Part shown: positions 1-64,000 of the stretch, in pieces
Numbering within the stretch: position 1 is the first letter of the stretch
How the letters are laid out: each line of letters starts with the position of its first letter
Notes under the pieces: generated by a model
What the model was told of the DNA's origin: nothing
What the model saw: the letters and a program-made list of their open reading frames with translations, nothing else
Database searches by the model: none
NCBI GenBank assembly: GCA_947462105.1
Contig: CANHNJ010000002.1
Location: forward strand, 62,001-126,000
Source: Alphaproteobacteria bacterium
GTDB taxonomy: Bacteria > Pseudomonadota > Alphaproteobacteria > Micropepsales > Micropepsaceae
Direction: 5' to 3'
DNA: 64,000 bases
Translations under genes and position numbers: made by a program

Positions 1-11
1 CCGTCGCGCAC

Positions 12-659
12 TTACCGCAGCGCAAGACCGGGCGGCGTGAAGCCGCCGCGATGACGCCGATACGCCAGGAAAAGGGCAATGGCAGCTTGCGCGCCCAGCA
101 GTAGGGCGGCAGCGGTCCAGTCGGGTGTCCGCAGGCCGATGGCCGCCAGGCTCAGCAGCGTCGCCGGGGCAGCGAAGGCCAGGATCGCAGGCGCATCGCG
201 CAGCAACAGCGCCAGCGTCAGGGTGGGAATGACGGCGAAGGCCACCAGCAACGGTGCCTGCGGTGCCAGCGTCAGGAAGGCGCCCAGGCCCCAGGCTGCA
301 CCCAGATATAAGAGTATGGCGCGCAGGTCGGCAGCCGATCCGGCCATGTCCTTGAAGACCGCGACGGTGCGCAGGTGGCTGACCAGCACCGCACCGATGC
401 CACCCAGCACCAGCAGACTCCAGAAGAAGGTGGGGGCAAGCTCGCCGCCACCCAGCAGGGCCGCCGCCACACCCATCATCAGCAAGGCGCCCGCGGCCGG
501 GACGGCGCGCGACAGCAGGCCGGCGCGGCGCATCGCCATGCGGCTTTCTTCATGCAACTGGGGCAGGCGGCTTAGCGCCGCGTGGGGCAGCGGCGCGGTA
601 ATCGGCGCCGGGGCCGGCACAAAATCGGTCGGTGCGGGTTTGAACTCGGGTAACGCCAT
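12..659 (-). CDS. Putative multi-pass inner membrane protein, function unknown
   Basis: The protein has 215 residues if translation starts at the ATG at 659. I prefer this start because a GGGGGTGG stretch lies just upstream; an in-frame ATG nine codons further up lacks such a site. A proline-rich N-terminal segment of about 45 residues precedes five or six hydrophobic segments rich in Ala and Leu, and the C-terminus is basic (YRRHRGG). I recognise no catalytic motif or family. It is transcribed away from the exonuclease gene, and the gap between them holds a perfect CtrA-type box, so cell-cycle control is possible. The function is unknown. Confidence 0.6.
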   Translation of the reverse strand: MALPEFKPAPTDFVPAPAPITAPLPHAALSRLPQLHEESRMAMRRAGLLSRAVPAAGALLMMGVAAALLGGGELAPTFFWSLLVLGGIGAVLVSHLRTVAVFKDMAGSAADLRAILLYLGAAWGLGAFLTLAPQAPLLVAFAVIPTLTLALLLRDAPAILAFAAPATLLSLAAIGLRTPDWTAAALLLGAQAAIALFLAYRRHRGGFTPPGLALR

Positions 660-717
660 GCTGCCACCCCCAAAATCACGGCCCAAAAAAGGCCCGACAA
701 GCCTCGGCCCGGCGTGA

Positions 718-732
718 TTAATAATGTCTTAA
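718..732. promoter_or_regulatory. Perfect CtrA-type box between divergent genes
   Basis: TTAA at 718-721 and TTAA at 729-732 are separated by exactly seven bases, matching the full alphaproteobacterial CtrA consensus TTAA-N7-TTAA. It lies in the 119-bp divergent region between the membrane protein (start 659) and the exonuclease (start 779). A GATTC, which is a CcrM-type GANTC site, follows at 749-753. Binding is inferred from the motif only. Confidence 0.5.
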
Positions 733-778
733 TGGGCACGGATACTATGATTCGCAGGGACCTGGACAGCGCACGGTC

Positions 779-1372
779 ATGACCATCGCACTGCCCGTAG
801 AGGCTGCCACCATCACCGTCTTCGACATGGAATACACCGCCTGGGAGTGCTCCATGGCGCGCCATTGGCTGGAGCCGGGGCAGTACAAGGAAGTGGTGCA
901 GATCGGGGCGGTGAAGCTGGATGGCCGCGACCTCTCCATCCTGGGCGAGTTCGATCTTCTGGTGCGGCCCCGCATCAACCCGGAATTGTCGCCCTATTTC
1001 CAGAACCTGACCGGCATCAGCAACGCGGATATCGCCCGGCGCGGCGTGGATTTCCTGGACGCCTATGCCCGCTTCGACGCCTTTGCGGGCGATGGCCCGA
1101 TCATGGCCTTTGGCCATGACGAATGGATCCTGGAAGAAAATTTGCGCCTTTACGGCATCACCGAATTTCGCGCCCTGCCGCGCTTCCAGGATCTGCGCAG
1201 CTGGTTCGCCGCCTGCAATGTCGATCCGCGCGGGATGATGTCGTGCGAGATCGGTCCCTCGCTGGGTCTCTCTTTCCAGGGCCGCGCCCACAATGCGCTA
1301 GATGATGCCCGCTCCATGGCGATGAGCATGGAAGAGATGGTCCGGCGCGGCGCGGTGCGTCCGGCGGCGTGA
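779..1372 (+). CDS. DEDDh-family 3'-5' exonuclease
   Basis: This 197-residue protein carries the exonuclease motifs of the DnaQ-like DEDDh superfamily. Exo I is FDMEYT near residue 15 (Asp and Glu metal ligands), Exo II is the GHDEW region near residue 110, and Exo III is HNALDDA near residue 173, which supplies the catalytic His and the last Asp. Proteins of this form hydrolyse DNA or RNA from the 3' end with two metal ions. The overall shape is nearest to stand-alone ERI-1/KapD-like exonucleases rather than the polymerase III epsilon subunit. The substrate cannot be told. Its stop codon overlaps the next gene's start (TGATG), so the two are probably co-translated. No strong ribosome site is visible. 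Confidence 0.75.
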   Translation: MTIALPVEAATITVFDMEYTAWECSMARHWLEPGQYKEVVQIGAVKLDGRDLSILGEFDLLVRPRINPELSPYFQNLTGISNADIARRGVDFLDAYARFDAFAGDGPIMAFGHDEWILEENLRLYGITEFRALPRFQDLRSWFAACNVDPRGMMSCEIGPSLGLSFQGRAHNALDDARSMAMSMEEMVRRGAVRPAA

Positions 1373-1782
1373 TGTCTTCTGAAGCCGACACTCTCATCGC
1401 CTTGCTGCAGCTCGCCCCGCATCCCGAGGGCGGCCATTACCGCGAAACATTTAGGGACGGCGAAGGACGCGGTCATTCCAGCGCCATCCATTTCCTGCTC
1501 AAGGCGGGCGAAGTGTCGTGGTGGCACCGCATCGACGCCGCCGAGGTCTGGCACTTTCATCGTGGCGCGCCGATCGAACTGTCCATCGCGGAAAATTGCG
1601 TCGTGACAAAGCACTGGCTGGGCGCGGCGATGGAACAGGGTGAGCAGCCGCAGATTGTCGTGCCGCCCGGTGCCTGGCAGATGGCGAGAAGCCTGGGCGA
1701 TTACACGCTGGTGGGCTGCACGGTTGCACCGGGCTTCGAGTTTGCCACCTTTGAATTGGCGGCGCGCGATTTCGCGCCCTAA
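1372..1782 (+). CDS. Cupin-fold protein, DUF985 (Cupin_5) family
   Basis: This is a 136-residue protein. The N-terminal LAPHPEGGHYRETFR and the core SSAIHFLL...WHRIDAAEVWHFHRG are typical of the DUF985 cupins, with His and Glu residues placed as in metal- or ligand-binding cupins. The C-terminal half carries VVPPGAWQMAR and GCTVAPGFEF, also conserved in this family. Members are single-domain beta-barrels of uncertain biochemical role, sometimes suggested to bind sugars. The ATG overlaps the stop of the exonuclease gene by one base. An in-frame GTG one codon earlier is a less likely start. Confidence 0.75.
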   Translation: MSSEADTLIALLQLAPHPEGGHYRETFRDGEGRGHSSAIHFLLKAGEVSWWHRIDAAEVWHFHRGAPIELSIAENCVVTKHWLGAAMEQGEQPQIVVPPGAWQMARSLGDYTLVGCTVAPGFEFATFELAARDFAP

Positions 1783-1839
1783 TTATATGGGCTTTTAGAC
1801 AAATCGTGTTTCCCGAAAATCTGCCTAAAATGGCGTGTC

Positions 1840-1857
1840 AACGGGTGCAAACCCGTT
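1840..1857. other. Short perfect inverted repeat upstream of the pilin gene
   Basis: Seven-base arms AACGGGT and ACCCGTT flank a four-base loop. The structure sits 58 bases after the cupin gene and about 80 bases before the Flp pilin start. It has no following T-run, so it is not a classical terminator. It could be an operator or an RNA hairpin in the pilin leader. Confidence 0.35.
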
Positions 1858-1938
1858 AATCGCGTCTGCATTCTTGCGTTCGATACCGCACCGTTTTTTG
1901 CTATCGCTGTCCTCACATTTCCAAGGGGACATTTCCAC

Positions 1939-2103
1939 ATGCGCAACATTCTGAATCGCTTCATCGCCGACGAGGATGGCGCCACCGCCATCGAGTATGG
2001 CCTCATCGCGGCCCTGATCGCGGTGGTGATTATCGGGGCGTTGACCAACATCGGCACCGGCCTGGACGGCAAGTTCGGCGCCGTCGCAACGGCGTTGCGG
2101 TAA
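1939..2103 (+). CDS. Flp/Fap-type pilin (short class IVb pilin)
   Basis: The product has 54 residues: a short charged leader (MRNILNRFIADEDGA), then TAIEYGLIAALIAVVII, the classic Flp pilin segment with the conserved Glu and Tyr at the start of the hydrophobic helix. Flp pilins are cut by the TadV/CpaA prepilin peptidase and assembled by the Tad machinery into adhesive pili. AAGGGGAC lies at a proper distance before the ATG. No tad/cpa genes are nearby, so the assembly genes must lie elsewhere if the pilin is used. The 3' end runs straight into a dispersed intergenic repeat. Confidence 0.85.
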   Translation: MRNILNRFIADEDGATAIEYGLIAALIAVVIIGALTNIGTGLDGKFGAVATALR

Positions 2104-2108
2104 AGCGC

Positions 2109-2243
2109 GAGCCCGGCATTCCGCCGGGCGACCCGCAGCATCCGACAGCTTCCTTCCCCCTTATGCGCGAAGCGCATCCAAAGGGGGAAGGTGCGTCAAC
2201 GAGGTGTTTGCCGAAGGCAAACCCGAGTTGAGGCGGATGGGGG
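2109..2243. repeat. Composite palindromic intergenic repeat, family A copy 1
   Basis: It begins with a 7-bp hairpin (GCCCGGC/GCCGGGC), then GACCCGCAGCATCC, then a hairpin with arms CTTCCCCCTT / AAGGGGGAAG around GCGCGAAGCGC, and ends with GGATGGGGGTTA. The same modules in the same order occur at 8574-8708. It fills the gap between the pilin gene and the convergent DUF4908 gene, so it may also act as a bidirectional 3'-end structure. Confidence 0.7.
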
Positions 2244-3035
2244 TTATTCAGAAGAAACAGCGAGCAACTTTGCGAGCTGCGCCGCAACGGCGTGGCTGGA
2301 GACGCGGCCGAGATAGCCGTCCGGCGGGGCGATGCGCACCACCAGGTTGCGTCCCGACAGGGCCAGGCCGGGTTTGACGCCCCGCTCCAGCTTCACCGTG
2401 CTGATGCGGCGGCCCAGGGCGCGCTTGCCCTCGGTGCTGGCGATCAGGCGCTCGATCCCGAGCTGGGTATTGGCCAGCGCGTCAAAGGCCAGCGCGCGGG
2501 TTTCCGGGTTCGACAGGATGGCGGGGTCGATGACGAAGTGCAGCACCAGGTTGCCGGAATAGGAGAAATGCGCGGCTTCGTCGGACAGCGCGCTGCGCAG
2601 TTCGGTGGTGCTCACCGGCGCCGGGGAGAGTGCGGGCGCCGCCCCCTGGCGGGTGGCGGGCAGGCCGTTCGGGGCCTCGGCGACATAGAGGGTCACGCCG
2701 CCCCAGACCGAGACCGAAAGCGCGGCAGCCCCGGTGTCGTATTTCAGCAGCTTGCCGCCCAGCGAACCGGGATCGACGCTCAGCACGAAACTTTCGGCGG
2801 CGCCGGCAAAGCGCAGCAGGAATTTGCCGCGATAGGGGATGACGGTGAATTCCCGGCCTTCACCGGCGCTGTAAAGCCCGGCTTCCAGGGTGCCGGCCCG
2901 TTCGGAGGACAGCCGCGCTGCCATCGCGTCGGTCACGCCGGGCAATTGCGCCCTGGCGGGGAATTGCGCCTGCGCTGCCGCGCAAAGCGGCAAGGCCAGC
3001 AGAAACGCCGATGTGAGAACCGCTTTCAAGAGCAC
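2244..3035 (-). CDS. Exported protein, probably DUF4908 family
   Basis: This 263-residue protein has a clear Sec signal peptide (MLLKAVLTSAFLLALPLCAAAQA, cleavage after about residue 23). The mature part has repeated beta-rich segments (FTVIPYRGKFLLRFAG, LSVSVWGGVTLYVAE) and a C-terminal LSGRNLVVRIAPPDGYLG. This pattern recalls DUF4908 proteins of Caulobacter relatives; that assignment is from memory and moderate. The likely location is the periplasm or envelope. Function is unknown. It is transcribed away from acnA, and the shared 292-bp upstream region holds the promoters of both, though none is clear enough to mark. Confidence 0.65.
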   Translation of the reverse strand: MLLKAVLTSAFLLALPLCAAAQAQFPARAQLPGVTDAMAARLSSERAGTLEAGLYSAGEGREFTVIPYRGKFLLRFAGAAESFVLSVDPGSLGGKLLKYDTGAAALSVSVWGGVTLYVAEAPNGLPATRQGAAPALSPAPVSTTELRSALSDEAAHFSYSGNLVLHFVIDPAILSNPETRALAFDALANTQLGIERLIASTEGKRALGRRISTVKLERGVKPGLALSGRNLVVRIAPPDGYLGRVSSHAVAAQLAKLLAVSSE

Positions 3036-3327
3036 GCTGCGAAACTATCATCCGGCCTGTGCCGGACCCCTTCACCGGTTAACATGCCTAGGTAATTGGG
3101 CAAATTTAAGTTGCTTTCCTGGCCCCAGCCTCCGGCCTTCGCGCCTGCGTGCCGCCCAGGAAATGGGCGGCCTGCGGGCTGCGGCCACCGTCCCCACCCG
3201 GCCCGCGGCTGGCGGGACGGCGGGGCAGGGTTTGCCGTGGCTGCGGTTGAGAGGTGAGACCTTTCCCCGCCTTTCCTTCGCTCCCGAATATGCCTAAATC
3301 GGGCCGTTTCCACACGATAGGGCCGCC

Positions 3328-6042
<2,715 letters not shown>

Positions 6043-6146
6043 GGCGCGGGTCTTTTGCGTCGTAGGTGTGTCGCGCGTGCTCACGGGCCATAAGCCCGCT
6101 GCGCGCGACGCTCCTGCCTACGCCGCAAAATTCCTCGCGCCTTTTT
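6043..6146. repeat. Long palindromic repeat, family D copy 1; likely acnA terminator
   Basis: The element folds into one long imperfect hairpin. The outer arms are GGCGCG/CGCGCC, followed inward by TTTTGCG/CGCAAAA, CGTAGG/CCTACG, GTCGCGCG/CGCGCGAC and GGGC/GCCC. It starts directly after the acnA stop and ends in CGCGCCTTTTT, so it can terminate acnA transcription. A second copy with the same layout and an identical CGCAAAATTCCTCGCGC segment lies at 12328-12429. Confidence 0.7.
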
Positions 6147-6169
6147 GAGTTATCTGCTCATCATAATTG

Positions 6170-6745
6170 ATGGCATTTGATTCGACCCTGGCGGCAGCGC
6201 TGTTTGCCGGACTGTTCGCACTCTTCACGGGCGTGGTGACGGCGGCGCTGCTGCCCCTGGCGTTTGGCGGCGTGGCCATGCTGCTGTCGGGCCGCATTTT
6301 CACCATGCTGCCGGGCCTGTTGCTGCTGGCGGCGGCCTGCGCCGGCTTGAGCGCCGGGCTGGGCGCAGCCCTGCTCAGCCTGCTGGCGGCGGCGTTATTC
6401 GGTGCGGCGCAACCGGCGCGTGTCGAGCAGGCGCGGGGCGTTCGTTTCCGCCGCGCCATAGGCGCCGCGCACGATGCGATTGCGTTCGCCCACCATCACC
6501 TGACCCAGCACATGGGTGACAAAAGCCGGCGTCAGGCGCGGCCCGTCCCAGAACGGGTCATGGCGCGCCGTCTCAGCCTGAGACACAAGTTCGATCTGCA
6601 GGCGCGGCGGCTGTTTGGACGGATCGCGGGGCGTATCATGCCGTTCACCATTCGGGCGTGCGGACGGACTGGATTTTTCGATGGCGCGCACCGTCTCGCC
6701 ACAGGCGCGGGGGCCTGTTTTCATCGTCACGGCGATGGGCGTTAA
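6170..6745 (+). CDS. Doubtful membrane ORF overlapping an antisense gene
   Basis: Residues 1-85 are strongly hydrophobic and look like two to three membrane helices (FAGLFALFTGVVTAALLPLA and MLPGLLLLAAACAGL). From about residue 86 on, the sequence is Arg/His-rich and looks like the shadow of the gene on the opposite strand (6395-6760). Either only the N-terminal part belongs to a real small membrane protein whose end has been lost, or the whole ORF is spurious. No ribosome site is visible before the ATG. No family is recognised. Confidence 0.3.
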   Translation: MAFDSTLAAALFAGLFALFTGVVTAALLPLAFGGVAMLLSGRIFTMLPGLLLLAAACAGLSAGLGAALLSLLAAALFGAAQPARVEQARGVRFRRAIGAAHDAIAFAHHHLTQHMGDKSRRQARPVPERVMARRLSLRHKFDLQARRLFGRIAGRIMPFTIRACGRTGFFDGAHRLATGAGACFHRHGDGR

Positions 6746-6760
6746 CGTGCTCATAGCCAT
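6395..6760 (-). CDS. Small conserved hypothetical protein
   Basis: The protein has 121 residues. The N-terminal 55 residues are polar and low in complexity. The C-terminal part, with ETARHDPFWDGPRLTPAFVT and HVLGQVMVGER, has the look of small alphaproteobacterial proteins with a conserved AFV-QVLGQ core, though I cannot name a family. The start could also be the ATG two codons in. It overlaps the 3' half of a plus-strand ORF, and I judge this strand the more likely coding one. Function is unknown. Confidence 0.5.
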   Translation of the reverse strand: MAMSTLTPIAVTMKTGPRACGETVRAIEKSSPSARPNGERHDTPRDPSKQPPRLQIELVSQAETARHDPFWDGPRLTPAFVTHVLGQVMVGERNRIVRGAYGAAETNAPRLLDTRRLRRTE

Positions 6761-6856
6761 CTACAAGGCAAGGGCCGCGCCGCTGCCGCAGTTACCGGAA
6801 TTTTAAGCGCATGCCTTCCATAGTGGCCCCACAAGGACCGGAGAATCCGGCCGGGG

Positions 6857-8556
6857 ATGGTGGATGTGTTGACGGCAGCGATTCAGAAAGAACACGCAGG
6901 ACTTGTCGAGCTGGGGAACGCGCAGGACAGCGCGCGCCTGCGCCTGGCTGCGCAGGCGGCATCGGTGGCGGTGTTCGACTGGCAGGTGGCCGACGGCATA
7001 ATCACCTGGGACGGCACCACCGAAATTCTTCCTTTCCAGCGCGCCCTGCATCGCGCGAGCGTTTTCCTGGGCGCCATCGACCGCGCCCATCGCCCGGCGC
7101 AGGAAGCGGTGCTCGACACCCGCGCCCGCCAGTCCACCACCTTCGCGCTCGATTTCGAGATCGCCTCCGCCATGGGCTCGCTGGCCTATCACATGGAGGG
7201 CAGCCGCATCGCCGCCGCCGATGGCGGCACCGAGCGCCTGGTCGGCATGCTGCGCGAGACCACCGAGCGCACCCGCGAAATCCAGCGCCTGGAATATCTC
7301 GCCACCCGCGACGAGCTCACCGGCCATCTCAACCGCAACTCGCTGCGCGAGGAATTGTCGCTGGCGATCGAAAGCGCCAAGTCCGAAAGCCGCAACTGCG
7401 CCTTCCTGGTCTCCTCCATCGACCGTCTTGCCATGATCAATGACGGCTTCGGCTTTGACGCTGGCGAAGAAGTGATCGTGGCGGTGGGCGAACGCCTGGC
7501 CCGGTCGTTGCGCACCATCGACGTCATCGGCCGCACCGCCGGCAACAAGTTCGGCGTCCTGCTCAAGAACTGCTCCGAGCGCGAAGTCTCCATCGTCGCC
7601 GGGCGCCTGCGCGCCGCCGTGCGCGGCAGCGGCATCGACACGCGGGCCGGCCAGGTCTTCGCCACCTGTTCGGTGGGTGCGGTGTGGCTGCCGTCGGAAG
7701 CCGCCACCAGCCAGGAAGCCATGCTGCGCGCCAAGAAGGCGCTGGAACGCGCCCGCGCCAGCGGCCGCGACGGCTTCACGGTCTATGAACACAGCGCCCA
7801 GCGCGAAAGTGCGCGTGTCCGCACCATGGCGGTGGCGGACGAGGTAGTGCAGGCGCTAAAGGACAATCGCCTCAAGCTCGCCTACCAGCCCATCATCCAT
7901 GCCAAGACCCGCAGGGTCATACACCATCAAGCACTGCTGCGCATGCAGCGCGCCGATGGCGAGCTGGTGTCTGCGGGTTATTTCGTCCCGTCCGCCGAGC
8001 AGCTCGGCATCGTTCACCTGATCGACCGGTTCGCGCTGGAAGGCGTGATCGCCAAGCTGAAGGCCAACAAGACCGCGTCGCTTGGCGTCAATGTCTCGGG
8101 CACGGCGGCGAGCGATCCCGCCTGGCTGCAGAGCTTCATCAATCACGTCCGTGACAATTGCGAGGTCGCTGGCCGCCTGATCGTGGAACTGACCGAAACA
8201 GCGGCGCTGCATCATTTCGAGGAGAATGCCCGCTTCGTCAGCCAGCTGCGCGAGCTGGCGTGCGCGTGGCGATCGATGATTTCGGCGCCGGCTATACGTC
8301 TTTCCGCAACCTGCAACTGATGCATGTCGATGTCGTCAAGATCGATGGTTCGTATGTGAAGAACCTGTCGGAATCACCGGAGAACCAGGTCTTTGTCCGC
8401 ACGCTGGTCGGCCTGGCCAAGAACTTCAACATGCGGGTGGTGGCGGAATGGGTGTCGAACGACGCCGACGCCTTCCTGCTGCAGAGTTTCGGCGTCGACT
8501 ATTTCCAGGGGTTTCATTTTGGAGAGCCTGACTTAGACCCCAAATTCCCGGCCTAG
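6857..8556 (+). pseudogene. Frameshifted PAS-GGDEF-EAL protein with degenerate catalytic motifs
   Basis: The first frame (6857-8320) encodes a PAS-like domain (about residues 25-140), a GGDEF domain and most of an EAL domain. The rest of the EAL domain continues in another frame up to 8556 (IDDFGAGYTSF, VKIDGSYV, ending FHFGEPDLDPKFPA). The switch falls near 8257, where loss of one G from a G-run (CTGGGCGTG becoming CTGGCGTG) explains it. The GGDEF signature is AGNKF at residues 228-232, and the EAL motif is QAL at 358-360, so the key acidic residues for c-di-GMP synthesis and hydrolysis are missing. Even the repaired protein of about 566 residues would most likely be a c-di-GMP sensor or scaffold. 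The frameshift may be real or a sequencing error. Confidence 0.8.
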
Positions 8557-8573
8557 GCAGTTCCAGCATTCTC

Positions 8574-8708
8574 GAGCCCGGCATTCCGCCGGGCGACCCG
8601 CAGCATCCACCAGCTCCCTTCCCCCGCGAACGGAGTGACGAGCGGGGGAAGGTGTCGCAACGAAGTGTTTGCGGTAAGCAAACCTGAGTTGCGACGGATG
8701 GGGGTAAC
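8574..8708. repeat. Composite palindromic intergenic repeat, family A copy 2
   Basis: It has the same module order as 2109-2243. GAGCCCGGCATTCCGCCGGG and CGACCCGCAGCATCC are identical, then comes a hairpin with arms CCTTCCCCCG/CGGGGGAAGG, then GCAACGA-GTGTTTGC and GGATGGGGGTAA. Like copy 1, it lies between a plus-strand gene end and the 3' end of a minus-strand gene for an exported protein. Confidence 0.7.
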
Positions 8709-9041
8709 TTAGGAAGGCTTCTTCCAGGTGCTGACTTGGGTGGCCCCATTCTCATGCACCAGCACGCCATAGCGGGCGGTCGCGGATTCGAAATCCACCA
8801 GCCAGTTTGGGCCCAGGCGCTGGGTCTGCACGATGCGGGTGGGGCCGCAAGGCGCGGTCTCGGTGCAATGGCGGCGCAGCGAGGTTGCGGCCGTGCCCTG
8901 CGCCTCGCTCGCAGTCATCGGCCCTGCGCAGGCGGCCAGGGTGGCACAGGAAAGTAGCAATGCTCCCGAGAGAGGGAGTGCGGCCAGGAAAAGTGTGAAG
9001 CGGTTTTCCGTCCGGCCGCACGACCAAACAGAAGCCTTCAC
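8709..9041 (-). CDS. Small putative lipoprotein
   Basis: The protein has 110 residues with a hydrophobic stretch from about residue 15 ending in a lipobox-like LAAC near residue 38, so a lipidated, membrane-anchored product is likely. The mature part is short and has two further cysteines (RRHCTETAPCGPTR). The ATG overlaps the phaR stop as ATGA, which supports this start and translational coupling, although it gives a rather long signal region. No known domain. A role in PHA metabolism cannot be claimed from position alone. Confidence 0.6.
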   Translation of the reverse strand: MKASVWSCGRTENRFTLFLAALPLSGALLLSCATLAACAGPMTASEAQGTAATSLRRHCTETAPCGPTRIVQTQRLGPNWLVDFESATARYGVLVHENGATQVSTWKKPS

Positions 9042-9616
9042 TTCTTGGCGAGCTCGGCGAGCTGCTTGCGCATCGCTTCCATTTCCTGCTTCAGCGTATC
9101 GACTTCGCTGGTGGCGGGCTTTTTGGAAGGCTCGGACTTCGGCTTGGCGGTGCCGCCCATGGCAAAGGGCGTGAACATCGACATGGCGTTCTCGAACATG
9201 GCGAGGTTCTGGCGCGTGAGGTTTTCCACCATCTGGTTGCCGTCGCCCAGCGCCTCGGCGATACGATCGCGCATCGCGCCCTGGTTCTTGGTGAAGCCTT
9301 CCATGCTCATGTCGAGATAGCCCGGCACGAAGGATTGCAGGCTGTCGCCATAGAAGCGGATCAACTGGCGCAGGAACTTGATCGGCAGCAGGGACTGGCC
9401 CTTGGCCTCTTCCTCGAAAATGATCTGGGTCAGCACGCTGCGGGTGATGTCGTCACCGGTGCGCGCGTCCTGCACTTCGAAGTCGGTGCCGTCCTTCACC
9501 ATCGCGGCAAGATGGTCGAGCGTCACATAGGACGATGTCTGGGTGTTGTAGAGACGCCGGTTCGCGTACTTCTTGATGACGACCGGACTTTCAGACTTTG
9601 ATTTTTCTTCTGACAC
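9038..9616 (-). CDS. phaR: Polyhydroxyalkanoate synthesis repressor PhaR
   Basis: The 192-residue protein starts its conserved part with VVIKKYANRRLYNTQTSSYV, the PHB/PHA accumulation regulator DNA-binding domain (residues about 10-75), followed by the PHB_acc domain (SVLTQIIFEEEAKGQSLLP). The C-terminus is a short coiled coil. PhaR represses PHA and phasin genes and is released when it binds PHA granules. It diverges from phaA across a 215-bp region with TGC-rich palindromes, so it most likely controls both itself and phaA. It is coupled to a small lipoprotein gene downstream. Confidence 0.95.
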   Translation of the reverse strand: MSEEKSKSESPVVIKKYANRRLYNTQTSSYVTLDHLAAMVKDGTDFEVQDARTGDDITRSVLTQIIFEEEAKGQSLLPIKFLRQLIRFYGDSLQSFVPGYLDMSMEGFTKNQGAMRDRIAEALGDGNQMVENLTRQNLAMFENAMSMFTPFAMGGTAKPKSEPSKKPATSEVDTLKQEMEAMRKQLAELAKK

Positions 9617-9712
9617 GACTTCCCCGAACGTAAAGTAACCCCACGCCCTTTGCGGGCTTGCAGTGCAGCAAACATCTTTCCGTAGCGTGCGTAAAGCGTA
9701 ATTTTAGCAGAT

Positions 9713-9737
9713 GCAGCATGGAAATGCTGCGCAGCAT
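9713..9737. promoter_or_regulatory. Likely PhaR operators: overlapping TGC-rich palindromes
   Basis: GCAGCAT (9713-9719) and ATGCTGC (9724-9730) form an inverted repeat with a four-base spacer, and ATGCTGC then joins GCAGCAT to make a perfect 14-bp palindrome (9724-9737). Known PhaR sites are TGC-rich with CTGC/GCAG half-sites. The position, in the middle of the phaR-phaA divergent region, fits autoregulation. Confidence 0.5.
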
Positions 9738-9831
9738 TTTTTCAACCCTCTGGTATTACTCCCCTATTCTGGCCGATCGCAATCATGGGATTTTGCGGTA
9801 CATCTACCAGCGAAGCTGGAGGCCTTGTCCC

Positions 9832-11004
9832 ATGTCTGATGTCGTGATCGTTGCCGCTGCCCGCACCCCCGTGGGCTCCTTTCTGGGCGCTTTTGCCAGC
9901 GTTTCCGCCCACAAGCTGGGCGAGGTCGCCATCCGCGCGGCGCTGGCGCGGGCCGGGCTGACCGGCGAAGAGGTCAGCGAAGTGATCCTGGGCCAGGTCC
10001 TGACGGCGGCGCAGGGCCAGAACCCCGCGCGCCAGGCTTCCATCGCGGCGGGCCTGCCCATCGGCACCTCTGCCTGGGGCATCAACATGGTCTGCGGCTC
10101 AGGCCTGCGCGCCGTGGCGCTGGGCGCCCAGGCGATCGCGCAGGGCGACAGCAGCATCGTGGTGGCGGGCGGGCAGGAGAGCATGAGCCTTTCCACCCAT
10201 GCCGCTTACTTGCGCGCCGGGCAGAAGATGGGCGACCTGAACTTCATCGACACCATGATCCGCGATGGGCTGTGGGATGCCTTCAACGGCTATCACATGG
10301 GCACCACGGCGGAGAATGTCGCCAAGCAGTGGGACATCACCCGCGAACAGCAGGATGCGTTTGCCGTCGCCAGCCAGAACAAGGCCGAGGCCGCCAAGAA
10401 GGCGGGCCGCTTCAAGGACGAGATCGCAAGCGTGACGGTCAAGGGCCGTAAGGGCGACACCATCGTCGATACCGACGAATATATCCGCGACGGCGCCACG
10501 CTTGAGGCGATGGGCGGTTTGCGTCCCGCCTTCGACAAGGCGGGCACGGTCACCGCCGGCAACGCGTCGGGCCTCAATGACGGTGCGGCCGCGCTGGTGC
10601 TGATGAGCGCCGCCGACGCCGCCGCGCGCGGGCTCACCCCGCTGGCGCGTATTGCCTCCTGGGCGCAGGCGGGCGTGGACCCCAAGGTGATGGGCTCCGG
10701 CCCGATCCCGGCCAGCCGCAAGGCGCTGGAAAAGGCGGGCTGGAAGGCGTCGGACCTCGACCTGATCGAGGCCAACGAGGCCTTCGCCGCCCAGGCCTGC
10801 GCCGTCAACAAGGAGATGGGCTGGGACACCGCCAAGGTGAACGTCAATGGCGGTGCCATCGCCATCGGCCACCCCATCGGTGCGTCGGGCGCGCGGGTGC
10901 TGACCACCCTGCTGTTCGAAATGGGCAAGCGCGATGCCAAGAAGGGTCTTGCCACCCTTTGCATCGGCGGCGGGATGGGCATCGCGCTCTGTGTGGAGCG
11001 TTGA
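9832..11004 (+). CDS. phaA: Acetyl-CoA acetyltransferase (beta-ketothiolase)
   Basis: This 390-residue thiolase condenses two acetyl-CoA to acetoacetyl-CoA, the first step of polyhydroxybutyrate synthesis. The catalytic residues are all present: Cys88 (NMVCGSG), His347 (GHPIGASGA) and Cys377 (LCIGGGMG). I chose the ATG at 9832 because GCTGGAGG lies just before it and the sequence begins [15 protein letters not shown], as in the family; the frame stays open upstream without family similarity. It lies with phaR and phaB. The PHA polymerase phaC is not in the window. Confidence 0.95.
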
Positions 11005-11083
11005 TTTATTCTTGGTCGCGCGGCCGGACGCAAAACGTTCGCACGCTGCCGCTGCTCACCGTACTTTTGCTGGCCGTCGCTCC

Positions 11084-11332
11084 ATGAAAAACCCCTGGCT
11101 GAACATGATGATGCTGGCGGCGGAGTCGCAGCAGGTCATCGCCCTGCGGATGATGAAGCTGGCGGGCGGCGGCAAGGCGGCGGAAGACGAAACCCAGCTG
11201 ATGATGTCGGAAAAGATGACGGCTGCGACCGAGGCCGGCGCCAAGCTGATGGCCGGCGGCAGCAGCGACAGTGTCGTCAGCGATTACCGCAAGAAAGTGC
11301 GCGCCAACATCAAAAGGCTTTCGAAGATCTGA
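11084..11332 (+). CDS. Small Met-rich helical protein in the PHA locus
   Basis: The 82-residue protein is predicted to be almost all alpha-helix and rich in Met, Ala and Lys ([20 protein letters not shown] and [17 protein letters not shown]). The pattern resembles small alphaproteobacterial proteins loosely labelled antifreeze proteins, and also short phasin-like proteins. Its place between phaA and phaB makes a granule-associated role possible but unproven. The ribosome site is weak. A composite repeat follows immediately. Confidence 0.55.
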
Positions 11333-11502
11333 TTTAACCCCTCCGCCCTTCGCTGGCTTAATCGCCGCTGCGCGGCTGGCCGTTCATACGCTGTCGCTAT
11401 GAACCGGGCACCTCCTCTTCTTGCGTGCCTTGCACGCGAAGTGGAGGCGGACCTTTGCCCATGCGGAAAGTCGCGCCGCGGTTTTGCTGCGGCGCTCGAA
11501 CA
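11333..11502. repeat. Composite palindromic intergenic repeat, family B copy 1
   Basis: It begins TTTAACCCCTCCGCCCTTCG, followed by CTGGCTTAATCGCCGC and a CACCTCC...GGAGGCGG hairpin, then TTTGCCC, GCGGA and a GC-rich hairpin (GCGCCGCGG/CTGCGGCGC). The same order of modules occurs at 42560-42713, and a partial reverse copy lies at 37923-38024. It fills most of the gap before phaB. No gene is seen in it. Confidence 0.65.
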
Positions 11503-11607
11503 TGTCTAAAAAGCAGGCGGCCGAATTGACGCGCTGCGGCAGCGATTTTTGTTTGAACCATCCGCTGTTTGCCGCCTTAATCGGCGCAAACAAGGGCAGG
11601 AGATTGC

Positions 11608-12330
11608 ATGGCACGGGTAGCGGTGGTTACGGGCGGCACGCGCGGCATTGGCGAGGCGATTTCGGTCGCGTTGAAGAATGCAGGTTTCACGGTGGCGGCG
11701 AACTATGCCGGCAATGATGAGCGCGCCAAGGACTTCACCGCCCGCACCGGCATCAAGGCCTTCAAGTGGGACGTCGCCGATTTCGACGCCTGCATCGCGG
11801 GCGTGAAACAGGTCGAGAGCGAGCTGGGCCCCGTTGATGTGATCGTCAACAATGCCGGCATCACCCGCGACGGCACCATGAAGAAGATGAGCCGCACCGC
11901 CTGGGACGAGGTGATGGATACCAACCTTGGCGGTTGCTACAACATGTGCAAGGCAGCCTGGGACGGCATGAACGAGCGCAAGTTCGGCCGCGTCGTCAAT
12001 ATCGGCTCGATCAACGGCCAGGCCGGACAGTATGGCCAGGTCAATTACGCCGCCGCCAAGTCGGGCATCCATGGCTTCACCAAGGCGCTGGCCCAGGAAG
12101 GCGCCCGCGCCGGCATCACCGTCAACGCCATCGCGCCGGGCTATATCGACACCGACATGGTCGCCGCCGTGCCCGCCGACGTGCTGGCCAAGATCGTGGC
12201 GCGCATTCCGGTCGGACGGCTCGGCCAGGCGTCCGAGATCGCCCGCGCTGTCTCCTTCCTGGTGGCGGACGAGGGCGGCTTCATCACGGGATCGACTCTG
12301 TCCATCAACGGCGGCCAGCACATGTACTAG
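11608..12330 (+). CDS. phaB: Acetoacetyl-CoA reductase
   Basis: The 240-residue short-chain dehydrogenase reduces acetoacetyl-CoA to (R)-3-hydroxybutyryl-CoA with NADPH. It has the cofactor motif TGGTRGIGEA near the N-terminus, NNAGITRDGTM, the catalytic Ser134/Tyr147/Lys151 set, and PGYIDTDMV, all typical of PhaB. AGGAG lies well placed before the ATG. With phaA it supplies PHB monomers. Its TAG stop codon forms the first bases of a family D repeat that may terminate transcription. Confidence 0.93.
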   Translation: MARVAVVTGGTRGIGEAISVALKNAGFTVAANYAGNDERAKDFTARTGIKAFKWDVADFDACIAGVKQVESELGPVDVIVNNAGITRDGTMKKMSRTAWDEVMDTNLGGCYNMCKAAWDGMNERKFGRVVNIGSINGQAGQYGQVNYAAAKSGIHGFTKALAQEGARAGITVNAIAPGYIDTDMVAAVPADVLAKIVARIPVGRLGQASEIARAVSFLVADEGGFITGSTLSINGGQHMY

Positions 12331-12429
12331 CGCGGTTATTTTGCGTCCTGAGTTCGTTGCTCGTCGCTCATGGGCTAAACGCCCACAGCGCTCCTCGCGC
12401 CTGCTCAGGCCGCAAAATTCCTCGCGCTA
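12328..12429. repeat. Long palindromic repeat, family D copy 2
   Basis: Outer arms TAGCGCG/CGCGCTA enclose TTTTGCG/CGCAAAA, CCTGAG/CTCAGG and GGGC/GCCC, giving one long imperfect hairpin like that at 6043-6146. It includes the phaB stop codon and ends 47 bases before ccmA. CGCAAAATTCCTCGCGC is identical in both copies. Confidence 0.7.
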
Positions 12430-12475
12430 ATGTCGCACTTTCACCGCGCGGGCCAAGCGGCTAGTTTGCTTGCCC

Positions 12476-13129
12476 ATGATCGCCTCCCTCACCGCCGAGA
12501 AGCTGGCCTGTACGCGCGGCACACGCCGCCTGTTCGAGGGCCTGTCGTTCCGCGTCACCGCCGGGCAGGCGCTGGCGCTGGAAGGGGCCAATGGCGCGGG
12601 CAAGACGTCGCTGCTGCGGCTGGTCGCCGGGTTCCTGCCGCAGGCTGCGGGCCGCGTCTTCGTCACCGAGAATGGCAACGAGATCGTCGAACCTGAGGAG
12701 CGTGGCCGCTTCATCGGCTGGCTGGGCCATCACGATGCGCTGAAAGCCAGCTTCACCGTCTCCGAGCAGTTGGCCTTCTTCAGCAAGCTTTATAGTGCCC
12801 CCCCCGTCGGCGGCAGTGCCGCCGGCACCTCCCCCGTAAAAACGGGGGAGGAAAGAAGGGCGGCACTTCTGGAACAGGTCGGCCTCGCGCGGCAGGCGGA
12901 ACTGCCCTGCCGCTATCTTTCCGCCGGGCAGCGCCGCCGCCTGGGCCTTGCAAGGCTGCTGCTGACGGCGCGTCCGCTCTGGCTGCTGGACGAACCTTTC
13001 GCGGCGCTGGATGTGGACGGCAAGGGCCTGGTGGCGCGGCTGATCGCGCTGCATTGCGGGCAGGGCGGCATGGTCATCGCCGCCACGCATGAACCGCTGG
13101 GCCTTGGCAATGAAAGCCTGAAGCTGTGA
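12476..13129 (+). CDS. ccmA: Heme exporter ATP-binding protein CcmA
   Basis: The 217-residue ABC ATPase of the cytochrome c maturation system powers release of heme-loaded CcmE, together with CcmB, CcmC and CcmD. It has the Walker A GANGAGKTS, the signature YLSAGQRRRLGLAR, the Walker B LWLLDEPFAALD and the switch His (ATHEP). Between FFSKLY and RRAALLEQVGLA it carries an extra stretch of about 20 residues (SAPPVGGSAAGTSPVKTGEE) encoded by two back-to-back palindromes. I take this as an in-frame repeat insertion in a loop before the signature motif. The stop overlaps the ccmB start. Confidence 0.93.
   Translation: MIASLTAEKLACTRGTRRLFEGLSFRVTAGQALALEGANGAGKTSLLRLVAGFLPQAAGRVFVTENGNEIVEPEERGRFIGWLGHHDALKASFTVSEQLAFFSKLYSAPPVGGSAAGTSPVKTGEERRAALLEQVGLARQAELPCRYLSAGQRRRLGLARLLLTARPLWLLDEPFAALDVDGKGLVARLIALHCGQGGMVIAATHEPLGLGNESLKL
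12797..12855. repeat. Palindromic element inserted in frame within ccmA
   Basis: Two inverted repeats lie side by side: CGGCGGCA/TGCCGCCG (8-bp arms, one-base loop, 12808-12824) and CCTCCCCCGT/ACGGGGGAGG (10-bp arms, AAAA loop, 12828-12851). The second matches the CCTCCCC/GGGGAGG core of the intergenic repeats at 37923-38024 and 42560-42713. It adds about 20 codons without breaking the reading frame. Confidence 0.65.
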
Positions 13130-13791
13130 CGCCCTTCTTCGCACTCCTGCGCCGCGACCTGAGCCTGTCGGTGCGCGAGGGCGGCGGCGTCGGCCTGGCG
13201 CTGGGGTTCTTTGCGCTGGTGGCGACGCTGGTGCCGCTGGGCGTCGGTCCCGACATGCTGGTGTTGTCGAAGGTCGGTGCGGGCATTTTGTGGGTCGGCG
13301 CGACGCTGGCGGCGCTGCTCTCGCTCGACCGCCTGTTCCAGGCCGATTACGAAGATGGCTCGCTCGACCTCATCGCGCTCTCGCCCCTGTCGCTGGAAGG
13401 CGCGGCCGCCGCCAAGATGATCGCGCACTGGCTGGCGACCGGCCTGCCGCTGACGCTGCTGTCGCCGGTGCTGTCGGTGCTGTTCGGCCTGCCCACCGGC
13501 GCCATGCTGATGCTGGCGGCATCGCTGCTGCTGGGCACGCCTGCCGTGAGCGCCGCCGGGGCCATCGGGGCCAGCCTGACGCTGTCGCTGCGGCGCGGCG
13601 GCCTGATCCTGCCCCTGATCGTGCTGCCGCTGCTCACCCCGGCGGTGATCTTTGGCACCGGCATGGTGGTCGAAGTGCAGACCGGCCTGGCCACGGGCGC
13701 CTTTGGCTTCCTGGCGGCTTTCTCGCTGGCCACGGTTTTGCTAAGTCCCTTCATCGCCGCCATGGCGGTGCGCCTCAATCTGGCCGGCTAA
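13126..13791 (+). CDS. ccmB: Heme exporter membrane protein CcmB
   Basis: The 221-residue protein has six hydrophobic segments and the N-terminal pattern FFALLRRDLSLSVREGGGVG typical of CcmB. It starts with GTG overlapping the ccmA stop (GTGA), a clear translational coupling. It is the permease part of the CcmAB transporter needed to release holo-CcmE in system I cytochrome c maturation at the inner membrane. Confidence 0.93.
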   Translation: MTPFFALLRRDLSLSVREGGGVGLALGFFALVATLVPLGVGPDMLVLSKVGAGILWVGATLAALLSLDRLFQADYEDGSLDLIALSPLSLEGAAAAKMIAHWLATGLPLTLLSPVLSVLFGLPTGAMLMLAASLLLGTPAVSAAGAIGASLTLSLRRGGLILPLIVLPLLTPAVIFGTGMVVEVQTGLATGAFGFLAAFSLATVLLSPFIAAMAVRLNLAG

Positions 13792-13809
13792 CAGGGATAG
13801 AAGACCCGC

Positions 13810-14523
13810 ATGTTCGACTGGCTGTTCCGTTATGCCAACCCGGCCCGTTTCCTGGGCCTGTCCGGCGCCGTGCTGCCGTGGCTGGCGGCGGTGACGGTGC
13901 TGACCATTGGCACCGGGCTGTACCTCGGCTTCTCCACCCCGCCCGACTATCAGCAGGGCCGCACCGTGCTGATCATGTTCATCCATGTCCCCGCCGCCAG
14001 CATGGCGACGGTGGTCTATCTCTCGATGGCGGTTGCGTCGCTGTTCAGCCTAGTCAATCGCCACATCCTGGCCGATGTCGCCGCCCGCACGGCGGCACCG
14101 ATTGGCGCGGTGTTCACGCTGCTGGCGCTGGCGACGGGTTCGCTCTGGGGCAAGCCGATGTGGGGCACCTGGTGGGAGTGGGACGGGCGCATGACCAGCA
14201 CGCTGGTGCAGTTCTTCCTCTATCTCGGTTATTCGGCGCTGTGGAACGCCATCGAGGATGAAACCAAGGCGGCGCGCATCTGCGCCATCCTGGCGCTGGT
14301 CGGTGCGGTGAACATTCCCATCATCAAATTCTCGGTCGACTGGTGGGCGACGCTGCACCAGGGCGAAAGCATCGTGTCGGGCCATGTCGCGCCGGTGTTC
14401 CTGGGCCCGCTGCTGACCATGATGGGCGGTTATTTCCTGTTGTTCCTCACGCTGTGGCTGGTGCGTATCCGCACCATGATCGTCGAACGCCGCGCGCGGA
14501 ACCTGATGGGAGCGGAAGCATGA
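13810..14523 (+). CDS. ccmC: Heme transport protein CcmC
   Basis: The 237-residue integral membrane protein has six helices and the hallmark tryptophan-rich heme-handling motif GTWWEWDGRMTS near residue 118. CcmC loads heme onto CcmE in the periplasm. Conserved His residues appear in FIHVPAA and in VDWWATLHQGESI on either side of the WWD motif. Its stop overlaps ccmD as ATGA. Confidence 0.95.
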   Translation: MFDWLFRYANPARFLGLSGAVLPWLAAVTVLTIGTGLYLGFSTPPDYQQGRTVLIMFIHVPAASMATVVYLSMAVASLFSLVNRHILADVAARTAAPIGAVFTLLALATGSLWGKPMWGTWWEWDGRMTSTLVQFFLYLGYSALWNAIEDETKAARICAILALVGAVNIPIIKFSVDWWATLHQGESIVSGHVAPVFLGPLLTMMGGYFLLFLTLWLVRIRTMIVERRARNLMGAEA

Positions 14524-14663
14524 GTTTCGATGTTGCGCCCTATGGCGCTTTCATCTGGCCCGCTTACGCCGTCACCGTGATCGCGCTGGGCGGCCTGTTA
14601 GTGTGGACCATCGCCAAATGGCGTGCCGCCAAGGCGAAGCTGGCCGCGCTGGAGAAGCAATGA
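14520..14663 (+). CDS. ccmD: Heme exporter protein CcmD
   Basis: This 47-residue protein has one membrane helix (YAVTVIALGGLLVWTIAKW) and a basic, helical C-terminal tail, exactly the CcmD form. It helps release holo-CcmE from the CcmABC complex. Both ends overlap neighbours by four bases (ATGA), so it is certainly co-translated with ccmC and ccmG despite its small size. Confidence 0.9.
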   Translation: MSFDVAPYGAFIWPAYAVTVIALGGLLVWTIAKWRAAKAKLAALEKQ

Positions 14664-15208
14664 ACCGCCGGCTTGTCTTCCTGCTGCCGGTGGCGATCTT
14701 CGCCGGGCTGGCGGTGGTGCTGTTCCGCAGCCTGTTCATGGCGCCGACCTTTGTGCCGCCGGCCTTGCTCGACAAGCCTGCGCCGTCGGTGACGCTGCCG
14801 GCGCTGGATGCGCTGACGGAAGGTTTCGGGCGGCAGGAACTGGCGGCGGGCCGGGTCACGCTGGTCAATGTCTTCGGGTCCTGGTGCGCCGAATGTCACA
14901 TCGAGGCCCCGGTGCTGATGCAACTGGCGGCCATGACGGCCACGGAAGGCTTCGAGATCTACGGCTTCGTGCAGCGCGACACGCCGGACAAGATCCGCGC
15001 CTTCCTGGCCGAGACCGGCAATCCCTTCAACCGCATTGGCAATGATATCGATGGCAAGGCCGGGATCGAATGGGGCGTCTATGGCGCGCCGGAAACCTTT
15101 GTCGTCGATGGCAAGGGCGTGATCCGCTACAAATATACCGGGGCGCTGACGCCCGAGGTGGTGCAGCGCGAATTGCTGCCCGCCATTCGCGCCGCGCGCG
15201 GTGCTTAA
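14660..15208 (+). CDS. ccmG: Periplasmic thiol:disulfide oxidoreductase CcmG/DsbE
   Basis: The 182-residue protein has an N-terminal signal anchor (LVFLLPVAIFAGLAVVLF) and a thioredoxin-like domain with the redox motif WCAEC in VFGSWCAECHIEAPVL. It reduces apocytochrome c or CcmH disulfides before heme attachment. The usual CcmG motif is WCxxC with Pro before the last Cys; the Glu here is a mild departure. The C-terminal half has YGAPETFVVDGKG with the cis-Pro loop. The remaining genes (ccmE, ccmF, ccmH) are not in the window. Confidence 0.92.
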   Translation: MNRRLVFLLPVAIFAGLAVVLFRSLFMAPTFVPPALLDKPAPSVTLPALDALTEGFGRQELAAGRVTLVNVFGSWCAECHIEAPVLMQLAAMTATEGFEIYGFVQRDTPDKIRAFLAETGNPFNRIGNDIDGKAGIEWGVYGAPETFVVDGKGVIRYKYTGALTPEVVQRELLPAIRAARGA

Positions 15209-15219
15209 CCATTCGCTAA
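15205..15219. promoter_or_regulatory. CtrA-like site upstream of a small protein gene
   Basis: TTAA-N7-CTAA at 15205-15219 matches seven of eight consensus bases of a CtrA box and also contains TTAACCAT, a known variant half-motif. It overlaps the ccmG stop codon and lies 23 bases before the start of the 77-residue protein gene. Confidence 0.3.
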
Positions 15220-15242
15220 CCCTGTTTTGACAGGTTGGGGGG

Positions 15243-15476
15243 ATGCAGATCTCCGCCGCCAACCTTATTGCCGCGCAGCAGGCCGCCCAGGCCGCGCTGG
15301 CGGCCAAGCAGGCCGCCAAGACCGCCGCGCCCGCCTTTGTGGCGGCGATGACGGAGTTTCAGGCGGGTGCCCCGGTGCAGACGGCCAGGCCCGCCACGGC
15401 CGCTGCCGCGCCGCAGGCCGCGCCCACGGCGCAGCCGGGCGCAAGGCTGGGCCAGCACATCAACATTGTGGTGTGA
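15243..15476 (+). CDS. Small Ala/Gln-rich hypothetical protein
   Basis: The 77-residue product begins MQISAANLIAAQQAAQAALA, continues with Ala/Pro-rich sequence and ends PGARLGQHINIVV. The conserved-looking ends with a low-complexity middle recall short alphaproteobacterial proteins of unknown role that share an MQIS N-terminus. It has a strong purine-rich site (GGTTGGGGGG) directly before the ATG and a CtrA-like motif upstream. There is no signal peptide. A 100-bp repeat element follows nine bases after the stop. Confidence 0.6.
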   Translation: MQISAANLIAAQQAAQAALAAKQAAKTAAPAFVAAMTEFQAGAPVQTARPATAAAAPQAAPTAQPGARLGQHINIVV

Positions 15477-15485
15477 GATCCCTGC

Positions 15486-15585
15486 TGTCATGCCCGCGAA
15501 AGCGGGCATCCAGTTGGGAAGCCGCTAATTTCTGAAAGTCCGGCGCAGACGTCACCTTGGTGGCCCGCATTTGCGGGCCATGACA
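15486..15585. repeat. 100-bp palindromic repeat, family C copy 1
   Basis: It is bounded by TGTCATGCCCGC and GCGGGCCATGACA. Inside, CATCCAGTTGGGA, CTGAAAG, CCGGCGCAGACGTCACCT and GGTGGCCCGCA occur in the same order as in the copy at 22142-22244. It lies between the convergent small-protein and marR genes. Confidence 0.75.
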
Positions 15586-15591
15586 CGGCGA

Positions 15592-16104
15592 CTAGGAAAG
15601 CCGCCGCTTGCGGGCGGGCTTGGCGGGCTTTTCATGGCCATTGGCGGCCAGGGCTTCTGCCGCCTGGGCGATTTCGCGCAGCGCCTTGAGAAATTTCTGC
15701 CGGTCGGGCAGCGGCAGGGCATCGAGCAGCGCGCGTTCGGCCCGGTCGGCGGCGTTGCGTGCACTGCGCAGCGCCTTGCGGCCCGCAGGGCTGATCGCCA
15801 CCGCGTTGGCGCGGGCATCTTCCTCGGTACGCTCGCGCGTCAGCAGGCCCTTTTCGAGCATGCGGCGCACCATCTCTGCCAGGGTGGAGCGATCGATGCC
15901 GGTGATCTCTACCAGCGCCGTCTGGCTGACGCCTTCATTCTGTTCCAGCGCTGCCAGCAGCATGAATTGCTGCTTGGTCAGTTCGCGCGCGCCGGCTTCG
16001 CGGGCATAGAGGTCGCCATAGAATTGCTGGCAGCGGCGGATCAGGTGCGACGGCGCTTCGGACAGGTCAAAGCCCGTCCCCGCCTTCCGCTGCCCCTTGA
16101 TCAT
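15592..16104 (-). CDS. MarR-family transcriptional regulator
   Basis: The 170-residue protein has a winged-helix fold typical of MarR. A helical dimerisation N-terminus is followed by ELTKQQFMLLAALEQ, the recognition-helix region DRSTLAEMVRRMLEKGLLTR and the wing EEDARANAVAISPAG (residues about 45-115). The C-terminus is basic (KPAKPARKRRLS). The ligand and target are unknown. The 286 bp upstream, up to yciB, contain an inverted repeat (GCGTCT/AGACGC, 16143-16159) that could be its own operator; I see no gene there. Confidence 0.88.
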   Translation of the reverse strand: MIKGQRKAGTGFDLSEAPSHLIRRCQQFYGDLYAREAGARELTKQQFMLLAALEQNEGVSQTALVEITGIDRSTLAEMVRRMLEKGLLTRERTEEDARANAVAISPAGRKALRSARNAADRAERALLDALPLPDRQKFLKALREIAQAAEALAANGHEKPAKPARKRRLS

Positions 16105-16390
16105 GCAAACCCCTGCTATCTCGCGCGTCGTATTGCGTCTTGGCGTCTTTTGCAGACGCTGCGTATGACACGCGCCAGCCCCTTGCCGTATGGCCTCATG
16201 TTAAACTCGGTTTGAGCAGGCTTGTCCATGCGCAAAATCGCATGCGGCGCTGATACGTATGCGGATCATTGCGGCGGCGGCAACAAATGCGCCGTGCCCT
16301 GCTGCGCGTGTGCCGCATCGGAACACTATGATTGGTAGGCGAAGTCCGCGACCCCACATCTGTTGCGCCAAGCCGATGGCGCGATGGGAC

Positions 16391-16954
16391 TTATTTCCCG
16401 TCCGGGGTCTTCTCATCCTGCGCATGGCGCAACAGCAGCGGTGTTTGCGCAACAGCGAAGAGCAGGATCAGCGGCAGAATGCCCCAGACCTTGAAGTCCA
16501 CCCAGGTCTCTGTGGAAGTGAGGCGCCACACGCTCTCGTTCAGCGCCGCCAGCACGAGACAGAAAATTCCCCAGCGCAGTGTGAGCTTGCGCCAGCCCGG
16601 TTCGTCCAGGTCGAAGGCGTGGCCGAAGACGTACTTGATGAAAAGCCGCCCCGTCGCCAGTCCGCCCAGCAGGATGATGCCAAAAAAGGCATAGAGGATG
16701 GTGACCTTGACCTTCAGGAACACTTCGCTCTGCAGGTAAAGCGTCAGTCCGCCGAAGATCAGCACCAGGACCGCTGTGAAAAGCGGCATGGGCGAGAGTT
16801 TCCGCTCAAGGGCATAGCCGATCACCAGCGCCGTCAGGATCGCCACCATGAAGGCGGCAGTGGCGACAAAGAAGCCGCCCAGCTTGAAGGCCGCGAAGAA
16901 GATCAGCAGCGGCCCCAGGTCGAGGATCAGGCGGCGAACTTGGCTATTCATCAT
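16391..16954 (-). CDS. yciB: Inner membrane-spanning protein YciB (intracellular septation protein A)
   Basis: The 187-residue protein has five to six hydrophobic helices. The N-terminal LILDLGPLLIFFAAFKLGG and the C-terminal RLFIKYVFGHAFDL-EPGWRKLTLRW and NESVWR motifs are signature elements of the IspZ/YciB family, linked to cell envelope and septation. The start codon overlaps the ftsY stop (two adjacent ATGs at 16954 and 16951 are both possible), so it is the last gene of a dapF-ftsY-yciB unit. Confidence 0.9.
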   Translation of the reverse strand: MMNSQVRRLILDLGPLLIFFAAFKLGGFFVATAAFMVAILTALVIGYALERKLSPMPLFTAVLVLIFGGLTLYLQSEVFLKVKVTILYAFFGIILLGGLATGRLFIKYVFGHAFDLDEPGWRKLTLRWGIFCLVLAALNESVWRLTSTETWVDFKVWGILPLILLFAVAQTPLLLRHAQDEKTPDGK

Positions 16955-17892
16955 TCCACTCCCGCCAGCGCGCGGGCAAAGGCGCCCGCGTCGAAGGCCT
17001 GCAGGTCGTCTTCACCCTCGCCAATGCCCAGATAGTGCACCGGCAGGCCAAAGCGGGCCGCCAGCGCCACCAGGATGCCGCCCTTGGCCGTGCCGTCCAG
17101 CTTGGTCATGACCAGCCCGGTCAGGGGCACCGAGGCGGTAAAGGCCTCCACCTGGCTGATGGCGTTCTGGCCGGTGGTGGCATCCAGCACCAGCAGCGCG
17201 GCATGGGGCGATGACGGGTCCAGCTTCTTGATGACGCGGGCGATCTTTTCCAGCTCGGCCATCAGGCCCGCCTTGTTCTGCAGCCGCCCCGCCGTGTCGA
17301 TGATCAGAACATCGCTGCCATTGGCGCGCGCCGTCTCCAGCGCTTCAAAGGCCAGGCCGGCGGCGTCGCCGCCCTGCCTTGTGGCGACGAATTCCGCGCC
17401 GGCCCGCTTGGCCCACACCCCCAGCTGCTCGATGGCGGCGGCGCGGAAGGTATCGCCTGCCGCAAGCGTCACTTTCGCGCCGCTTTTCGTCAGCAGGCGG
17501 GCGATCTTGCCGATGGTGGTGGTCTTGCCCGCGCCGTTGACACCGGCAACCAGCACCACGAAGGGTTTGGGGCCCGCATCGGTCACCAGCGGCCGGGCCA
17601 CGGGGGCCAGCAGCTTCTCGATCTCCTGCGCCAGCAGGGTGCGCAGTTCTCCATCGCTGATATCGGTATCGTAACGGCCCTTGCCGATGGCGGCGGCGAT
17701 AGCCTTGGCCTGCGCCCCACCCAGGTCGGCGCGGATCAACGCTTCTTCCAGTTCCACCAGCGTGGCGGCGTCGAGCTTGCGGCGGGTGAAGAGCCCCACC
17801 AGGCTGTCGGACAGGCTGCCCTTCTTGGTCAGCCCGGCCTTCAGCCGCTCCATGAAGCTGGGCGGCGGCGGTTCCTGTCCGAAGCTTTTCAT
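16951..17892 (-). CDS. ftsY: Signal recognition particle receptor FtsY
   Basis: The 313-residue protein has the short acidic-free N-terminus common in alphaproteobacteria, then the four-helix N domain and the GTPase G domain: GVNGAGKTTTIGKIA at 117-131, DTFRAAAIEQL, IDTAGRLQNKAGLM and TKLDGTAKGG. It docks ribosome-SRP complexes at the membrane and works with Ffh, encoded 6.5 kb away. I use the ATG at 17892 (MKSFGQEPPP); the frame remains open upstream but only as an overlap with dapF. Its ATG overlaps the dapF stop (TGATG). Confidence 0.96.
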   Translation of the reverse strand: MKSFGQEPPPPSFMERLKAGLTKKGSLSDSLVGLFTRRKLDAATLVELEEALIRADLGGAQAKAIAAAIGKGRYDTDISDGELRTLLAQEIEKLLAPVARPLVTDAGPKPFVVLVAGVNGAGKTTTIGKIARLLTKSGAKVTLAAGDTFRAAAIEQLGVWAKRAGAEFVATRQGGDAAGLAFEALETARANGSDVLIIDTAGRLQNKAGLMAELEKIARVIKKLDPSSPHAALLVLDATTGQNAISQVEAFTASVPLTGLVMTKLDGTAKGGILVALAARFGLPVHYLGIGEGEDDLQAFDAGAFARALAGVE

Positions 17893-18722
17893 CAACCAAA
17901 CAGTCTCAGATCGACCTGGCCGCGGAACACGGTGGCGGCGGGGCCAGTCATGATCACATGGCTGTCGCTCTCGCGCCATGTGATGAACAGCGAACCGCCA
18001 TCCAGCACCACTTCGACCTTGCGGCCGGTTTTTCCCAGCCGTGCTGCCGCCACGGCGGCGGCGCAGGCGCCGGTGCCGCAGGCCAGGGTGAGACCCGCGC
18101 CACGCTCCCAGGTCCGCTGCCGCAGGCGGTTCTCGCCGAGGACGCTGACGAACTCGGTATTGACCTTCTGGGGGAACAGCGGATGCGTTTCGATGCGCGG
18201 CCCCAGCGTCGCCACCGGAATCTTTTCGGCGTCGGGCACGAAGATGACGCAATGGGGATTGCCCATCGAGACGGCGCTGGCGGGCAGCATCTGTCCATCA
18301 AGCGGCAACGGGAAGTTCAGCGTGTCGGTTTGCTGCGCCATGGGAATTTCCTGCCATTCCAGGCGCGCCGGTCCCATGTCGGCCTCGACCAGGCCCTTGC
18401 CCGCATCGCTGCAGGCCAGCAGGCCGCCGCGCGTGGCAAGCTTGACGCGGCTAAGGCCGCGCTCGTCCATCAGCAGGCGCGCGATGCAGCGGGTGGCATT
18501 GCCGCAGCTTTCGACCTCGCCGCCGTCGGCATTGAAGAAGCGCAGGCTGGCGTCAGCCTCTGCGCCGCCGGGACCGATCAGCACCACCGTGTCGCAGCCA
18601 ATGCCGAAACGGCGATCCGCGATCCCCCTGGCCTGGGCCGGGGTGATGGCAATCGCGCTGTCGCGGGCGTCGAAGACCACGAAATCGTTGCCGAGTCCGT
18701 GCATTTTGAGGAAGGCGGTCAT
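17892..18722 (-). CDS. dapF: Diaminopimelate epimerase
   Basis: This 276-residue enzyme converts LL- to meso-diaminopimelate for lysine and peptidoglycan synthesis. The catalytic cysteine pair is Cys73 (ESCGNATRC) and Cys215 (LACGTGACAA). The start MTAFLKMHGLGNDFVVFDAR at 18722 fits the family; an upstream in-frame ATG would add 25 atypical residues. In many alphaproteobacteria a methylthiotransferase gene (mtaB) lies between dapF and ftsY; here it is absent and the two genes overlap. Confidence 0.95.
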   Translation of the reverse strand: MTAFLKMHGLGNDFVVFDARDSAIAITPAQARGIADRRFGIGCDTVVLIGPGGAEADASLRFFNADGGEVESCGNATRCIARLLMDERGLSRVKLATRGGLLACSDAGKGLVEADMGPARLEWQEIPMAQQTDTLNFPLPLDGQMLPASAVSMGNPHCVIFVPDAEKIPVATLGPRIETHPLFPQKVNTEFVSVLGENRLRQRTWERGAGLTLACGTGACAAAVAAARLGKTGRKVEVVLDGGSLFITWRESDSHVIMTGPAATVFRGQVDLRLFG

Positions 18723-18812
18723 GGCCTGCCTTATATGTGGTCGCAAGGGGCTTTTCCATTGCCTGCGGGGCGGAAACTTTCCATCCTCCGCCACCAAATT
18801 GCGGGACCAGCC

Positions 18813-20879
18813 ATGCGCAAGATCGTCCGCCTCGCCGTTCCCCTGTTGTCCTTCCTCATTCTCGGAGCCCAGATGCCTGCCAAACCGCCTGCCGACCCGT
18901 ATGTGTGGCTGGAAGATGTGCAGGGCAAGAAACAGCTCGACTGGGTGAAGGCGCAGAACCAGGCCTCGCTGCCCGCACTGAAGGCCGATCCCCGCTACAA
19001 GGGCAATTACGACAGCATCCTGTCGGTGCTGGATGCTTCCGACCGCATCCCCTATGCCAGCCTGCGGGCGGGCATGGCCTACAATTTCTGGCAGGACGCG
19101 AAGAACCCCAAGGGCGTGTGGCGGCGCACCAGCCTGGCCGACTACCAGAAGCCCAGTCCCAAATGGGACGTGCTGCTGGATGTGGACGCGCTGGCGAAGG
19201 CCGAGAAGGAAAACTGGGTCTACAAGGGCGCGGAATGCGCGCCGGGCCAGACGCGCTGCCTGATCTCGCTGTCACGCGGCGGCGGCGATGCCGTGGTGGT
19301 GCGCGAGTTCGACATTCCCAGCCGCAAATGGATCACCGACGGCTTCAACCTGAAGGAGGCCAAGTCGGATGTGTCGTGGGTCGATGACAACAGCGTGCTG
19401 TTCGGCACGGATTTCGGCAAGGGCAGCCTGACCACCAGCGGCTATCCGCGCATCGTCAAGCATTGGACGCGTGGGACGCCGATTGCGAAAGCGCCGGTGG
19501 TCTATGAAGGCAAGCTGACCGATGTGGCGGCGTCGGGTTTCGTGATGCGCCCCAAACAGGGGCCGTATGCGATGGTGGTGCGCTCGCCCAGCTTCTTCGA
19601 GAACGAGTATTTCGTGCTGGACTTATTGGCCGGCAAGGGGGGCAAGGCGCGCAAGCTGAAGCTGCCCCTGACGGCGGTGGTGCAGGGCATGATCGACGGG
19701 GCGCTGATCGCCACCCTGCGGGCCGATTTCGGCGGCTTCAAGAAAGGATCGCTGATCGCCTTCCGTGAAGGTACCCCTAGCCAGTTGATCCTTGATCCAG
19801 GCCCGCGCGCCAGTATCGAAAGCGTCGCCGTGGGCCGCGATCGTGTCTATGCGGCGGTGACAAAGAACGTGATCGGCCAGATCCATGTCTTCACCACCAA
19901 CGGCAAGGGCTGGTCGAACGCGGTGCTGCCGTTGCCCGGCGCGGGCACACCGGAAATCAGCAGCGTCGACATTTACGGCACCGCCGCCCTGTTCGGCTTC
20001 GAGAGTTACCTGATCCCCCCGACGCTTTATTATGATGCGGGCAACAACAAGCCGAAGGCGATCAAGTCGCTGCCCGCCCGCTTCGACGCCAAGAACATGG
20101 TGACGAAGCAGTTCGAGGCGATATCGAAGGACGGAACGAAAGTGCCGTACTTCGTGACGCGGCCCAAGACGATGAAGGGGCCTGCGCCCGCCATTCTTTA
20201 TGGCTATGGCGGTTTCGAGGTGTCGCTGACGCCATCCTATTCCGCCAATTTCGGGCGGCTGTGGGTGGGCAAGGGTGGCGTCTATGTCGTGGCGAACATT
20301 CGCGGCGGCGGCGAGTTTGGTCCCGCCTGGCACGACGCGGCGCTGAAGCGAAACCGCCAGCGCGCCTATGACGATTTCGCGGCGGTGGCAGAGGACCTGG
20401 CCAAGCGCAAGCTGACCACGCCCAAGCAGCTTGGCATCATGGGGGGTTCCAATGGCGGCCTGCTGGTCTCCACCGTGATGGTGCAGCGGCCGGAACTGTT
20501 CGGGGCGGTGGTCTGCCAGGTGCCGCTGATCGACATGATCGCCTACACCCATATCGGCGCGGGCGCTTCCTGGATTGGCGAGTATGGCGATCCGGCGATT
20601 GCGAAGGAACGGGATTACATCCTCAGCTACAGCCCGTACCAGAATGTGAAAAAGGGCGTGCAATATCCGTCGGTCTTCTTCGTCACCGCCACCAGCGACG
20701 ACCGCGTCACACCGGTCCATGCCCGCAAGATGGCGGCGCGGATGAAGGAACAGGGCCATGACGTGCTGTTCTACGAGAACACCGATGGCGGCCATTCCGC
20801 CGCCGCCGACCACAAGCAGTCGGCGGAGATGTGGGGCTTATCCTTTGTCTATCTCGCCCAGACGCTCGGGCTGAAGTAG
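18813..20879 (+). CDS. Prolyl oligopeptidase family serine peptidase (S9A), exported
   Basis: The 688-residue protein has an N-terminal signal sequence (LAVPLLSFLILGAQM), then the S9A beta-propeller (about 30-415) and a C-terminal alpha/beta hydrolase domain. The catalytic set is Ser546 in GGSNGG, Asp629 in the DDRVTP segment and His661 in DGGHSAA. AILYGYGGFEVSLTPSYSA and ANIRGGGEFGPAWH are typical S9A sequences. It should cleave short peptides after proline in the periplasm. I chose the ATG at 18813; the open frame upstream only overlaps dapF on the other strand. Confidence 0.93.
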   Translation: MRKIVRLAVPLLSFLILGAQMPAKPPADPYVWLEDVQGKKQLDWVKAQNQASLPALKADPRYKGNYDSILSVLDASDRIPYASLRAGMAYNFWQDAKNPKGVWRRTSLADYQKPSPKWDVLLDVDALAKAEKENWVYKGAECAPGQTRCLISLSRGGGDAVVVREFDIPSRKWITDGFNLKEAKSDVSWVDDNSVLFGTDFGKGSLTTSGYPRIVKHWTRGTPIAKAPVVYEGKLTDVAASGFVMRPKQGPYAMVVRSPSFFENEYFVLDLLAGKGGKARKLKLPLTAVVQGMIDGALIATLRADFGGFKKGSLIAFREGTPSQLILDPGPRASIESVAVGRDRVYAAVTKNVIGQIHVFTTNGKGWSNAVLPLPGAGTPEISSVDIYGTAALFGFESYLIPPTLYYDAGNNKPKAIKSLPARFDAKNMVTKQFEAISKDGTKVPYFVTRPKTMKGPAPAILYGYGGFEVSLTPSYSANFGRLWVGKGGVYVVANIRGGGEFGPAWHDAALKRNRQRAYDDFAAVAEDLAKRKLTTPKQLGIMGGSNGGLLVSTVMVQRPELFGAVVCQVPLIDMIAYTHIGAGASWIGEYGDPAIAKERDYILSYSPYQNVKKGVQYPSVFFVTATSDDRVTPVHARKMAARMKEQGHDVLFYENTDGGHSAAADHKQSAEMWGLSFVYLAQTLGLK

Positions 20880-20921
20880 CGGACACCAGCCGGGCGGTGC
20901 TGCTGCCGGGCACGAGCCCTT

Positions 20922-22058
20922 TTAGAAAGGACTCGCACCCTGGATATTCAGATGCAGCAGGTAGACCGACTGGCTGGCGCACATGAAGAGCCAGTCGCGC
21001 TTGGGGCCTGCAAAGGTCACGTTGGCGCAGACTTCCGGCAGGCGGATGCGGCCAATCAGCTTGCCCGCCGGGTTCCAGATGGTGACGCCGGAATAGCCGA
21101 AGGCGGCGTTGGAGGGCGACCAGACATTGCCGGCGCGGTCGACGCGGACGCCGTCGCCGCCGCATTTGACGCCATCCACCATCAGGTCGCTGAAGGTGCG
21201 GATGTTCTGCAGCCGGTTGTTCACCACATCGGCCACGGCCAGGTCCGCGCCCCAGAGGAAATAGAGTTTCTTCCAGTCGGGTGAGAAGGCCAGGCCGTTG
21301 GGCACCTTGCCGGTGGCGACGACGTCGAGGCGGCCCCCGGGAGCTGGTGAAGGGTCCCAGCGGTAGATCTGTGTCGGCAGGACCTGCTTCTGCGCACTGA
21401 AGATGCCGCTGCCCTGGTTGCCGATGCGCGGATCGCGCAGGCCACCCGGATTGAAGGGGCCGCCATCCAGGTCGGGATGCCCTTCGGAAAGTTGGCCGCC
21501 ATAATAGGGGTCGGTGAACCAGATGCTGCCGTCGGGATGCACGGCGAAGTCGTTGGGCGAGTTCAGCGGCTGGCCATTATACTTGTCGGCGATGACGGTC
21601 ATCGCGCCGTCATGCTCCCAGCGCACGACGCGGCGGGCGAAATCCTGCGCCGTGATCTGGCGGCCCTGGAAATCGAAGGCGCTGCCGTTGGCGTTGTAGC
21701 TTTCCTTGCGATAGGGCGTGACCTGGCCGGTTTCCCAGATGTAGCGATACTGGATGCTCGCCTGCACGTCGCTGAAGACGACGTAATTGCCCTGCGCGCT
21801 CCAGGCCGGGCCTTCCGCCCACTGGTAGCCGGTGCCGACGCGCTGGATCGCGGTCAGGCCCAGGATCAGGTCGCTGAAGGAAGGATCGATCACCAGCACA
21901 TCGGGATCGGGATAGCTCACCGGCGGCGAGCCCGGGCCCCACTGGCGCGGCGGATTGGAGATGACGTTGGCCTGTTGCGGGCGCGTCTGCGCCAGCGCCA
22001 GCGCCGGTACGGTGGCGGCGGCGCCCGCAAGCATGAGGCGGCGGTTGAGATCGGTCAT
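20922..22058 (-). CDS. Tat-exported SMP-30/gluconolactonase-like protein (copy 1)
   Basis: The 378-residue protein begins MTDLNRRLMLAGAAATVPAL, a twin-arginine-type signal. The mature part is a six-bladed SMP-30/gluconolactonase propeller with likely metal ligands in EGPAWS (Glu), LNSPNDF (Asn) and GDGVRVD (Asp), as in lactone hydrolases. The start at 22058 has a GGGGGA site. It is a close paralogue of the next gene upstream on the same strand (22302-23441), sharing stretches such as NGQPLNSPND and FAGPKRDWLFM. It probably hydrolyses a sugar lactone in the periplasm; the substrate is unknown. Confidence 0.85.
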   Translation of the reverse strand: MTDLNRRLMLAGAAATVPALALAQTRPQQANVISNPPRQWGPGSPPVSYPDPDVLVIDPSFSDLILGLTAIQRVGTGYQWAEGPAWSAQGNYVVFSDVQASIQYRYIWETGQVTPYRKESYNANGSAFDFQGRQITAQDFARRVVRWEHDGAMTVIADKYNGQPLNSPNDFAVHPDGSIWFTDPYYGGQLSEGHPDLDGGPFNPGGLRDPRIGNQGSGIFSAQKQVLPTQIYRWDPSPAPGGRLDVVATGKVPNGLAFSPDWKKLYFLWGADLAVADVVNNRLQNIRTFSDLMVDGVKCGGDGVRVDRAGNVWSPSNAAFGYSGVTIWNPAGKLIGRIRLPEVCANVTFAGPKRDWLFMCASQSVYLLHLNIQGASPF

Positions 22059-22141
22059 GTTTCCCCCAAGGATTCTGTTCTTGCGGGAAGCATCGAAGGG
22101 TGGCGGCGGGCTGTCAACTACAGGTTCCGCAGCACCACAAT

Positions 22142-22244
22142 TGTCATGGCCCACCGGAGTGTGGGCCATCCAGTTGGGATAACGCGATGCCTGAAAGCCC
22201 GGCGCAGACGTCACCTGGGTGGCCCGCAGTCGCGGGCCATGACA
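22142..22244. repeat. 103-bp palindromic repeat, family C copy 2
   Basis: It is bounded by TGTCATGGCCCAC and GCGGGCCATGACA, with CATCCAGTTGGGA, CTGAAAG, CCGGCGCAGACGTCACCT and GGTGGCCCGCA inside, as at 15486-15585. It lies between the two tandem SMP-30 genes. Confidence 0.75.
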
Positions 22245-22301
22245 GCAAGGACAACTAACTGGGCACCGTGCCCTTCGCTTACGCTCAGGGCGTTCGTCGC
22301 C

Positions 22302-23441
22302 CTAGCTGGGCGCTGCGCCCTGTATGTTGACGCGCAGCGTGTAGATCGACTGGCTGGCGGTCATGAACAGCCAGTCGCGCTTGGGCCCGGCGAAGCAGAG
22401 ATTGGCGCAGTTTTCCGGCAGGCGGATGCGGCCAATGGCCTTGCCATCGGGATTCCATACCGTGACGCCGCCATAGCCCAGCGGCGCCGCCGAACCGATC
22501 CAGACATTGCCGGCGACATCGACGCGCAACCCGTCCGGGCCGCAGCGCACGCCGTCGATCATGCAATCGGTGAAGGGGCGGATGTTCTGCAGCTTGCCGC
22601 CCACGACATCGGCCTGCGAAATGCCGCCGGTCCAGACGAAGTACAGCTTCTTGTAGTCGGGCGAGAAGGCCAGGCCGTTGGGATTGCCGCCGGTGGCCAC
22701 CATGTCGACGCGGCCCGACGGGTCCCAGCGATAGATCTGGCGCGGCAGCACCTGCTTCTGCGAACTGATGATGCCGCTGCCCGGATTGCCCAGCGCCGGG
22801 TTGAGACGGCCGCCCGGGTTGGTCGGCCCGTCGCCAATATCGACATGGCCTTCGGACATCTGCGATCCGAACGTCGGATCGGAAAACCAGATGCTGCCAT
22901 CGGGATGGGGCGCCGGGTCGTTGGGCGAGTTCAGCGGCTGGCCGTTGAACTTGTCGGCGATGATGGTCATGGAGCCATCATGCTCCCAGCGCACGACGCG
23001 GCGGTTGAAATGCTGGGCGGAAATCTGCCGGCCCTGGAAATCGAAGCTGTTGCCGTTGCTGTTGAAGGATGGCCGCCGGAAGGGCAGCACGATGTTGGCA
23101 TCCCAGATGTAGCGATACTGCACGTCGCCCATCACGTCGCTGAAGACGACATACTGGCCTTCGCCCGACCAGGCGGGGCCTTCCGCCCATTCAAAGCCGG
23201 TGCCCACCCGCCGGATGGCACCATGATTCTGGCGCAGGGCATTGAAGCTGGGGTCCAGGTTGATGATGTCGGGATCGGGGAAGACCGAGAGCGGTGCGCC
23301 CGGGCCCCATTCGCGGGGCGGCTCGGTGATGACGCTGCGGGGACGCCCCAGCAGGGGATTGGGCGCAGGCTGGGCAAAGGCGTTGGCGGCGGGCAGGGCG
23401 GCAACGCCTGCCAGCAGGCTGCGGCGGCTGAGATCGGTCAT
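22302..23441 (-). CDS. Tat-exported SMP-30/gluconolactonase-like protein (copy 2)
   Basis: The 379-residue protein starts MTDLSRRSLLAGVAALPAAN, a good twin-arginine motif (SRRSLLAG) followed by a hydrophobic stretch and AFAQ. The propeller carries WAEGPAWSGE, NSPND and GPDGLRVD as likely metal-site segments. Similarity to the 20922-22058 product runs along the whole length, so the pair arose by tandem duplication. Located in the periplasm by prediction. The substrate is unknown; family members are lactonases or structurally related hydrolases. Confidence 0.85.
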   Translation of the reverse strand: MTDLSRRSLLAGVAALPAANAFAQPAPNPLLGRPRSVITEPPREWGPGAPLSVFPDPDIINLDPSFNALRQNHGAIRRVGTGFEWAEGPAWSGEGQYVVFSDVMGDVQYRYIWDANIVLPFRRPSFNSNGNSFDFQGRQISAQHFNRRVVRWEHDGSMTIIADKFNGQPLNSPNDPAPHPDGSIWFSDPTFGSQMSEGHVDIGDGPTNPGGRLNPALGNPGSGIISSQKQVLPRQIYRWDPSGRVDMVATGGNPNGLAFSPDYKKLYFVWTGGISQADVVGGKLQNIRPFTDCMIDGVRCGPDGLRVDVAGNVWIGSAAPLGYGGVTVWNPDGKAIGRIRLPENCANLCFAGPKRDWLFMTASQSIYTLRVNIQGAAPS

Positions 23442-23497
23442 GGTTTTCCCCCCAGGATATTATTATGGGGCAAGCCTCGCCGCCGCAGCGGAGGCTG

Positions 23498-24217
23498 TCA
23501 ACTCGGCGGCAAGGCGCCGGGCGACATCGCTGTCATCACCTGCTGCGACAGTTGCTGGGCCGACTTTTCCATTTCCGCCACGATCAGCTTGGCGCGATCA
23601 TTCAGCGGCGTACGTGTCAGCAGCCGCGTGCCTGCCAGCATCGCCGCCAGCGTGTTGCGCATGTCATGGCCCAGGCCCGCATCGAAGGACTGGTGCAGCG
23701 CCCGGTTCTCGCGCTCCATCTGCTGCAGCTGCTGATAGGCCTCCAGCTCATGGGCGATGAGCCGGGCGAAGAGCCGGAACATGCCGAGCACGCTGGGATT
23801 GTTCAGCGTGTTGGGATGCGGATCGATGGCGCAGAGCGTGCCGAAGAATTCGCCATCGGTCAGCGTGATCGGCACCGAGATATAGCTCTGGAAGCCGTAC
23901 AGCGCCGGGGTGTGGTGGTTGCACCAGGAATCGTCCTCGGCGACATGGTCGATGGCGACCTCGCGGCCATGGCTGCGGATCTCGTTGCAGATGGTGCTTT
24001 CGGCTTTCAACTCGCCGCCGGGCACCAGGCCGAAGGCGAGATCGTCCTTGGCCGCGCAGCAGACCCAGCGATCCTCGGTGACACGGGCGACGGCGGCAAA
24101 GCGCAGGCCGGTGGTGCGGCAGATCACTTCCAGGATGGTGCCGATGGCGGGGATGGCGGCGACGGCATCCAGGTCGGGCTGGAAATCGTGGGGTGTGGCC
24201 GGTGGGGTTATCAGCAT
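23498..24217 (-). CDS. GAF domain protein with histidine-kinase DHp helix but no ATPase domain
   Basis: The 239-residue protein has a GAF sensor domain (about 20-160; CNEIRSHGREVAIDHVAEDD, SYISVPI, FFGTLCAIDPHP), a coiled coil and a phosphoacceptor-type helix with His184 in GHDMRNTLAAML. The reading frame ends about 45 residues later at PGALPPS, before any HATPase domain. It could be a phosphotransfer protein, a truncated kinase, or a dimeric sensor that relies on another kinase. No response regulator is adjacent. It lies just upstream of the SMP-30 genes on the same strand, 56 bp apart. Confidence 0.75.
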   Translation of the reverse strand: MLITPPATPHDFQPDLDAVAAIPAIGTILEVICRTTGLRFAAVARVTEDRWVCCAAKDDLAFGLVPGGELKAESTICNEIRSHGREVAIDHVAEDDSWCNHHTPALYGFQSYISVPITLTDGEFFGTLCAIDPHPNTLNNPSVLGMFRLFARLIAHELEAYQQLQQMERENRALHQSFDAGLGHDMRNTLAAMLAGTRLLTRTPLNDRAKLIVAEMEKSAQQLSQQVMTAMSPGALPPS

Positions 24218-24317
24218 GGCGGCAGCTTATGCCCGCCCGCGCAGCGGCCACCAATGCCTAATTCTGTACGGTTACGGTCAAACCACCAGCATCCAAGGCC
24301 TTTTAAAGGCTGGATAT

Positions 24318-24347
24318 TTGACTTTTGCCGCTGGGAGGGCCTAGAAC
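24318..24347 (+). promoter_or_regulatory. Possible sigma-70-type promoter of ffh
   Basis: TTGACT (24318-24323) and TAGAAC (24342-24347) are separated by 18 bases, in the 245-bp gap before ffh. The -35 matches five of six consensus bases and the -10 four of six. Assigned by eye only. Confidence 0.3.
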
Positions 24348-24462
24348 GCCGACACTTTCCGAAGAGCCAGAAGGCCCTTCGGTCCCCCGCCCTGCGCGAG
24401 GGATCGCCCCCAGGCAGCGCGTTGCGCCCCCTGGGGCGAAACTGTTTGGGTTTTGAGGTCTG

Positions 24463-25848
24463 ATGTTTGAGTCACTGCAATCGCGCCTCGGCGGCGTATT
24501 CGACAAGCTTCGCGGGCGCGGCGCGCTCAGCGAGAGCGATGTCGATGCCGCGCTGGCCGAAGTGCGCGCCGCCCTGATCGAGGCGGACGTGGCGTTGCCG
24601 GTGGTGAAGGATTTCATCGACAAGGTGCGTCCGCGCGCCATCGGCGAGAATGTCATCCGCTCGGTCTCGCCCGCCCAGCAGGTCATCAAGATCGTGCACG
24701 ATGTGCTGGTCGAAGTGCTCGGTGCGGAGAACGCCTCGCTGAGCCTGGGATCGCCGCCCGCGCCGATCCTGATGGTCGGCCTGCAGGGTTCGGGCAAGAC
24801 CACGACATCCGCCAAGCTGGCGCTGATGCTGCAGACCCGCGAGAAGAAGCGCGTGCTGATGGCGTCGCTCGACACCACCCGCCCTGCCGCTATGGAGCAG
24901 TTGCGCGTGCTGGGCGAGCAGGCCGGCGTTGCCGTGCTGCCGATCATCGCCGGGCAGGGGCCGCTCGACATCGCCCGCCGCGCCATGGCGTCGGCCAAGG
25001 TCGGCGGCTATGACGCCGTCATCCTTGATACCGCCGGCCGCCAGCATGTCGATGAACAGCTGATGGCCGAAGTGGCGTCGGTGAAGAAACTGGTTTCGCC
25101 GCACGAAACCCTGCTGGTGGCGGATTCGCTGACCGGCCAGGACGCGGTCAATATCGCCAAATCGTTCAACGACACGGTCGGCATTTCCGGCATCATCCTG
25201 ACGCGCGTCGATGGCGATGGCCGTGGCGGCGCGGCGCTGTCGATGCGGTTCGTGACCGGCGCACCGATCAAGTTCCTGGGCGCGGGCGAAAAGCTGGAAG
25301 CGCTGGAACCCTTCTTCCCGGCGCGCGTTGCCGGCCGCATCCTCGACATGGGCGATGTCGTCAGCCTGGTCGAACGGGCCGCCGAAGGCATCGACAAGGC
25401 GGAGGCGGAAAAGCTCGCCGCCAAAATGAAGAAAGGTCAGTTCGACATGAACGACCTGGCTTCGCAGCTTGGCCAGATGAAGAAGCTGGGTGGCATGAAG
25501 GGCATCCTGGGCATGCTGCCGGGCGTGGGCAAGATCAAGGATCAGCTCGACGCAGCGGGTATCGACGACCGCGTCATCACCCGCCAGGAAGCGATCATCA
25601 AATCCATGACCCGCGCCGAGCGCGGCGATCCCGACCTTATCAATGGCTCGCGCAGGAAGCGCATCGCCGCCGGTTCGGGCGTCGAGGTCAGCGAGGTCAA
25701 CAAGCTTCTCAAGATGCACCGCCAGATGGCGGACATGATGAAGAAAATGGGCAAGGGCGGCCGCATGCCGCAAATGCCCGGTGGCCCAAGTGGAATGATG
25801 GGCGGAATGTTCGGTGGCGGTATGCCTCCGGGCTTTCCGCGCAAATAG
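24463..25848 (+). CDS. ffh: Signal recognition particle protein Ffh
   Basis: The 461-residue SRP54 homologue binds 4.5S RNA and signal peptides. Order: N domain (1-85), G domain with [10 protein letters not shown] at 106-115, [24 protein letters not shown] and [10 protein letters not shown], then the methionine-rich M domain ([18 protein letters not shown]) and a Met/Gly-rich tail. It heads the conserved ffh-rpsP-rimM-trmD-rplS cluster that couples secretion and ribosome genes. Confidence 0.97.
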
Positions 25849-25918
25849 TTCAACAGTTCAACGGGAGCGTCGGCGAGAGCCGGAGCGACCAAAACAGAAG
25901 CAACGAAGGAAAACTCAA

Positions 25919-26272
25919 ATGGCTCTGCGTATTCGTCTCGCCCGCGGCGGCACCAAGAAGCGTCCGCACTACAACATCGTGATCTCCGACTCGCGCAGCC
26001 CGCGCGACGGCCGCTTCATCGAGAAGATCGGCTTCTACAATCCGCTGCTGCCGTCGGATCATGCCGACCGCATCAAGCTGGACCTGGAAAAGGCCAAGGC
26101 CTGGGTCGTCAAGGGCGCCGTTGCCTCGGACCGCGTCAACAAGTGGCTGGCCGATGCCGGCATCACCAAGAAGCGCGTCCACAACAACCCCAACAAGGCC
26201 CAGCCCAAGAAGAAGGCGCAGGAACGCGCTGCCGCCGCCGCCAAGGCTGCGGAAGCTCCGGCTGCCGAGTAA
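25919..26272 (+). CDS. rpsP: 30S ribosomal protein S16
   Basis: The 117-residue protein begins [20 protein letters not shown] and contains [18 protein letters not shown], both diagnostic of S16. The C-terminus has the Lys/Ala-rich extension ([20 protein letters not shown]) usual in alphaproteobacteria. GAAGGA lies before the ATG. The rimM TTG start follows its stop codon directly. Confidence 0.97.
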
Positions 26273-26797
26273 TTGTCCGGCAACGTCCTGCTGGCTGCCG
26301 TGATGGGCGCCCAGGGCCTGAAGGGCGCGGTGAAGGTCAAGACCTTCACCGCCGACCCCGAAGCCCTGTCGCGCTACGGCGTGCTGCATGACGTATCGGG
26401 CAGACGTTACGAGATCACCGCTTTTCGCACGGGTAAACCGGGCGAGGCGGTGATTTCATTCAAGAGTATCGCCACGCGCGAGGCTGCCGAGGCACTGCGG
26501 GGCACCGAGCTGTTCGTGCCGCGCGATGCGCTGCCTGCGCCGGACGAAGACGAATTCTACCATGCCGACCTGGTCGGGCTGGAAGCCTATGACGCGCAAG
26601 GCCGCCTGATCGGCAAGGTCTCGGCCCTGCACAATTTCGGCGCGGGCGATGTGATCGCGATTCAGCGCGGTGATGATGATATTCTTCTGGCCTTCACCCG
26701 CGAGACCGTGCCGGAAATCGACATCAAGGGCGGGCGTATTCTGATTGCGGTGCCGGAGTACGACGAGGACACCAGCGGGCATCCCCATGTCGAATAG
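26273..26797 (+). CDS. rimM: Ribosome maturation factor RimM
   Basis: The 174-residue protein aids maturation of the 30S head, binding S19 and 16S rRNA. It has the RimM N-domain ([20 protein letters not shown]) and the PRC-barrel domain (about 95-170; [31 protein letters not shown]). The start must be the TTG at 26273, right after the rpsP stop, because the family's first strand ([11 protein letters not shown]) would be cut by any ATG further in. Overlaps trmD by 11 bases. Confidence 0.92.
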
Positions 26798-27509
26798 CTG
26801 GGCAGCAAGCGTTCTGACTCTTTTTCCCGACATGTTCCCCGGGCCGCTGGGCGGTTCGCTGCTGGGCAAGGCGCTGGCCAGCAATCTCTGGTCGCTCGAT
26901 GTCCGCGATATCCGTGACCACGGCCTGGGCAAGCACCGCACGGTGGATGACAGCCCGTCCGGTGGCGGGCCGGGCATGGTGCTGCGCGCCGACGTCGCCG
27001 CCGCCGCGATTGATGCGGTGCCCCGCAATGAGCGCCCCCTGATCTATCTGTCGCCGCGCGGCGCACCGCTGACTCAAGGCAGGGTCCGCGACTTAGCGGC
27101 CGGGCCCGGCGCCATCCTGTTCTGTGGCCGTTTCGAGGGCCTGGACCAGCGGGTGATCGAGGCCCGAAGAATCGAGGAAGTCAGCCTGGGCGACTTTGTG
27201 CTGGCGGGGGGCGAGATCGCCGCCATGGCCCTGATCGAGGCCACGGTCCGGCTGATCCCCGGGGTGCTGGGGCAGCATGCCTCCACCGAGGAGGAAAGCT
27301 TCGCCGCCGGGCTGCTGGAATACCCCCATTTCACCCGCCCGCAGGACTTTGAGGGAAGGGCCATCCCGGATGTCCTAAATGGCGGAAATCACAAGGAAAT
27401 TTCCGAATTCCGGCAAGGTGAGGCGGAACGGCTGACACGGGAACGCCGCCCCGACCTCTGGAGCCTCTATGAAAAGGGGCTTTCCCCCTTTGAAAAAAAG
27501 AGGCGCTAG
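26787..27509 (+). CDS. trmD: tRNA (guanine37-N1)-methyltransferase TrmD
   Basis: The 240-residue SPOUT-class enzyme makes m1G37 in tRNAs using S-adenosylmethionine, preventing +1 frameshifts. The knot motifs are present: [50 protein letters not shown] and [13 protein letters not shown], with the Asp general base in the DRxR-type region of the C-domain ([15 protein letters not shown]). The ATG lies inside the end of rimM, so the two are translationally coupled. Confidence 0.96.
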
Positions 27510-27545
27510 GCTATACGGCCCGGCTCGCAGTGGCGGTTTTAGCGT

Positions 27546-27583
27546 CTTTCCCAGCCGAATTTTGTCGAATTCGGCTGGGAAAG
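27546..27583 (+). promoter_or_regulatory. 16-bp perfect hairpin in the rplS leader
   Basis: Arms CTTTCCCAGCCGAATT (27546-27561) and AATTCGGCTGGGAAAG (27568-27583) flank the loop TTGTCG. No T-run follows and the rplS ATG is 45 bases downstream, so it is not a simple terminator. It may be an RNase III processing site or a translational control element for L19, or a short repeat. Confidence 0.6.
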
Positions 27584-27627
27584 GCACGCAAACCGCGACC
27601 ACATCAATAGAGTACGGAGACTACGAA

Positions 27628-28035
27628 ATGAACCTTTTGCAGACGCTCGAAGCCGAGCAGATGGCGACCGTGCGGACCAAGGCGCTGCCCGACTTCCGTC
27701 CGGGCGACACCCTCAAGGTCAACGTCAAGGTGGTGGACGTCACCTTTGATGAGAAGACCAAGTCGAACAAGACCCGCGAGCGCATCCAGGCGTTCGAAGG
27801 CGTCTGCATCGCCCGCCAGGGCGCTGGCCTGAACGAGGCCTTCACCGTGCGCAAGCTCTCCTATGGCGAGGGCGTGGAGCGCGTCTTCCCGATCTATTCG
27901 CCGCTGGTCGACTCGGTGACCGTGGTCCGCAAGGGCAAGGTGCGTCGCGCCAAGCTCTATTACCTGCGCGGCCGCACCGGCAAGTCCGCCCGCATCAGCG
28001 AGCGCGTCGAGAACAACAGCTCCGACGCCGCCTGA
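27628..28035 (+). CDS. rplS: 50S ribosomal protein L19
   Basis: The 135-residue protein has the L19 core: [55 protein letters not shown] and [20 protein letters not shown] precedes the ATG at a good distance. It closes the ffh-rpsP-rimM-trmD-rplS cluster but sits behind a 118-bp gap with a strong hairpin, so its expression may be tuned separately. A terminator follows. Confidence 0.97.
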
Positions 28036-28044
28036 TCCTGTTTT

Positions 28045-28143
28045 CCCGCGCGCCGCTGGCGCGCGGGGACGCAAAAAGCCCAGTAAAACCGGGTTTTTCG
28101 TGAATAACCGCAAGAAAGCCCCGATTTTCGGGGCTTTTTTCGT
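28045..28143 (+). terminator. Hairpin cluster and intrinsic terminator after rplS
   Basis: Three hairpins lie in a row: CCCGCGCGCC/GGCGCGCGGG (28045-28067), a weak AAAAAGCCC/GGGTTTTTC structure (about 28072-28099), and the real terminator AAAGCCCCGA/TCGGGGCTTT (28115-28137) running into a T-run. The last has a 10-bp perfect stem with a TTT loop. Confidence 0.85.
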
Positions 28144-28218
28144 TTTTGCGCGCTTGCAGATTCAGGAAATGCAGTAAATTCTGGCCTATCTGTTGATTCG
28201 TTAAGAGGGACCATCCCA

Positions 28219-28530
28219 ATGGCAACCAAGACCAAGACTGCGGCCGTGAAGGTCGAAACTCTTTCCACCCGCCAGCTTGCCGCCGCTCTGGCCGAGAAGC
28301 ACGAGATCTCCCAGAAGAGCGCCAACCTCTTCGTGGAAGACGCCATCGCGCTTATCACCAAGCACCTGAAGAAGGGCGCGCGCATCCGCCTCAATGGCCT
28401 GGGCATCCTCGTCGTGCGCAAGCGCGCCGCCCGCATGGGCCGCAACCCCGCCACCGGCGAGGCCATCAAGATCAAGGCGTCCAAGAAGGTCGCGTTCCGC
28501 GCCTCCAAGGAGTTGAAGGAAGCGATCTAA
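28219..28530 (+). CDS. HU-family DNA-binding protein
   Basis: The 103-residue protein has the HU/IHF fold: helical N-terminus (LAEKHEISQKSANLFVEDAI), then GARIRLNGLGILVVRKRAAR, the DNA-bending arm GRNPATGEAIKIKASKKVAF, and the closing helix ASKELKEAI. A lysine-rich stretch of about 18 residues precedes the domain, longer than in classical HU. It probably acts in nucleoid packaging. It is a single-gene unit between two strong terminators. Confidence 0.92.
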   Translation: MATKTKTAAVKVETLSTRQLAAALAEKHEISQKSANLFVEDAIALITKHLKKGARIRLNGLGILVVRKRAARMGRNPATGEAIKIKASKKVAFRASKELKEAI

Positions 28531-28553
28531 CAATCGCCTCTTTTCTATATGAG

Positions 28554-28589
28554 AAAGGCCGGGCGCGAAAACGCCCGGCCTTTTCTTTT
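28554..28589 (+). terminator. Strong intrinsic terminator after the HU gene
   Basis: A 12-bp perfect stem, AAAGGCCGGGCG (28554-28565) and CGCCCGGCCTTT (28572-28583), with a CGAAAA loop, is followed by TTTTCTTTT. It ends only six bases before the next start codon. Confidence 0.9.
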
Positions 28590-28594
28590 GGACG

Positions 28595-29881
28595 ATGATG
28601 AAAAAACTTTCCCTGCTGTTTCTGCTCGCCGCCACGCCCGCGCTGGCGCAGGAACCCGTCGATCATTCCGCGCACCAGATGCCGGCGCCAGTGATGGATC
28701 ACGCCATGCACGGCATGGCGATGCCGCCCATGCAAGGCGTGCTGGGTCCCTATGCCATGTCGCGCGAGGCGTCGGGCACAAGCTGGCAGCCGGAAGCCGC
28801 GCCGCATGCGGGCATCCATCTCGAAGACACTGGCGACTGGATGGTGATGTGGCACGCAAAACTGTTGGCCGTGGCGGACAGCCAGTCGGGCCCGCGCGGC
28901 GACAGCATGGGCTTCGCCACCGGCATGGCGATGGGCATGGCCTCCACGCCACTGGCCAGCGGCGGGACGCTGGCGCTGCGCGGCATGCTCAGCCTCGATC
29001 CCTTCATGGGCAAGCGCGGCTATCCGCTGCTGCTGGCGGCCGGTGAAACCGCTGACGGCGTGACGCACCTGGTCAACCGCCAGCATCCGCACGAACTGGT
29101 GATGGAGATGTCGGCCAGCGTCAGCCAGAAGCTGTCACAGGGCGACAGTCTTTTTCTTTATGTTGGCTATCCGGGCGAACCGGCGCTGGGGCCGGGTGCC
29201 TACATGCATCGCCCCTCGGCGCTGGATAATCCGGCGACGCCGATCACGCATCACTGGTTGGATTCCACGCATATCACCTTCGGCGTGGCGACAGCGGGCT
29301 TTGTCCATGACCAGTGGAAATTCGAGGTCTCGCAATTCACCGGCCGCGAGCCCGACCAGTTCCGGTTTGATTTCGACGAAGCCCGGTTCGATTCCACCGC
29401 CCTGCGCCTGACTTTCAATCCGGCGCAGAACTGGTCGTTGCAGGCCTCGCTGGGCTGGCTGAAAAGTCCGGAGGCGCTGCACGCTGCCGACAATGAGCAG
29501 CGCGCCACCATCAGCGCCACCTGGTTCGAAACCTTCTCTTTTGGATCGCTGGGCGTCACGGCGGCGTTCGGCAACAAGCGCCTGTCCGACGGCGAGAGCA
29601 CCAATGCCGGGCTGGTCGAGGCGACCTGGAAGCCGGATGCCGGCTGGAGCCTGTTCGCCCGGGGCGAGGCGATCGAGAGCGGCGAACTGGTGCCCGAGCC
29701 GGGCCTTTTCACCGCTGGGGAAATCAGTGTTGGCGTGGTCCGGGATGTCCAATTGTCGGAGCATTTCACGCTGGGGATGGGCGGCCTCTATGCCTTTAAC
29801 TTTGCTCCGTCTTCCGTCCTTGGCGCTTATGGCGGGGCCCCGCGCGGTGCGATGGCCTTCCTGCGCCTGGTGGCCGAATAG
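28595..29881 (+). CDS. Outer-membrane beta-barrel protein of the copper-resistance-associated type
   Basis: The 428-residue protein has a Sec signal (LSLLFLLAATPALAQ) and then a His/Met-rich segment (DHSAHQMPAPVMDHAMHGMA) suited to binding copper or silver. The rest shows alternating beta-strand pattern and motifs such as ASGTSWQPEAAPH, LVNRQHPHELVMEM, HHWLDSTHITFGV and FTGREPDQ, typical of a large family found near metal-efflux genes. Here no metal genes are adjacent; it stands between an HU gene and mdh. Outer-membrane location and metal link are inferred from the family. Start could be either of two adjacent ATGs. Confidence 0.8.
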   Translation: MMKKLSLLFLLAATPALAQEPVDHSAHQMPAPVMDHAMHGMAMPPMQGVLGPYAMSREASGTSWQPEAAPHAGIHLEDTGDWMVMWHAKLLAVADSQSGPRGDSMGFATGMAMGMASTPLASGGTLALRGMLSLDPFMGKRGYPLLLAAGETADGVTHLVNRQHPHELVMEMSASVSQKLSQGDSLFLYVGYPGEPALGPGAYMHRPSALDNPATPITHHWLDSTHITFGVATAGFVHDQWKFEVSQFTGREPDQFRFDFDEARFDSTALRLTFNPAQNWSLQASLGWLKSPEALHAADNEQRATISATWFETFSFGSLGVTAAFGNKRLSDGESTNAGLVEATWKPDAGWSLFARGEAIESGELVPEPGLFTAGEISVGVVRDVQLSEHFTLGMGGLYAFNFAPSSVLGAYGGAPRGAMAFLRLVAE

Positions 29882-30946
<1,065 letters not shown>

Positions 30947-30973
30947 TTGGCGCCTGGCGGCGCTCTGCCGCCG

Positions 30974-31817
30974 TCAGGGAAAGCCGAACGAGACCAGCAG
31001 GCCGCCGCCGATATCGGGTCTGCCGTCGTTGAGGCCGATCTTGGTGTAACCCGTCAGGGTTACGCCACCATCGCGAACCCAGCTGAGTGAGCCAAACAGT
31101 TGATGCGAGGCCGCGACCAGCGGCGCGCTCTCGCTGTCATATTCATAACGTGACGGCGACGAGGTTGCTGCTGAGTTCGATGCTGGTGCCGGCCGATACC
31201 GAGACCGTGTCGCTCAGCGTGTAGGCGAGAGGGCGGCCCGGGATCAGGTATCCCACGGCCAGGAACGGCCCCCAGATGCCGTATTGGCGCGAGACATCGA
31301 TGTTCATGCCGAAATCGGCTTCACCGGTGCTGAGCCTGCGGCGCGACGATGCCGTGGGAAGCTTGGTGCTGGCGGTCAGCCGCACTTCGAAGTCATCCAG
31401 TATGGCCGGCGGGATCGTGTAGGAGGCGCTGAGATTGAGGTCGCCAAAGCCGGTCCGCACATCCGACGCGGTGGACCCGCGCCGGTTGACGACGATGGCA
31501 TTGCCGCCGGCGTCGAACACCACCAGGCCACGGCCCGAGATGCGCATATAAGGCATGCTGGCGGTGACGCGGAAACTGTCCGTTTCCAGGCCCAGGCCGA
31601 AAAGGCCCAGCAGGACATTGGTGTTCTGGTTGGTGCCGTAGCCGCCATTGGAATAGTCGAGGCCGAAAGAACCGGTCAGCTGAATCTCCTGCAACGATGC
31701 CGGGCCGCCTTGTGCCAGCGCGGTTCCGGCACCTGTGCCCAGCAGCAGGAATGTCAGCGCCAGGCCTGCGCCGGTGCGCGTGAGCAGGGTGGCAAATGGC
31801 ACGGGTGAAGATCGCAT
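30974..31817 (-). pseudogene. Frameshifted outer-membrane beta-barrel protein
   Basis: The first frame (31817 to 31143) gives a signal peptide (LALTFLLLGTGAGTALAQ) and 180 residues of strand-rich sequence (LTGSFGLDYSNGGYG, VRTGFGDLNLSASYTIPP, EVRLTASTKLPT), ending abruptly at NLVAVTL. In a neighbouring frame the barrel clearly goes on: RYEYDSESAPLVAASHQLF, ending in GGGLLVSFGFP, a typical barrel C-terminus with a final aromatic-Pro. One base change in length near 31150 would join them. I see no family name with certainty; the role may be transport or envelope structure. It may be a real decay or a base-calling error. The DUF2141 gene is 9 bp upstream. Confidence 0.75.
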
Positions 31818-31825
31818 CTGGTTGC

Positions 31826-32335
31826 TCACTGGCGTTGACGCGCGCGAATGGCGTCGCCCGCTTTTTCTGCGGGTGAATCCTTGACGAAGCTTTGCAAATG
31901 CAGGGTCTGGCTGTTCTCGCCCTCGGCGAGGGTGAACTTCACGGCGTCGAAAGACGGCTTGCTGAGAAAGGGCTTGGCATCCCGCGAAAACCCGAAGGGC
32001 TCCAGCGGTATGCCGATCCAACTGGTATCCATCTTGTCATTGCCGTTGACGTCCTGAAACGCCTGGATGGCATAGACGCCTGGCGGAATAGCCCGCAGCG
32101 TGACGATCGTCGTGCCCCCGACGGCCGTGACATCCGCGAATGCAACGGGCTTGGCATTGTCATCCGGATAGCGCGCCTGGTCGTAAAGGCCGAGCCGGAG
32201 GATGCCGCCGGCCTGTAGGACATTCTCCACGCGGATCGTGAGATTGGCCGCAGCGTTCGCTGGCAGGGCCGGGCACGCCATCGCCACCGCGATGCCTAAC
32301 AGGAGCCCAAATCTAGGCCATTGCATTGTGATCAT
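31826..32335 (-). CDS. Exported DUF2141 protein
   Basis: The 169-residue protein has a signal peptide (LLLGIAVAMACPALPANA) and a beta-sandwich of the DUF2141 type, with LTIRVENVLQAGGILRLGLYD, IPPGVYAIQAFQDVNGNDKM and the conserved GIPLEPFGFSRDA. I start at 32335 because the signal peptide follows directly; a longer reading adds an unlikely Pro/Arg-rich head. The DVNGNDKMD segment looks like a calcium-type loop. It forms a unit with the frameshifted barrel gene downstream. Confidence 0.8.
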   Translation of the reverse strand: MITMQWPRFGLLLGIAVAMACPALPANAAANLTIRVENVLQAGGILRLGLYDQARYPDDNAKPVAFADVTAVGGTTIVTLRAIPPGVYAIQAFQDVNGNDKMDTSWIGIPLEPFGFSRDAKPFLSKPSFDAVKFTLAEGENSQTLHLQSFVKDSPAEKAGDAIRARQRQ

Positions 32336-32492
32336 GCTCTTACCGTCGTTCGTCATTATTGCATGCGGGCGACGGGAGGGCCACCCGCAGGCCGCGGGCG
32401 CGGGCCGGTTTGCCACGCACCGCCGCCGTCAAATGGGCGGCTATGCGCGGCACGGGCTTGACGCGGGAAGGGCTTCGCGCTCTTAGGGATGC

Positions 32493-33728
32493 GTGAGCGA
32501 CGCCGTCCATCCCACCTATCGCCCGAAAGACGTTCACCACTTCGTCGGTTCGCGCTTTCTTTCCACCTGCGCCATGCAGATCCAGTCGGTGGCGATCGGC
32601 TGGCAGATCTACGACATGGAAAAGACCGCGTTGTCGCTGGGCCTGGTGGGCCTGTGCCAGTTCGTGCCCATGTTCCTGCTGACGCTGCCGGCGGGCGACA
32701 TCTCTGACCGCTATGACCAGCGCCGGGTCTATGCCTGGGCGGCGCGGGCGCTCTCGCTGTGCAGTCTCATTTTTCTGCTGCTCACTTTGTTCGGGGTTCG
32801 CTCCAGCCTGCCTTTCTATGCCGTGCTGGTGCTGTTCGGCGCGGCGCGCGGCTTCGCGGCGCCATCCGGCTCGTCGCTGCTGCCCTTTCTGGTGCCGCTG
32901 GAACGACTGCCCCAGGCGATGGCCTACAATTCCTCGGTCTTCACCACGGCGGTGATCGCCGGTCCCGCGCTGGGCGGCTTTCTCTATGCCAGCGGCGAAC
33001 CGGCGCTGGTCTATGGCCTGTGCTTTGTCTTTCTGCAGACGGCGGCCTGGATCGTGGCGCGGCTGCAGGGCCGCCGCTTCACGCCGGAAAAAAGCCTTGC
33101 CACTCGCGGCGAACGCGTCCGCGAAGGCATCCGCTTCGTCCGGCAGCGGCCCATCGTGCTGGGCGCGATCAGCCTCGATCTCTTTGCCGTGTTGCTGGGG
33201 GGCGTGACGGCGCTGCTGCCCATCTATGCCGCTGATATCCTGCATGTCGGGCCAATGGGGCTGGGTTTCCTGCGCAGCGCCCCGGCGGTGGGGGCCTGCC
33301 TGATCGCGCTCTATCTGGCGCGCTGGCCGCTGCAGCGCCATGTCGGCGCCACCCTGTTCACGGCGGTGGCGGGCTTCGGCCTTGCCACCATCGTCTTCGG
33401 ATTTTCGACCTGGTTTCCCTTGTCGCTGTTGTGCCTGTTCGTGCTGGGCGCCACCGACATGGTGAGCGTGAATATTCGCGGCGCGATGGTGCAGATGGCG
33501 ACGCCCGATGCCATGCGCGGCCGCGTCAGCGCCGTCTCCATGCTGTTCATCGGCGCCTCCAACGAGATGGGCGAATTTGAATCCGGCGTCACCGCTGCGG
33601 CGTTCGGCACGGTGCGCGCCGTGGTGGCCGGCGGCATCGGCACGCTGATCGTGGTGGGGACCTGGATGAAGCTGTTCCCGGCGCTGCGGCGCGTGGACAG
33701 TTTCGAGGACGTGCGCAAACTGGCCTAG
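32493..33728 (+). CDS. MFS transporter (EntS/MFS_3-like exporter)
   Basis: The 411-residue protein has twelve hydrophobic segments. Motif A between helices 2 and 3 reads AGDISDRYDQRRVYAWA, and the second half repeats a short cytoplasmic loop. FLSTCAMQIQSVAIGWQIYD and VRGAMVQMATPDAMRGRVSA-like sequence (here NIRGAMVQMATPDAMRGRVS) are common in MFS_3 exporters related to enterobactin exporter EntS. The GTG at 32493 has AGGGA before it. The cargo is unknown. Its stop meets the convergent PAP2 gene end. Confidence 0.85.
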   Translation: MSDAVHPTYRPKDVHHFVGSRFLSTCAMQIQSVAIGWQIYDMEKTALSLGLVGLCQFVPMFLLTLPAGDISDRYDQRRVYAWAARALSLCSLIFLLLTLFGVRSSLPFYAVLVLFGAARGFAAPSGSSLLPFLVPLERLPQAMAYNSSVFTTAVIAGPALGGFLYASGEPALVYGLCFVFLQTAAWIVARLQGRRFTPEKSLATRGERVREGIRFVRQRPIVLGAISLDLFAVLLGGVTALLPIYAADILHVGPMGLGFLRSAPAVGACLIALYLARWPLQRHVGATLFTAVAGFGLATIVFGFSTWFPLSLLCLFVLGATDMVSVNIRGAMVQMATPDAMRGRVSAVSMLFIGASNEMGEFESGVTAAAFGTVRAVVAGGIGTLIVVGTWMKLFPALRRVDSFEDVRKLA

Positions 33729-34282
33729 AAGTTATAGGCGAAGCGCACCACGCTGCCGCCGTCCGGCATGGTTTCCAGCTCGGTATAGATTTTGTACTTG
33801 CTGAAGCGCGGCGTGATCAGCATCGAATAGCCGAACGCGATCAGCGAACTGGCGGCCGTATCGTGCCAATGGTGTTTCTTGGCATCCACCCGCGACCAGG
33901 AGACGAACTGGCTGGCGGCGAAGGCAGGCACGCCATACTCCCAGCCATAGCGCGCCCACAGGAAGCTGGAGCCAGAGGCCGCCAGCGCCGAGGTGTCGGA
34001 GGGGAAAGACTTGAAATCGCTGCCGTCGGGGCGGCGTTCCTTGATGATCTGCTTGAGCGCGAAGGCGGTGCCCACCGTGGCGACGGTGGTGAGGCCCAGA
34101 TCGACCACGCCGTTCCAGTCGCGCTTGTAGATGGCGATGCCCGCCGCCGTCAGCGGCAGCGCGATGGCGACGCCGGTGCCGATTGTCGTGGTGGTGCCGG
34201 CCTGCGCAGCCTGCACCGGCAGCAACAGGCATGCCGCCACAAGGACGGCGCGATATGGGCGCAAGGATTTCAGGATGATCAT
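33725..34282 (-). CDS. PAP2-superfamily membrane protein with altered phosphatase motif
   Basis: The 185-residue protein has a signal-like N-terminus and three or four further helices. Motif 1 KQIIKERRP and motif 3 SRVDAKKHHWHDT of the PAP2 acid phosphatases are intact, but motif 2 is SFPSDTSALA instead of PSGH, so the second-motif His is missing. It may still bind lipid phosphate, or use a variant mechanism. The ATG overlaps the stop of the OmpA-family gene upstream (ATGA), so they form one operon. Confidence 0.75.
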   Translation of the reverse strand: MIILKSLRPYRAVLVAACLLLPVQAAQAGTTTTIGTGVAIALPLTAAGIAIYKRDWNGVVDLGLTTVATVGTAFALKQIIKERRPDGSDFKSFPSDTSALAASGSSFLWARYGWEYGVPAFAASQFVSWSRVDAKKHHWHDTAASSLIAFGYSMLITPRFSKYKIYTELETMPDGGSVVRFAYNF

Positions 34283-35040
34283 GCCCGGACGAAAACGTCC
34301 ACGCGGTCTGCGGGTCCGGAATCATCGACGCCGCCCTGGGCATGGACATTGATCCGCGCCGAGGAGACGCCGGCATCGATCAGGATCTGGCGGATCGCCA
34401 GGGCGCGCTTGAGGGTGAGACGGCGGGCATCCGAGCCCTTGTCGCCCTTGTTGCCGCCATAGGCCATCACTTCGACCCGCGACTGGGGCCGCCGCAGGGT
34501 GTCGTTCAGCTTCTGGGCCAGCAGGCGGATATCGCCGATGGCGCCCTCGGCGGGGGAGTCGGCGTCCTTGGCGAACAGGATGACGCCCTGCTTGTCCAGG
34601 CCGTCGGTGCTGGCGGTGGCGCGGGTTTCGGGCAGGGCAGGCTGCTGCGGGGCCATCGAGATGGTGGGCAGGTTGCCCAGGATGTTGCTGGTCGCGGGCG
34701 CTGGGGCCGGTGCGATGCTGGCGACACGCGGCGGCGGGGCCGGTGGCGGTGTCACGGGGGCAGGGGCGGGCGCCGGGCGCGGCGCGGCAATACGCGGGGC
34801 GGCGCTGGCGAGGCGGACGGAACCACCCCGGATGGCGGGCGCTTCGGCGGGATGGCGCAGGCGCGGGACCACCCGCAGATACTGGCCGCCGGGATAGAGC
34901 AGCAATTCGCCGCCGCCCGGACCGATCGGGTTGACCTGGATTTCAAGGCCGGAATTGACCGCCTGGGCCGGGGCGGGGGCCAGCGCCAGCGCGCTGGCAA
35001 GCGCCAGGCCCGGAAGGACGGCAAAAGAGGAAACGCGCAT
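34279..35040 (-). CDS. Exported OmpA-family protein
   Basis: The 253-residue protein has a signal peptide (LPGLALASALALAPAPAQA), a short N-terminal domain, a long Pro/Ala linker (about 85-120) and a C-terminal OmpA/MotB-type peptidoglycan-binding domain: VILFAKDADSPAEG, VEVMAYGGNKGDKGSDARRL, TLKRALAIRQILIDAGV and INVHAQGG. In place of the usual DTxG..NxxLSxxRA pattern it has a shifted SDARRLTLKRALA. It is probably periplasmic and binds the cell wall. Coupled to the PAP2 gene. Confidence 0.75.
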   Translation of the reverse strand: MRVSSFAVLPGLALASALALAPAPAQAVNSGLEIQVNPIGPGGGELLLYPGGQYLRVVPRLRHPAEAPAIRGGSVRLASAAPRIAAPRPAPAPAPVTPPPAPPPRVASIAPAPAPATSNILGNLPTISMAPQQPALPETRATASTDGLDKQGVILFAKDADSPAEGAIGDIRLLAQKLNDTLRRPQSRVEVMAYGGNKGDKGSDARRLTLKRALAIRQILIDAGVSSARINVHAQGGVDDSGPADRVDVFVRA

Positions 35041-35119
35041 GAAAAACCGGGGCCCGCCAATCGACGCGGCGACCATAGCCCGGGGCCGGTTTCACCTCAA
35101 CGGCTGCGTGGATTTGGCC

Positions 35120-35926
35120 TCAGGCCGCGTCCTTGACCGCATTCTTGAGGGCCTTGAGCAGTTGCGGGTGCAAATGCTCGTTGGCGCAGACGATCTCGTC
35201 GCCCTGCAGGCCATCGGTGCGGCCATGGAAGTCGCTGACGATGCCGCCGGCCTCGCGCACCAGCACGATGCCCGCCGCCGTATCCCAGATATTGATGCCA
35301 TGCTCCCAGAAACCATCGACGCGGCCCGCCGCCGTCCAGGCCAGGTCGAGCGCCGCCGAACCGAAGCGGCGGATGCCGCTGGTCGCCGCCATGATCGCGC
35401 CGGCCTCGGCCAGGGCGCGCGCCTGGCCGCCACGGCCGGCGAAGGGCAAGCCGGTGGCAAAGAGGCAGGGCGACATCTCGCGGCGGGCGGCGACGCGCAG
35501 CCGCTTGTCGTTCAGGAAGGCGCCCGAGCCCTTTTCGGCGGTGAACATCTCGTCGGTGACCGGGTTGAAGACCAGGCCCGAGACCAGCTGGCCTTCGCGT
35601 TCCAGCGCGATGGAAATCGCGAAGTGCGGGATGCCATGCAGGAAGTTGCTGGTGCCGTCGATGGGATCGATGATGAAGCGGTGGCTCTTGTCCTTGCCTT
35701 CGATGCCGCCGCCTTCCTCGCCCAGGAAGCCATAGCCGGGGCGGGCCTTGGTCAGCTCGTCGATCAGGATCTGTTCGGTGCGCTTGTCGGCATGGGTGAC
35801 GAAGTCGCCGGGGCTCTTCTGCGAGATCTGGAGATTTTCCAGTTCGCCGAAATCGCGGATCAGCGGGCGCGCCGCCTTGCGGGCCGCGGCCATCATCACA
35901 TTCATCGCGGGGGAATAATACGCCAT
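35120..35926 (-). CDS. suhB: Inositol monophosphatase family protein SuhB
   Basis: The 268-residue phosphatase carries the metal-site motifs GEEGGG (Glu), IDPIDGTSNFLHG (Asp-Pro-Ile-Asp-Gly-Thr) and INIWDTAAG (Trp-Asp) of the IMPase family. It should hydrolyse inositol-1-phosphate or related sugar phosphates; E. coli SuhB also acts in rRNA antitermination. The gene lies 2 bp after efp. Either the ATG at 35926 or the one at 35905 may be used. Confidence 0.92.
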   Translation of the reverse strand: MAYYSPAMNVMMAAARKAARPLIRDFGELENLQISQKSPGDFVTHADKRTEQILIDELTKARPGYGFLGEEGGGIEGKDKSHRFIIDPIDGTSNFLHGIPHFAISIALEREGQLVSGLVFNPVTDEMFTAEKGSGAFLNDKRLRVAARREMSPCLFATGLPFAGRGGQARALAEAGAIMAATSGIRRFGSAALDLAWTAAGRVDGFWEHGINIWDTAAGIVLVREAGGIVSDFHGRTDGLQGDEIVCANEHLHPQLLKALKNAVKDAA

Positions 35927-35928
35927 GA

Positions 35929-36498
35929 TCAGTCAGCCCTGCGCAGGTAGGAACCATCTTCGGTGGCGACGACGATCTTCTCGCCGGCCTCGATGAAGGG
36001 CGGGACCTGGATCTTCATGCCATTCTCCAGCACCGCGCTCTTGTAGGACGGTGCGGCGGTGCCGCCGCGCATCACCGGGTCGGCCTCGGTCACGGTCAAC
36101 ACGACATTGACCGGCAGCTTGATGCCGATGGGCGTGCTTTCATACATGTGCACCAGCGTCTTCATCCCGTCCTGCAGGAAGCGCGCCTGGTCTTCGCCGA
36201 CGAAATCAATCGCCAGCTCGATCTGCTCATAGCTCTCCATATCCATGAAGGTGAGCATGTCGCCGGCGGCGAAGAGGAACTGGAAGTCCTTCTTGTCGAG
36301 ATAGGCTTCGTCCACCGCTTCGTCGGAGCGGAAGCGCTGGTTCAGCTTGGTGCCGGTGGTGACGTTCTTGAGCTCGACCTGGTTGTAGGCGCCGCCCTTG
36401 CCGGGCTTCACCTTGACGGTCTTCACCGCGATCCACAGACCGCCTTCATAGTTGATCAGCACGCCGGGGCTGATTTCGTTGCCGGTAATCTTGGCCAT
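35929..36498 (-). CDS. efp: Elongation factor P
   Basis: The 189-residue protein has the three beta-barrel EF-P layout, with Lys34 in [11 protein letters not shown] at the site that is modified to help translation of polyproline. Other family segments: [20 protein letters not shown] and [20 protein letters not shown]. Polyproline-containing products in the same window, such as Pal and OmpA-like protein, would depend on it. The modification enzymes are not in the window. The start at 36498 matches the family N-terminus. Confidence 0.96.
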
Positions 36499-36950
36499 GG
36501 GGGCGGGCTTGCCTCTATGTTGGAGTGCGGCCCACGCCGAAAAGACGGCGGCCGCGTTGGTGAAGGTCACAGGTTCAAAGAGCGGGCGGAGATCTAGCAG
36601 CCTGCGCGGGCAAAGGCCAGCACGGCGGATTTTCCGCTTTGCCCCGGCAGAAAGCGCCGCTTTTTCCGCAAATTTGACCCCAATTGCGCCATCGGAATCT
36701 GGCATTTCGTTAAGGGCGGCTGGCTAGGGTCAGGCGCGAATTGAAGGCCTCAGATGACATTGCAGAGCGCGCAACAATGCCGCACGTGCGCAGGTAACAT
36801 TTCCAGAACGGAAAGCCGCATCGAGTCGTGATGATGACGCCACTCACGCAAGGGAATTTTTTCTGCAGGTATCATTGTCTCCACCATGATTTTTCGCTAA
36901 GCGCCGTCCCACGTTGGTCACAAAGGCCAATGCCATGAGCACAACAAAGT
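36499..36950. other. Intergenic region between efp and a lipoprotein gene
   Basis: These 452 bp separate two divergent genes. They must hold the efp promoter on the minus strand and the lipoprotein promoter on the plus strand. I find no convincing ORF, tRNA, long inverted repeat or copy of the dispersed repeats here. The stretch 36760-36900 is less GC-rich than its surroundings. Confidence 0.5.
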
Positions 36951-37241
36951 ATGAACAGATATACGCCGTTATTTTTTCTGGCCTTACTTACGCTTTCCGC
37001 CTGTTCCGCGATGAACGGATTGCTCAGTTTCGCGGACCCGCCTGCGGATGATGCCATGACCGCCGCCGCTGCGAATGTACCCGTCGCTGTGGCTGCCCCT
37101 TCTGGCGACGATGCCTGGTGCCAGCGTGTCGCTGCCAGTGAACGTGCCCGCGTGCAGGAATCCGGCTTCGATGCAGCGACGCTCGACCGCATGACGGTGC
37201 GGAGCTACCAGCAGTGCCGCACCCTGTCGGCGTCGAAATAA
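36951..37241 (+). CDS. Small lipoprotein
   Basis: The 96-residue protein has a signal peptide ending in the lipobox LSAC (Cys18). The mature chain is short and includes DDAWCQRVAASERARVQESG and a second Cys near the end (SYQQCRTLS), so one disulfide could form. No family is recognised. Its stop codon is directly followed by the convergent thiE stop. Confidence 0.65.
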   Translation: MNRYTPLFFLALLTLSACSAMNGLLSFADPPADDAMTAAAANVPVAVAAPSGDDAWCQRVAASERARVQESGFDAATLDRMTVRSYQQCRTLSASK

Positions 37242-37856
37242 TCAGAACAGCGCGTTGAACGCCTTCACGGCGGCTTGCGGGCCGTCGGCATGCTCCCACA
37301 CGCCGGCGGCGACGGCGAGGAAGTCGGCGCCCGCTTCCACCAGCGCAGGGGCATTGGCGACCGTGATGCCGCCAATGGCGACGCACGGCACCACCATCAT
37401 CTGGCTCCACCATTGCAGCAATTCGATCTCGGCGCGGCTCTTGGGCTCCTTGGTCTGGGTCGGGAAGAAGGCGCCGAAGGCGACATAGTCTGCGCCCGCT
37501 TCGCCCGCTTCCATGGCCAGGTGACGGCTGTCATGGCAGGTGACGCCGACAATGCCATTGGGCAACGCCGCGCGCGCTTCGGCATAGGACGCGTCGTCTT
37601 GCCCGACATGGACGCCGTCGCAGCCCAGCTCGGCAGCAAGGTCCGGCCGGTCGTTGATGATGAAGGCAGCGCCCGCGCCCTGCACGACAGGACGCAGGAT
37701 GTCGGTGGCGCGGCGGATCTCGTCGTCGCTGATGTCCTTCAGCCGCAACTGGAAGGAGGCGACGTCGCCGCCCTTCAACGTGTCCTTGAGCACGCCCGCA
37801 AAGTCTGTGGGCGCGATGCGCGGCGGCGAGATCAGATACAGGCGGCAATCAGACAT
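37242..37856 (-). CDS. thiE: Thiamine-phosphate synthase
   Basis: The 204-residue TIM-barrel enzyme joins HMP-pyrophosphate and thiazole phosphate to thiamine phosphate. Motifs: FQLRLKD, FIINDRPDLAAELGCDGVHV, GQDDASYAEAR, GVTCHDSRHLAMEAGEAGAD, YVAFGAFFPTQTK and CVAIGGITVANAPALVEAGA. It is not next to other thi genes here, though thiD begins at the right edge of the window. A terminator for the fba transcript lies between fba and thiE, so it probably has its own promoter. Confidence 0.94.
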   Translation of the reverse strand: MSDCRLYLISPPRIAPTDFAGVLKDTLKGGDVASFQLRLKDISDDEIRRATDILRPVVQGAGAAFIINDRPDLAAELGCDGVHVGQDDASYAEARAALPNGIVGVTCHDSRHLAMEAGEAGADYVAFGAFFPTQTKEPKSRAEIELLQWWSQMMVVPCVAIGGITVANAPALVEAGADFLAVAAGVWEHADGPQAAVKAFNALF

Positions 37857-37870
37857 GCAGGCATTATCTC

Positions 37871-37902
37871 AAAAAGAAGGGGCGGAGGAAAACCTCCGCC
37901 CC
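37871..37902 (-). terminator. Intrinsic terminator of the gap-pgk-fba transcript
   Basis: Read on the minus strand, GGGGCGGAGG and CCTCCGCCCC form a 10-bp perfect stem with a TTTT loop, followed by TTCTTTTT. It lies after fba and 15 bp before the thiE start. Confidence 0.8.
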
Positions 37903-37922
37903 AATCTCTAGCAGCTTGGCCG

Positions 37923-38024
37923 TGCCCCGCCTCCCCTTTTTGCGCGAAGCGCAATGGAAAGGGGAGGTGCCCGTAGCTGGCGAGGCGAAGCCGATTAAGC
38001 CAGCGAAGGGCGGAGGGGTTTAAA
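37923..38024. repeat. Composite palindromic repeat, family B copy 3 (reverse orientation)
   Basis: It holds GCCTCCCC...GGGGAGGTGC around GCGCGAAGCGC, then CCCGTAGCTGGC, CGATTAAGCCAGCGAAGG and CGGAGGGGTTTAAA, the reverse complement of the first two thirds of 42560-42713. It lies between fba and its terminator hairpin. Confidence 0.7.
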
Positions 38025-39047
38025 TCAAGCGGCCTTGTCGTCCGACTTGTTCCACTTGCCGAGCGCGGCGTTGAAGTTCATCAGCGCGCGATGGGCGAAA
38101 GCGGCCTTGCCGGCTTCGATCTGGTCGGCCTTGCCGCCCCAGGCCTTTTGCGGTGCGGCCTGCAGGGCGCGGCCATAGGAGAAGGTCAGCGGCCACGGAT
38201 TGCCGCCGAGCTTGTTCATGGCATCGAGATGCGCGGTGGAATCGAGGTCCGACTGGCCGCCCGAGAGGAAGGCGACGCCCGGCACCGCCGACGGCGTGGT
38301 CCGGCGCAGCACGCGCAGGGTGCGCTCGGCGACTTCCGCCACGCTGGCCTGCTTGGCGCTCTTCTTGCCCGCCACGATCATGTTGGGCTTGAGGATGATG
38401 CCTTCCAGCTCGACCTTGGCGAGGAAGAGTTCGTGGAAGAACTCGTGATGCACGAAGGTGGTGACTTCCTCGTTGCGGGCGGCGTCATGGGCGCCGTCCA
38501 TCAGCACTTCCGGCTCGATGATTGGCACGATGCCGTTTTCCTGCGCCAGCGCGGCGTAACGCGCCATCGCCTGGGCGTTGGCATGGACGCCGGCATAGGT
38601 GGGGATGCCATCGGCAATGTCGATCACCGCGCGCCACTTGGCGAAGCGGGCGCCCAGCTTGTGATATTCCTGGAAGCGCTCGCGCAGGCCGTCCAGGCCC
38701 TGCGTGATCACTTCGCCGGGGAAGCCGGGAAGGGCGACGGGGCCGGTATCGACCTTGATGCCCGGCACGGCGCCGGCGGCCTGGATCAGCGACACCAGCG
38801 TGCTGCCGTCTGCGGCCTTCTGGCGGATGGTCTCATCATAGAGGATGACGCCGGAGATGTGGTTCTTCATCGCCACATCGGTGCGGAACATGAACTCGCG
38901 ATAGGTGCGGCGATTATCCTCGGTGTTCTCGGTCATGATGTCGGCAAAGCGCTTGCCGATGGTGTTGTTGGATTCGTCGGCGGCGAGCAGGCCCTTGCCA
39001 GGCTCAACCATCTGCTTCGCGATCTTGTTCAGTTCTTCCAGATTCAT
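38025..39047 (-). CDS. Class I fructose-bisphosphate aldolase
   Basis: The 340-residue enzyme cleaves fructose-1,6-bisphosphate by a Schiff-base mechanism. It follows the eukaryote-like class I pattern: GKGLLAADESNNTIGKRF, SGVILYDETI, PIIEPEVLMDG and the Schiff-base Lys in EGIILKPNMI; the C-terminal LSGGQSD binds phosphate. GGGAGAG precedes the ATG at 39047. It is the last gene of the gap-pgk operon, 25 bp after pgk. Confidence 0.95.
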   Translation of the reverse strand: MNLEELNKIAKQMVEPGKGLLAADESNNTIGKRFADIMTENTEDNRRTYREFMFRTDVAMKNHISGVILYDETIRQKAADGSTLVSLIQAAGAVPGIKVDTGPVALPGFPGEVITQGLDGLRERFQEYHKLGARFAKWRAVIDIADGIPTYAGVHANAQAMARYAALAQENGIVPIIEPEVLMDGAHDAARNEEVTTFVHHEFFHELFLAKVELEGIILKPNMIVAGKKSAKQASVAEVAERTLRVLRRTTPSAVPGVAFLSGGQSDLDSTAHLDAMNKLGGNPWPLTFSYGRALQAAPQKAWGGKADQIEAGKAAFAHRALMNFNAALGKWNKSDDKAA

Positions 39048-39072
39048 AACCAGTCTCTCCCTTGAGCTTTTT

Positions 39073-40269
39073 TCAGGACGTCTTGAGTGCTTCGACGCCC
39101 GGCAATTCTTTTCCTTCAAGCCATTCCAGGAACGCGCCACCTGCCGTGGAAACGTAGGTGAAATCGTTTTCAACCCCGGAATGGGCCAAGGCCGCGACCG
39201 TATCGCCACCGCCCGCCACAGACAACAAATTCCCGGCCCTGGTCGCTGCGGCAACCGCCCGCGCCGCCGCCACGGTCCCGGCGTCGAAGGGGGGGGTCTC
39301 GAAGGCCCCGAACGGGCCATTCCAGACCAGGGTGCGGCTCGCGGCCAGGTGGGCCTGGAAGGCCTGGATGGTCGCGGGCCCCACATCCAGGGCCATTTCG
39401 TCGGCCCCGATCTGGTCCACGGCGCAGGTCCGGCTCGCCGCCCCGGCCTTGAATTCCTTGGCCACCACAACGTCCACGGGCAGCAGGATGGTGACGCCAG
39501 CGGCCTTGGCCGCCGCCATCACCTTGCGGGCGGTCTCCAGCAGATCGGGCTCGTGCAGCGACTTGCCGACGGACAGGCCCTGGGCGGCCAGGAAGGTATT
39601 GGCCATGGCGCCGCCGATCACCAGCGTATCGACCTTGGCGACCAGGTTCTGCAGCAGGTCGAGCTTGGATGAGACCTTGGCGCCGCCCACCACCGCCAGC
39701 AGCGGACGTTCCGGGTTGGCCAGCGCCCGGGACAGATGTTCCAGCTCGGCCTGCATCGAGCGGCCGGCCACCGAGGGCAGGTGTCGCGCCACGCCTTCGG
39801 TGCTGGCATGGGCGCGATGGGCCGACGAGAAGGCATCGTTGACGAACAGATCGCCCAGCGCGGCAAGCTGCCTGGCGAAACTGTCGTCGTTCTTTTCTTC
39901 TTCGGCGTGAAAGCGGGTGTTTTCCAGCAGCGCCACTTCGCCATCCTGCAGGGCGGCGATCACGCGCTTGGCACTCTCGCCCACCGTGTCGGTGGCGAAA
40001 GCGACGGCGCGGCCAATATGGGCCGCCAGCGGGGCCGCCACCGGCTGCAGCGACATGGACGGCACCACCTTGCCCTTGGGGCGGTCGAAATGGCTGAGCA
40101 CGATGACGCGGGCGCCCTTTTCGGCCAGCTCGCCGATGGTTGGCGCCTGGCGTTCGATGCGGGTGGCATCAGTGACCTTGCCATCGGCCATCGGCACGTT
40201 GAGATCGGCGCGCACGAGCACGCGCTTGCCCTTCACATCCAGGCCATCGAGATTGTGGAAGCTGCTCAT
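39073..40269 (-). CDS. pgk: Phosphoglycerate kinase
   Basis: The 398-residue two-domain kinase makes ATP from 1,3-bisphosphoglycerate. N-domain substrate motifs: [23 protein letters not shown] and [16 protein letters not shown]-domain nucleotide motifs: [26 protein letters not shown] and [12 protein letters not shown]. The ATG at 40269 overlaps the stop of a small membrane protein gene (ATGA). Part of the gap-x-pgk-fba operon. Confidence 0.97.
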
Positions 40270-40559
40270 ATCACCATCCCGACAATAACCGAGGCCGCCC
40301 ACGCCGCCCCGAACAGCACGAAATTGAGCCCGGCATTGCGCCCGATCAGTTGCAGGTTCGGCTTGAACATCGCCTTGGCATACTGGCTGTTGGCGACGCC
40401 GATGGCCTTCTGGTGCTTGGCGATTGCCGCCGTGGCGCCAAAGGCGAAGCCCGCCCACGCCGCGATCGGCACCAGCAGCCACAGGGGATTGTGCAACCAG
40501 CCGAAGAACACGCTGCCCGCCCAGTTGGCGTAGATCAGCGCCAACTGCAGGCCGCGCAT
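40266..40559 (-). CDS. Small membrane protein inside the gap-pgk operon
   Basis: The 97-residue protein has two to three membrane helices: an N-terminal pair ([20 protein letters not shown]) and a C-terminal one ([18 protein letters not shown]), with a basic loop between ([20 protein letters not shown]). Its start overlaps the gap stop and its stop overlaps the pgk start, so it is translated together with both enzymes. No family is recognised. Its place suggests a role linked to glycolysis or to membrane tethering, but this is only inference. Confidence 0.7.
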
Positions 40560-41566
40560 CAGAGCAGCTTGCCCATGGCGATGGCGGTGTCGGCCATGCG
40601 GTTGGAGAAGCCCCACTCATTGTCGTACCAGCTCATGACGCTGACGAAAGTGCCGTCCATCACCTTGGTCTGGTCGAGCGCGAAGCTGGACGAAGCCGGG
40701 TTGTGGTTGAAGTCCGACGAGACCAGCTTTTCGCTCACCACTTCCAGGATGCCCTTGAGATTGCCCAGGGCGGCGCCCTTGATGGCGTCGTTGATCTCCT
40801 GCACCGAGGTGGCGCGCTTGGCGATGAACTTCAGATCGACCAGCGAAACATTCGGAGTCGGCACGCGCACCGAGATGCCGTCGAGGCGGCCCGCCAGTTC
40901 CGGCAGCACCAGGCCGACGGCCTTGGCGGCGCCGGTGGAGGTCGGGATCATCGACAATGCGGCGGCGCGGGCGCGGTAGAGATCCTTGTGCATCGTGTCC
41001 AGCGTCGGCTGGTCGCCGGTATAGGAATGGATGGTCGTCATCATGCCCTTGTCGATGCCGACGGCGTCGTGCAGCACCTTGGCGACGGGCGCCAGGCAGT
41101 TGGTGGTGCAGGAGGCGTTGGACACAACGACATCGTCCTTGGTCAGGGTGTCGTGGTTGACGCCATAGACGATGGTGCGGTCGGCGCTGTCGCAGGGCGC
41201 GCTGACCAGCACGCGCCGGGCGCCGGCTTCCAGGTGCGCGATGGCCTTGTCCTTGGCGGTGAACAGGCCGGTGCATTCCAGGGCGATATCGACGCCCAGA
41301 TCCTTGTGCGGCAGTTCGGCGGGGTTGCGGATCGCCGTCACCTTCATGCGGTGGCCCGCTGCAGTGACGATGTCGCCTTCCACCGTCACGGTGGCGGGGA
41401 AGCGGCCATGGACGCTGTCGTAGCGCAGCAGGTGGGCGTTGGTTTCGACCGGGCCCAGATCGTTGATCGCCACAACCTCGATGTCGCGGCGGCCGGATTC
41501 GACGATCGCCCGCAGCACCAGGCGCCCGATGCGGCCAAAGCCGTTGATTGCAACACGAAGGGCCAT
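40559..41566 (-). CDS. gap: Glyceraldehyde-3-phosphate dehydrogenase
   Basis: The 335-residue enzyme oxidises and phosphorylates glyceraldehyde-3-phosphate with NAD. It has [35 protein letters not shown] and the catalytic Cys153 in [12 protein letters not shown], plus [13 protein letters not shown] at the C-terminus. AAGGAG precedes the ATG at 41566. It heads the operon with the small membrane protein gene, pgk and fba. The promoter must lie in the 160-bp gap shared with the divergent coiled-coil gene. Confidence 0.97.
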
Positions 41567-41726
41567 GGCCTGATCTCCTTGCGCGGCCCGTTGGCCACCT
41601 GTTTTGGAAAATTCCGTCACGGAACTAAGAGGGGCCTCTGCCCCCCGTCAAGGCTGTTTTCGCGGGTTTTGTTGCCCAAAATACGGCGGGGGCCTAAGGT
41701 CTGGCGGAATCAGCGGGAGATACCGG

Positions 41727-41993
41727 ATGAGCCGCCTGGAACTGGCCGCTGACCGGCTGAAAACAGCCCTACAAGCCCTGGAAGGCAAGACCGCCGGGCA
41801 CGCCGACGCATCCGCCGATGTGGCTAAGTTGCAGGGCCGGGTTGCAGATTTGGAAGCCGAGCGCGAACGTTTGCTGGCGCAGGTGGCGGCGCTGGAGGAA
41901 GAAAACGAGGCGCTTTCGGGCGTCACCGAGGACGTCGAAGGGCGCCTTGATGGCGCCATCGGCGAGATTCGCGCCGCGCTGGCGCGTACGTAA
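41727..41993 (+). CDS. DUF4164-like coiled-coil protein
   Basis: The 88-residue protein is nearly all heptad-repeat coiled coil (LQGRVADLEAERERLLAQVA and ALEEENEALSGVTEDVEGRL). Short coiled-coil proteins of the DUF4164 type commonly lie directly before zapA in alphaproteobacteria, as here (15 bp). It may act with ZapA at the division ring, but the function is not established. The frame is open further upstream without likeness to the family. Confidence 0.75.
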   Translation: MSRLELAADRLKTALQALEGKTAGHADASADVAKLQGRVADLEAERERLLAQVAALEEENEALSGVTEDVEGRLDGAIGEIRAALART

Positions 41994-42008
41994 TTCAGGG
42001 AGAACGTG

Positions 42009-42365
42009 ATGCCGCTGGTAAATGTCATGGTCAACGGCAAGGCCTATACGCTGGGCTGTGGCGAGGGCGAGGAAGCCCATCTCAAGGAACTGGCGGCGCT
42101 GGTCGATGTGAAGGTGCGCGAGGCGCAGAGCATGGTGGGCAGCCAGGCCAGCGACACCAAGCTGCTGCTGACGGCGGCGCTGCTGCTGGCGGACGAGCAT
42201 CACGAGGCGCTGGAAAAGCTGGGCACCTCCACCGAAACGGCGGGAACCCTGCAGGGTGAGCGCGTTTTGCTCGCCGAAAAAGCCAATGCCGCCGAAAGCA
42301 TTGCCGCCGACGCGCTGGAAGCCGCGGCCGCGCGGGTCGAGGCCATTGCCGCGCGCATGGCGTGA
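42009..42365 (+). CDS. zapA: Cell division protein ZapA
   Basis: The 118-residue protein has the ZapA globular part, VMVNGKAYTLGCGEGEEAHL and KELAALVDVKVREAQSMVG, then the long helix used for tetramer formation (DTKLLLTAALLLADEHHEAL). ZapA crosslinks FtsZ filaments at the division site. GGGAGA precedes the ATG at 42009; the GTG just before it is less likely. The 6S RNA gene follows, as in many alphaproteobacteria. Confidence 0.88.
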   Translation: MPLVNVMVNGKAYTLGCGEGEEAHLKELAALVDVKVREAQSMVGSQASDTKLLLTAALLLADEHHEALEKLGTSTETAGTLQGERVLLAEKANAAESIAADALEAAAARVEAIAARMA

Positions 42366-42378
42366 GCCTACATTAAGG

Positions 42379-42544
42379 GCGGACGGTTCCTGCCTCGCGT
42401 CGTCAGGTTGCGATGCCCAGGGGCCTTAATTGTACTCATCGGGAGCTGTCCCTGGTCTGGACCCTGGTCCTAATCACACGGCGCCCACCTGCACTTGCAG
42501 GCCCATGAGATCCAATACCAACGCCGAGCGCGGTGCCGTCCACT
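42379..42544 (+). ncRNA. ssrS: 6S RNA
   Basis: The region between zapA and fau is the conserved site for 6S RNA, which mimics an open promoter and binds sigma-70 RNA polymerase in stationary phase. Ends pair as GGACGG (42381-42386) with CCGTCC (42536-42541). Internal segments GCGATGCCCAGG, GGGAGCTGTCCCTGGTC and GGACCCTGGTCC are the typical alphaproteobacterial 6S sequences flanking the central bubble. Exact ends are estimated. Confidence 0.8.
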
Positions 42545-42559
42545 TTAACTTCTTTCTTG

Positions 42560-42713
42560 TTTAACCCCCTCCGGCCTTCGCTGGCTTAATCGCCGCTACG
42601 CGGCTTGCCAGCTACGGCCACCTCCCCCTTTGAATGCGCTTCGCGCATAAGGGGGAGGCGGGGCTTTGCCCTAGCGGAGCGTCGCCGCGCGGCTTTGCTG
42701 CGCGGCTCGAGAT
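42560..42713. repeat. Composite palindromic intergenic repeat, family B copy 2
   Basis: Order of modules: TTTAACCCCCTCCGGCCTTC, GCTGGCTTAATCGCCGC, TTGCCAGCTACGGCC, the hairpin ACCTCCCCCTTTGAATGCGC with its partner arm GCGCATAAGGGGGAGG, TTTGCCC, GCGGAGCGTCGC and a GCCGCGCGGC/TGCGCGGC hairpin. It matches 11333-11502 along its length and 37923-38024 in reverse. It lies between the 6S RNA gene and fau. Confidence 0.75.
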
Positions 42714-42749
42714 TGTAAGCAAATCTGCTAATCTGCCGTCGTTCGACTC

Positions 42750-43313
42750 ATGATGAACCCGAAGATCGCCCTCCGCACGCAAGCCCGCGAACAGCGCACG
42801 CGCCTGGCCGCCGCGTTCCTGAATTTTCCTGTCGCGGTGGCGGCCCATGCCGAGGCGCTGGCCGAGGCGCTGCCGCTCAAGCCCGGCAGCATCATTGGCG
42901 GTTATCACGCCCTGCCGCAGGAGGCCGAGCCCGCGCTGCTGTTGCAGGCGCTGGCGGATCGCGGCCACACCATCGTTTTCCCGCGCGTCACCGCCCGCGA
43001 CAAGCGGCTGGCCTATCATCGCGTACCCGATGGCGAAGCGCTGCTGGCCGGGGCCTGGGGCATCCAGGAACCGGCGGCGGATTTTCCGCTGGCCGAGCCC
43101 GATGTGCTGCTGGTGCCGCTGCTGGCCTTCGACGCCACGGGCCATCGCCTGGGCTATGGCGGCGGCTATTACGACCGCACCATTGCGGCGCTGCAGGTGC
43201 CGGCCATCGGCCTTGCTTTTGCGGGACAGGAGCTGGCCTCGCTTCCAGTGGAGGCGCATGATATGGCCCTGGACTTCATCCTCACCGAACGCGGTCTCAA
43301 GCGCTTTTCATGA
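42750..43313 (+). CDS. fau: 5-formyltetrahydrofolate cyclo-ligase
   Basis: The 187-residue enzyme converts 5-formyl-THF to 5,10-methenyl-THF with ATP. It has the conserved glycine-rich motif RLGYGGGYYDRTIA near residue 135 and PEPDVLLVPLLAFD-type sequence (here AEPDVLLVPLLAFD). The position after 6S RNA is conserved from E. coli (ygfA) to alphaproteobacteria. It overlaps the next gene by four bases (ATGA). Confidence 0.93.
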   Translation: MMNPKIALRTQAREQRTRLAAAFLNFPVAVAAHAEALAEALPLKPGSIIGGYHALPQEAEPALLLQALADRGHTIVFPRVTARDKRLAYHRVPDGEALLAGAWGIQEPAADFPLAEPDVLLVPLLAFDATGHRLGYGGGYYDRTIAALQVPAIGLAFAGQELASLPVEAHDMALDFILTERGLKRFS

Positions 43314-44122
43314 ATCTGCTTTTCATCGGCGATATTGTCGGCAAGCCCGGCCGCGACGTGGTGGTGTCGGAACTGCCGCGCCTGCGCGAGAAGCTGAAGC
43401 TGGATTGCGTCATCGCCAATGGCGAGAATGCGGCGGGCGGCTTCGGCCTGACCCGCGCCATTGCCGAGGAGTTCTTCGCCGCCGGCATCGATGTGATCTC
43501 CACCGGCAATCACTGGGCCGACCAGAAGGAAATCTACGGCCTGATCGAGCAGGAAGACCGCATCCTGCGCCCGGTGAATTACCCGAAGGGCACGCCGGGC
43601 AAGGGCGCGAACCTGTACACGCTGCCGGGCGGCGGCAGCATTCTGGTCATCAACGTGATGGGTCGCGTCTTCATGGACCCGCTGGACGATCCTTTTGCGG
43701 CGGTGGGCCGCGAACTCGAGGCCTGTCCGCTGGGCGAGGTGGCCGACGCCATCGTCATCGACATCCATGCCGAGGCGACATCGGAGAAGATGGCGATGGG
43801 CCATTTCTGCGATGGCCGCGCTTCGCTGGTGGTGGGCACGCACACTCATGCGCCCACGGCCGATGCGCAGATCTTTCCCGGCGGCACCGCCTTCCAGAGC
43901 GATGCGGGGGCCTGTGCCGACTATGATTCCGTGATCGGCATGGACAAGGCCGAGCCGCTGCGCCGCTTCACCACCAAGATGCCGGGTTCGCGCTATGCGC
44001 CGGCCACCGGCCCCGCCACGCTCTGCGCCGTGTTCGTGACGACGGGTGCGAACGGGCTTGCGACGCGCATCGCGCCGGTGCGCGTGGGCGGGCGGCTGGC
44101 GCCCGCGATGCCGTCGTTCTGA
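43310..44122 (+). CDS. ymdB: YmdB-type metallophosphoesterase (TIGR00282 family)
   Basis: The 270-residue protein has the dinuclear metal motifs of this phosphodiesterase family: LFIGDIVGKPGRDVV, ANGENAAGG, STGNHWADQKEIY, IDIHAEATSEKMAMG and VGTHTHAPTADAQIFPGGTA. Bacillus YmdB hydrolyses 2',3'-cyclic nucleotides and affects biofilm fate; the activity here is inferred. The start overlaps the fau stop. Confidence 0.9.
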   Translation: MNLLFIGDIVGKPGRDVVVSELPRLREKLKLDCVIANGENAAGGFGLTRAIAEEFFAAGIDVISTGNHWADQKEIYGLIEQEDRILRPVNYPKGTPGKGANLYTLPGGGSILVINVMGRVFMDPLDDPFAAVGRELEACPLGEVADAIVIDIHAEATSEKMAMGHFCDGRASLVVGTHTHAPTADAQIFPGGTAFQSDAGACADYDSVIGMDKAEPLRRFTTKMPGSRYAPATGPATLCAVFVTTGANGLATRIAPVRVGGRLAPAMPSF

Positions 44123-44143
44123 TCGACGCTTTCAAGCGAGGCT

Positions 44144-44173
44144 TGTCACGGCCCGCCTGCGCGGGCCATGACA
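44144..44173. repeat. Half-size family C palindrome
   Basis: TGTCACGGCCCGC and GCGGGCCATGACA form one near-perfect palindrome, equal to the two ends of the 100-bp family C elements without the middle part. It lies between the convergent ymdB and beta-lactamase-like genes and may act as a 3'-end hairpin. Confidence 0.6.
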
Positions 44174-44180
44174 TCCAGCG

Positions 44181-45092
44181 CTATTTCTTCTCTGCCGCCG
44201 TCACCGCGTCCTGCTGCTTCTTCAATTCGGTGTCGAAGGATTTTTCCTGTGCCGCCAGCAGGCGCTGGAACTCGCCCTTGACGACAAAGGGATTGGGCGC
44301 GCCGGCCATCTTGTTCTTGGTATTGGCTTCGACCGTGGCGATCTTCTTCGCCAGGCCCATCTGGTCGCCATGCGCGGCCAGCAGCACATCGGCGTCGATC
44401 TTATTCAATCTGGCGAAGCTGGCCTTGTAGTCGGCGGCGATGGTGGTGTGGACCTTGTTGTTCACCAGCGGGTTGCCCGCCACCGTCATGGAGCAGAAGA
44501 ACACCACATTGTGATCGCCCGTGCCTTCCACCACCGGCATGGTCCAGTTGGTGCAGCCGGGCGAATGGCCGGGCGTCACCACCGCCGTCAGCACCACGCC
44601 GCCCAGCGCCACCGTGTCGCCATCCTTGATGGTGCGATCCACCGTCACGCGCGGGAAATAATCGGCGGGGACACTGCTGGGACCAAAAGTGACGCGGCCG
44701 CGTTCCAGGATCGGCTTGTCGCCGGCGCTGGCGGTGAGGCGCGCGCCGCTGTCGCGCTTGAGTTTTGCCAGCCCGCCGGCATGGTCGAAATGGGCGTGGC
44801 TGTTGAGCAGGATTTTCACATCCTTGATGTCGAATTCCAGCGCCTTGATGTTGGCCTCGATGATCGCAGCCGATTCCGGCAGCCCGCCATCGATCAGGAT
44901 GAAGCCCTGCAGCGTCCAGATCAGCCAGGCGCTGACCCCCGCCGTGCCGACGTAATAGACATTGTCGATGACGCGGAACGGCTTTTGCGGCTTGTTCCAG
45001 TCGATCCGCGCCTTGCCGAAGGGGTCGGGCTGCGCCAGGGCAGGGGCCGTCAGCAGCAGTGCCAGCGCCGCCAGTCCCGTGATTGTCTTCAT
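44181..45092 (-). CDS. Exported metallo-beta-lactamase fold hydrolase, subclass B3-like
   Basis: The 303-residue protein has a Sec signal (LAALALLLTAPALAQ) and the MBL motif SHAHFDHAGG (His99, His101, Asp103, His104), His176 in TPGHSPGCTNW and His241 in LAAHGDQ. The His-X-His-X-Asp-His set and the GHSPGCTNW block are hallmarks of subclass B3 metallo-beta-lactamases; the ligands for both zinc ions seem present. Whether it hydrolyses beta-lactams must be tested, as environmental B3-like proteins vary. A padR gene lies 56 bp upstream on the same strand, suggesting joint control. Confidence 0.85.
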   Translation of the reverse strand: MKTITGLAALALLLTAPALAQPDPFGKARIDWNKPQKPFRVIDNVYYVGTAGVSAWLIWTLQGFILIDGGLPESAAIIEANIKALEFDIKDVKILLNSHAHFDHAGGLAKLKRDSGARLTASAGDKPILERGRVTFGPSSVPADYFPRVTVDRTIKDGDTVALGGVVLTAVVTPGHSPGCTNWTMPVVEGTGDHNVVFFCSMTVAGNPLVNNKVHTTIAADYKASFARLNKIDADVLLAAHGDQMGLAKKIATVEANTKNKMAGAPNPFVVKGEFQRLLAAQEKSFDTELKKQQDAVTAAEKK

Positions 45093-45148
45093 GGCCGTTC
45101 CCCCCGTTTCCGGCAGGTTACAGCCAAGGGTGGCCGATTTGAAACGCC

Positions 45149-45496
45149 TCACCCGGGCCGGGAAGGGGCGCCTCCCTTCAGCACGGCCTGGATGGCCTGG
45201 GCGGTGGCGGTCCAGGTATCGGTCAGGTCGAAGAGGCGGCGGACCCCGCGCGAGGTCAGGCTGTAATAGACCCGGGAGCGGCCCCCGACCTCGCGGCGCT
45301 GGGACTTGAGAGCGCCGTCCTTCTCCAGCCCGTGCAGGACGGGATAGACCACGCCCTCGCCAAAGCTGAGCGTCCCCCGGGACTGGGCCTGGATCGCCTG
45401 GACGATCTCGTAGCCATACATCTCATGGTCCTGCAGCAGCCGCAGGATCATCAGTTCCGGCACCCCGGAGAGGAAATTGCTGTTGCCGCCCGCCAT
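45149..45496 (-). CDS. PadR-family transcriptional regulator
   Basis: The 115-residue protein has the PadR winged helix: FLSGVPELMILRLLQDHEMY, GYEIVQAIQ, FGEGVVYPVLHGLEKDGALK and GGRSRVYYSLTSRGVRRL, then a short C-terminal helix for dimerisation (the small PadR-s2 form). A long inverted repeat lies just upstream of its start and is the likely operator. It appears to be the first gene of a unit with the B3-like hydrolase. Confidence 0.9.
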   Translation of the reverse strand: MAGGNSNFLSGVPELMILRLLQDHEMYGYEIVQAIQAQSRGTLSFGEGVVYPVLHGLEKDGALKSQRREVGGRSRVYYSLTSRGVRRLFDLTDTWTATAQAIQAVLKGGAPSRPG

Positions 45497-45505
45497 AGCT
45501 TCATA

Positions 45506-45545
45506 CCTTGGACTGCGAGGTAATTAGTTACCTTGCAATCCAAGG
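45506..45545. promoter_or_regulatory. Long dyad upstream of padR, likely operator
   Basis: CCTTGGACTGCGAGGTAA (45506-45523) and TTACCTTGCAATCCAAGG (45528-45545) are inverted repeats with 16 of 18 positions matching and a TTAG centre. It begins 10 bases upstream of the padR start codon, where it could block transcription of padR and the downstream hydrolase. Confidence 0.6.
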
Positions 45546-45569
45546 CATGTAAAGTGGGCCGTGACATGC

Positions 45570-45607
45570 AGACAATCCCGCCTGCCGGATGGCAGACGGG
45601 ATTGTCT
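45570..45607. other. Hairpin next to an AT-rich stretch
   Basis: AGACAATCCCG and CGGGATTGTCT (11-bp arms) enclose a second stem CTGCC/GGCAG, giving a long hairpin. It is followed on the plus strand by about 60 AT-rich bases (to about 45665) that stand out from the GC-rich surroundings. It lies between ahpD and padR. It may be a 3'-end structure of the ahpCD transcript or part of a promoter; no T-run follows on the minus strand. Confidence 0.4.
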
Positions 45608-45682
45608 TATAATGTGTTTTATAACAATAACTTATACATATACATTGGATAACAAGGTATATACGTGACGGCCCCGAATTGA

Positions 45683-46240
45683 CTAGGCGACGAGGGTCAT
45701 CGCGGCCAGGTCGGCGGTATGGGCCTCGCCTTCCAGGGTCGCTGCCACGGCATGGACCACGGCGGCGATGCGGACGGCGGCCTGGATCTGTTCGGCGGTC
45801 ATCCCGGCCTCGCGCAGGATCTTTTCATGGCTGTCGATGCAGACGCCGCAGCCATTGATGGCCGACACCGCCAGGCACCAGAGCTCGAAATCCACCTTGT
45901 CCACGCCCGGCTTGCCGATGACGTTCATGCGCAGCTTGGCCGGCATGGTCTTGTAGTCGGGCGACGAGGCCAGGTGGGTGAAGCGGTAATAGATGTTGTT
46001 CATCGCCATGATGGCGGCGGCGGCCTTGGCGGCGGTCAGCGCTTCGGGGACAAGCTGGGGCGCGAATTCCGCCAGCAGCGCCTTGCTGGTGACCTCGTTG
46101 CGGGCGGCCAGGGCACAGGCGACGAAGACGCCCGCGCGCTGCTGCGGGTTCAGCGACGGCTCGGCCGCCAGCGACCCCAGGTTCAGCTTCAGGTCCTTGG
46201 CGAATTCGGGCAGGCGATCCTTCAGGGTGTCGAGGCTCAT
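45683..46240 (-). CDS. ahpD: Alkyl hydroperoxide reductase AhpD-type protein
   Basis: The 185-residue helical protein has the AhpD redox site [15 protein letters not shown] with Cys131 and Cys134, supported by Glu119 and His138 for proton transfer. AhpD reduces AhpC through lipoamide/thiol chemistry. AAGGAG precedes the ATG. It follows ahpC by 116 bp on the same strand, forming the peroxide-defence pair known from actinobacteria and some proteobacteria. Confidence 0.94.
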
Positions 46241-46356
46241 GGCGGGGTGGCTCCTTGGAAGAAAAAAGTCCCCGCCCGCGCCAAACAGAATTTGGACCAG
46301 GCGGGTACTTCAGGTTCGCCGCTGCTCGGGGGCAGGACGGCGGGGGTAATGTTCAG

Positions 46357-46893
46357 TTAGGCCGCGATGACGTCATCTCCCTTGTTCCAGTTGCAGGGGC
46401 AGAGCTCGTCGGTCTGCAGCGCATCGAGCACGCGCAGCACTTCCTGCGGATTGCGGCCCACGCTCATGTCGGTGACATAGGCGAAGCGGATGATGCCATC
46501 GGGATCGACCAGGAAGGTGGCGCGCTTGGCGACGCCCGCATCCGCATCAAGGATGCCCAGCGCCGACGACAGGCGGCGATTGGTGTCGGCCAGCATGGCG
46601 AAGGGCAGGTTCTTGAGGTCGGCATGGTTGTTGCGCCAGGCCAGGTGCACGAACTCGGAGTCTGTCGAGACGCCGTACACGACGGTGTCGCGGTCCTTGA
46701 AGTCGCCATTGAGCTTGCCGAAGCCGGCGATCTCGGTCGGGCAGACAAAAGTGAAGTCCTTCGGCCAGAAGAAGACCAGCTTCCACTTGCCCTTGTCGGA
46801 GGCCTGGGTGAAGGGCTGGAAGGCGGTCTTGGCATCGGTCGAAACCACGCCGGTCACGGAGAAATCGGGAAACTTGTCGCCAACGGTGAGCAT
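46357..46893 (-). CDS. ahpC: Peroxiredoxin AhpC
   Basis: The 178-residue two-cysteine peroxiredoxin has the peroxidatic Cys51 in FTFVCPTEIAGF and the resolving region DELCPCNWNKGD with Cys165 and Cys167. It reduces hydrogen peroxide and organic peroxides and is recycled by AhpD encoded next to it. The sequence is of the type paired with AhpD rather than AhpF. A palindrome upstream resembles an Irr/ICE iron-control element. Confidence 0.95.
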   Translation of the reverse strand: MLTVGDKFPDFSVTGVVSTDAKTAFQPFTQASDKGKWKLVFFWPKDFTFVCPTEIAGFGKLNGDFKDRDTVVYGVSTDSEFVHLAWRNNHADLKNLPFAMLADTNRRLSSALGILDADAGVAKRATFLVDPDGIIRFAYVTDMSVGRNPQEVLRVLDALQTDELCPCNWNKGDDVIAA

Positions 46894-46933
46894 AGGAAAA
46901 TCACTCCAATAGGTGCTGAATTGCGATCAACTA

Positions 46934-46948
46934 TTAGAAAAGTTCTAA
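46934..46948. promoter_or_regulatory. Palindrome resembling an Irr (ICE) box upstream of ahpC
   Basis: TTAGAA-AAG-TTCTAA is a perfect 6+3+6 palindrome located 41-55 bases before the ahpC start. It agrees with the rhizobial iron control element pattern TTTAGAA-N3-TTCTAAA at all but one flanking base. Control by iron or heme status is inferred from the motif. Confidence 0.45.
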
Positions 46949-47013
46949 ATTGAAGGCAAGAGAAAACTTGCCTTTCCCGTCAGGCAGGTTGTCGCGGGTC
47001 TAAACGGCTGAAA

Positions 47014-47517
47014 TCAGTAGAAAATAGGCCAGAACCGCGTCTTCGCCTTCCAGCCGGCCCAGACAAAGGCCAACAGCGTCAGGCCCTGCACCGCGCCGAA
47101 AGCCGGGCCGCCGGGTGCGGGGCCGGGCGGCATGGTGGCATGCAGGGCCGGGACCTTGGTGAAAAGCTGGATCACCAGCACAAAGACATTGAGCCAGAGC
47201 GACGCCACCGCGCCGATGACATAGGCCGTGCGCCAGCGGCCTGCGAGCCGCGCGCCGTAAAGGCCATACAGGGTCGGGGCCAGGATGATCAGCGCCAGCA
47301 CACCGGTGAGCTGCGCCGGGGTGGGCGCACCCGGCGGGCTAAAGAAAACAAAGCCGGTGATGGTGGTCAGGGCGGTGAGGCCCAGGAAGGCGCCGGTCAG
47401 GCGCGGGCAATCGCGGTTCCGCAGCAGCAGCGCCAGAACCCAGAAACCCAGCCCAATGGCGATCAGGCTGATGGCGGTATGGCCAAGGGTTAAGACATCC
47501 GTCGCCAGTTCGGTCAT
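47014..47517 (-). CDS. Multi-pass membrane protein, function unknown
   Basis: The 167-residue protein has four to five hydrophobic helices (ISLIAIGLGFWVLALLL, LTGAFLGLTALTTITGFVFF, LTGVLALIILAPTLYGLYG, TAYVIGAVASLWLNVFVLVI). A Pro/Gly-rich loop precedes the last helix. The family looks like a conserved alphaproteobacterial membrane protein of unknown role. It diverges from yebC across 172 bp in which I see no other gene. Confidence 0.65.
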   Translation of the reverse strand: MTELATDVLTLGHTAISLIAIGLGFWVLALLLRNRDCPRLTGAFLGLTALTTITGFVFFSPPGAPTPAQLTGVLALIILAPTLYGLYGARLAGRWRTAYVIGAVASLWLNVFVLVIQLFTKVPALHATMPPGPAPGGPAFGAVQGLTLLAFVWAGWKAKTRFWPIFY

Positions 47518-47689
47518 TGCGGGCCCCTGAAATTGGTGCGGAAAAATCGCTGCGAAGAACTATGGCCGAGCCTGGCTCCGGCTTTTCGCAGCCGCAAGAT
47601 GGCAGGGCTTGAAAAACGCAGCTTCCTGCGGCTATTGAGCCCGCAAATCGCGCAAAACTTCGCCCCAAAAGCGATCAGGAAACAGGCAG

Positions 47690-48436
47690 ATGGCCGGTCA
47701 CAGTCAGTTCAAGAACATCATGCACCGCAAGGGCAAGCAGGATAAGGAGCGCTCCAAGCTCTTTGCCAAGCTGTCGCGCGAACTGACGGTGGCGGCGAAA
47801 TCGGGCCTGCCCGACCCGGCGCACAATCCGCGCCTGCGCTCCGCGATGATCGCCGCCCGGCAGGAATCCATGCCCAAGGACAATATCGAACGCGCCATCC
47901 AGAAGGCGGTGGGTGGCGGTGACGAGAATTACGACGAGGTCCGTTACGAAGGCCGCGGCCCCGGCGGCGTGGCGCTGATCGTCCAGGCGCTGACCGACAA
48001 CCGCAACCGCACCAGCGCCGATGTGCGCGCCGCCTTCAGCAAGTATGGCGGGGCGATGGCCGAGAATGGCTCGGTCAGCTTCATGTTCGACCATGTCGGC
48101 GTCATCGCCTACCCGCCGCAAAAGGGCGGCGAGGATGCGATGCTGGAAGTGGCGCTCGATGCCGGTGCCGATGAATGTGTCACCAGCGCGGACGGCCACG
48201 AATTCATCAGCGCAATCGACGGCTATGCCGCCGTGCGCGAGGCGCTGGAAGCCAAGCTGGGCCAGCCCGCCTCCGCCGCCATCGTCTGGCGGGCCAAGGA
48301 CAGTGTCGCGGTGGCGGACGATGCCGGCGAGATGCTGGTCAAGCTGATCGACGTGCTGGACGATCACGATGACGTGCAGACCGTCTATGGCAATTACGAA
48401 TTGTCGGACGCGCTGATGGCGAAACTCGGCGCCTGA
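47690..48436 (+). CDS. yebC: YebC/PmpR-family regulatory protein
   Basis: The 248-residue protein begins [20 protein letters not shown] and has the three-domain YebC layout ([51 protein letters not shown]). YebC homologues regulate transcription or assist translation at polyproline stretches. It is often near ruvC-ruvA-ruvB, and here lies 2 kb upstream of them. Its end abuts the convergent mlaD-like gene without a gap. Confidence 0.95.
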
Positions 48437-48823
48437 TCAGCGCGCGACCAGCATGCCGCCGGGCTGCACGACGGCTTTCGACCGCCCCGGATTGATCGTC
48501 AGCGCCGCGCTGGACAGCATGCCGCTGCCGACGCCCAGGCTGGAATCCACCGGCACCTTGATATCGTCGCGGATGGCGAGCTTCAGCTCCACCGCATAGC
48601 TCTTGTGGTCCAGGGTCAGGCTTTCCACCGTGCCCACCTTCACGCCGCCGATGCGCACATCGGTGCCGGGCTTCAGCCCGTCAGCGGATTTGATCCGGGC
48701 GATCATGGCATAGCTTTTCAGGCTGCCTGTGCCGGTCTGCCACAAAAGAAACACGAGAAATCCCACGCCGAGCGCGATAACGGCGGCGCTGAGCAGGGTT
48801 TCGAAAAGACCGATGCGTTGCAT
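48437..48823 (-). CDS. mlaD: MlaD-like lipid transport protein
   Basis: The 128-residue protein has one N-terminal membrane helix (AAVIALGVGFLVFLLWQTG) and an MCE domain (YAMIARIKSADGLKPGTDVR, IGGVKVGTVESLTLD, VDSSLGVGSGMLSSAALTIN). MlaD binds phospholipids in the periplasm as part of the MlaFEDB transporter. It is somewhat short, and no mlaE, mlaF or mlaC lies in the window, so its partners are elsewhere. Confidence 0.85.
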   Translation of the reverse strand: MQRIGLFETLLSAAVIALGVGFLVFLLWQTGTGSLKSYAMIARIKSADGLKPGTDVRIGGVKVGTVESLTLDHKSYAVELKLAIRDDIKVPVDSSLGVGSGMLSSAALTINPGRSKAVVQPGGMLVAR

Positions 48824-48892
48824 GGGCGCAAACTAGCCCGATGCGGCCAGAATATAAATGGCCATCACGCCGCTGCCCCTTATAGTTGCCGC

Positions 48893-50503
48893 ATGCACGC
48901 TGCCTCGCCCCTGATCGCCATCATTGTCGCCGGCCTTGGCCTGGCCTTTGTCTTCGGCACCGCCGCGCAGCGGCTGCGGCTGCCGCCCCTGGTCGGCTAC
49001 CTGCTGGCGGGCGTGGTGGTGGGGCCGTTCACCCCCGGTTTTGTTGCCGATACCCATCTGACGCTGCAACTGGCCGAGATCGGCGTCGTGCTGCTGATGT
49101 TCGGCGTCGGACTCAAGCTCAAGCCCGCCGAACTGCTTTCGGTGAAGGGCATCGCCGGGGTGGGCGCGCCACTGCAGATGGCGGTGATCACCGTGCTGGG
49201 ACTGGGCGTGGCGCTGTTCCTGGGCTGGACGCCGGGTGAAGGCGTGGTCTTTGGATTGTGTCTCTCGGTGGCCTCCACCGTGGTGGTGATGCGGGCGCTG
49301 GAAGACCGCCGCCAGGCCGAAACCCAGCGCGGCCGTGTCGCCATCGGCTGGCTGGTGGTGCAGGACCTGATGACCGTGCTGGTATTGGTGGTGCTGCCGC
49401 CGCTGGCCGGGGTGCTGAAGGGCGAAGCGGTGGCGACGGGCGAACTGGCGCGGGCGCTGGCCGTCACCGCCGGCAAGCTGGGCCTGTTCGCCGTGCTGAT
49501 GCTGGTGGTGGGCCGCCGCGTCATCCCGGCGATCCTGCATTACATCGCCCATACCGGCAGCCGCGAGCTGTTCCGCCTGGCGGTGCTGTCGGTGGCGCTG
49601 GGCGTCGCCTTTATCGCCGCCGCCGCCTTTGGGGTTTCCATTGCGCTGGGCGCCTTCTTCGCCGGCATGTTGCTGTCGGGTTCGCAGCTTTCCCAGCGCG
49701 CCGCCGAGGAATCGCTGCCGCTGCGCGATGCCTTCGCGGTGCTGTTCTTCGTCTCGGTCGGCATGCTGTTCGATCCGCGCGTCTTCCTGAACGCGCCGGG
49801 CGCGCTGGCGCTGACCTTTGCCGTGGTAATGGCGGGCGCCGCCATCGCCTATCTGCTGCTGCGGCTGCGCAAGGTGGGGCCCGCCGCCGCCGTCACCGTC
49901 GCGGTGGCGCTGGCGCAGATCGGCGAATTCTCCTTCATCCTCGCCGATCTCGGCATCAGCCTGGATATCCTGCGGCCCGGCGCGCGCGACCTGATTTTGG
50001 GCGCCTCCATCCTCTCCATCCTGATCAATCCGCTGCTCTTCGCGCTGGCCGCGAAGAAGGAAGAAGCGCCGAACGAGCCCGATCGGCCACAGCCGGTGCC
50101 GCAGACCACGACCCTGACCGGGCATACCGTGCTGGTGGGTTATGGCCGGGTCGGCAAGCTGATCGCCGATGGCCTGGACGGCGCGCAGCCGCTGCTGGTG
50201 ATCGAGGAAGGCGCGGTGGGTACGCCAGGCATCGCCCATATCCGCGGCAATGCCGCCAAGGACGAAGTGCTGGCGGCGGCAAATCTGGGCGCGGCGCGGC
50301 TGTTGTTCGTGGCGATCCCGCAGGCCTTCGAGGCGGGCCAGATCGTGCAGCAGGCGCGGCGGGCCAATCCCAGCCTGCCCATCATCGCCCGTGCCCATTT
50401 CGATGCCGAGGTCGATCATCTGCAGAAGATGGGCGCGACCTTTGTGGTCATGGGCGAGCGCGAGATCGCGATGGCCATGCTGGGCTTTGCCAAAAGTCCG
50501 TGA
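48893..50503 (+). CDS. KefB/YbaL-type monovalent cation:proton antiporter
   Basis: The 536-residue protein has about twelve membrane helices of the CPA2 family (LVGYLLAGVVVGPFTPGF, GVVLLMFGVGLKLKPAEL, VASTVVVMRALEDRR), then a cytosolic TrkA-N/RCK NAD-binding domain (HTVLVGYGRVGKLIADGLDG, IARAHFDAEVDHLQKMGATF). This layout is nearest to YbaL/RosB and KefB-like exchangers for potassium or sodium. I start at the ATG at 48893. TATAGT lies seven bases before it, so a nearly leaderless transcript is possible. Confidence 0.9.
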   Translation: MHAASPLIAIIVAGLGLAFVFGTAAQRLRLPPLVGYLLAGVVVGPFTPGFVADTHLTLQLAEIGVVLLMFGVGLKLKPAELLSVKGIAGVGAPLQMAVITVLGLGVALFLGWTPGEGVVFGLCLSVASTVVVMRALEDRRQAETQRGRVAIGWLVVQDLMTVLVLVVLPPLAGVLKGEAVATGELARALAVTAGKLGLFAVLMLVVGRRVIPAILHYIAHTGSRELFRLAVLSVALGVAFIAAAAFGVSIALGAFFAGMLLSGSQLSQRAAEESLPLRDAFAVLFFVSVGMLFDPRVFLNAPGALALTFAVVMAGAAIAYLLLRLRKVGPAAAVTVAVALAQIGEFSFILADLGISLDILRPGARDLILGASILSILINPLLFALAAKKEEAPNEPDRPQPVPQTTTLTGHTVLVGYGRVGKLIADGLDGAQPLLVIEEGAVGTPGIAHIRGNAAKDEVLAAANLGAARLLFVAIPQAFEAGQIVQQARRANPSLPIIARAHFDAEVDHLQKMGATFVVMGEREIAMAMLGFAKSP

Positions 50504-50556
50504 AGCCGTGCGGAAGCGGGTGGAATTAACCCGAACATAAAGGGTACAAACACCCT

Positions 50557-51075
50557 ATGCGCGAGGCGATTCGCATTATGGGTCTGGACCCCGGCCTTGC
50601 GGCCATGGGCTGGGGCGTGATCGCCGTTTCCGGTTCGCGCCTGACCCACATCGCGCATGGTGTCATCGCCACCAAGCCCGCCATCGGGCTGGGCGCGCGG
50701 CTGATGGAATTGCATCGCGTCCTGGTCACCGTCATTGCCGAACATGGCCCCACCGCCATCGCGGTGGAGCAGGCTTTCGTGGCGAAAGATCCGCAAGCGG
50801 CGCTGAAGCTCGGCCATGCCCGTGCCGTGGCGCTGCTGGCGGCGGCGCAGGCGGGGCTGGAGATCGCCGAATACGCCCCCAACCAGATCAAGAAATGCGT
50901 GGTCGGCGCGGGGCATGCCGGAAAAGAGCAGGTGCAGTTCATGGTCAAGCGCCTGCTGCCCGCCTGTGGCGTCGCGCATGCGCGTTTGGGGGCGGACGCC
51001 GCCGACGCGCTGGCCGCCGCTATCGCGCATGCCCATCTTTCGACGACACGCGCCCGCGTGCTGGCGGCGTCATGA
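50557..51075 (+). CDS. ruvC: Crossover junction endodeoxyribonuclease RuvC
   Basis: The 172-residue resolvase cuts Holliday junctions. The acidic metal site is Asp11 (MGLDPGL), Glu71 (AVEQAFV), and Asp147/Asp150 (GADAADALAAAI). KDPQAALKLGHARAVALLAA and YAPNQIKKCVVGAGHAGKEQ are typical RuvC sequences. The stop overlaps the ruvA start. Head of the ruvC-ruvA-ruvB-ybgC operon. Confidence 0.96.
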   Translation: MREAIRIMGLDPGLAAMGWGVIAVSGSRLTHIAHGVIATKPAIGLGARLMELHRVLVTVIAEHGPTAIAVEQAFVAKDPQAALKLGHARAVALLAAAQAGLEIAEYAPNQIKKCVVGAGHAGKEQVQFMVKRLLPACGVAHARLGADAADALAAAIAHAHLSTTRARVLAAS

Positions 51076-51673
51076 TCGGCAAGCTGACTGGTACCGTGGA
51101 CAGCATCGCGGAAGACGCAGTGATCCTCGATGTGAACGGCGTTGGCTACCTGGTGCAGTGCCCGTCTTCGACGCTTTCGCGGCTGAGCGCCGGGGCGCAT
51201 GCCTCGCTGATGATCGAGATGAAGGTGAGCGAGGACGCCATCCGGCTTTTCGGCTTTGTCTCGGCGGAAGAACGCGAATGGTTCCGGCTGTTGCAGACGG
51301 TGCAGAGCGTGGGATCGAAAGTGGCGCTGGCGATCCTGTCCACGCTATCGCCGCGCGACCTGCAACGGGCGCTGGCGCTGGGCGACAAGGCGATGATCGG
51401 CCGTGCGCCCGGCGTCGGGCCCAAGCTGGCGCTGCGGCTGACGACCGAACTCAAGGACAAGGCCCCGGCGATGATGTTGCGCGGCGAAGCCCATAACGAC
51501 ATGCCCGTGGCCGTAGCGCCGCGCGGCGCCGAAGCCGACGCGGTGGCGGCGCTGCTCAAGCTGGGCTATTCCGAAAGCATCGCCGCCACGTCGGTGGCCA
51601 AGGTGGCAAACGACCTGGGTGAGGCCGAAGCGGGCGTGCTGATCCGCGAGGCGTTGCGCAACATGGGCAAGGC

Positions 51674-51677
<4 letters not shown>
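51072..51677 (+). CDS. ruvA: Holliday junction DNA helicase subunit RuvA
   Basis: The 201-residue protein starts [20 protein letters not shown] and has the OB-fold domain I, helix-hairpin-helix domain II ([20 protein letters not shown] and [20 protein letters not shown]) and the flexible linker to domain III ([18 protein letters not shown]). It binds four-way junctions and loads RuvB. Overlaps both neighbours by four bases. Confidence 0.96.
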
Positions 51678-52704
<1,027 letters not shown>

Positions 52705-52708
<4 letters not shown>

Positions 52709-53190
52709 CGGCGACGGGCAACCTCAATGGGCCCAATTTGAACGGCCTGGGCCGCTTCGAGGGCAAGACCCACCTCTTGCCGGTCAGCGTCTATTACGAG
52801 GATACCGACCTGTCGGGCTTCGTCTATCACGCCAATTACCTGCGCTTCATGGAGCGGGCCCGCACCGAGTTCTTCCGCCTGGCCGGGTTCTCCAAGCTGG
52901 CGGGGCTGGAAGCCGAAGAGCCCTTCGCCTGGGCCATCCGCCGTGCCGACATCGATTTCCGCAAGCCCGCCCGGCTGGACGACGTGCTGACAGTGAAAAC
53001 CCTGCTCACCAGCCTGTCGGGCGCGCGCCTGCATGCCCTGCAGCAGATCGTCCATGGGCAGACCTTGCTGGTGGAAGGACGGATCGAAGCGTGTCTTGTC
53101 ACGTTGACGGGTAAGCCGCGCCGCCTGCCGGAAAAGGTGCGCACGCTGCTGACGCCATTCCTTTACGAGCCCCCCACTTCCGATGGATAA
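52705..53190 (+). CDS. ybgC: Acyl-CoA thioesterase YbgC (Tol-Pal associated)
   Basis: The 161-residue hotdog-fold thioesterase has the 4HBT motif [20 protein letters not shown] with catalytic Asp35. The N-terminal 20 residues (Asn/Gly-rich) are an extension. It lies between ruvB, which it overlaps, and tolQ, 86 bp on, as in many proteobacteria where ybgC opens the tol-pal cluster. Confidence 0.93.
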
Positions 53191-53276
53191 GCCTTAAGTC
53201 TTATTGTCAAACTTCGGCCTTAACTTTTCGGCCCTCTGCCGCCAGATCGGCACATTCACGCGCGAAGGTTGTTCCC

Positions 53277-54122
53277 ATGCCCCGGATTCTTGCCGTAATC
53301 GCCATCCTGTTTCTCGGCCTTGGCCAGCCCGCCTTTGCACAGGCCCCCATCGCCGCGCCGACCGAGCGGGTGGAGACCGGAATCGTGGCCGCCCCGGCCG
53401 GCGTGATCGACGCCAGCGGCGCGGCGGTGGCCATGGGCACCAGCGGCATCGGCCTGATCGACACCTTCCTGCGCGCCGACGTGGTGGGCAAGAGCGTGAT
53501 GGTGATCCTGGCGCTGGCCTCGCTCTGGTCCTGGACCATCATCTTCAACAAGATTTTCCTGATCAGCGGCCTCAAGCGCAAGGCGAAGAAATTCGAGCAG
53601 GTCTTCTGGTCGGGCCAGTCGCTGGACGAGCTCTACCAGCAATTCGCCAACACCAACGACCATCCCATGTCGGCCATTTTTGTCGCCGCCTTGCGCGAAT
53701 GGCGGCGCGCCTTCGAAGGCGCGCCGCTGCGCGAGTCGCTGGTGGCCGGTGTCAAGGACCGCATCGAAAAGGCGATGAACGTCACCATCCTGCGCGAGAC
53801 CGACGGGCTGGAGCGCCAGTTGGGCCAGCTCGCCACCATCGGCGCCGTGGCGCCCTTCATCGGCCTGTTCGGCACCGTCTGGGGCATCATGAACAGCTTC
53901 TCCGCCATCGCGGCGCGCCACGATACCACCCTGGCCGTGGTCGCGCCGGGCATCGCCGAGGCGCTGTTCGCCACCGCAGCGGGCCTCTTCGCGGCCATTC
54001 CCGCCGTCATCTTCTACAACCGCTTCGTGGCCGAGATCGGCCGCTATACCAACCAGCTCGATGCCTTCGCGGACGAGTTCTCGGCCATCCTGTCGCGCCA
54101 GCTTGACGAGAAGATCCGCTGA
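53277..54122 (+). CDS. tolQ: Tol-Pal system proton channel subunit TolQ, with N-terminal signal-like extension
   Basis: The 281-residue protein contains the standard TolQ from about Met53 ([20 protein letters not shown]) with three membrane helices, and the conserved [20 protein letters not shown] and [20 protein letters not shown]. TolQ and TolR form the proton-driven motor for outer-membrane constriction. Unusual is an extra N-terminal stretch of about 52 residues that looks like a cleavable signal peptide ([20 protein letters not shown]). The ATG at 53277 has GAAGG before it, which supports the long form. Overlaps tolR. Confidence 0.93.
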
Positions 54123-54571
54123 TGGCTGGCGGCATCCAGGCCATGAACAAGCGTGGGCGCGGGCGCAGCCGGCGCGGCGCCATGTCCGAGATCAACGTCA
54201 CGCCCTTCGTGGACGTGATGCTGGTGCTGCTGATCGTCTTCATGGTGACGGCGCCGCTGCTGACCGTCGGCGTGCCGGTGGATTTGCCCAAGACCCGCGC
54301 CCCGGCGCTGGGCCAGGACAAGGAGCCGCTCTCGGTCACCGTCGCCAAGGACGGCACCGTCTTCCTGCAGAAGCTGCCCGTGGCGCTGGACGAACTGGTG
54401 CCCAAGCTCACCGCCATCGCGGGGGCCGGCTATGACCAGCGCATCTTCGTGCGCGGCGACCAGACCGTGGGCTATGGCAAGGTCATGGAAGTGATGGGCA
54501 TGCTGTCGGCCGCCGGCTTCACCCGTATCGGACTCGTCACCGATGTCCCTAGCCCAGACCAGCAGCGCTAA
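54122..54571 (+). CDS. tolR: Tol-Pal system protein TolR
   Basis: The 149-residue protein has a basic N-terminus (KRGRGRSRRGAMSEINVTPF), one membrane helix with the key Asp (VDVMLVLLIVFMVTAPLL) and a periplasmic domain with IFVRGDQTVGYGKVMEVMGM. It partners TolQ as ExbD does ExbB. The last 29 bases overlap tolA in another frame. Confidence 0.94.
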   Translation: MAGGIQAMNKRGRGRSRRGAMSEINVTPFVDVMLVLLIVFMVTAPLLTVGVPVDLPKTRAPALGQDKEPLSVTVAKDGTVFLQKLPVALDELVPKLTAIAGAGYDQRIFVRGDQTVGYGKVMEVMGMLSAAGFTRIGLVTDVPSPDQQR

Positions 54572-55304
54572 ACCGCGCCTGCGCGGCCGGCCCACCACGG
54601 CCAGGCGCGCGCCCTATGGCGCGCCCGCCGCGCTGCTGCTGCACGGGCTGGGCGTGGCCGTCATGATGTTCGCCTTCCGGAGCAATCTCGACCTGGCCGA
54701 AACCCATGTCGTGCCGGTGGAACTGGTGATCGCAGAGCAGACCAACGTCGCGGCGGCCGCCCCGGCCGCGCTGCCGGACGAGACGTTCGAGCGCCCGCCG
54801 CTGGAAGCGCTGGCGCCGCCGCCCGAGCCCGATATCGCCGAGCCCGCGCCGGTGGAAGCCAAGGCGCCGGAATTCAAGGTCGCGCCGCCGCCGCGCGAAC
54901 AGCGCAACGACATCAACGACCTGCTCAACCAGTTGACCAAGCCCGATCGCACTGCGGTGCGCACCGCGCCGCGTGCCACCGAAGCGACCGGCGCCGCCAA
55001 CATGGCCACGGCCACCCTGGCAGATGCCCTGCGCAGCCAGATCCGCAATTGCTGGAATCCCATTCCCGGTGCGCCCAATCCGGCGGATCAGGTGGTATCC
55101 TTCGGCCTGCGCCTGAACCGCGATGGCACCGTGGCGGCGCTGGAATTGCTGACCATGAGTGGCAACGCCTATACGGCGGCGGCGGCGGAAGCGGCCAGCC
55201 GCGCCATTTATCAGTGCCAGCCTTATCGCCTGCCGGTGGAACGTTATAGCCAGTGGCAGGAATTCCGGCCGTTGCGCTTCGATCCGCGGCAGATGCTGCA
55301 GTGA
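54543..55304 (+). CDS. tolA: Tol-Pal system protein TolA (short form)
   Basis: The 253-residue protein has a basic N-terminus, one membrane anchor (APAALLLHGLGVAVMMFAFR), a Pro/Ala/Glu-rich spacer and a C-terminal TonB/TolA-like domain (ADALRSQIRNCWNPIPGAPN, YQCQPYRLPVERYSQWQEFR). The long helical domain II of E. coli TolA is replaced by a short proline-rich spacer, usual in alphaproteobacteria. It links the inner membrane motor to TolB/Pal. Starts inside tolR. Confidence 0.88.
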   Translation: MSLAQTSSAKPRLRGRPTTARRAPYGAPAALLLHGLGVAVMMFAFRSNLDLAETHVVPVELVIAEQTNVAAAAPAALPDETFERPPLEALAPPPEPDIAEPAPVEAKAPEFKVAPPPREQRNDINDLLNQLTKPDRTAVRTAPRATEATGAANMATATLADALRSQIRNCWNPIPGAPNPADQVVSFGLRLNRDGTVAALELLTMSGNAYTAAAAEAASRAIYQCQPYRLPVERYSQWQEFRPLRFDPRQMLQ

Positions 55305-55344
55305 GGCTTGCAACACGTGACCGGGTCAGGATGTTGAAGAGGGT

Positions 55345-56667
55345 ATGGAGACCATGATGAAGAAGATGATCCTGGCCTTGGCCGCCGTCACGGCGCTGTT
55401 CGTGGCCGCGCCCCGTCCCGCCGCCGCCGCCATCGCGGTGGACGTCACCCAGGGCAACATCCAGCCCCTGCCCATCGCCATTCCCGACTTCGTGCCCATC
55501 GGCAATGACGGCGGGGCCGCCGCCCGCATCGCCGCCGTGGTGCGCGCCGACCTGGAACGCTCCGGCCTGTTCCGCCCGCTCGATCCCAAATCCTTCGTGG
55601 ACCGCATCACCGACATCAACACGGTGCCCAATTTCGCCAACTGGCGCGTGATCAATGCGCAGGGCCTGGTGGCCGGTTCGGTGACGGCGCAGCCCGATGG
55701 CCGCCTGCGGGTGGATTTCCGGCTCTGGGATGTCTTTGGTTCCAGCCAGATGCTGGGCATGCAGTATGCCACCACGCCGGAAAACTGGCGGCGCATCGCC
55801 CATCTGGTGTCCGACGCCATCTATGAGCGCATCACGGGCGAGAAGGGCTATTTCGACACCCGCATCGTCTTCATCTCGGAGAGTGGCCCGGCGTTGAGCC
55901 GTACTCGCCGCCTCACCATCATGGACCAGGATGGCGCCAACCCCAATTACCTGACGCCGGGCAGCTACATGGTGCTGACGCCGCGCTTCAATCCCACGGC
56001 GCAGATGATCGCCTATATGAGCTATATCGGCGGCAAGCCGCGCGTCTATCTGTTCGACATCGAGAGCGGCAAGCAGGAACGGCTGGGCGATTTTCCCAAC
56101 ATGACCTTCAGCCCGCGCTTCTCGCCCGACGGCAACCGGGTGGCGATGACGCTGGAGAATGGCGGCAATTCCGACATCTACATCATGGACCTGCGCAACC
56201 GCGCCATGACGCGGCTGACCAGCGATCCGGGCATCGACACCGCGCCGTCCTTCTCGCCCGACGGCACCCAGATCGTGTTCGAAAGCGATCGCGGCGGCAC
56301 GCAGCAGATCTATGTGATGAATGTGGATGGCTCGAACCAGCGTCGCGTCAGCTTCGGCGCCGGGCGCAGCGGCACGCCGGTCTGGAGCCCGCGCGGCGAC
56401 CTGATCGCCTTCACCCGGCAGGCCAATGGCCGCTTCAACATCGGCGTGATGCGGCCCGATGGTTCGGCGGAGCGGATCATCTCCACCGGCTATCACGATG
56501 AAGGCCCCACCTGGGCGCCCAATGGCCGGGTGCTGATGTACACGCGCGAAGGGCAGGGCGGGGCGGCGGCCCAGATCTTCTCCATCGATGTTTTCGGGCG
56601 TAACGAGCGGCGGGTGCAGACCCCCGGCAGCGCCTCCGATCCCGCCTGGTCGCCGGCCATCCAATAA
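55345..56667 (+). CDS. tolB: Tol-Pal system beta-propeller protein TolB
   Basis: The 440-residue periplasmic protein has a signal peptide ([20 protein letters not shown]), the TolB N-terminal domain (about 30-165) and a six-bladed WD40-like propeller with repeated SPDG blocks ([40 protein letters not shown]). It binds Pal and TolA. Start at 55345, 55354 or 55357 are all possible (ATGGAGACCATGATG); the signal peptide is complete in each. Confidence 0.95.
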
Positions 56668-56881
56668 GACGGCTCTTTTGATTCTCCGGGGTTGCCCTGA
56701 TGATTCAATTGGCTAGGATTGGCATGCGGCTCACATAAAAAATTCTCGGTACCGCCCGATTGGGAACATGATTTTTGGCTCTTTTTGGCCCGTTGGGCGT
56801 TGCTGATTTCAGGTGCTTTTGATTTTTCCGCGCCCATTGGGCTGTACCACGGCATTTGTTCTGCTCAGGAGATTGCAAATC

Positions 56882-57433
56882 ATGAAGAATTTCACGCGTC
56901 TGGCCCAGATCGCCAGTGTCTCGGCCCTCCTGCTGGCGGGCGCCTGCACCAGCCGGCCCGAAGCCGTCGCAACCGCCCCGCCGCCGCCGCCCCCGCCGCC
57001 GGCCGCTGCGCCTGCGCCCGCACCGCTGCCCCCGGCCCCGCCGCCGCCGCGCGGCCCGATCCCCGGCAGCGCCGAAGATTTCCGCGTCAATGTCGGCGAC
57101 ACCGTGCATTTCGGCTACGACGCCTATGCGGTGCAGGATTCTGACCGCGCCACGCTGCAGAAACAGGCCACCTGGCTGGGCCAGTATCCCAATGTGCGCG
57201 CCACCGTCGAAGGCCATGCCGACGAACGCGGCACGCGCGAATACAATCTTGCGCTGGGCGCGCGCCGCGCCAACGCCGTGAAGGAGTATATGGTGAGCCT
57301 GGGCGTTTCCGCCGCGCGGGTCGATACCGTCTCCTATGGCAAGGAGCGTCCGATGTGCGCCGAGTCCAACGAAGCCTGCTGGGGCCAGAACCGTCGTGGC
57401 ATCACCGTGGTGGCCGGCGGCGCCGGTTCGTAA
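56882..57433 (+). CDS. pal: Peptidoglycan-associated lipoprotein Pal
   Basis: The 183-residue protein has a lipobox LAGAC (Cys22), a Pro/Ala-rich linker of about 35 residues with eight prolines in a row, and an OmpA-type domain binding peptidoglycan: VHFGYDAYAVQDSDRATLQ, VEGHADERGTREYNLALGAR and RANAVKEYMVSLGV. The polyproline run predicts dependence on EF-P. GGAG lies 10 bases before the ATG. The 214-bp gap after tolB is relatively AT-rich and may hold a separate pal promoter. Confidence 0.95.
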   Translation: MKNFTRLAQIASVSALLLAGACTSRPEAVATAPPPPPPPPAAAPAPAPLPPAPPPPRGPIPGSAEDFRVNVGDTVHFGYDAYAVQDSDRATLQKQATWLGQYPNVRATVEGHADERGTREYNLALGARRANAVKEYMVSLGVSAARVDTVSYGKERPMCAESNEACWGQNRRGITVVAGGAGS

Positions 57434-57501
57434 AAGCGCCCGCTTGTGAGTTCAGGGAAGCGCCCGCCCAGCGCAAGCGTTGGGCGGCGCGACCATCAAA
57501 T

Positions 57502-57537
57502 AAGGGCGTGGGGGTCAAGACCCCGCGCCCTTTTTGC
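57502..57537 (+). terminator. Intrinsic terminator after pal
   Basis: AAGGGCGTGGGG (57502-57513) pairs with CCCCGCGCCCTT (57521-57532), one T-G wobble included, and TTTTT follows. It ends 15 bases before cpoB, so part of the transcripts probably read through. Confidence 0.75.
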
Positions 57538-57551
57538 CAAAAGGTAGGTTC

Positions 57552-58520
57552 ATGAAACAGCGCCTTCTTCTTTCCGCCGCCGCGCTTTTGCTGTGCGCCG
57601 TCTTACCGGCCCAGGCCCAACTCTTCGGCCCCAGCGACGAGCAGATCGCGCATGAGAACGGCCAGGACGCCCAGATCCGCGCCAATGCCCAGGCCATCGA
57701 ATTGGCCAACCAGCAGGCGCAACAGGCCCAGCAGACGCAGCAGCAATTGCAGGCGCAGATTCGCGATCTCAACGACCGGGTTCGCAACCTCACTGACAGC
57801 CTGGCGCGTGCCACCGGCACCAACGAGGAGCTTTCGCACCAGATCGCGCAGCAGAATGCCAGGATCGAAAGCCAGGGCCGCGATTTTGCCTATCGCCTGT
57901 GCGTGCTTTCGGCGCAGCAGCTGGGCGCCGATCCGCAAGGCCTGAACTGCGCCGCCGCCGGTACGCAGAGCGCCTCTGCCGCGCCGCGCCTGAACGCGCC
58001 GATGACGGTGGCGCTGGGCTCGTCGCTGCCACCGATCATGCCCAACTCGGTGGTGCCGTCTTCGGGCACCACGGGCCGTGGTCCCGGCACACTGGGCACG
58101 CTCGCCGCTGCAGGCCCGCCGGCCGCAGCCGGTGGCGATGGGCGCGAGTTCGACAGCGCCATGAACCTGTTGTCGCGGGCGCAGTATAACGAGGCCAGCG
58201 CCGCCTTTCGCTCCTATGCCGACGGCCATCCCGACGATCTCGAGCTGGCGCCGCAGGCGCTCTACTGGGTCGGCAATATCGCCTACATGCAACAGGACTA
58301 TACCGGCGCGGCGCGCATATTTGCTGAGCAGATCAAGAAGTATCCCAAGTCGCCGCGCGGCGCGGACAGCATGCTGAAGATGGGCCAGGCGCTGGTGGCG
58401 CAGGGACAGACCAGCAATGGCTGCACCGCCTTCGCCGCCATCCGGAAGCAGTATCCCGATGCCTCGCCCTCCACCGTTACTGCCGCAGCGAATGCGCGCC
58501 GCGCCGCCAAGTGTGGCTGA
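57552..58520 (+). CDS. cpoB: Cell division coordinator CpoB (YbgF)
   Basis: The 322-residue periplasmic protein has a signal peptide (LLLSAAALLLCAVLPAQAQ), a Gln-rich coiled coil that forms trimers (QAQQTQQQLQAQIRDLNDRV), a low-complexity linker and C-terminal TPR repeats (FDSAMNLLSRAQYNEASAAF, LYWVGNIAYMQQDYTGAARI, MLKMGQALVAQGQTSNGCTA). It tunes PBP1B and Tol-Pal during division. AAGGTAGG precedes the ATG at 57552. Confidence 0.92.
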   Translation: MKQRLLLSAAALLLCAVLPAQAQLFGPSDEQIAHENGQDAQIRANAQAIELANQQAQQAQQTQQQLQAQIRDLNDRVRNLTDSLARATGTNEELSHQIAQQNARIESQGRDFAYRLCVLSAQQLGADPQGLNCAAAGTQSASAAPRLNAPMTVALGSSLPPIMPNSVVPSSGTTGRGPGTLGTLAAAGPPAAAGGDGREFDSAMNLLSRAQYNEASAAFRSYADGHPDDLELAPQALYWVGNIAYMQQDYTGAARIFAEQIKKYPKSPRGADSMLKMGQALVAQGQTSNGCTAFAAIRKQYPDASPSTVTAAANARRAAKCG

Positions 58521-59559
58521 TCGCGCACCCGCCAATCTTGACGCCCGTTTCGCGCGGGTGATGGAAGAGTTCGCTGCAGGCGTCGCCTGGCCAGGCGCCG
58601 TGGCGGTGTCGGGCGGTGGCGACAGCCTCGCCCTGATGCATCTGCTGGCGCGCTGGGCGAAGAAGGCGAAGCTGACGCCGCCACAGGTTCTCGTCGTCGA
58701 TCACGGATTGCGGCCGGAATCGCGCAAGGAAGCGCTGGGCGCTGCCCGCAAGGCCCGCGCCCTGGGTCTTTCCGCCACCGTGCTGCGCTGGACGGGACCG
58801 CATCCAAAAAGTGGTATCGAGGCGGCGGCGCGCCAGGCCCGCTACGCCCTGATGGGCGCGTGGCTGACGCGCAAGAAGCTCACCACGCTTTATGTGGGGC
58901 ATAACCAGGACGAGCAGGCCGAGACCTTCCTGCTGCGGCTGGCGCGGGGCAGCGGCATTGATGGCCTGGCCGCGATGCGGCCGCTGGCGCCCTATCCGCT
59001 GGCCGATTTCCCGCAACTGGCGGTGGCGCGGCCGCTGCTGGGCTTCAGTCGTGCCGAGCTGCGCGCCTGGCTGACGGCGCGGCGCGAAAGCTGGGTGGAA
59101 GATCCCATGAATGACGATCCGCGCTTTGATCGCATCAAGCTGCGCCGTCTGGGGCCTGCCCTGGCCGAAGCGGGCCTGACGCCCGCCCGCATCGCGCTGG
59201 CCGCCGGGCACATGGCGGCGGCGCGCGACCTGATGGAAGGATTGACCGAGGCGCTGCTGGACCGCATCGCCAGCCCGGACCGGGACGGCATCCTGATTGA
59301 TGGCGGCGCGCTGGGCGCTGCGCCCCGCGCGCTGGGTCTGCGGGCCCTGGCCGCGCTGTTGCAGGCGGCTTCGGGCGCGGCCTACCGCCCCCGCTTCGAG
59401 TCCCTGGAGCGGCTGTTCGACCGGCTGGCCGCGCAGACTCTGGGCGGCGGCATGACCCTGTCGGGCTGCCGCATCGGCCCGGCCCCGGCGCGCGAGCGGC
59501 TTTTCGGGGCCCAGACCCTCAAACTGACCCGCGAAAAACCCCGGAAAAGCCCCATTTGA
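58492..59559 (+). CDS. tilS: tRNA(Ile)-lysidine synthetase
   Basis: The enzyme (355 residues from the ATG at 58492) converts C34 of tRNA-Ile(CAU) to lysidine with ATP. It has the PP-loop AVSGGGDSLALMHLLAR, VVDHGLRPESRKEA, and YVGHNQDEQAETFLLRLARG, plus the ARPLLGFSRAELRAWL region. The C-terminal domain is short. The start is not certain: the ATG at 58492 overlaps cpoB by 29 bases, while an in-frame GTG at 58513 overlaps its stop more tightly. Confidence 0.92.
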   Translation: MRAAPPSVADRAPANLDARFARVMEEFAAGVAWPGAVAVSGGGDSLALMHLLARWAKKAKLTPPQVLVVDHGLRPESRKEALGAARKARALGLSATVLRWTGPHPKSGIEAAARQARYALMGAWLTRKKLTTLYVGHNQDEQAETFLLRLARGSGIDGLAAMRPLAPYPLADFPQLAVARPLLGFSRAELRAWLTARRESWVEDPMNDDPRFDRIKLRRLGPALAEAGLTPARIALAAGHMAAARDLMEGLTEALLDRIASPDRDGILIDGGALGAAPRALGLRALAALLQAASGAAYRPRFESLERLFDRLAAQTLGGGMTLSGCRIGPAPARERLFGAQTLKLTREKPRKSPI

Positions 59560-59707
59560 GGGCCAGCACGCGGTTGCGGGGCGGGGGGCAAAGGGCTTAA
59601 CGTTTTGATGGCTGGAAACAGGTTAGAAACGCTCTATCTAAGGATAGGGCGCGAAGCCCCGGCATGACGGTCCGACGCGCAGTTTCCGGGCCAGGAAAGG
59701 TACCGCC

Positions 59708-61633
<1,926 letters not shown>

Positions 61634-61655
61634 CTGGCGCAAATCTGATAGGATG

Positions 61656-61686
61656 GGGCGGCTTTCAGGGCCGCCCTTTCTTTTTG
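61656..61686 (+). terminator. Intrinsic terminator between ftsH and folP
   Basis: GGGCGGC (61656-61662) and GCCGCCC (61670-61676) form a 7-bp stem with a TTTCAGG loop, followed by TTTCTTTTT. The folP ATG is only one base past the end of this element and has no recognisable ribosome site. Confidence 0.75.
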
Positions 61687-61687
61687 C

Positions 61688-62485
61688 ATGAACATCTTCG
61701 GCATTCTCAACGTCACGGACGACAGCTTCTCCGACGGCGGCAAATTCCTCAGCCCCGACGCGGCCATCGCCCATGCCGAATTGCTGGCAGCAGCCGGTGC
61801 CGATGTGATCGACATCGGCGCGGCGTCCTCCAATCCGCGCTCCGCCGCCGTGCCCGCCGAGATCGAGATCGCGCGGCTGGCCGCCATCGTGCCGGCGCTG
61901 CAGGCGCGAGGGCTGAAAATTTCCGTCGATACCTTCTCACTGCCGGTACAGCGCTGGGCGCTGCGCCACGGCGTGGAGTATCTCAACGACATTCACGGCT
62001 TTCCCGACGACGCGCTCTATCCCGAACTCGCCAAGGCGAAATGCGGCCTGGTGGTGATGCACATGGTGCAGGAGGGCGGCGTGGCGGTGGGCATGGATGT
62101 GCCGACGCCGGAAATCTTCGCCCGCGTCACAAGCTTCTTCGATCACCGCATCGCGGCGCTGACGGCGGCGGGGATCGCGCGCGAACGGCTGGTGCTCGAT
62201 CCCGGCATGGGCTTCTTCCTTGGCCGCGATCCGCAGAACTCGTTCGAGATCTTGCGCCGCCTGCCGGAGCTGAAAGCGCGCTATGGCTTGCCGATGCTGG
62301 TCTCGGTCTCGCGCAAGTCCTTCCTGCGGGCCGGGCGGCCGCCGGGCGGCAGCGACGTGGCAGGCGCCAGCCTTGCCGCCGAGCTGTTCGCGCAGGCCAA
62401 TGGCGCCACGCATATCCGCACCCATGCGCCGGGGCCGCTTCGGATGGGCCTCAAGACCCTGAAAGACATAGGGAAATCGCGGTAA
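61688..62485 (+). CDS. folP: Dihydropteroate synthase, Sul1/Sul2-like type
   Basis: The 265-residue TIM-barrel enzyme joins pABA and hydroxymethyl-dihydropterin pyrophosphate in folate synthesis. The start [15 protein letters not shown] has Asp where ordinary FolP has Pro (NVTPDSFSDGG). The FolP loop GGESTRPG is replaced by [13 protein letters not shown], and [48 protein letters not shown]-like ([11 protein letters not shown]) and RTHAPG agree with the mobile sulfonamide-resistance enzymes Sul1/Sul2 as I remember them. Thus it is a chromosomal relative of Sul enzymes in the normal folP position before glmM. It may be intrinsically insensitive to sulfonamides; no other folP is visible here. 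A terminator lies right before the start. Confidence 0.9.
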
Positions 62486-62573
62486 GAGAGCGTCACCCTT
62501 CGTGACGCGACGCCGTGGATGGGGTTTGTTATCCAATCATGGTAAATTCCCCCTTATTTCCGGAAATTCCCGC

Positions 62574-63920
62574 ATGACCCGCAAATATTTCGGCACTGAC
62601 GGCATTCGTGGCCGCACCAACTCCGCCGCCCTGACGCCCGAAGTGGCGATGAAGGCGGGCATGGCAGCAGGCCGCGTCTTCACCAAGGGCGGCCATCGTC
62701 ACCGCGTCGTGATCGGCAAGGACACGCGCCTGTCGGGCTACATGATCGAAAGCGCGCTGGTCGCCGGTTTCACCGCCGTGGGCATGGATGTGTTCCAGTT
62801 CGGCCCGCTGCCCACCCCCGCCGTCGCCATGCTGACGCGGTCTTTGCGCGCCGATCTGGGCGTGATGATCACCGCCTCGCACAATCCCTTTACCGACAAC
62901 GGCATCAAGTTCTTCGGCCCCGACGGCCAGAAACTGTCGGACGAAGTCGAGCTGGAAATCGAGGCGCTGATGGATGGCGGCCTGGCCGATGGTTTGGCTC
63001 TGGGCGGCGCGATTGGCCGCGCCAAGCGCGTCGATGACAGCCAGGCGCGCTATATCGAGTTCGCCAAGCGGACGATTCCCCGCAATGTGCGGCTGGATGG
63101 GCTGCGCATCGTGATCGATTGCGCCAACGGCGCTGCCTACAAGGTCGCGCCCGCCGTGCTATGGGAACTGGGGGCGGATATCGTGCCGCTGGGCGTCACC
63201 CCGGACGGCGTCAACGTCAATCTCGATTGCGGCTCCACCCATCCAGAGGCCCTCTGCGCCAAGGTGCGCGAAGTGCGCGCCGATTTCGGCATCGCGCTGG
63301 ACGGCGACGCCGACCGCGTCGTGATGGCCGATGAAAAGGGCGAGATCATCGATGGCGACCAGATCCTGGCGTTGATCGCCAAGAGCTGGTCGAAGAGCGG
63401 CAAGCTCAAGGGCGGCGGCGTGGTCGGCACCGTGATGTCGAATGCCGGGCTGGATCATTACCTGCAATCGCTGGGCCTGACGCTGGCGCGCTCCGCCGTC
63501 GGCGACCGCTATGTGCTGGAACAGATGCTCAAGGGCGGCTTCAATGTCGGCGGCGAGCAGTCGGGCCACATCATCCTCTCCGATATTTCCACCACCGGGG
63601 ACGGGCTGGTGGCGGCGCTGCAGGTGCTGGCGGTGCTGGCGGGTGAGGGCAAGCCGGCGTCCGAGGCCGCCCACCTGTTCAATCCCCTGCCGCAGATATT
63701 GGAGAATGTGCGCTTCAAGAAAGGCACGCCGCTGGAAAATGCCAAGGTCAAGTCCTGCATCGAGGCCGGCAATGCCCGCCTGGGCAGCCATGGCCGCATC
63801 CTGGTGCGCAAGTCCGGCACCGAGCCCTTGATCCGCGTCATGGCCGAAGGCGAGGACGAAACGCTGGTGCGCGCCGTGGTGCGCGATATCGCCAACGCGA
63901 TCGAAGAGGCAGCGGCTTGA
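62574..63920 (+). CDS. glmM: Phosphoglucosamine mutase
   Basis: The 448-residue enzyme converts glucosamine-6-P to glucosamine-1-P for cell-wall and LPS synthesis. It has [20 protein letters not shown], the phosphoserine loop [17 protein letters not shown] with Ser102, the metal loop [21 protein letters not shown], and the phosphate-binding [16 protein letters not shown] start at the ATG at 62574, which matches the family. A 7-bp hairpin (GCGTCAC/GTGACGC, 62490-62508) lies between folP and glmM without a T-run. Confidence 0.97.
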
Positions 63921-63948
63921 CCAAAAGCCGCTGCCGCGGCGTGCACGC

Positions 63949-64000
63949 ATGATCTCGCGGCTTCTCATTATTGCCGGATCGGATTCCGGCGGCGGCGCCG
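63949..64000 (+). CDS. thiD: Hydroxymethylpyrimidine/phosphomethylpyrimidine kinase (start only)
   Basis: Only the first 17 codons lie in the window: MISRLLIIAGSDSGGGA. The IAGSDSGGGAG start is the substrate and nucleotide-binding signature of ThiD, which phosphorylates HMP and HMP-P in thiamine synthesis. The gene runs off the right edge. It lies 28 bp after glmM and may be co-transcribed. Confidence 0.85.
   Translation, partial: MISRLLIIAGSDSGGGA

What the first reader, a model, noticed from the sequence alone, without database searches (positions are those of the whole stretch)
61688..63920. Chromosomal Sul1/Sul2-like dihydropteroate synthase in the native folP-glmM locus
The folP product departs from normal FolP at the substrate loops ([11 protein letters not shown] in place of [24 protein letters not shown] in place of GGESTRPG) and shares blocks such as [22 protein letters not shown] and RTHAPG with the mobile sulfonamide-resistance enzymes. 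From established knowledge, mobile sul2 is often followed by a glmM fragment and sul genes are thought to derive from an alphaproteobacterial or Leptospira-like folP. Here the gene sits intact between ftsH and full-length glmM, i.e. a possible chromosomal relative of the ancestral arrangement. It would also imply natural sulfonamide insensitivity.
Basis: partly seen in the sequence, partly recalled or inferred. Interest (0 to 1): 0.85.

Follow-up and report, generated by a model that had tools for sequence, protein, structure and literature searches.

The report
Native Sul-type folate enzyme (folP*)
This bacterium's only dihydropteroate synthase is a natural cousin of the enzymes that make pathogens resistant to sulfa drugs; it belongs to a known kind, and comparing it with relatives led to a much closer chromosomal source for the resistance gene sul2.

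Summary
folP at 61688-62485 encodes a Sul-type DHPS ("FolP*") between intact ftsH and full-length glmM, 56-59% identical to Sul2, 46-48% to Sul3 and Sul1, 35% to E. coli FolP. It groups with Sul1-3 even with the drug-pocket motif left out of the tree (100/99). It is the only DHPS found in the genome; folK and dfr are present. It has the Sul signature GMGFFL with the Phe known to block sulfonamides, so insensitivity is likely but untested. The kind is published (Rhodobiaceae, Leptospiraceae).

New here: (1) FolP* was found in 89 of 96 genomes of this order and in 9 of 173 sampled alphaproteobacterial families; neighbouring genes fit one ancient acquisition plus later replacement. (2) The drug-blocking Phe drifts in this order: F 56, M 11, Q 10, L 7, Y 2, A 1 of 87; the three nearest relatives have Gln. 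(3) The window gene is not the sul2 donor; a Parvibaculum lineage is. Genome G505 carries folP-glmM matching plasmid sul2 with its glmM stub over 1,155 ungapped bases at 84.7% (published best donor: 63%). (4) The tree rejects the published derivation of sul1 from sul2.

The parts
61688..62485 (+). folP*: Sul-type dihydropteroate synthase, 265 aa, the only DHPS found in the genome
61709..61741 (+). loop 1, [11 protein letters not shown] (residues 8-18; Asp11 where classical FolP mostly has Pro)
61814..61852 (+). loop 2, [13 protein letters not shown] (residues 43-55; Ser48 = Sul2 Ser52, Thr in 41 of 42 classical rows)
62195..62224 (+). alpha-6 Sul motif [10 protein letters not shown] (residues 170-179) with the two-residue insertion
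62213..62215 (+). codon of Phe176, equivalent to Sul1 F178 / Sul2 F179 / Sul3 F177, the sulfonamide-blocking residue
   Evidence: role from PMC10328974
62574..63920 (+). glmM, full-length phosphoglucosamine mutase, 448 aa; the sul2 plasmids examined carry only the first part of the corresponding gene
59708..61633 (+). ftsH, upstream neighbour
61655..61677 (+). terminator-like hairpin followed by a T run that ends 2 nt before the folP ATG

Best explanation
The window gene is the resident, only detected dihydropteroate synthase of an alphaproteobacterium and belongs to the FolP*/Sul clade. It should condense 6-hydroxymethyl-dihydropterin pyrophosphate with pABA as any DHPS does. Shown: clade membership, conserved catalytic residues, the alpha-6 insertion with Phe176, native synteny, and no other DHPS found. 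Inferred from the solved Sul enzymes: Phe176 sits at the pABA carboxylate and would clash with sulfonamides, so the enzyme is probably sulfonamide-insensitive. Also inferred, from the neighbour-gene tree: FolP* was gained before at least seven alphaproteobacterial families diverged and was mostly inherited vertically at ftsH-folP-glmM. The gene is a cousin of the mobile sul genes, not their source; sul2 with its glmM stub was lifted from a Parvibaculum-type chromosome. The drift of the drug-blocking Phe within this order suggests that resistance is a by-product of a remodelled pABA site and not a maintained defence.
For: Nearest solved relatives are Sul2, Sul3 and Sul1; the predicted model's best folds are Sul2, then Sul3 and Sul1. 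Tree without the motif columns: 50 FolP*/Sul rows against 23 classical rows including E. coli, 100/99. Pterin, PPi and Lys residues conserved (N8, S13, F14, S48, N100, D171 in 87 of 87; K210 in 86 of 86 rows with a residue); M174 and F177 in 87 of 87. Two Pterin_bind genes in the genome; the other is methionine synthase. HPPK and DHFR present. In the order: 89 of 96 genomes, 59 of 60 good ones. FtsH+GlmM proteins: the 28 FolP* carriers of seven families are not rejected as one clade (constrained tree 25.8 lnL better, p-AU 0.845). Published tests: P. lavamentivorans and L. interrogans folP* give SMX MIC >512 and 512 mg/L in E. coli (PMC6335563), and Sul Phe-to-Gly restores sensitivity (PMC10328974). 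Sul2 nested in Parvibaculum.
Against: I found no drug test for this enzyme or order. Of 87 sequences of the order, 29 lack Phe/Tyr at position 176, so the residue is not needed for the enzyme's own job, and insensitivity cannot be generalised even to sister species. The AlphaFold model has pLDDT <50 at residues 176-179, so the placement of Phe176 rests on alignment only. The free neighbour-gene tree (quick method) put two classical carriers (L149, L161) inside the FolP* clade, and split the window's family weakly, so single acquisition rests on the constrained test. f142 could not be included there, and JOPF122 fell outside. Leptospiral and chlamydial sequences could not be fetched, so the direction of the original transfer is untested.
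Confidence: 0.8

Rival explanations
1. The gene is a mobile sul gene recently acquired by this genome.
For: It shares the Sul motif and up to 59% identity with Sul2.
Against: The six neighbouring genes tested are tolB, pal, a TPR protein, tilS, ftsH and glmM; its GC is 66.8% against 65.2% for the window; it was found in 89 of 96 genomes of the order; no plasmid record matches it by megablast.
Confidence: 0.02
2. It is an ordinary sulfonamide-sensitive FolP whose likeness to Sul is superficial.
For: Most catalytic residues are common to both kinds, and the TIGR01496 DHPS model is met.
Against: 100/99 grouping with Sul after removing the motif columns; the two inserted residues are absent from 39 of 42 classical rows; gap between 48% and 43% identity.
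Confidence: 0.03
3. It is a true FolP* but sulfonamides still inhibit it appreciably, because other pocket residues, not Phe176 alone, decide sensitivity.
For: Position 176 varies in the order (F/M/Q/L/Y/A) and the window's three nearest relatives have Gln. Sul Leu180 also matters (PMC10328974); in the order that site is Leu or Val.
Against: The window enzyme has Met174, Phe176, Phe177 and Leu178 exactly as Sul1-3, and two published FolP* enzymes confer resistance (PMC6335563).
Confidence: 0.2
4. Insensitivity is maintained by selection from a natural pABA mimic rather than being a by-product.
For: FolP* is old and widespread and carries the Phe in all 20 class-sample rows outside the window's family and in all 28 Parvibaculaceae loci read.
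Against: Within the window's order the Phe is replaced repeatedly (fewest changes of state at this site on the best quick tree: 12); it ranks 176th of 265 positions in conservation, although Met174, Gly175 and Phe177 beside it are invariant. PMC6335563 states that no natural sulfonamide targeting DHPS is known.
Confidence: 0.25

Closest known systems
Chromosomal FolP* of Rhodobiaceae (Parvibaculum lavamentivorans) and Leptospiraceae (PMC6335563)
   Same: Sul motif with two-residue insertion; resident DHPS; in Rhodobiaceae flanked by ftsH (or tetR) and glmM.
   Different: A different alphaproteobacterial order, in which the drug-blocking Phe varies. The paper placed chromosomal Sul motifs in two families (plus an uptake by Amycolatopsis and a Pseudomonas contig); here 9 of 173 sampled alphaproteobacterial families have FolP*. 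PMC10328974 already notes the Gly-Phe-Phe motif in hundreds of NCBI DHPS entries, without saying in which groups in the parts read.
Mobile Sul2 (PDB 7s2j, 7s2k)
   Same: 56-59% identity, same alpha-6 motif, best structural match.
   Different: The window gene is chromosomal with full-length glmM. Sul2 itself is 90% identical to a Parvibaculum folP*, not to this one.
Sul1 and Sul3
   Same: 46-48% identity and the same motif.
   Different: Neither is a close relative; for Sul1 the best of 40 Parvibaculaceae genomes reaches 55%.
Classical FolP (E. coli)
   Same: Reaction, fold, most catalytic residues and the ftsH-folP-glmM order.
   Different: 35% identity; GFGFGK at alpha-6 without the insertion; GGESTRPG in loop 2.

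Membership tests
FolP*/Sul-type DHPS | two-residue insertion at alpha-6 (GMGFFL against GFGFGK) | tested here: met
FolP*/Sul-type DHPS | joint branching with Sul1-3 outside that motif | tested here: met
   columns of residues 168-181 dropped, 100/99
FolP*/Sul-type DHPS | Phe at Sul1 position 178, Met at 176, Leu at 180 | tested here: met
   F176, M174, L178 of the window protein; 29 of 87 members of its order lack Phe/Tyr there
FolP*/Sul-type DHPS | sulfonamide insensitivity with normal pABA use | not testable with these tools
   no assay possible; published for Sul1-3 enzymes (PMC10328974) and, as resistance in E. coli, for two other FolP* genes (PMC6335563)
Mobile sul2 (donor candidate) | near-identity with plasmid sul2 and its glmM stub | tested here: not met
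   no megablast match on plasmids; 59.3% codon-aligned nt identity to sul2, against 82.6% for G505
Mobile sul2 (donor candidate) | NCBIfam Sul2 model cut-off | tested here: not met
   310 bits, cut-off 575
Dihydropteroate synthase (TIGR01496, PF00809) | family models and catalytic residues | tested here: met
   226 bits over 162.6; 201.9 over 25.5; residues
Rhodobiaceae-type folP* locus | flanked by ftsH and glmM | tested here: met
   in the order 74 of 87 have ftsH upstream and 83 of 87 glmM downstream within the fetched stretches, the rest not seen there. The same order in E. coli makes this a weak criterion

The most novel reading that the evidence does not exclude
FolP* is not a rarity of two families but the ancestral resident DHPS of a deep alphaproteobacterial clade. 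In the window's order its sulfonamide gatekeeper (Phe176) is selectively free, giving natural sister species with and without the drug-blocking residue. This supports resistance as a pure by-product that existed long before the drugs. sul2 was cut from one Parvibaculum lineage as a piece of about 1,155 bp starting 11 bp before the start codon, and sul1 is a separate capture.
Probability: 0.5. Interest if true: 0.75.

Novelty: new member of a known kind. Interest (0 to 1): 0.58.

Why it matters
PMC10328974 states that the direct ancestor of the sul genes has not been identified. Placing this gene showed that the reservoir of Sul-type enzymes reaches across several families of Alphaproteobacteria. 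It also gave a chromosomal relative of sul2 at 83-85% DNA identity with breakpoints, where the best published chromosomal donor was 63%. The order also offers natural enzymes that differ at the residue shown to decide drug binding in Sul1-3, which makes the question of by-product against natural selection testable with purified enzymes.

Tried and rejected
Considered and rejected: recent acquisition of a mobile sul gene; ordinary FolP; the window lineage as sul2 donor (see rivals and membership test). The second Pterin_bind hit (G000 contig 13) looked like a second folP but is methionine synthase. Motif hits in 349 Pseudomonadota genomes: 6 with a match, one the window itself; of the other five, G581 carries sul1 (99.9% over 837 bases) and G775 sul2 (100% over 813), and three had no DHPS match in the script. 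A viral-contig scan found no relative. The single scan of named genomes gave one relative, a Rhodospirillales MAG at 52%. An attempt to name the window's order through complete-genome lengths gave only unrelated listings. Literature: Micropepsaceae with sulfonamide gave one listing, not read; of 296 papers holding two of Rhizomicrobium, Micropepsaceae, folP and dihydropteroate, the 15 listed hold neither taxon name.

Rows dropped: of the 89 genomes of the window's family with a match, 87 (window included) entered the residue counts; G040 and G044 were left out because their matches are fragments. From 385 class genomes the 25 high-identity hits were used (20 outside the window's family), but only 41 of the 268 genomes with a lower-identity match were fetched, mostly top-scoring ones; trees use subsets of these. 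The trees are quick ones without bootstrap; the bootstrap had not settled. The test that all 30 FolP* carriers form one clade was started and not finished.

Full report
What is there. The window carries tolB, pal, a TPR protein, tilS, ftsH, folP and glmM in one direction (55345-63920). folP (61688-62485) gives a 265-aa dihydropteroate synthase (DHPS). Sequence search against solved structures ranks Sul2 first (E 2e-86), then Sul3 and Sul1 (about 1e-70), with ordinary DHPS at 1e-41 or weaker. The curated DHPS model is passed. The Sul1-3 models are matched strongly but below their cut-offs, so it is not itself Sul1, Sul2 or Sul3. An AlphaFold model from two sequences (mean pLDDT 78) matches Sul2 best, then Sul3 and Sul1. 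Residues 176-179 are poorly modelled, so I draw nothing from the model about the drug pocket.

Only DHPS found. The 2.17-Mb genome (98% complete) has two pterin-binding genes; the other is B12-dependent methionine synthase. HPPK and dihydrofolate reductase are present, so the folate pathway appears to run and this gene should be its DHPS.

Pocket. Residue numbers of the Sul paper were mapped by alignment. Pterin, pyrophosphate and lysine contacts are the same as in Sul and mostly as in FolP. The alpha-6 segment reads [10 protein letters not shown] as in Sul2, with Phe176 in the place of Sul1 F178 / Sul2 F179 / Sul3 F177. PMC10328974 (parts 1-5 of 11 and search passages read) shows that this Phe blocks sulfonamides: Sul1 Ki for sulfamethoxazole 735 uM, F178G 3 uM, E. 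coli DHPS 5 uM. Of 42 classical rows, E. coli included, 39 lack both inserted residues; one has one extra residue and two (family f131) have two with other letters.

Tree. With the motif columns removed, 50 FolP*/Sul rows separate from 23 classical rows at 100/99, and the window protein lies with its own family.

How wide. All 96 genomes held of the window's order belong to one family (7 genera). 89 have the gene, and 59 of 60 of good quality do. In an even draw of 385 alphaproteobacterial genomes (173 family codes) 25 have a hit of at least 48% identity; the next best-scoring hits have 43% or less. Those 25 fall in nine families: f1, f9, f18, f39 (1 of 4 sampled), f54, f121, f123, f126 and f142. 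An exact motif scan found 23 of the same 25; the two missed have Gln and Leu at the key site. PMC10328974 already remarks that the Gly-Phe-Phe motif occurs in hundreds of NCBI DHPS entries, so breadth as such was hinted at. I take the window's order to be Micropepsales (Rhizomicrobium and kin) from recall of a one-family alphaproteobacterial order; no call shows it. f9 is Parvibaculaceae ('Rhodobiaceae' of the 2019 paper): its genome G486 is one contig of 3,914,745 bases, the size given for P. lavamentivorans DS-1 in PMC3597637 (one passage seen), and its folP is 63.3% identical to sul2 where PMC6335563 prints 63.33% for that species.

Vertical or lateral. A tree of the neighbouring FtsH and GlmM proteins was built for 60 genomes. 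Holding the 28 FolP* carriers of seven families together gives a better tree than the free search (25.8 lnL, p-AU 0.845). The quick free tree had put two classical carriers among them and split the window's family weakly. Adding the f39 carrier is rejected (p-AU 0.0056). In that genome folP* lies inverted between ftsH and glmM, while the two family members fetched have classical folP, so it was probably replaced laterally. JOPF122 also fell outside the clade but was not tested, and f142 had no usable glmM. PMC6335563 (parts 1-5 of 8 read) proposes transfer from Leptospiraceae into a Rhodobiaceae ancestor; the present data suggest that FolP* was in Alphaproteobacteria before seven families split.

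The gatekeeper drifts. In 87 sequences of the window's order the site equal to Sul1 F178 is F 56, M 11, Q 10, L 7, Y 2, A 1, while Met174, Gly175 and Phe177 never vary. It ranks 176th of 265 in conservation. The best quick tree (97 rows, 10 of them from outside the order) needs at least 12 changes of state, 8 between F/Y and the rest; its starred branches alone force fewer (4 for the F label). The window's three nearest relatives (L005-L007, 66-67% identity) have Gln, others a little further (L008, L009, L011, 64%) keep Phe. All 20 class-sample FolP* rows outside this family and all 28 Parvibaculaceae loci read have Phe. So in this order the insertion is fixed but the drug-blocking residue is not. 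I read this as resistance being a by-product here. The rival, maintained selection, is not excluded elsewhere.

Source of sul2. Searching the 40 genomes of f9 with Sul2 found G505 with 91% identity, G504 81% and G508 75%. Codon-aligned, G505 folP is 82.6% nt and 90.4% aa identical to sul2; the window is 59.3 and 57.9. Plasmid sul2 with its glmM stub (L025 2972-4126) aligns to G505 over 1,155 bases without a gap at 84.7%. Likeness starts 11 bp before the start codon and stops inside glmM, where the plasmid departs. Of 4,435 plasmid records matching this locus, 4,398 have their best place at 80-90%, 36 at 60-80% and 1 at 90-95%; the 22 listed sul2 rows begin at base 254-255 and end at 1408-1409 of the query. 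In G505 the gene is followed by full-length glmM with ftsH 5.4 kb upstream, and these neighbours match Parvibaculum (ftsH 85-90%, glmM 84-93%). In a 54-row tree Sul2 is sister to G505 (100/99) and nested in Parvibaculum by further starred branches. Holding Sul1 with Sul2 is rejected (30.5 lnL, p-AU 0.00036), against the published derivation of sul1 from sul2; Sul1 is a long branch, so caution is due. G505 is a draft genome (92% complete, 2% contamination) and at 83% is a relative, not the donor strain. A search for sul2 with Parvibaculum returned only PMC6335563; one for three of sul2, glmM, Rhodobiaceae and folP since 2019 listed five papers, of which I read only the two cited above. Most subscription journals are not held.

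Verdict. It is a new member of a known kind, a cousin and not the ancestor of sul2. Drug insensitivity is likely for this protein, not shown, and should not be assumed for its sister species.

Noticed in passing
L209 (G505 contig 22), 6753-7907: Parvibaculum-type chromosomal folP-glmM matching plasmid sul2 plus its glmM stub over 1,155 ungapped bases at 84.7%; much closer than the published 63%.
   Followed up: yes
L026 (Sul1) in the 54-row tree: Sul1 does not join Sul2 (p-AU 0.00036), against the published derivation of sul1 from sul2; its best relative in the 40 Parvibaculaceae genomes is 55% identical.
   Followed up: partly
window 61655-61687: A terminator-like hairpin with T run ends 2 nt before the folP ATG, and no Shine-Dalgarno is apparent by eye; similar hairpins precede folP in several congeners. 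Terminator matches in this region are no more than shuffles give, but the fold is stronger than shuffles (z -2.6). folP may have its own start or a leaderless message.
   Followed up: partly
L075 (family f39): folP* lies inverted between ftsH and glmM where the two family members fetched have classical folP: probable lateral replacement in place.
   Followed up: yes
L162 and L174 (family f131): Two DHPS have a two-residue alpha-6 insertion with other residues (GWSAFLS, GWGRFVS). L162 falls on the classical side of the tree; L174 was not in it. Possibly an independent remodelling of the same site.
   Followed up: no
window 55345-63920: Order tolB-pal-TPR-tilS-ftsH-folP*-glmM. PMC6335563 reports leptospiral folP* between a Pal lipoprotein and a TPR protein, so the leptospiral locus might be a remnant of this cluster; no leptospiral DNA was available to test it.
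   Followed up: no
L204 (G581) and L205 (G775): Two genomes from other classes of the phylum carry acquired sul genes: sul1 (99.9%) and sul2 (100%).
   Followed up: partly
window 61688-62485: The window FolP sits on a longer branch (0.42-0.5) than its sister L005 (0.15-0.2), and its genome (2.17 Mb) is near the low end of the family (1.8-5.0 Mb, some incomplete): perhaps faster evolution of this gene.
   Followed up: no
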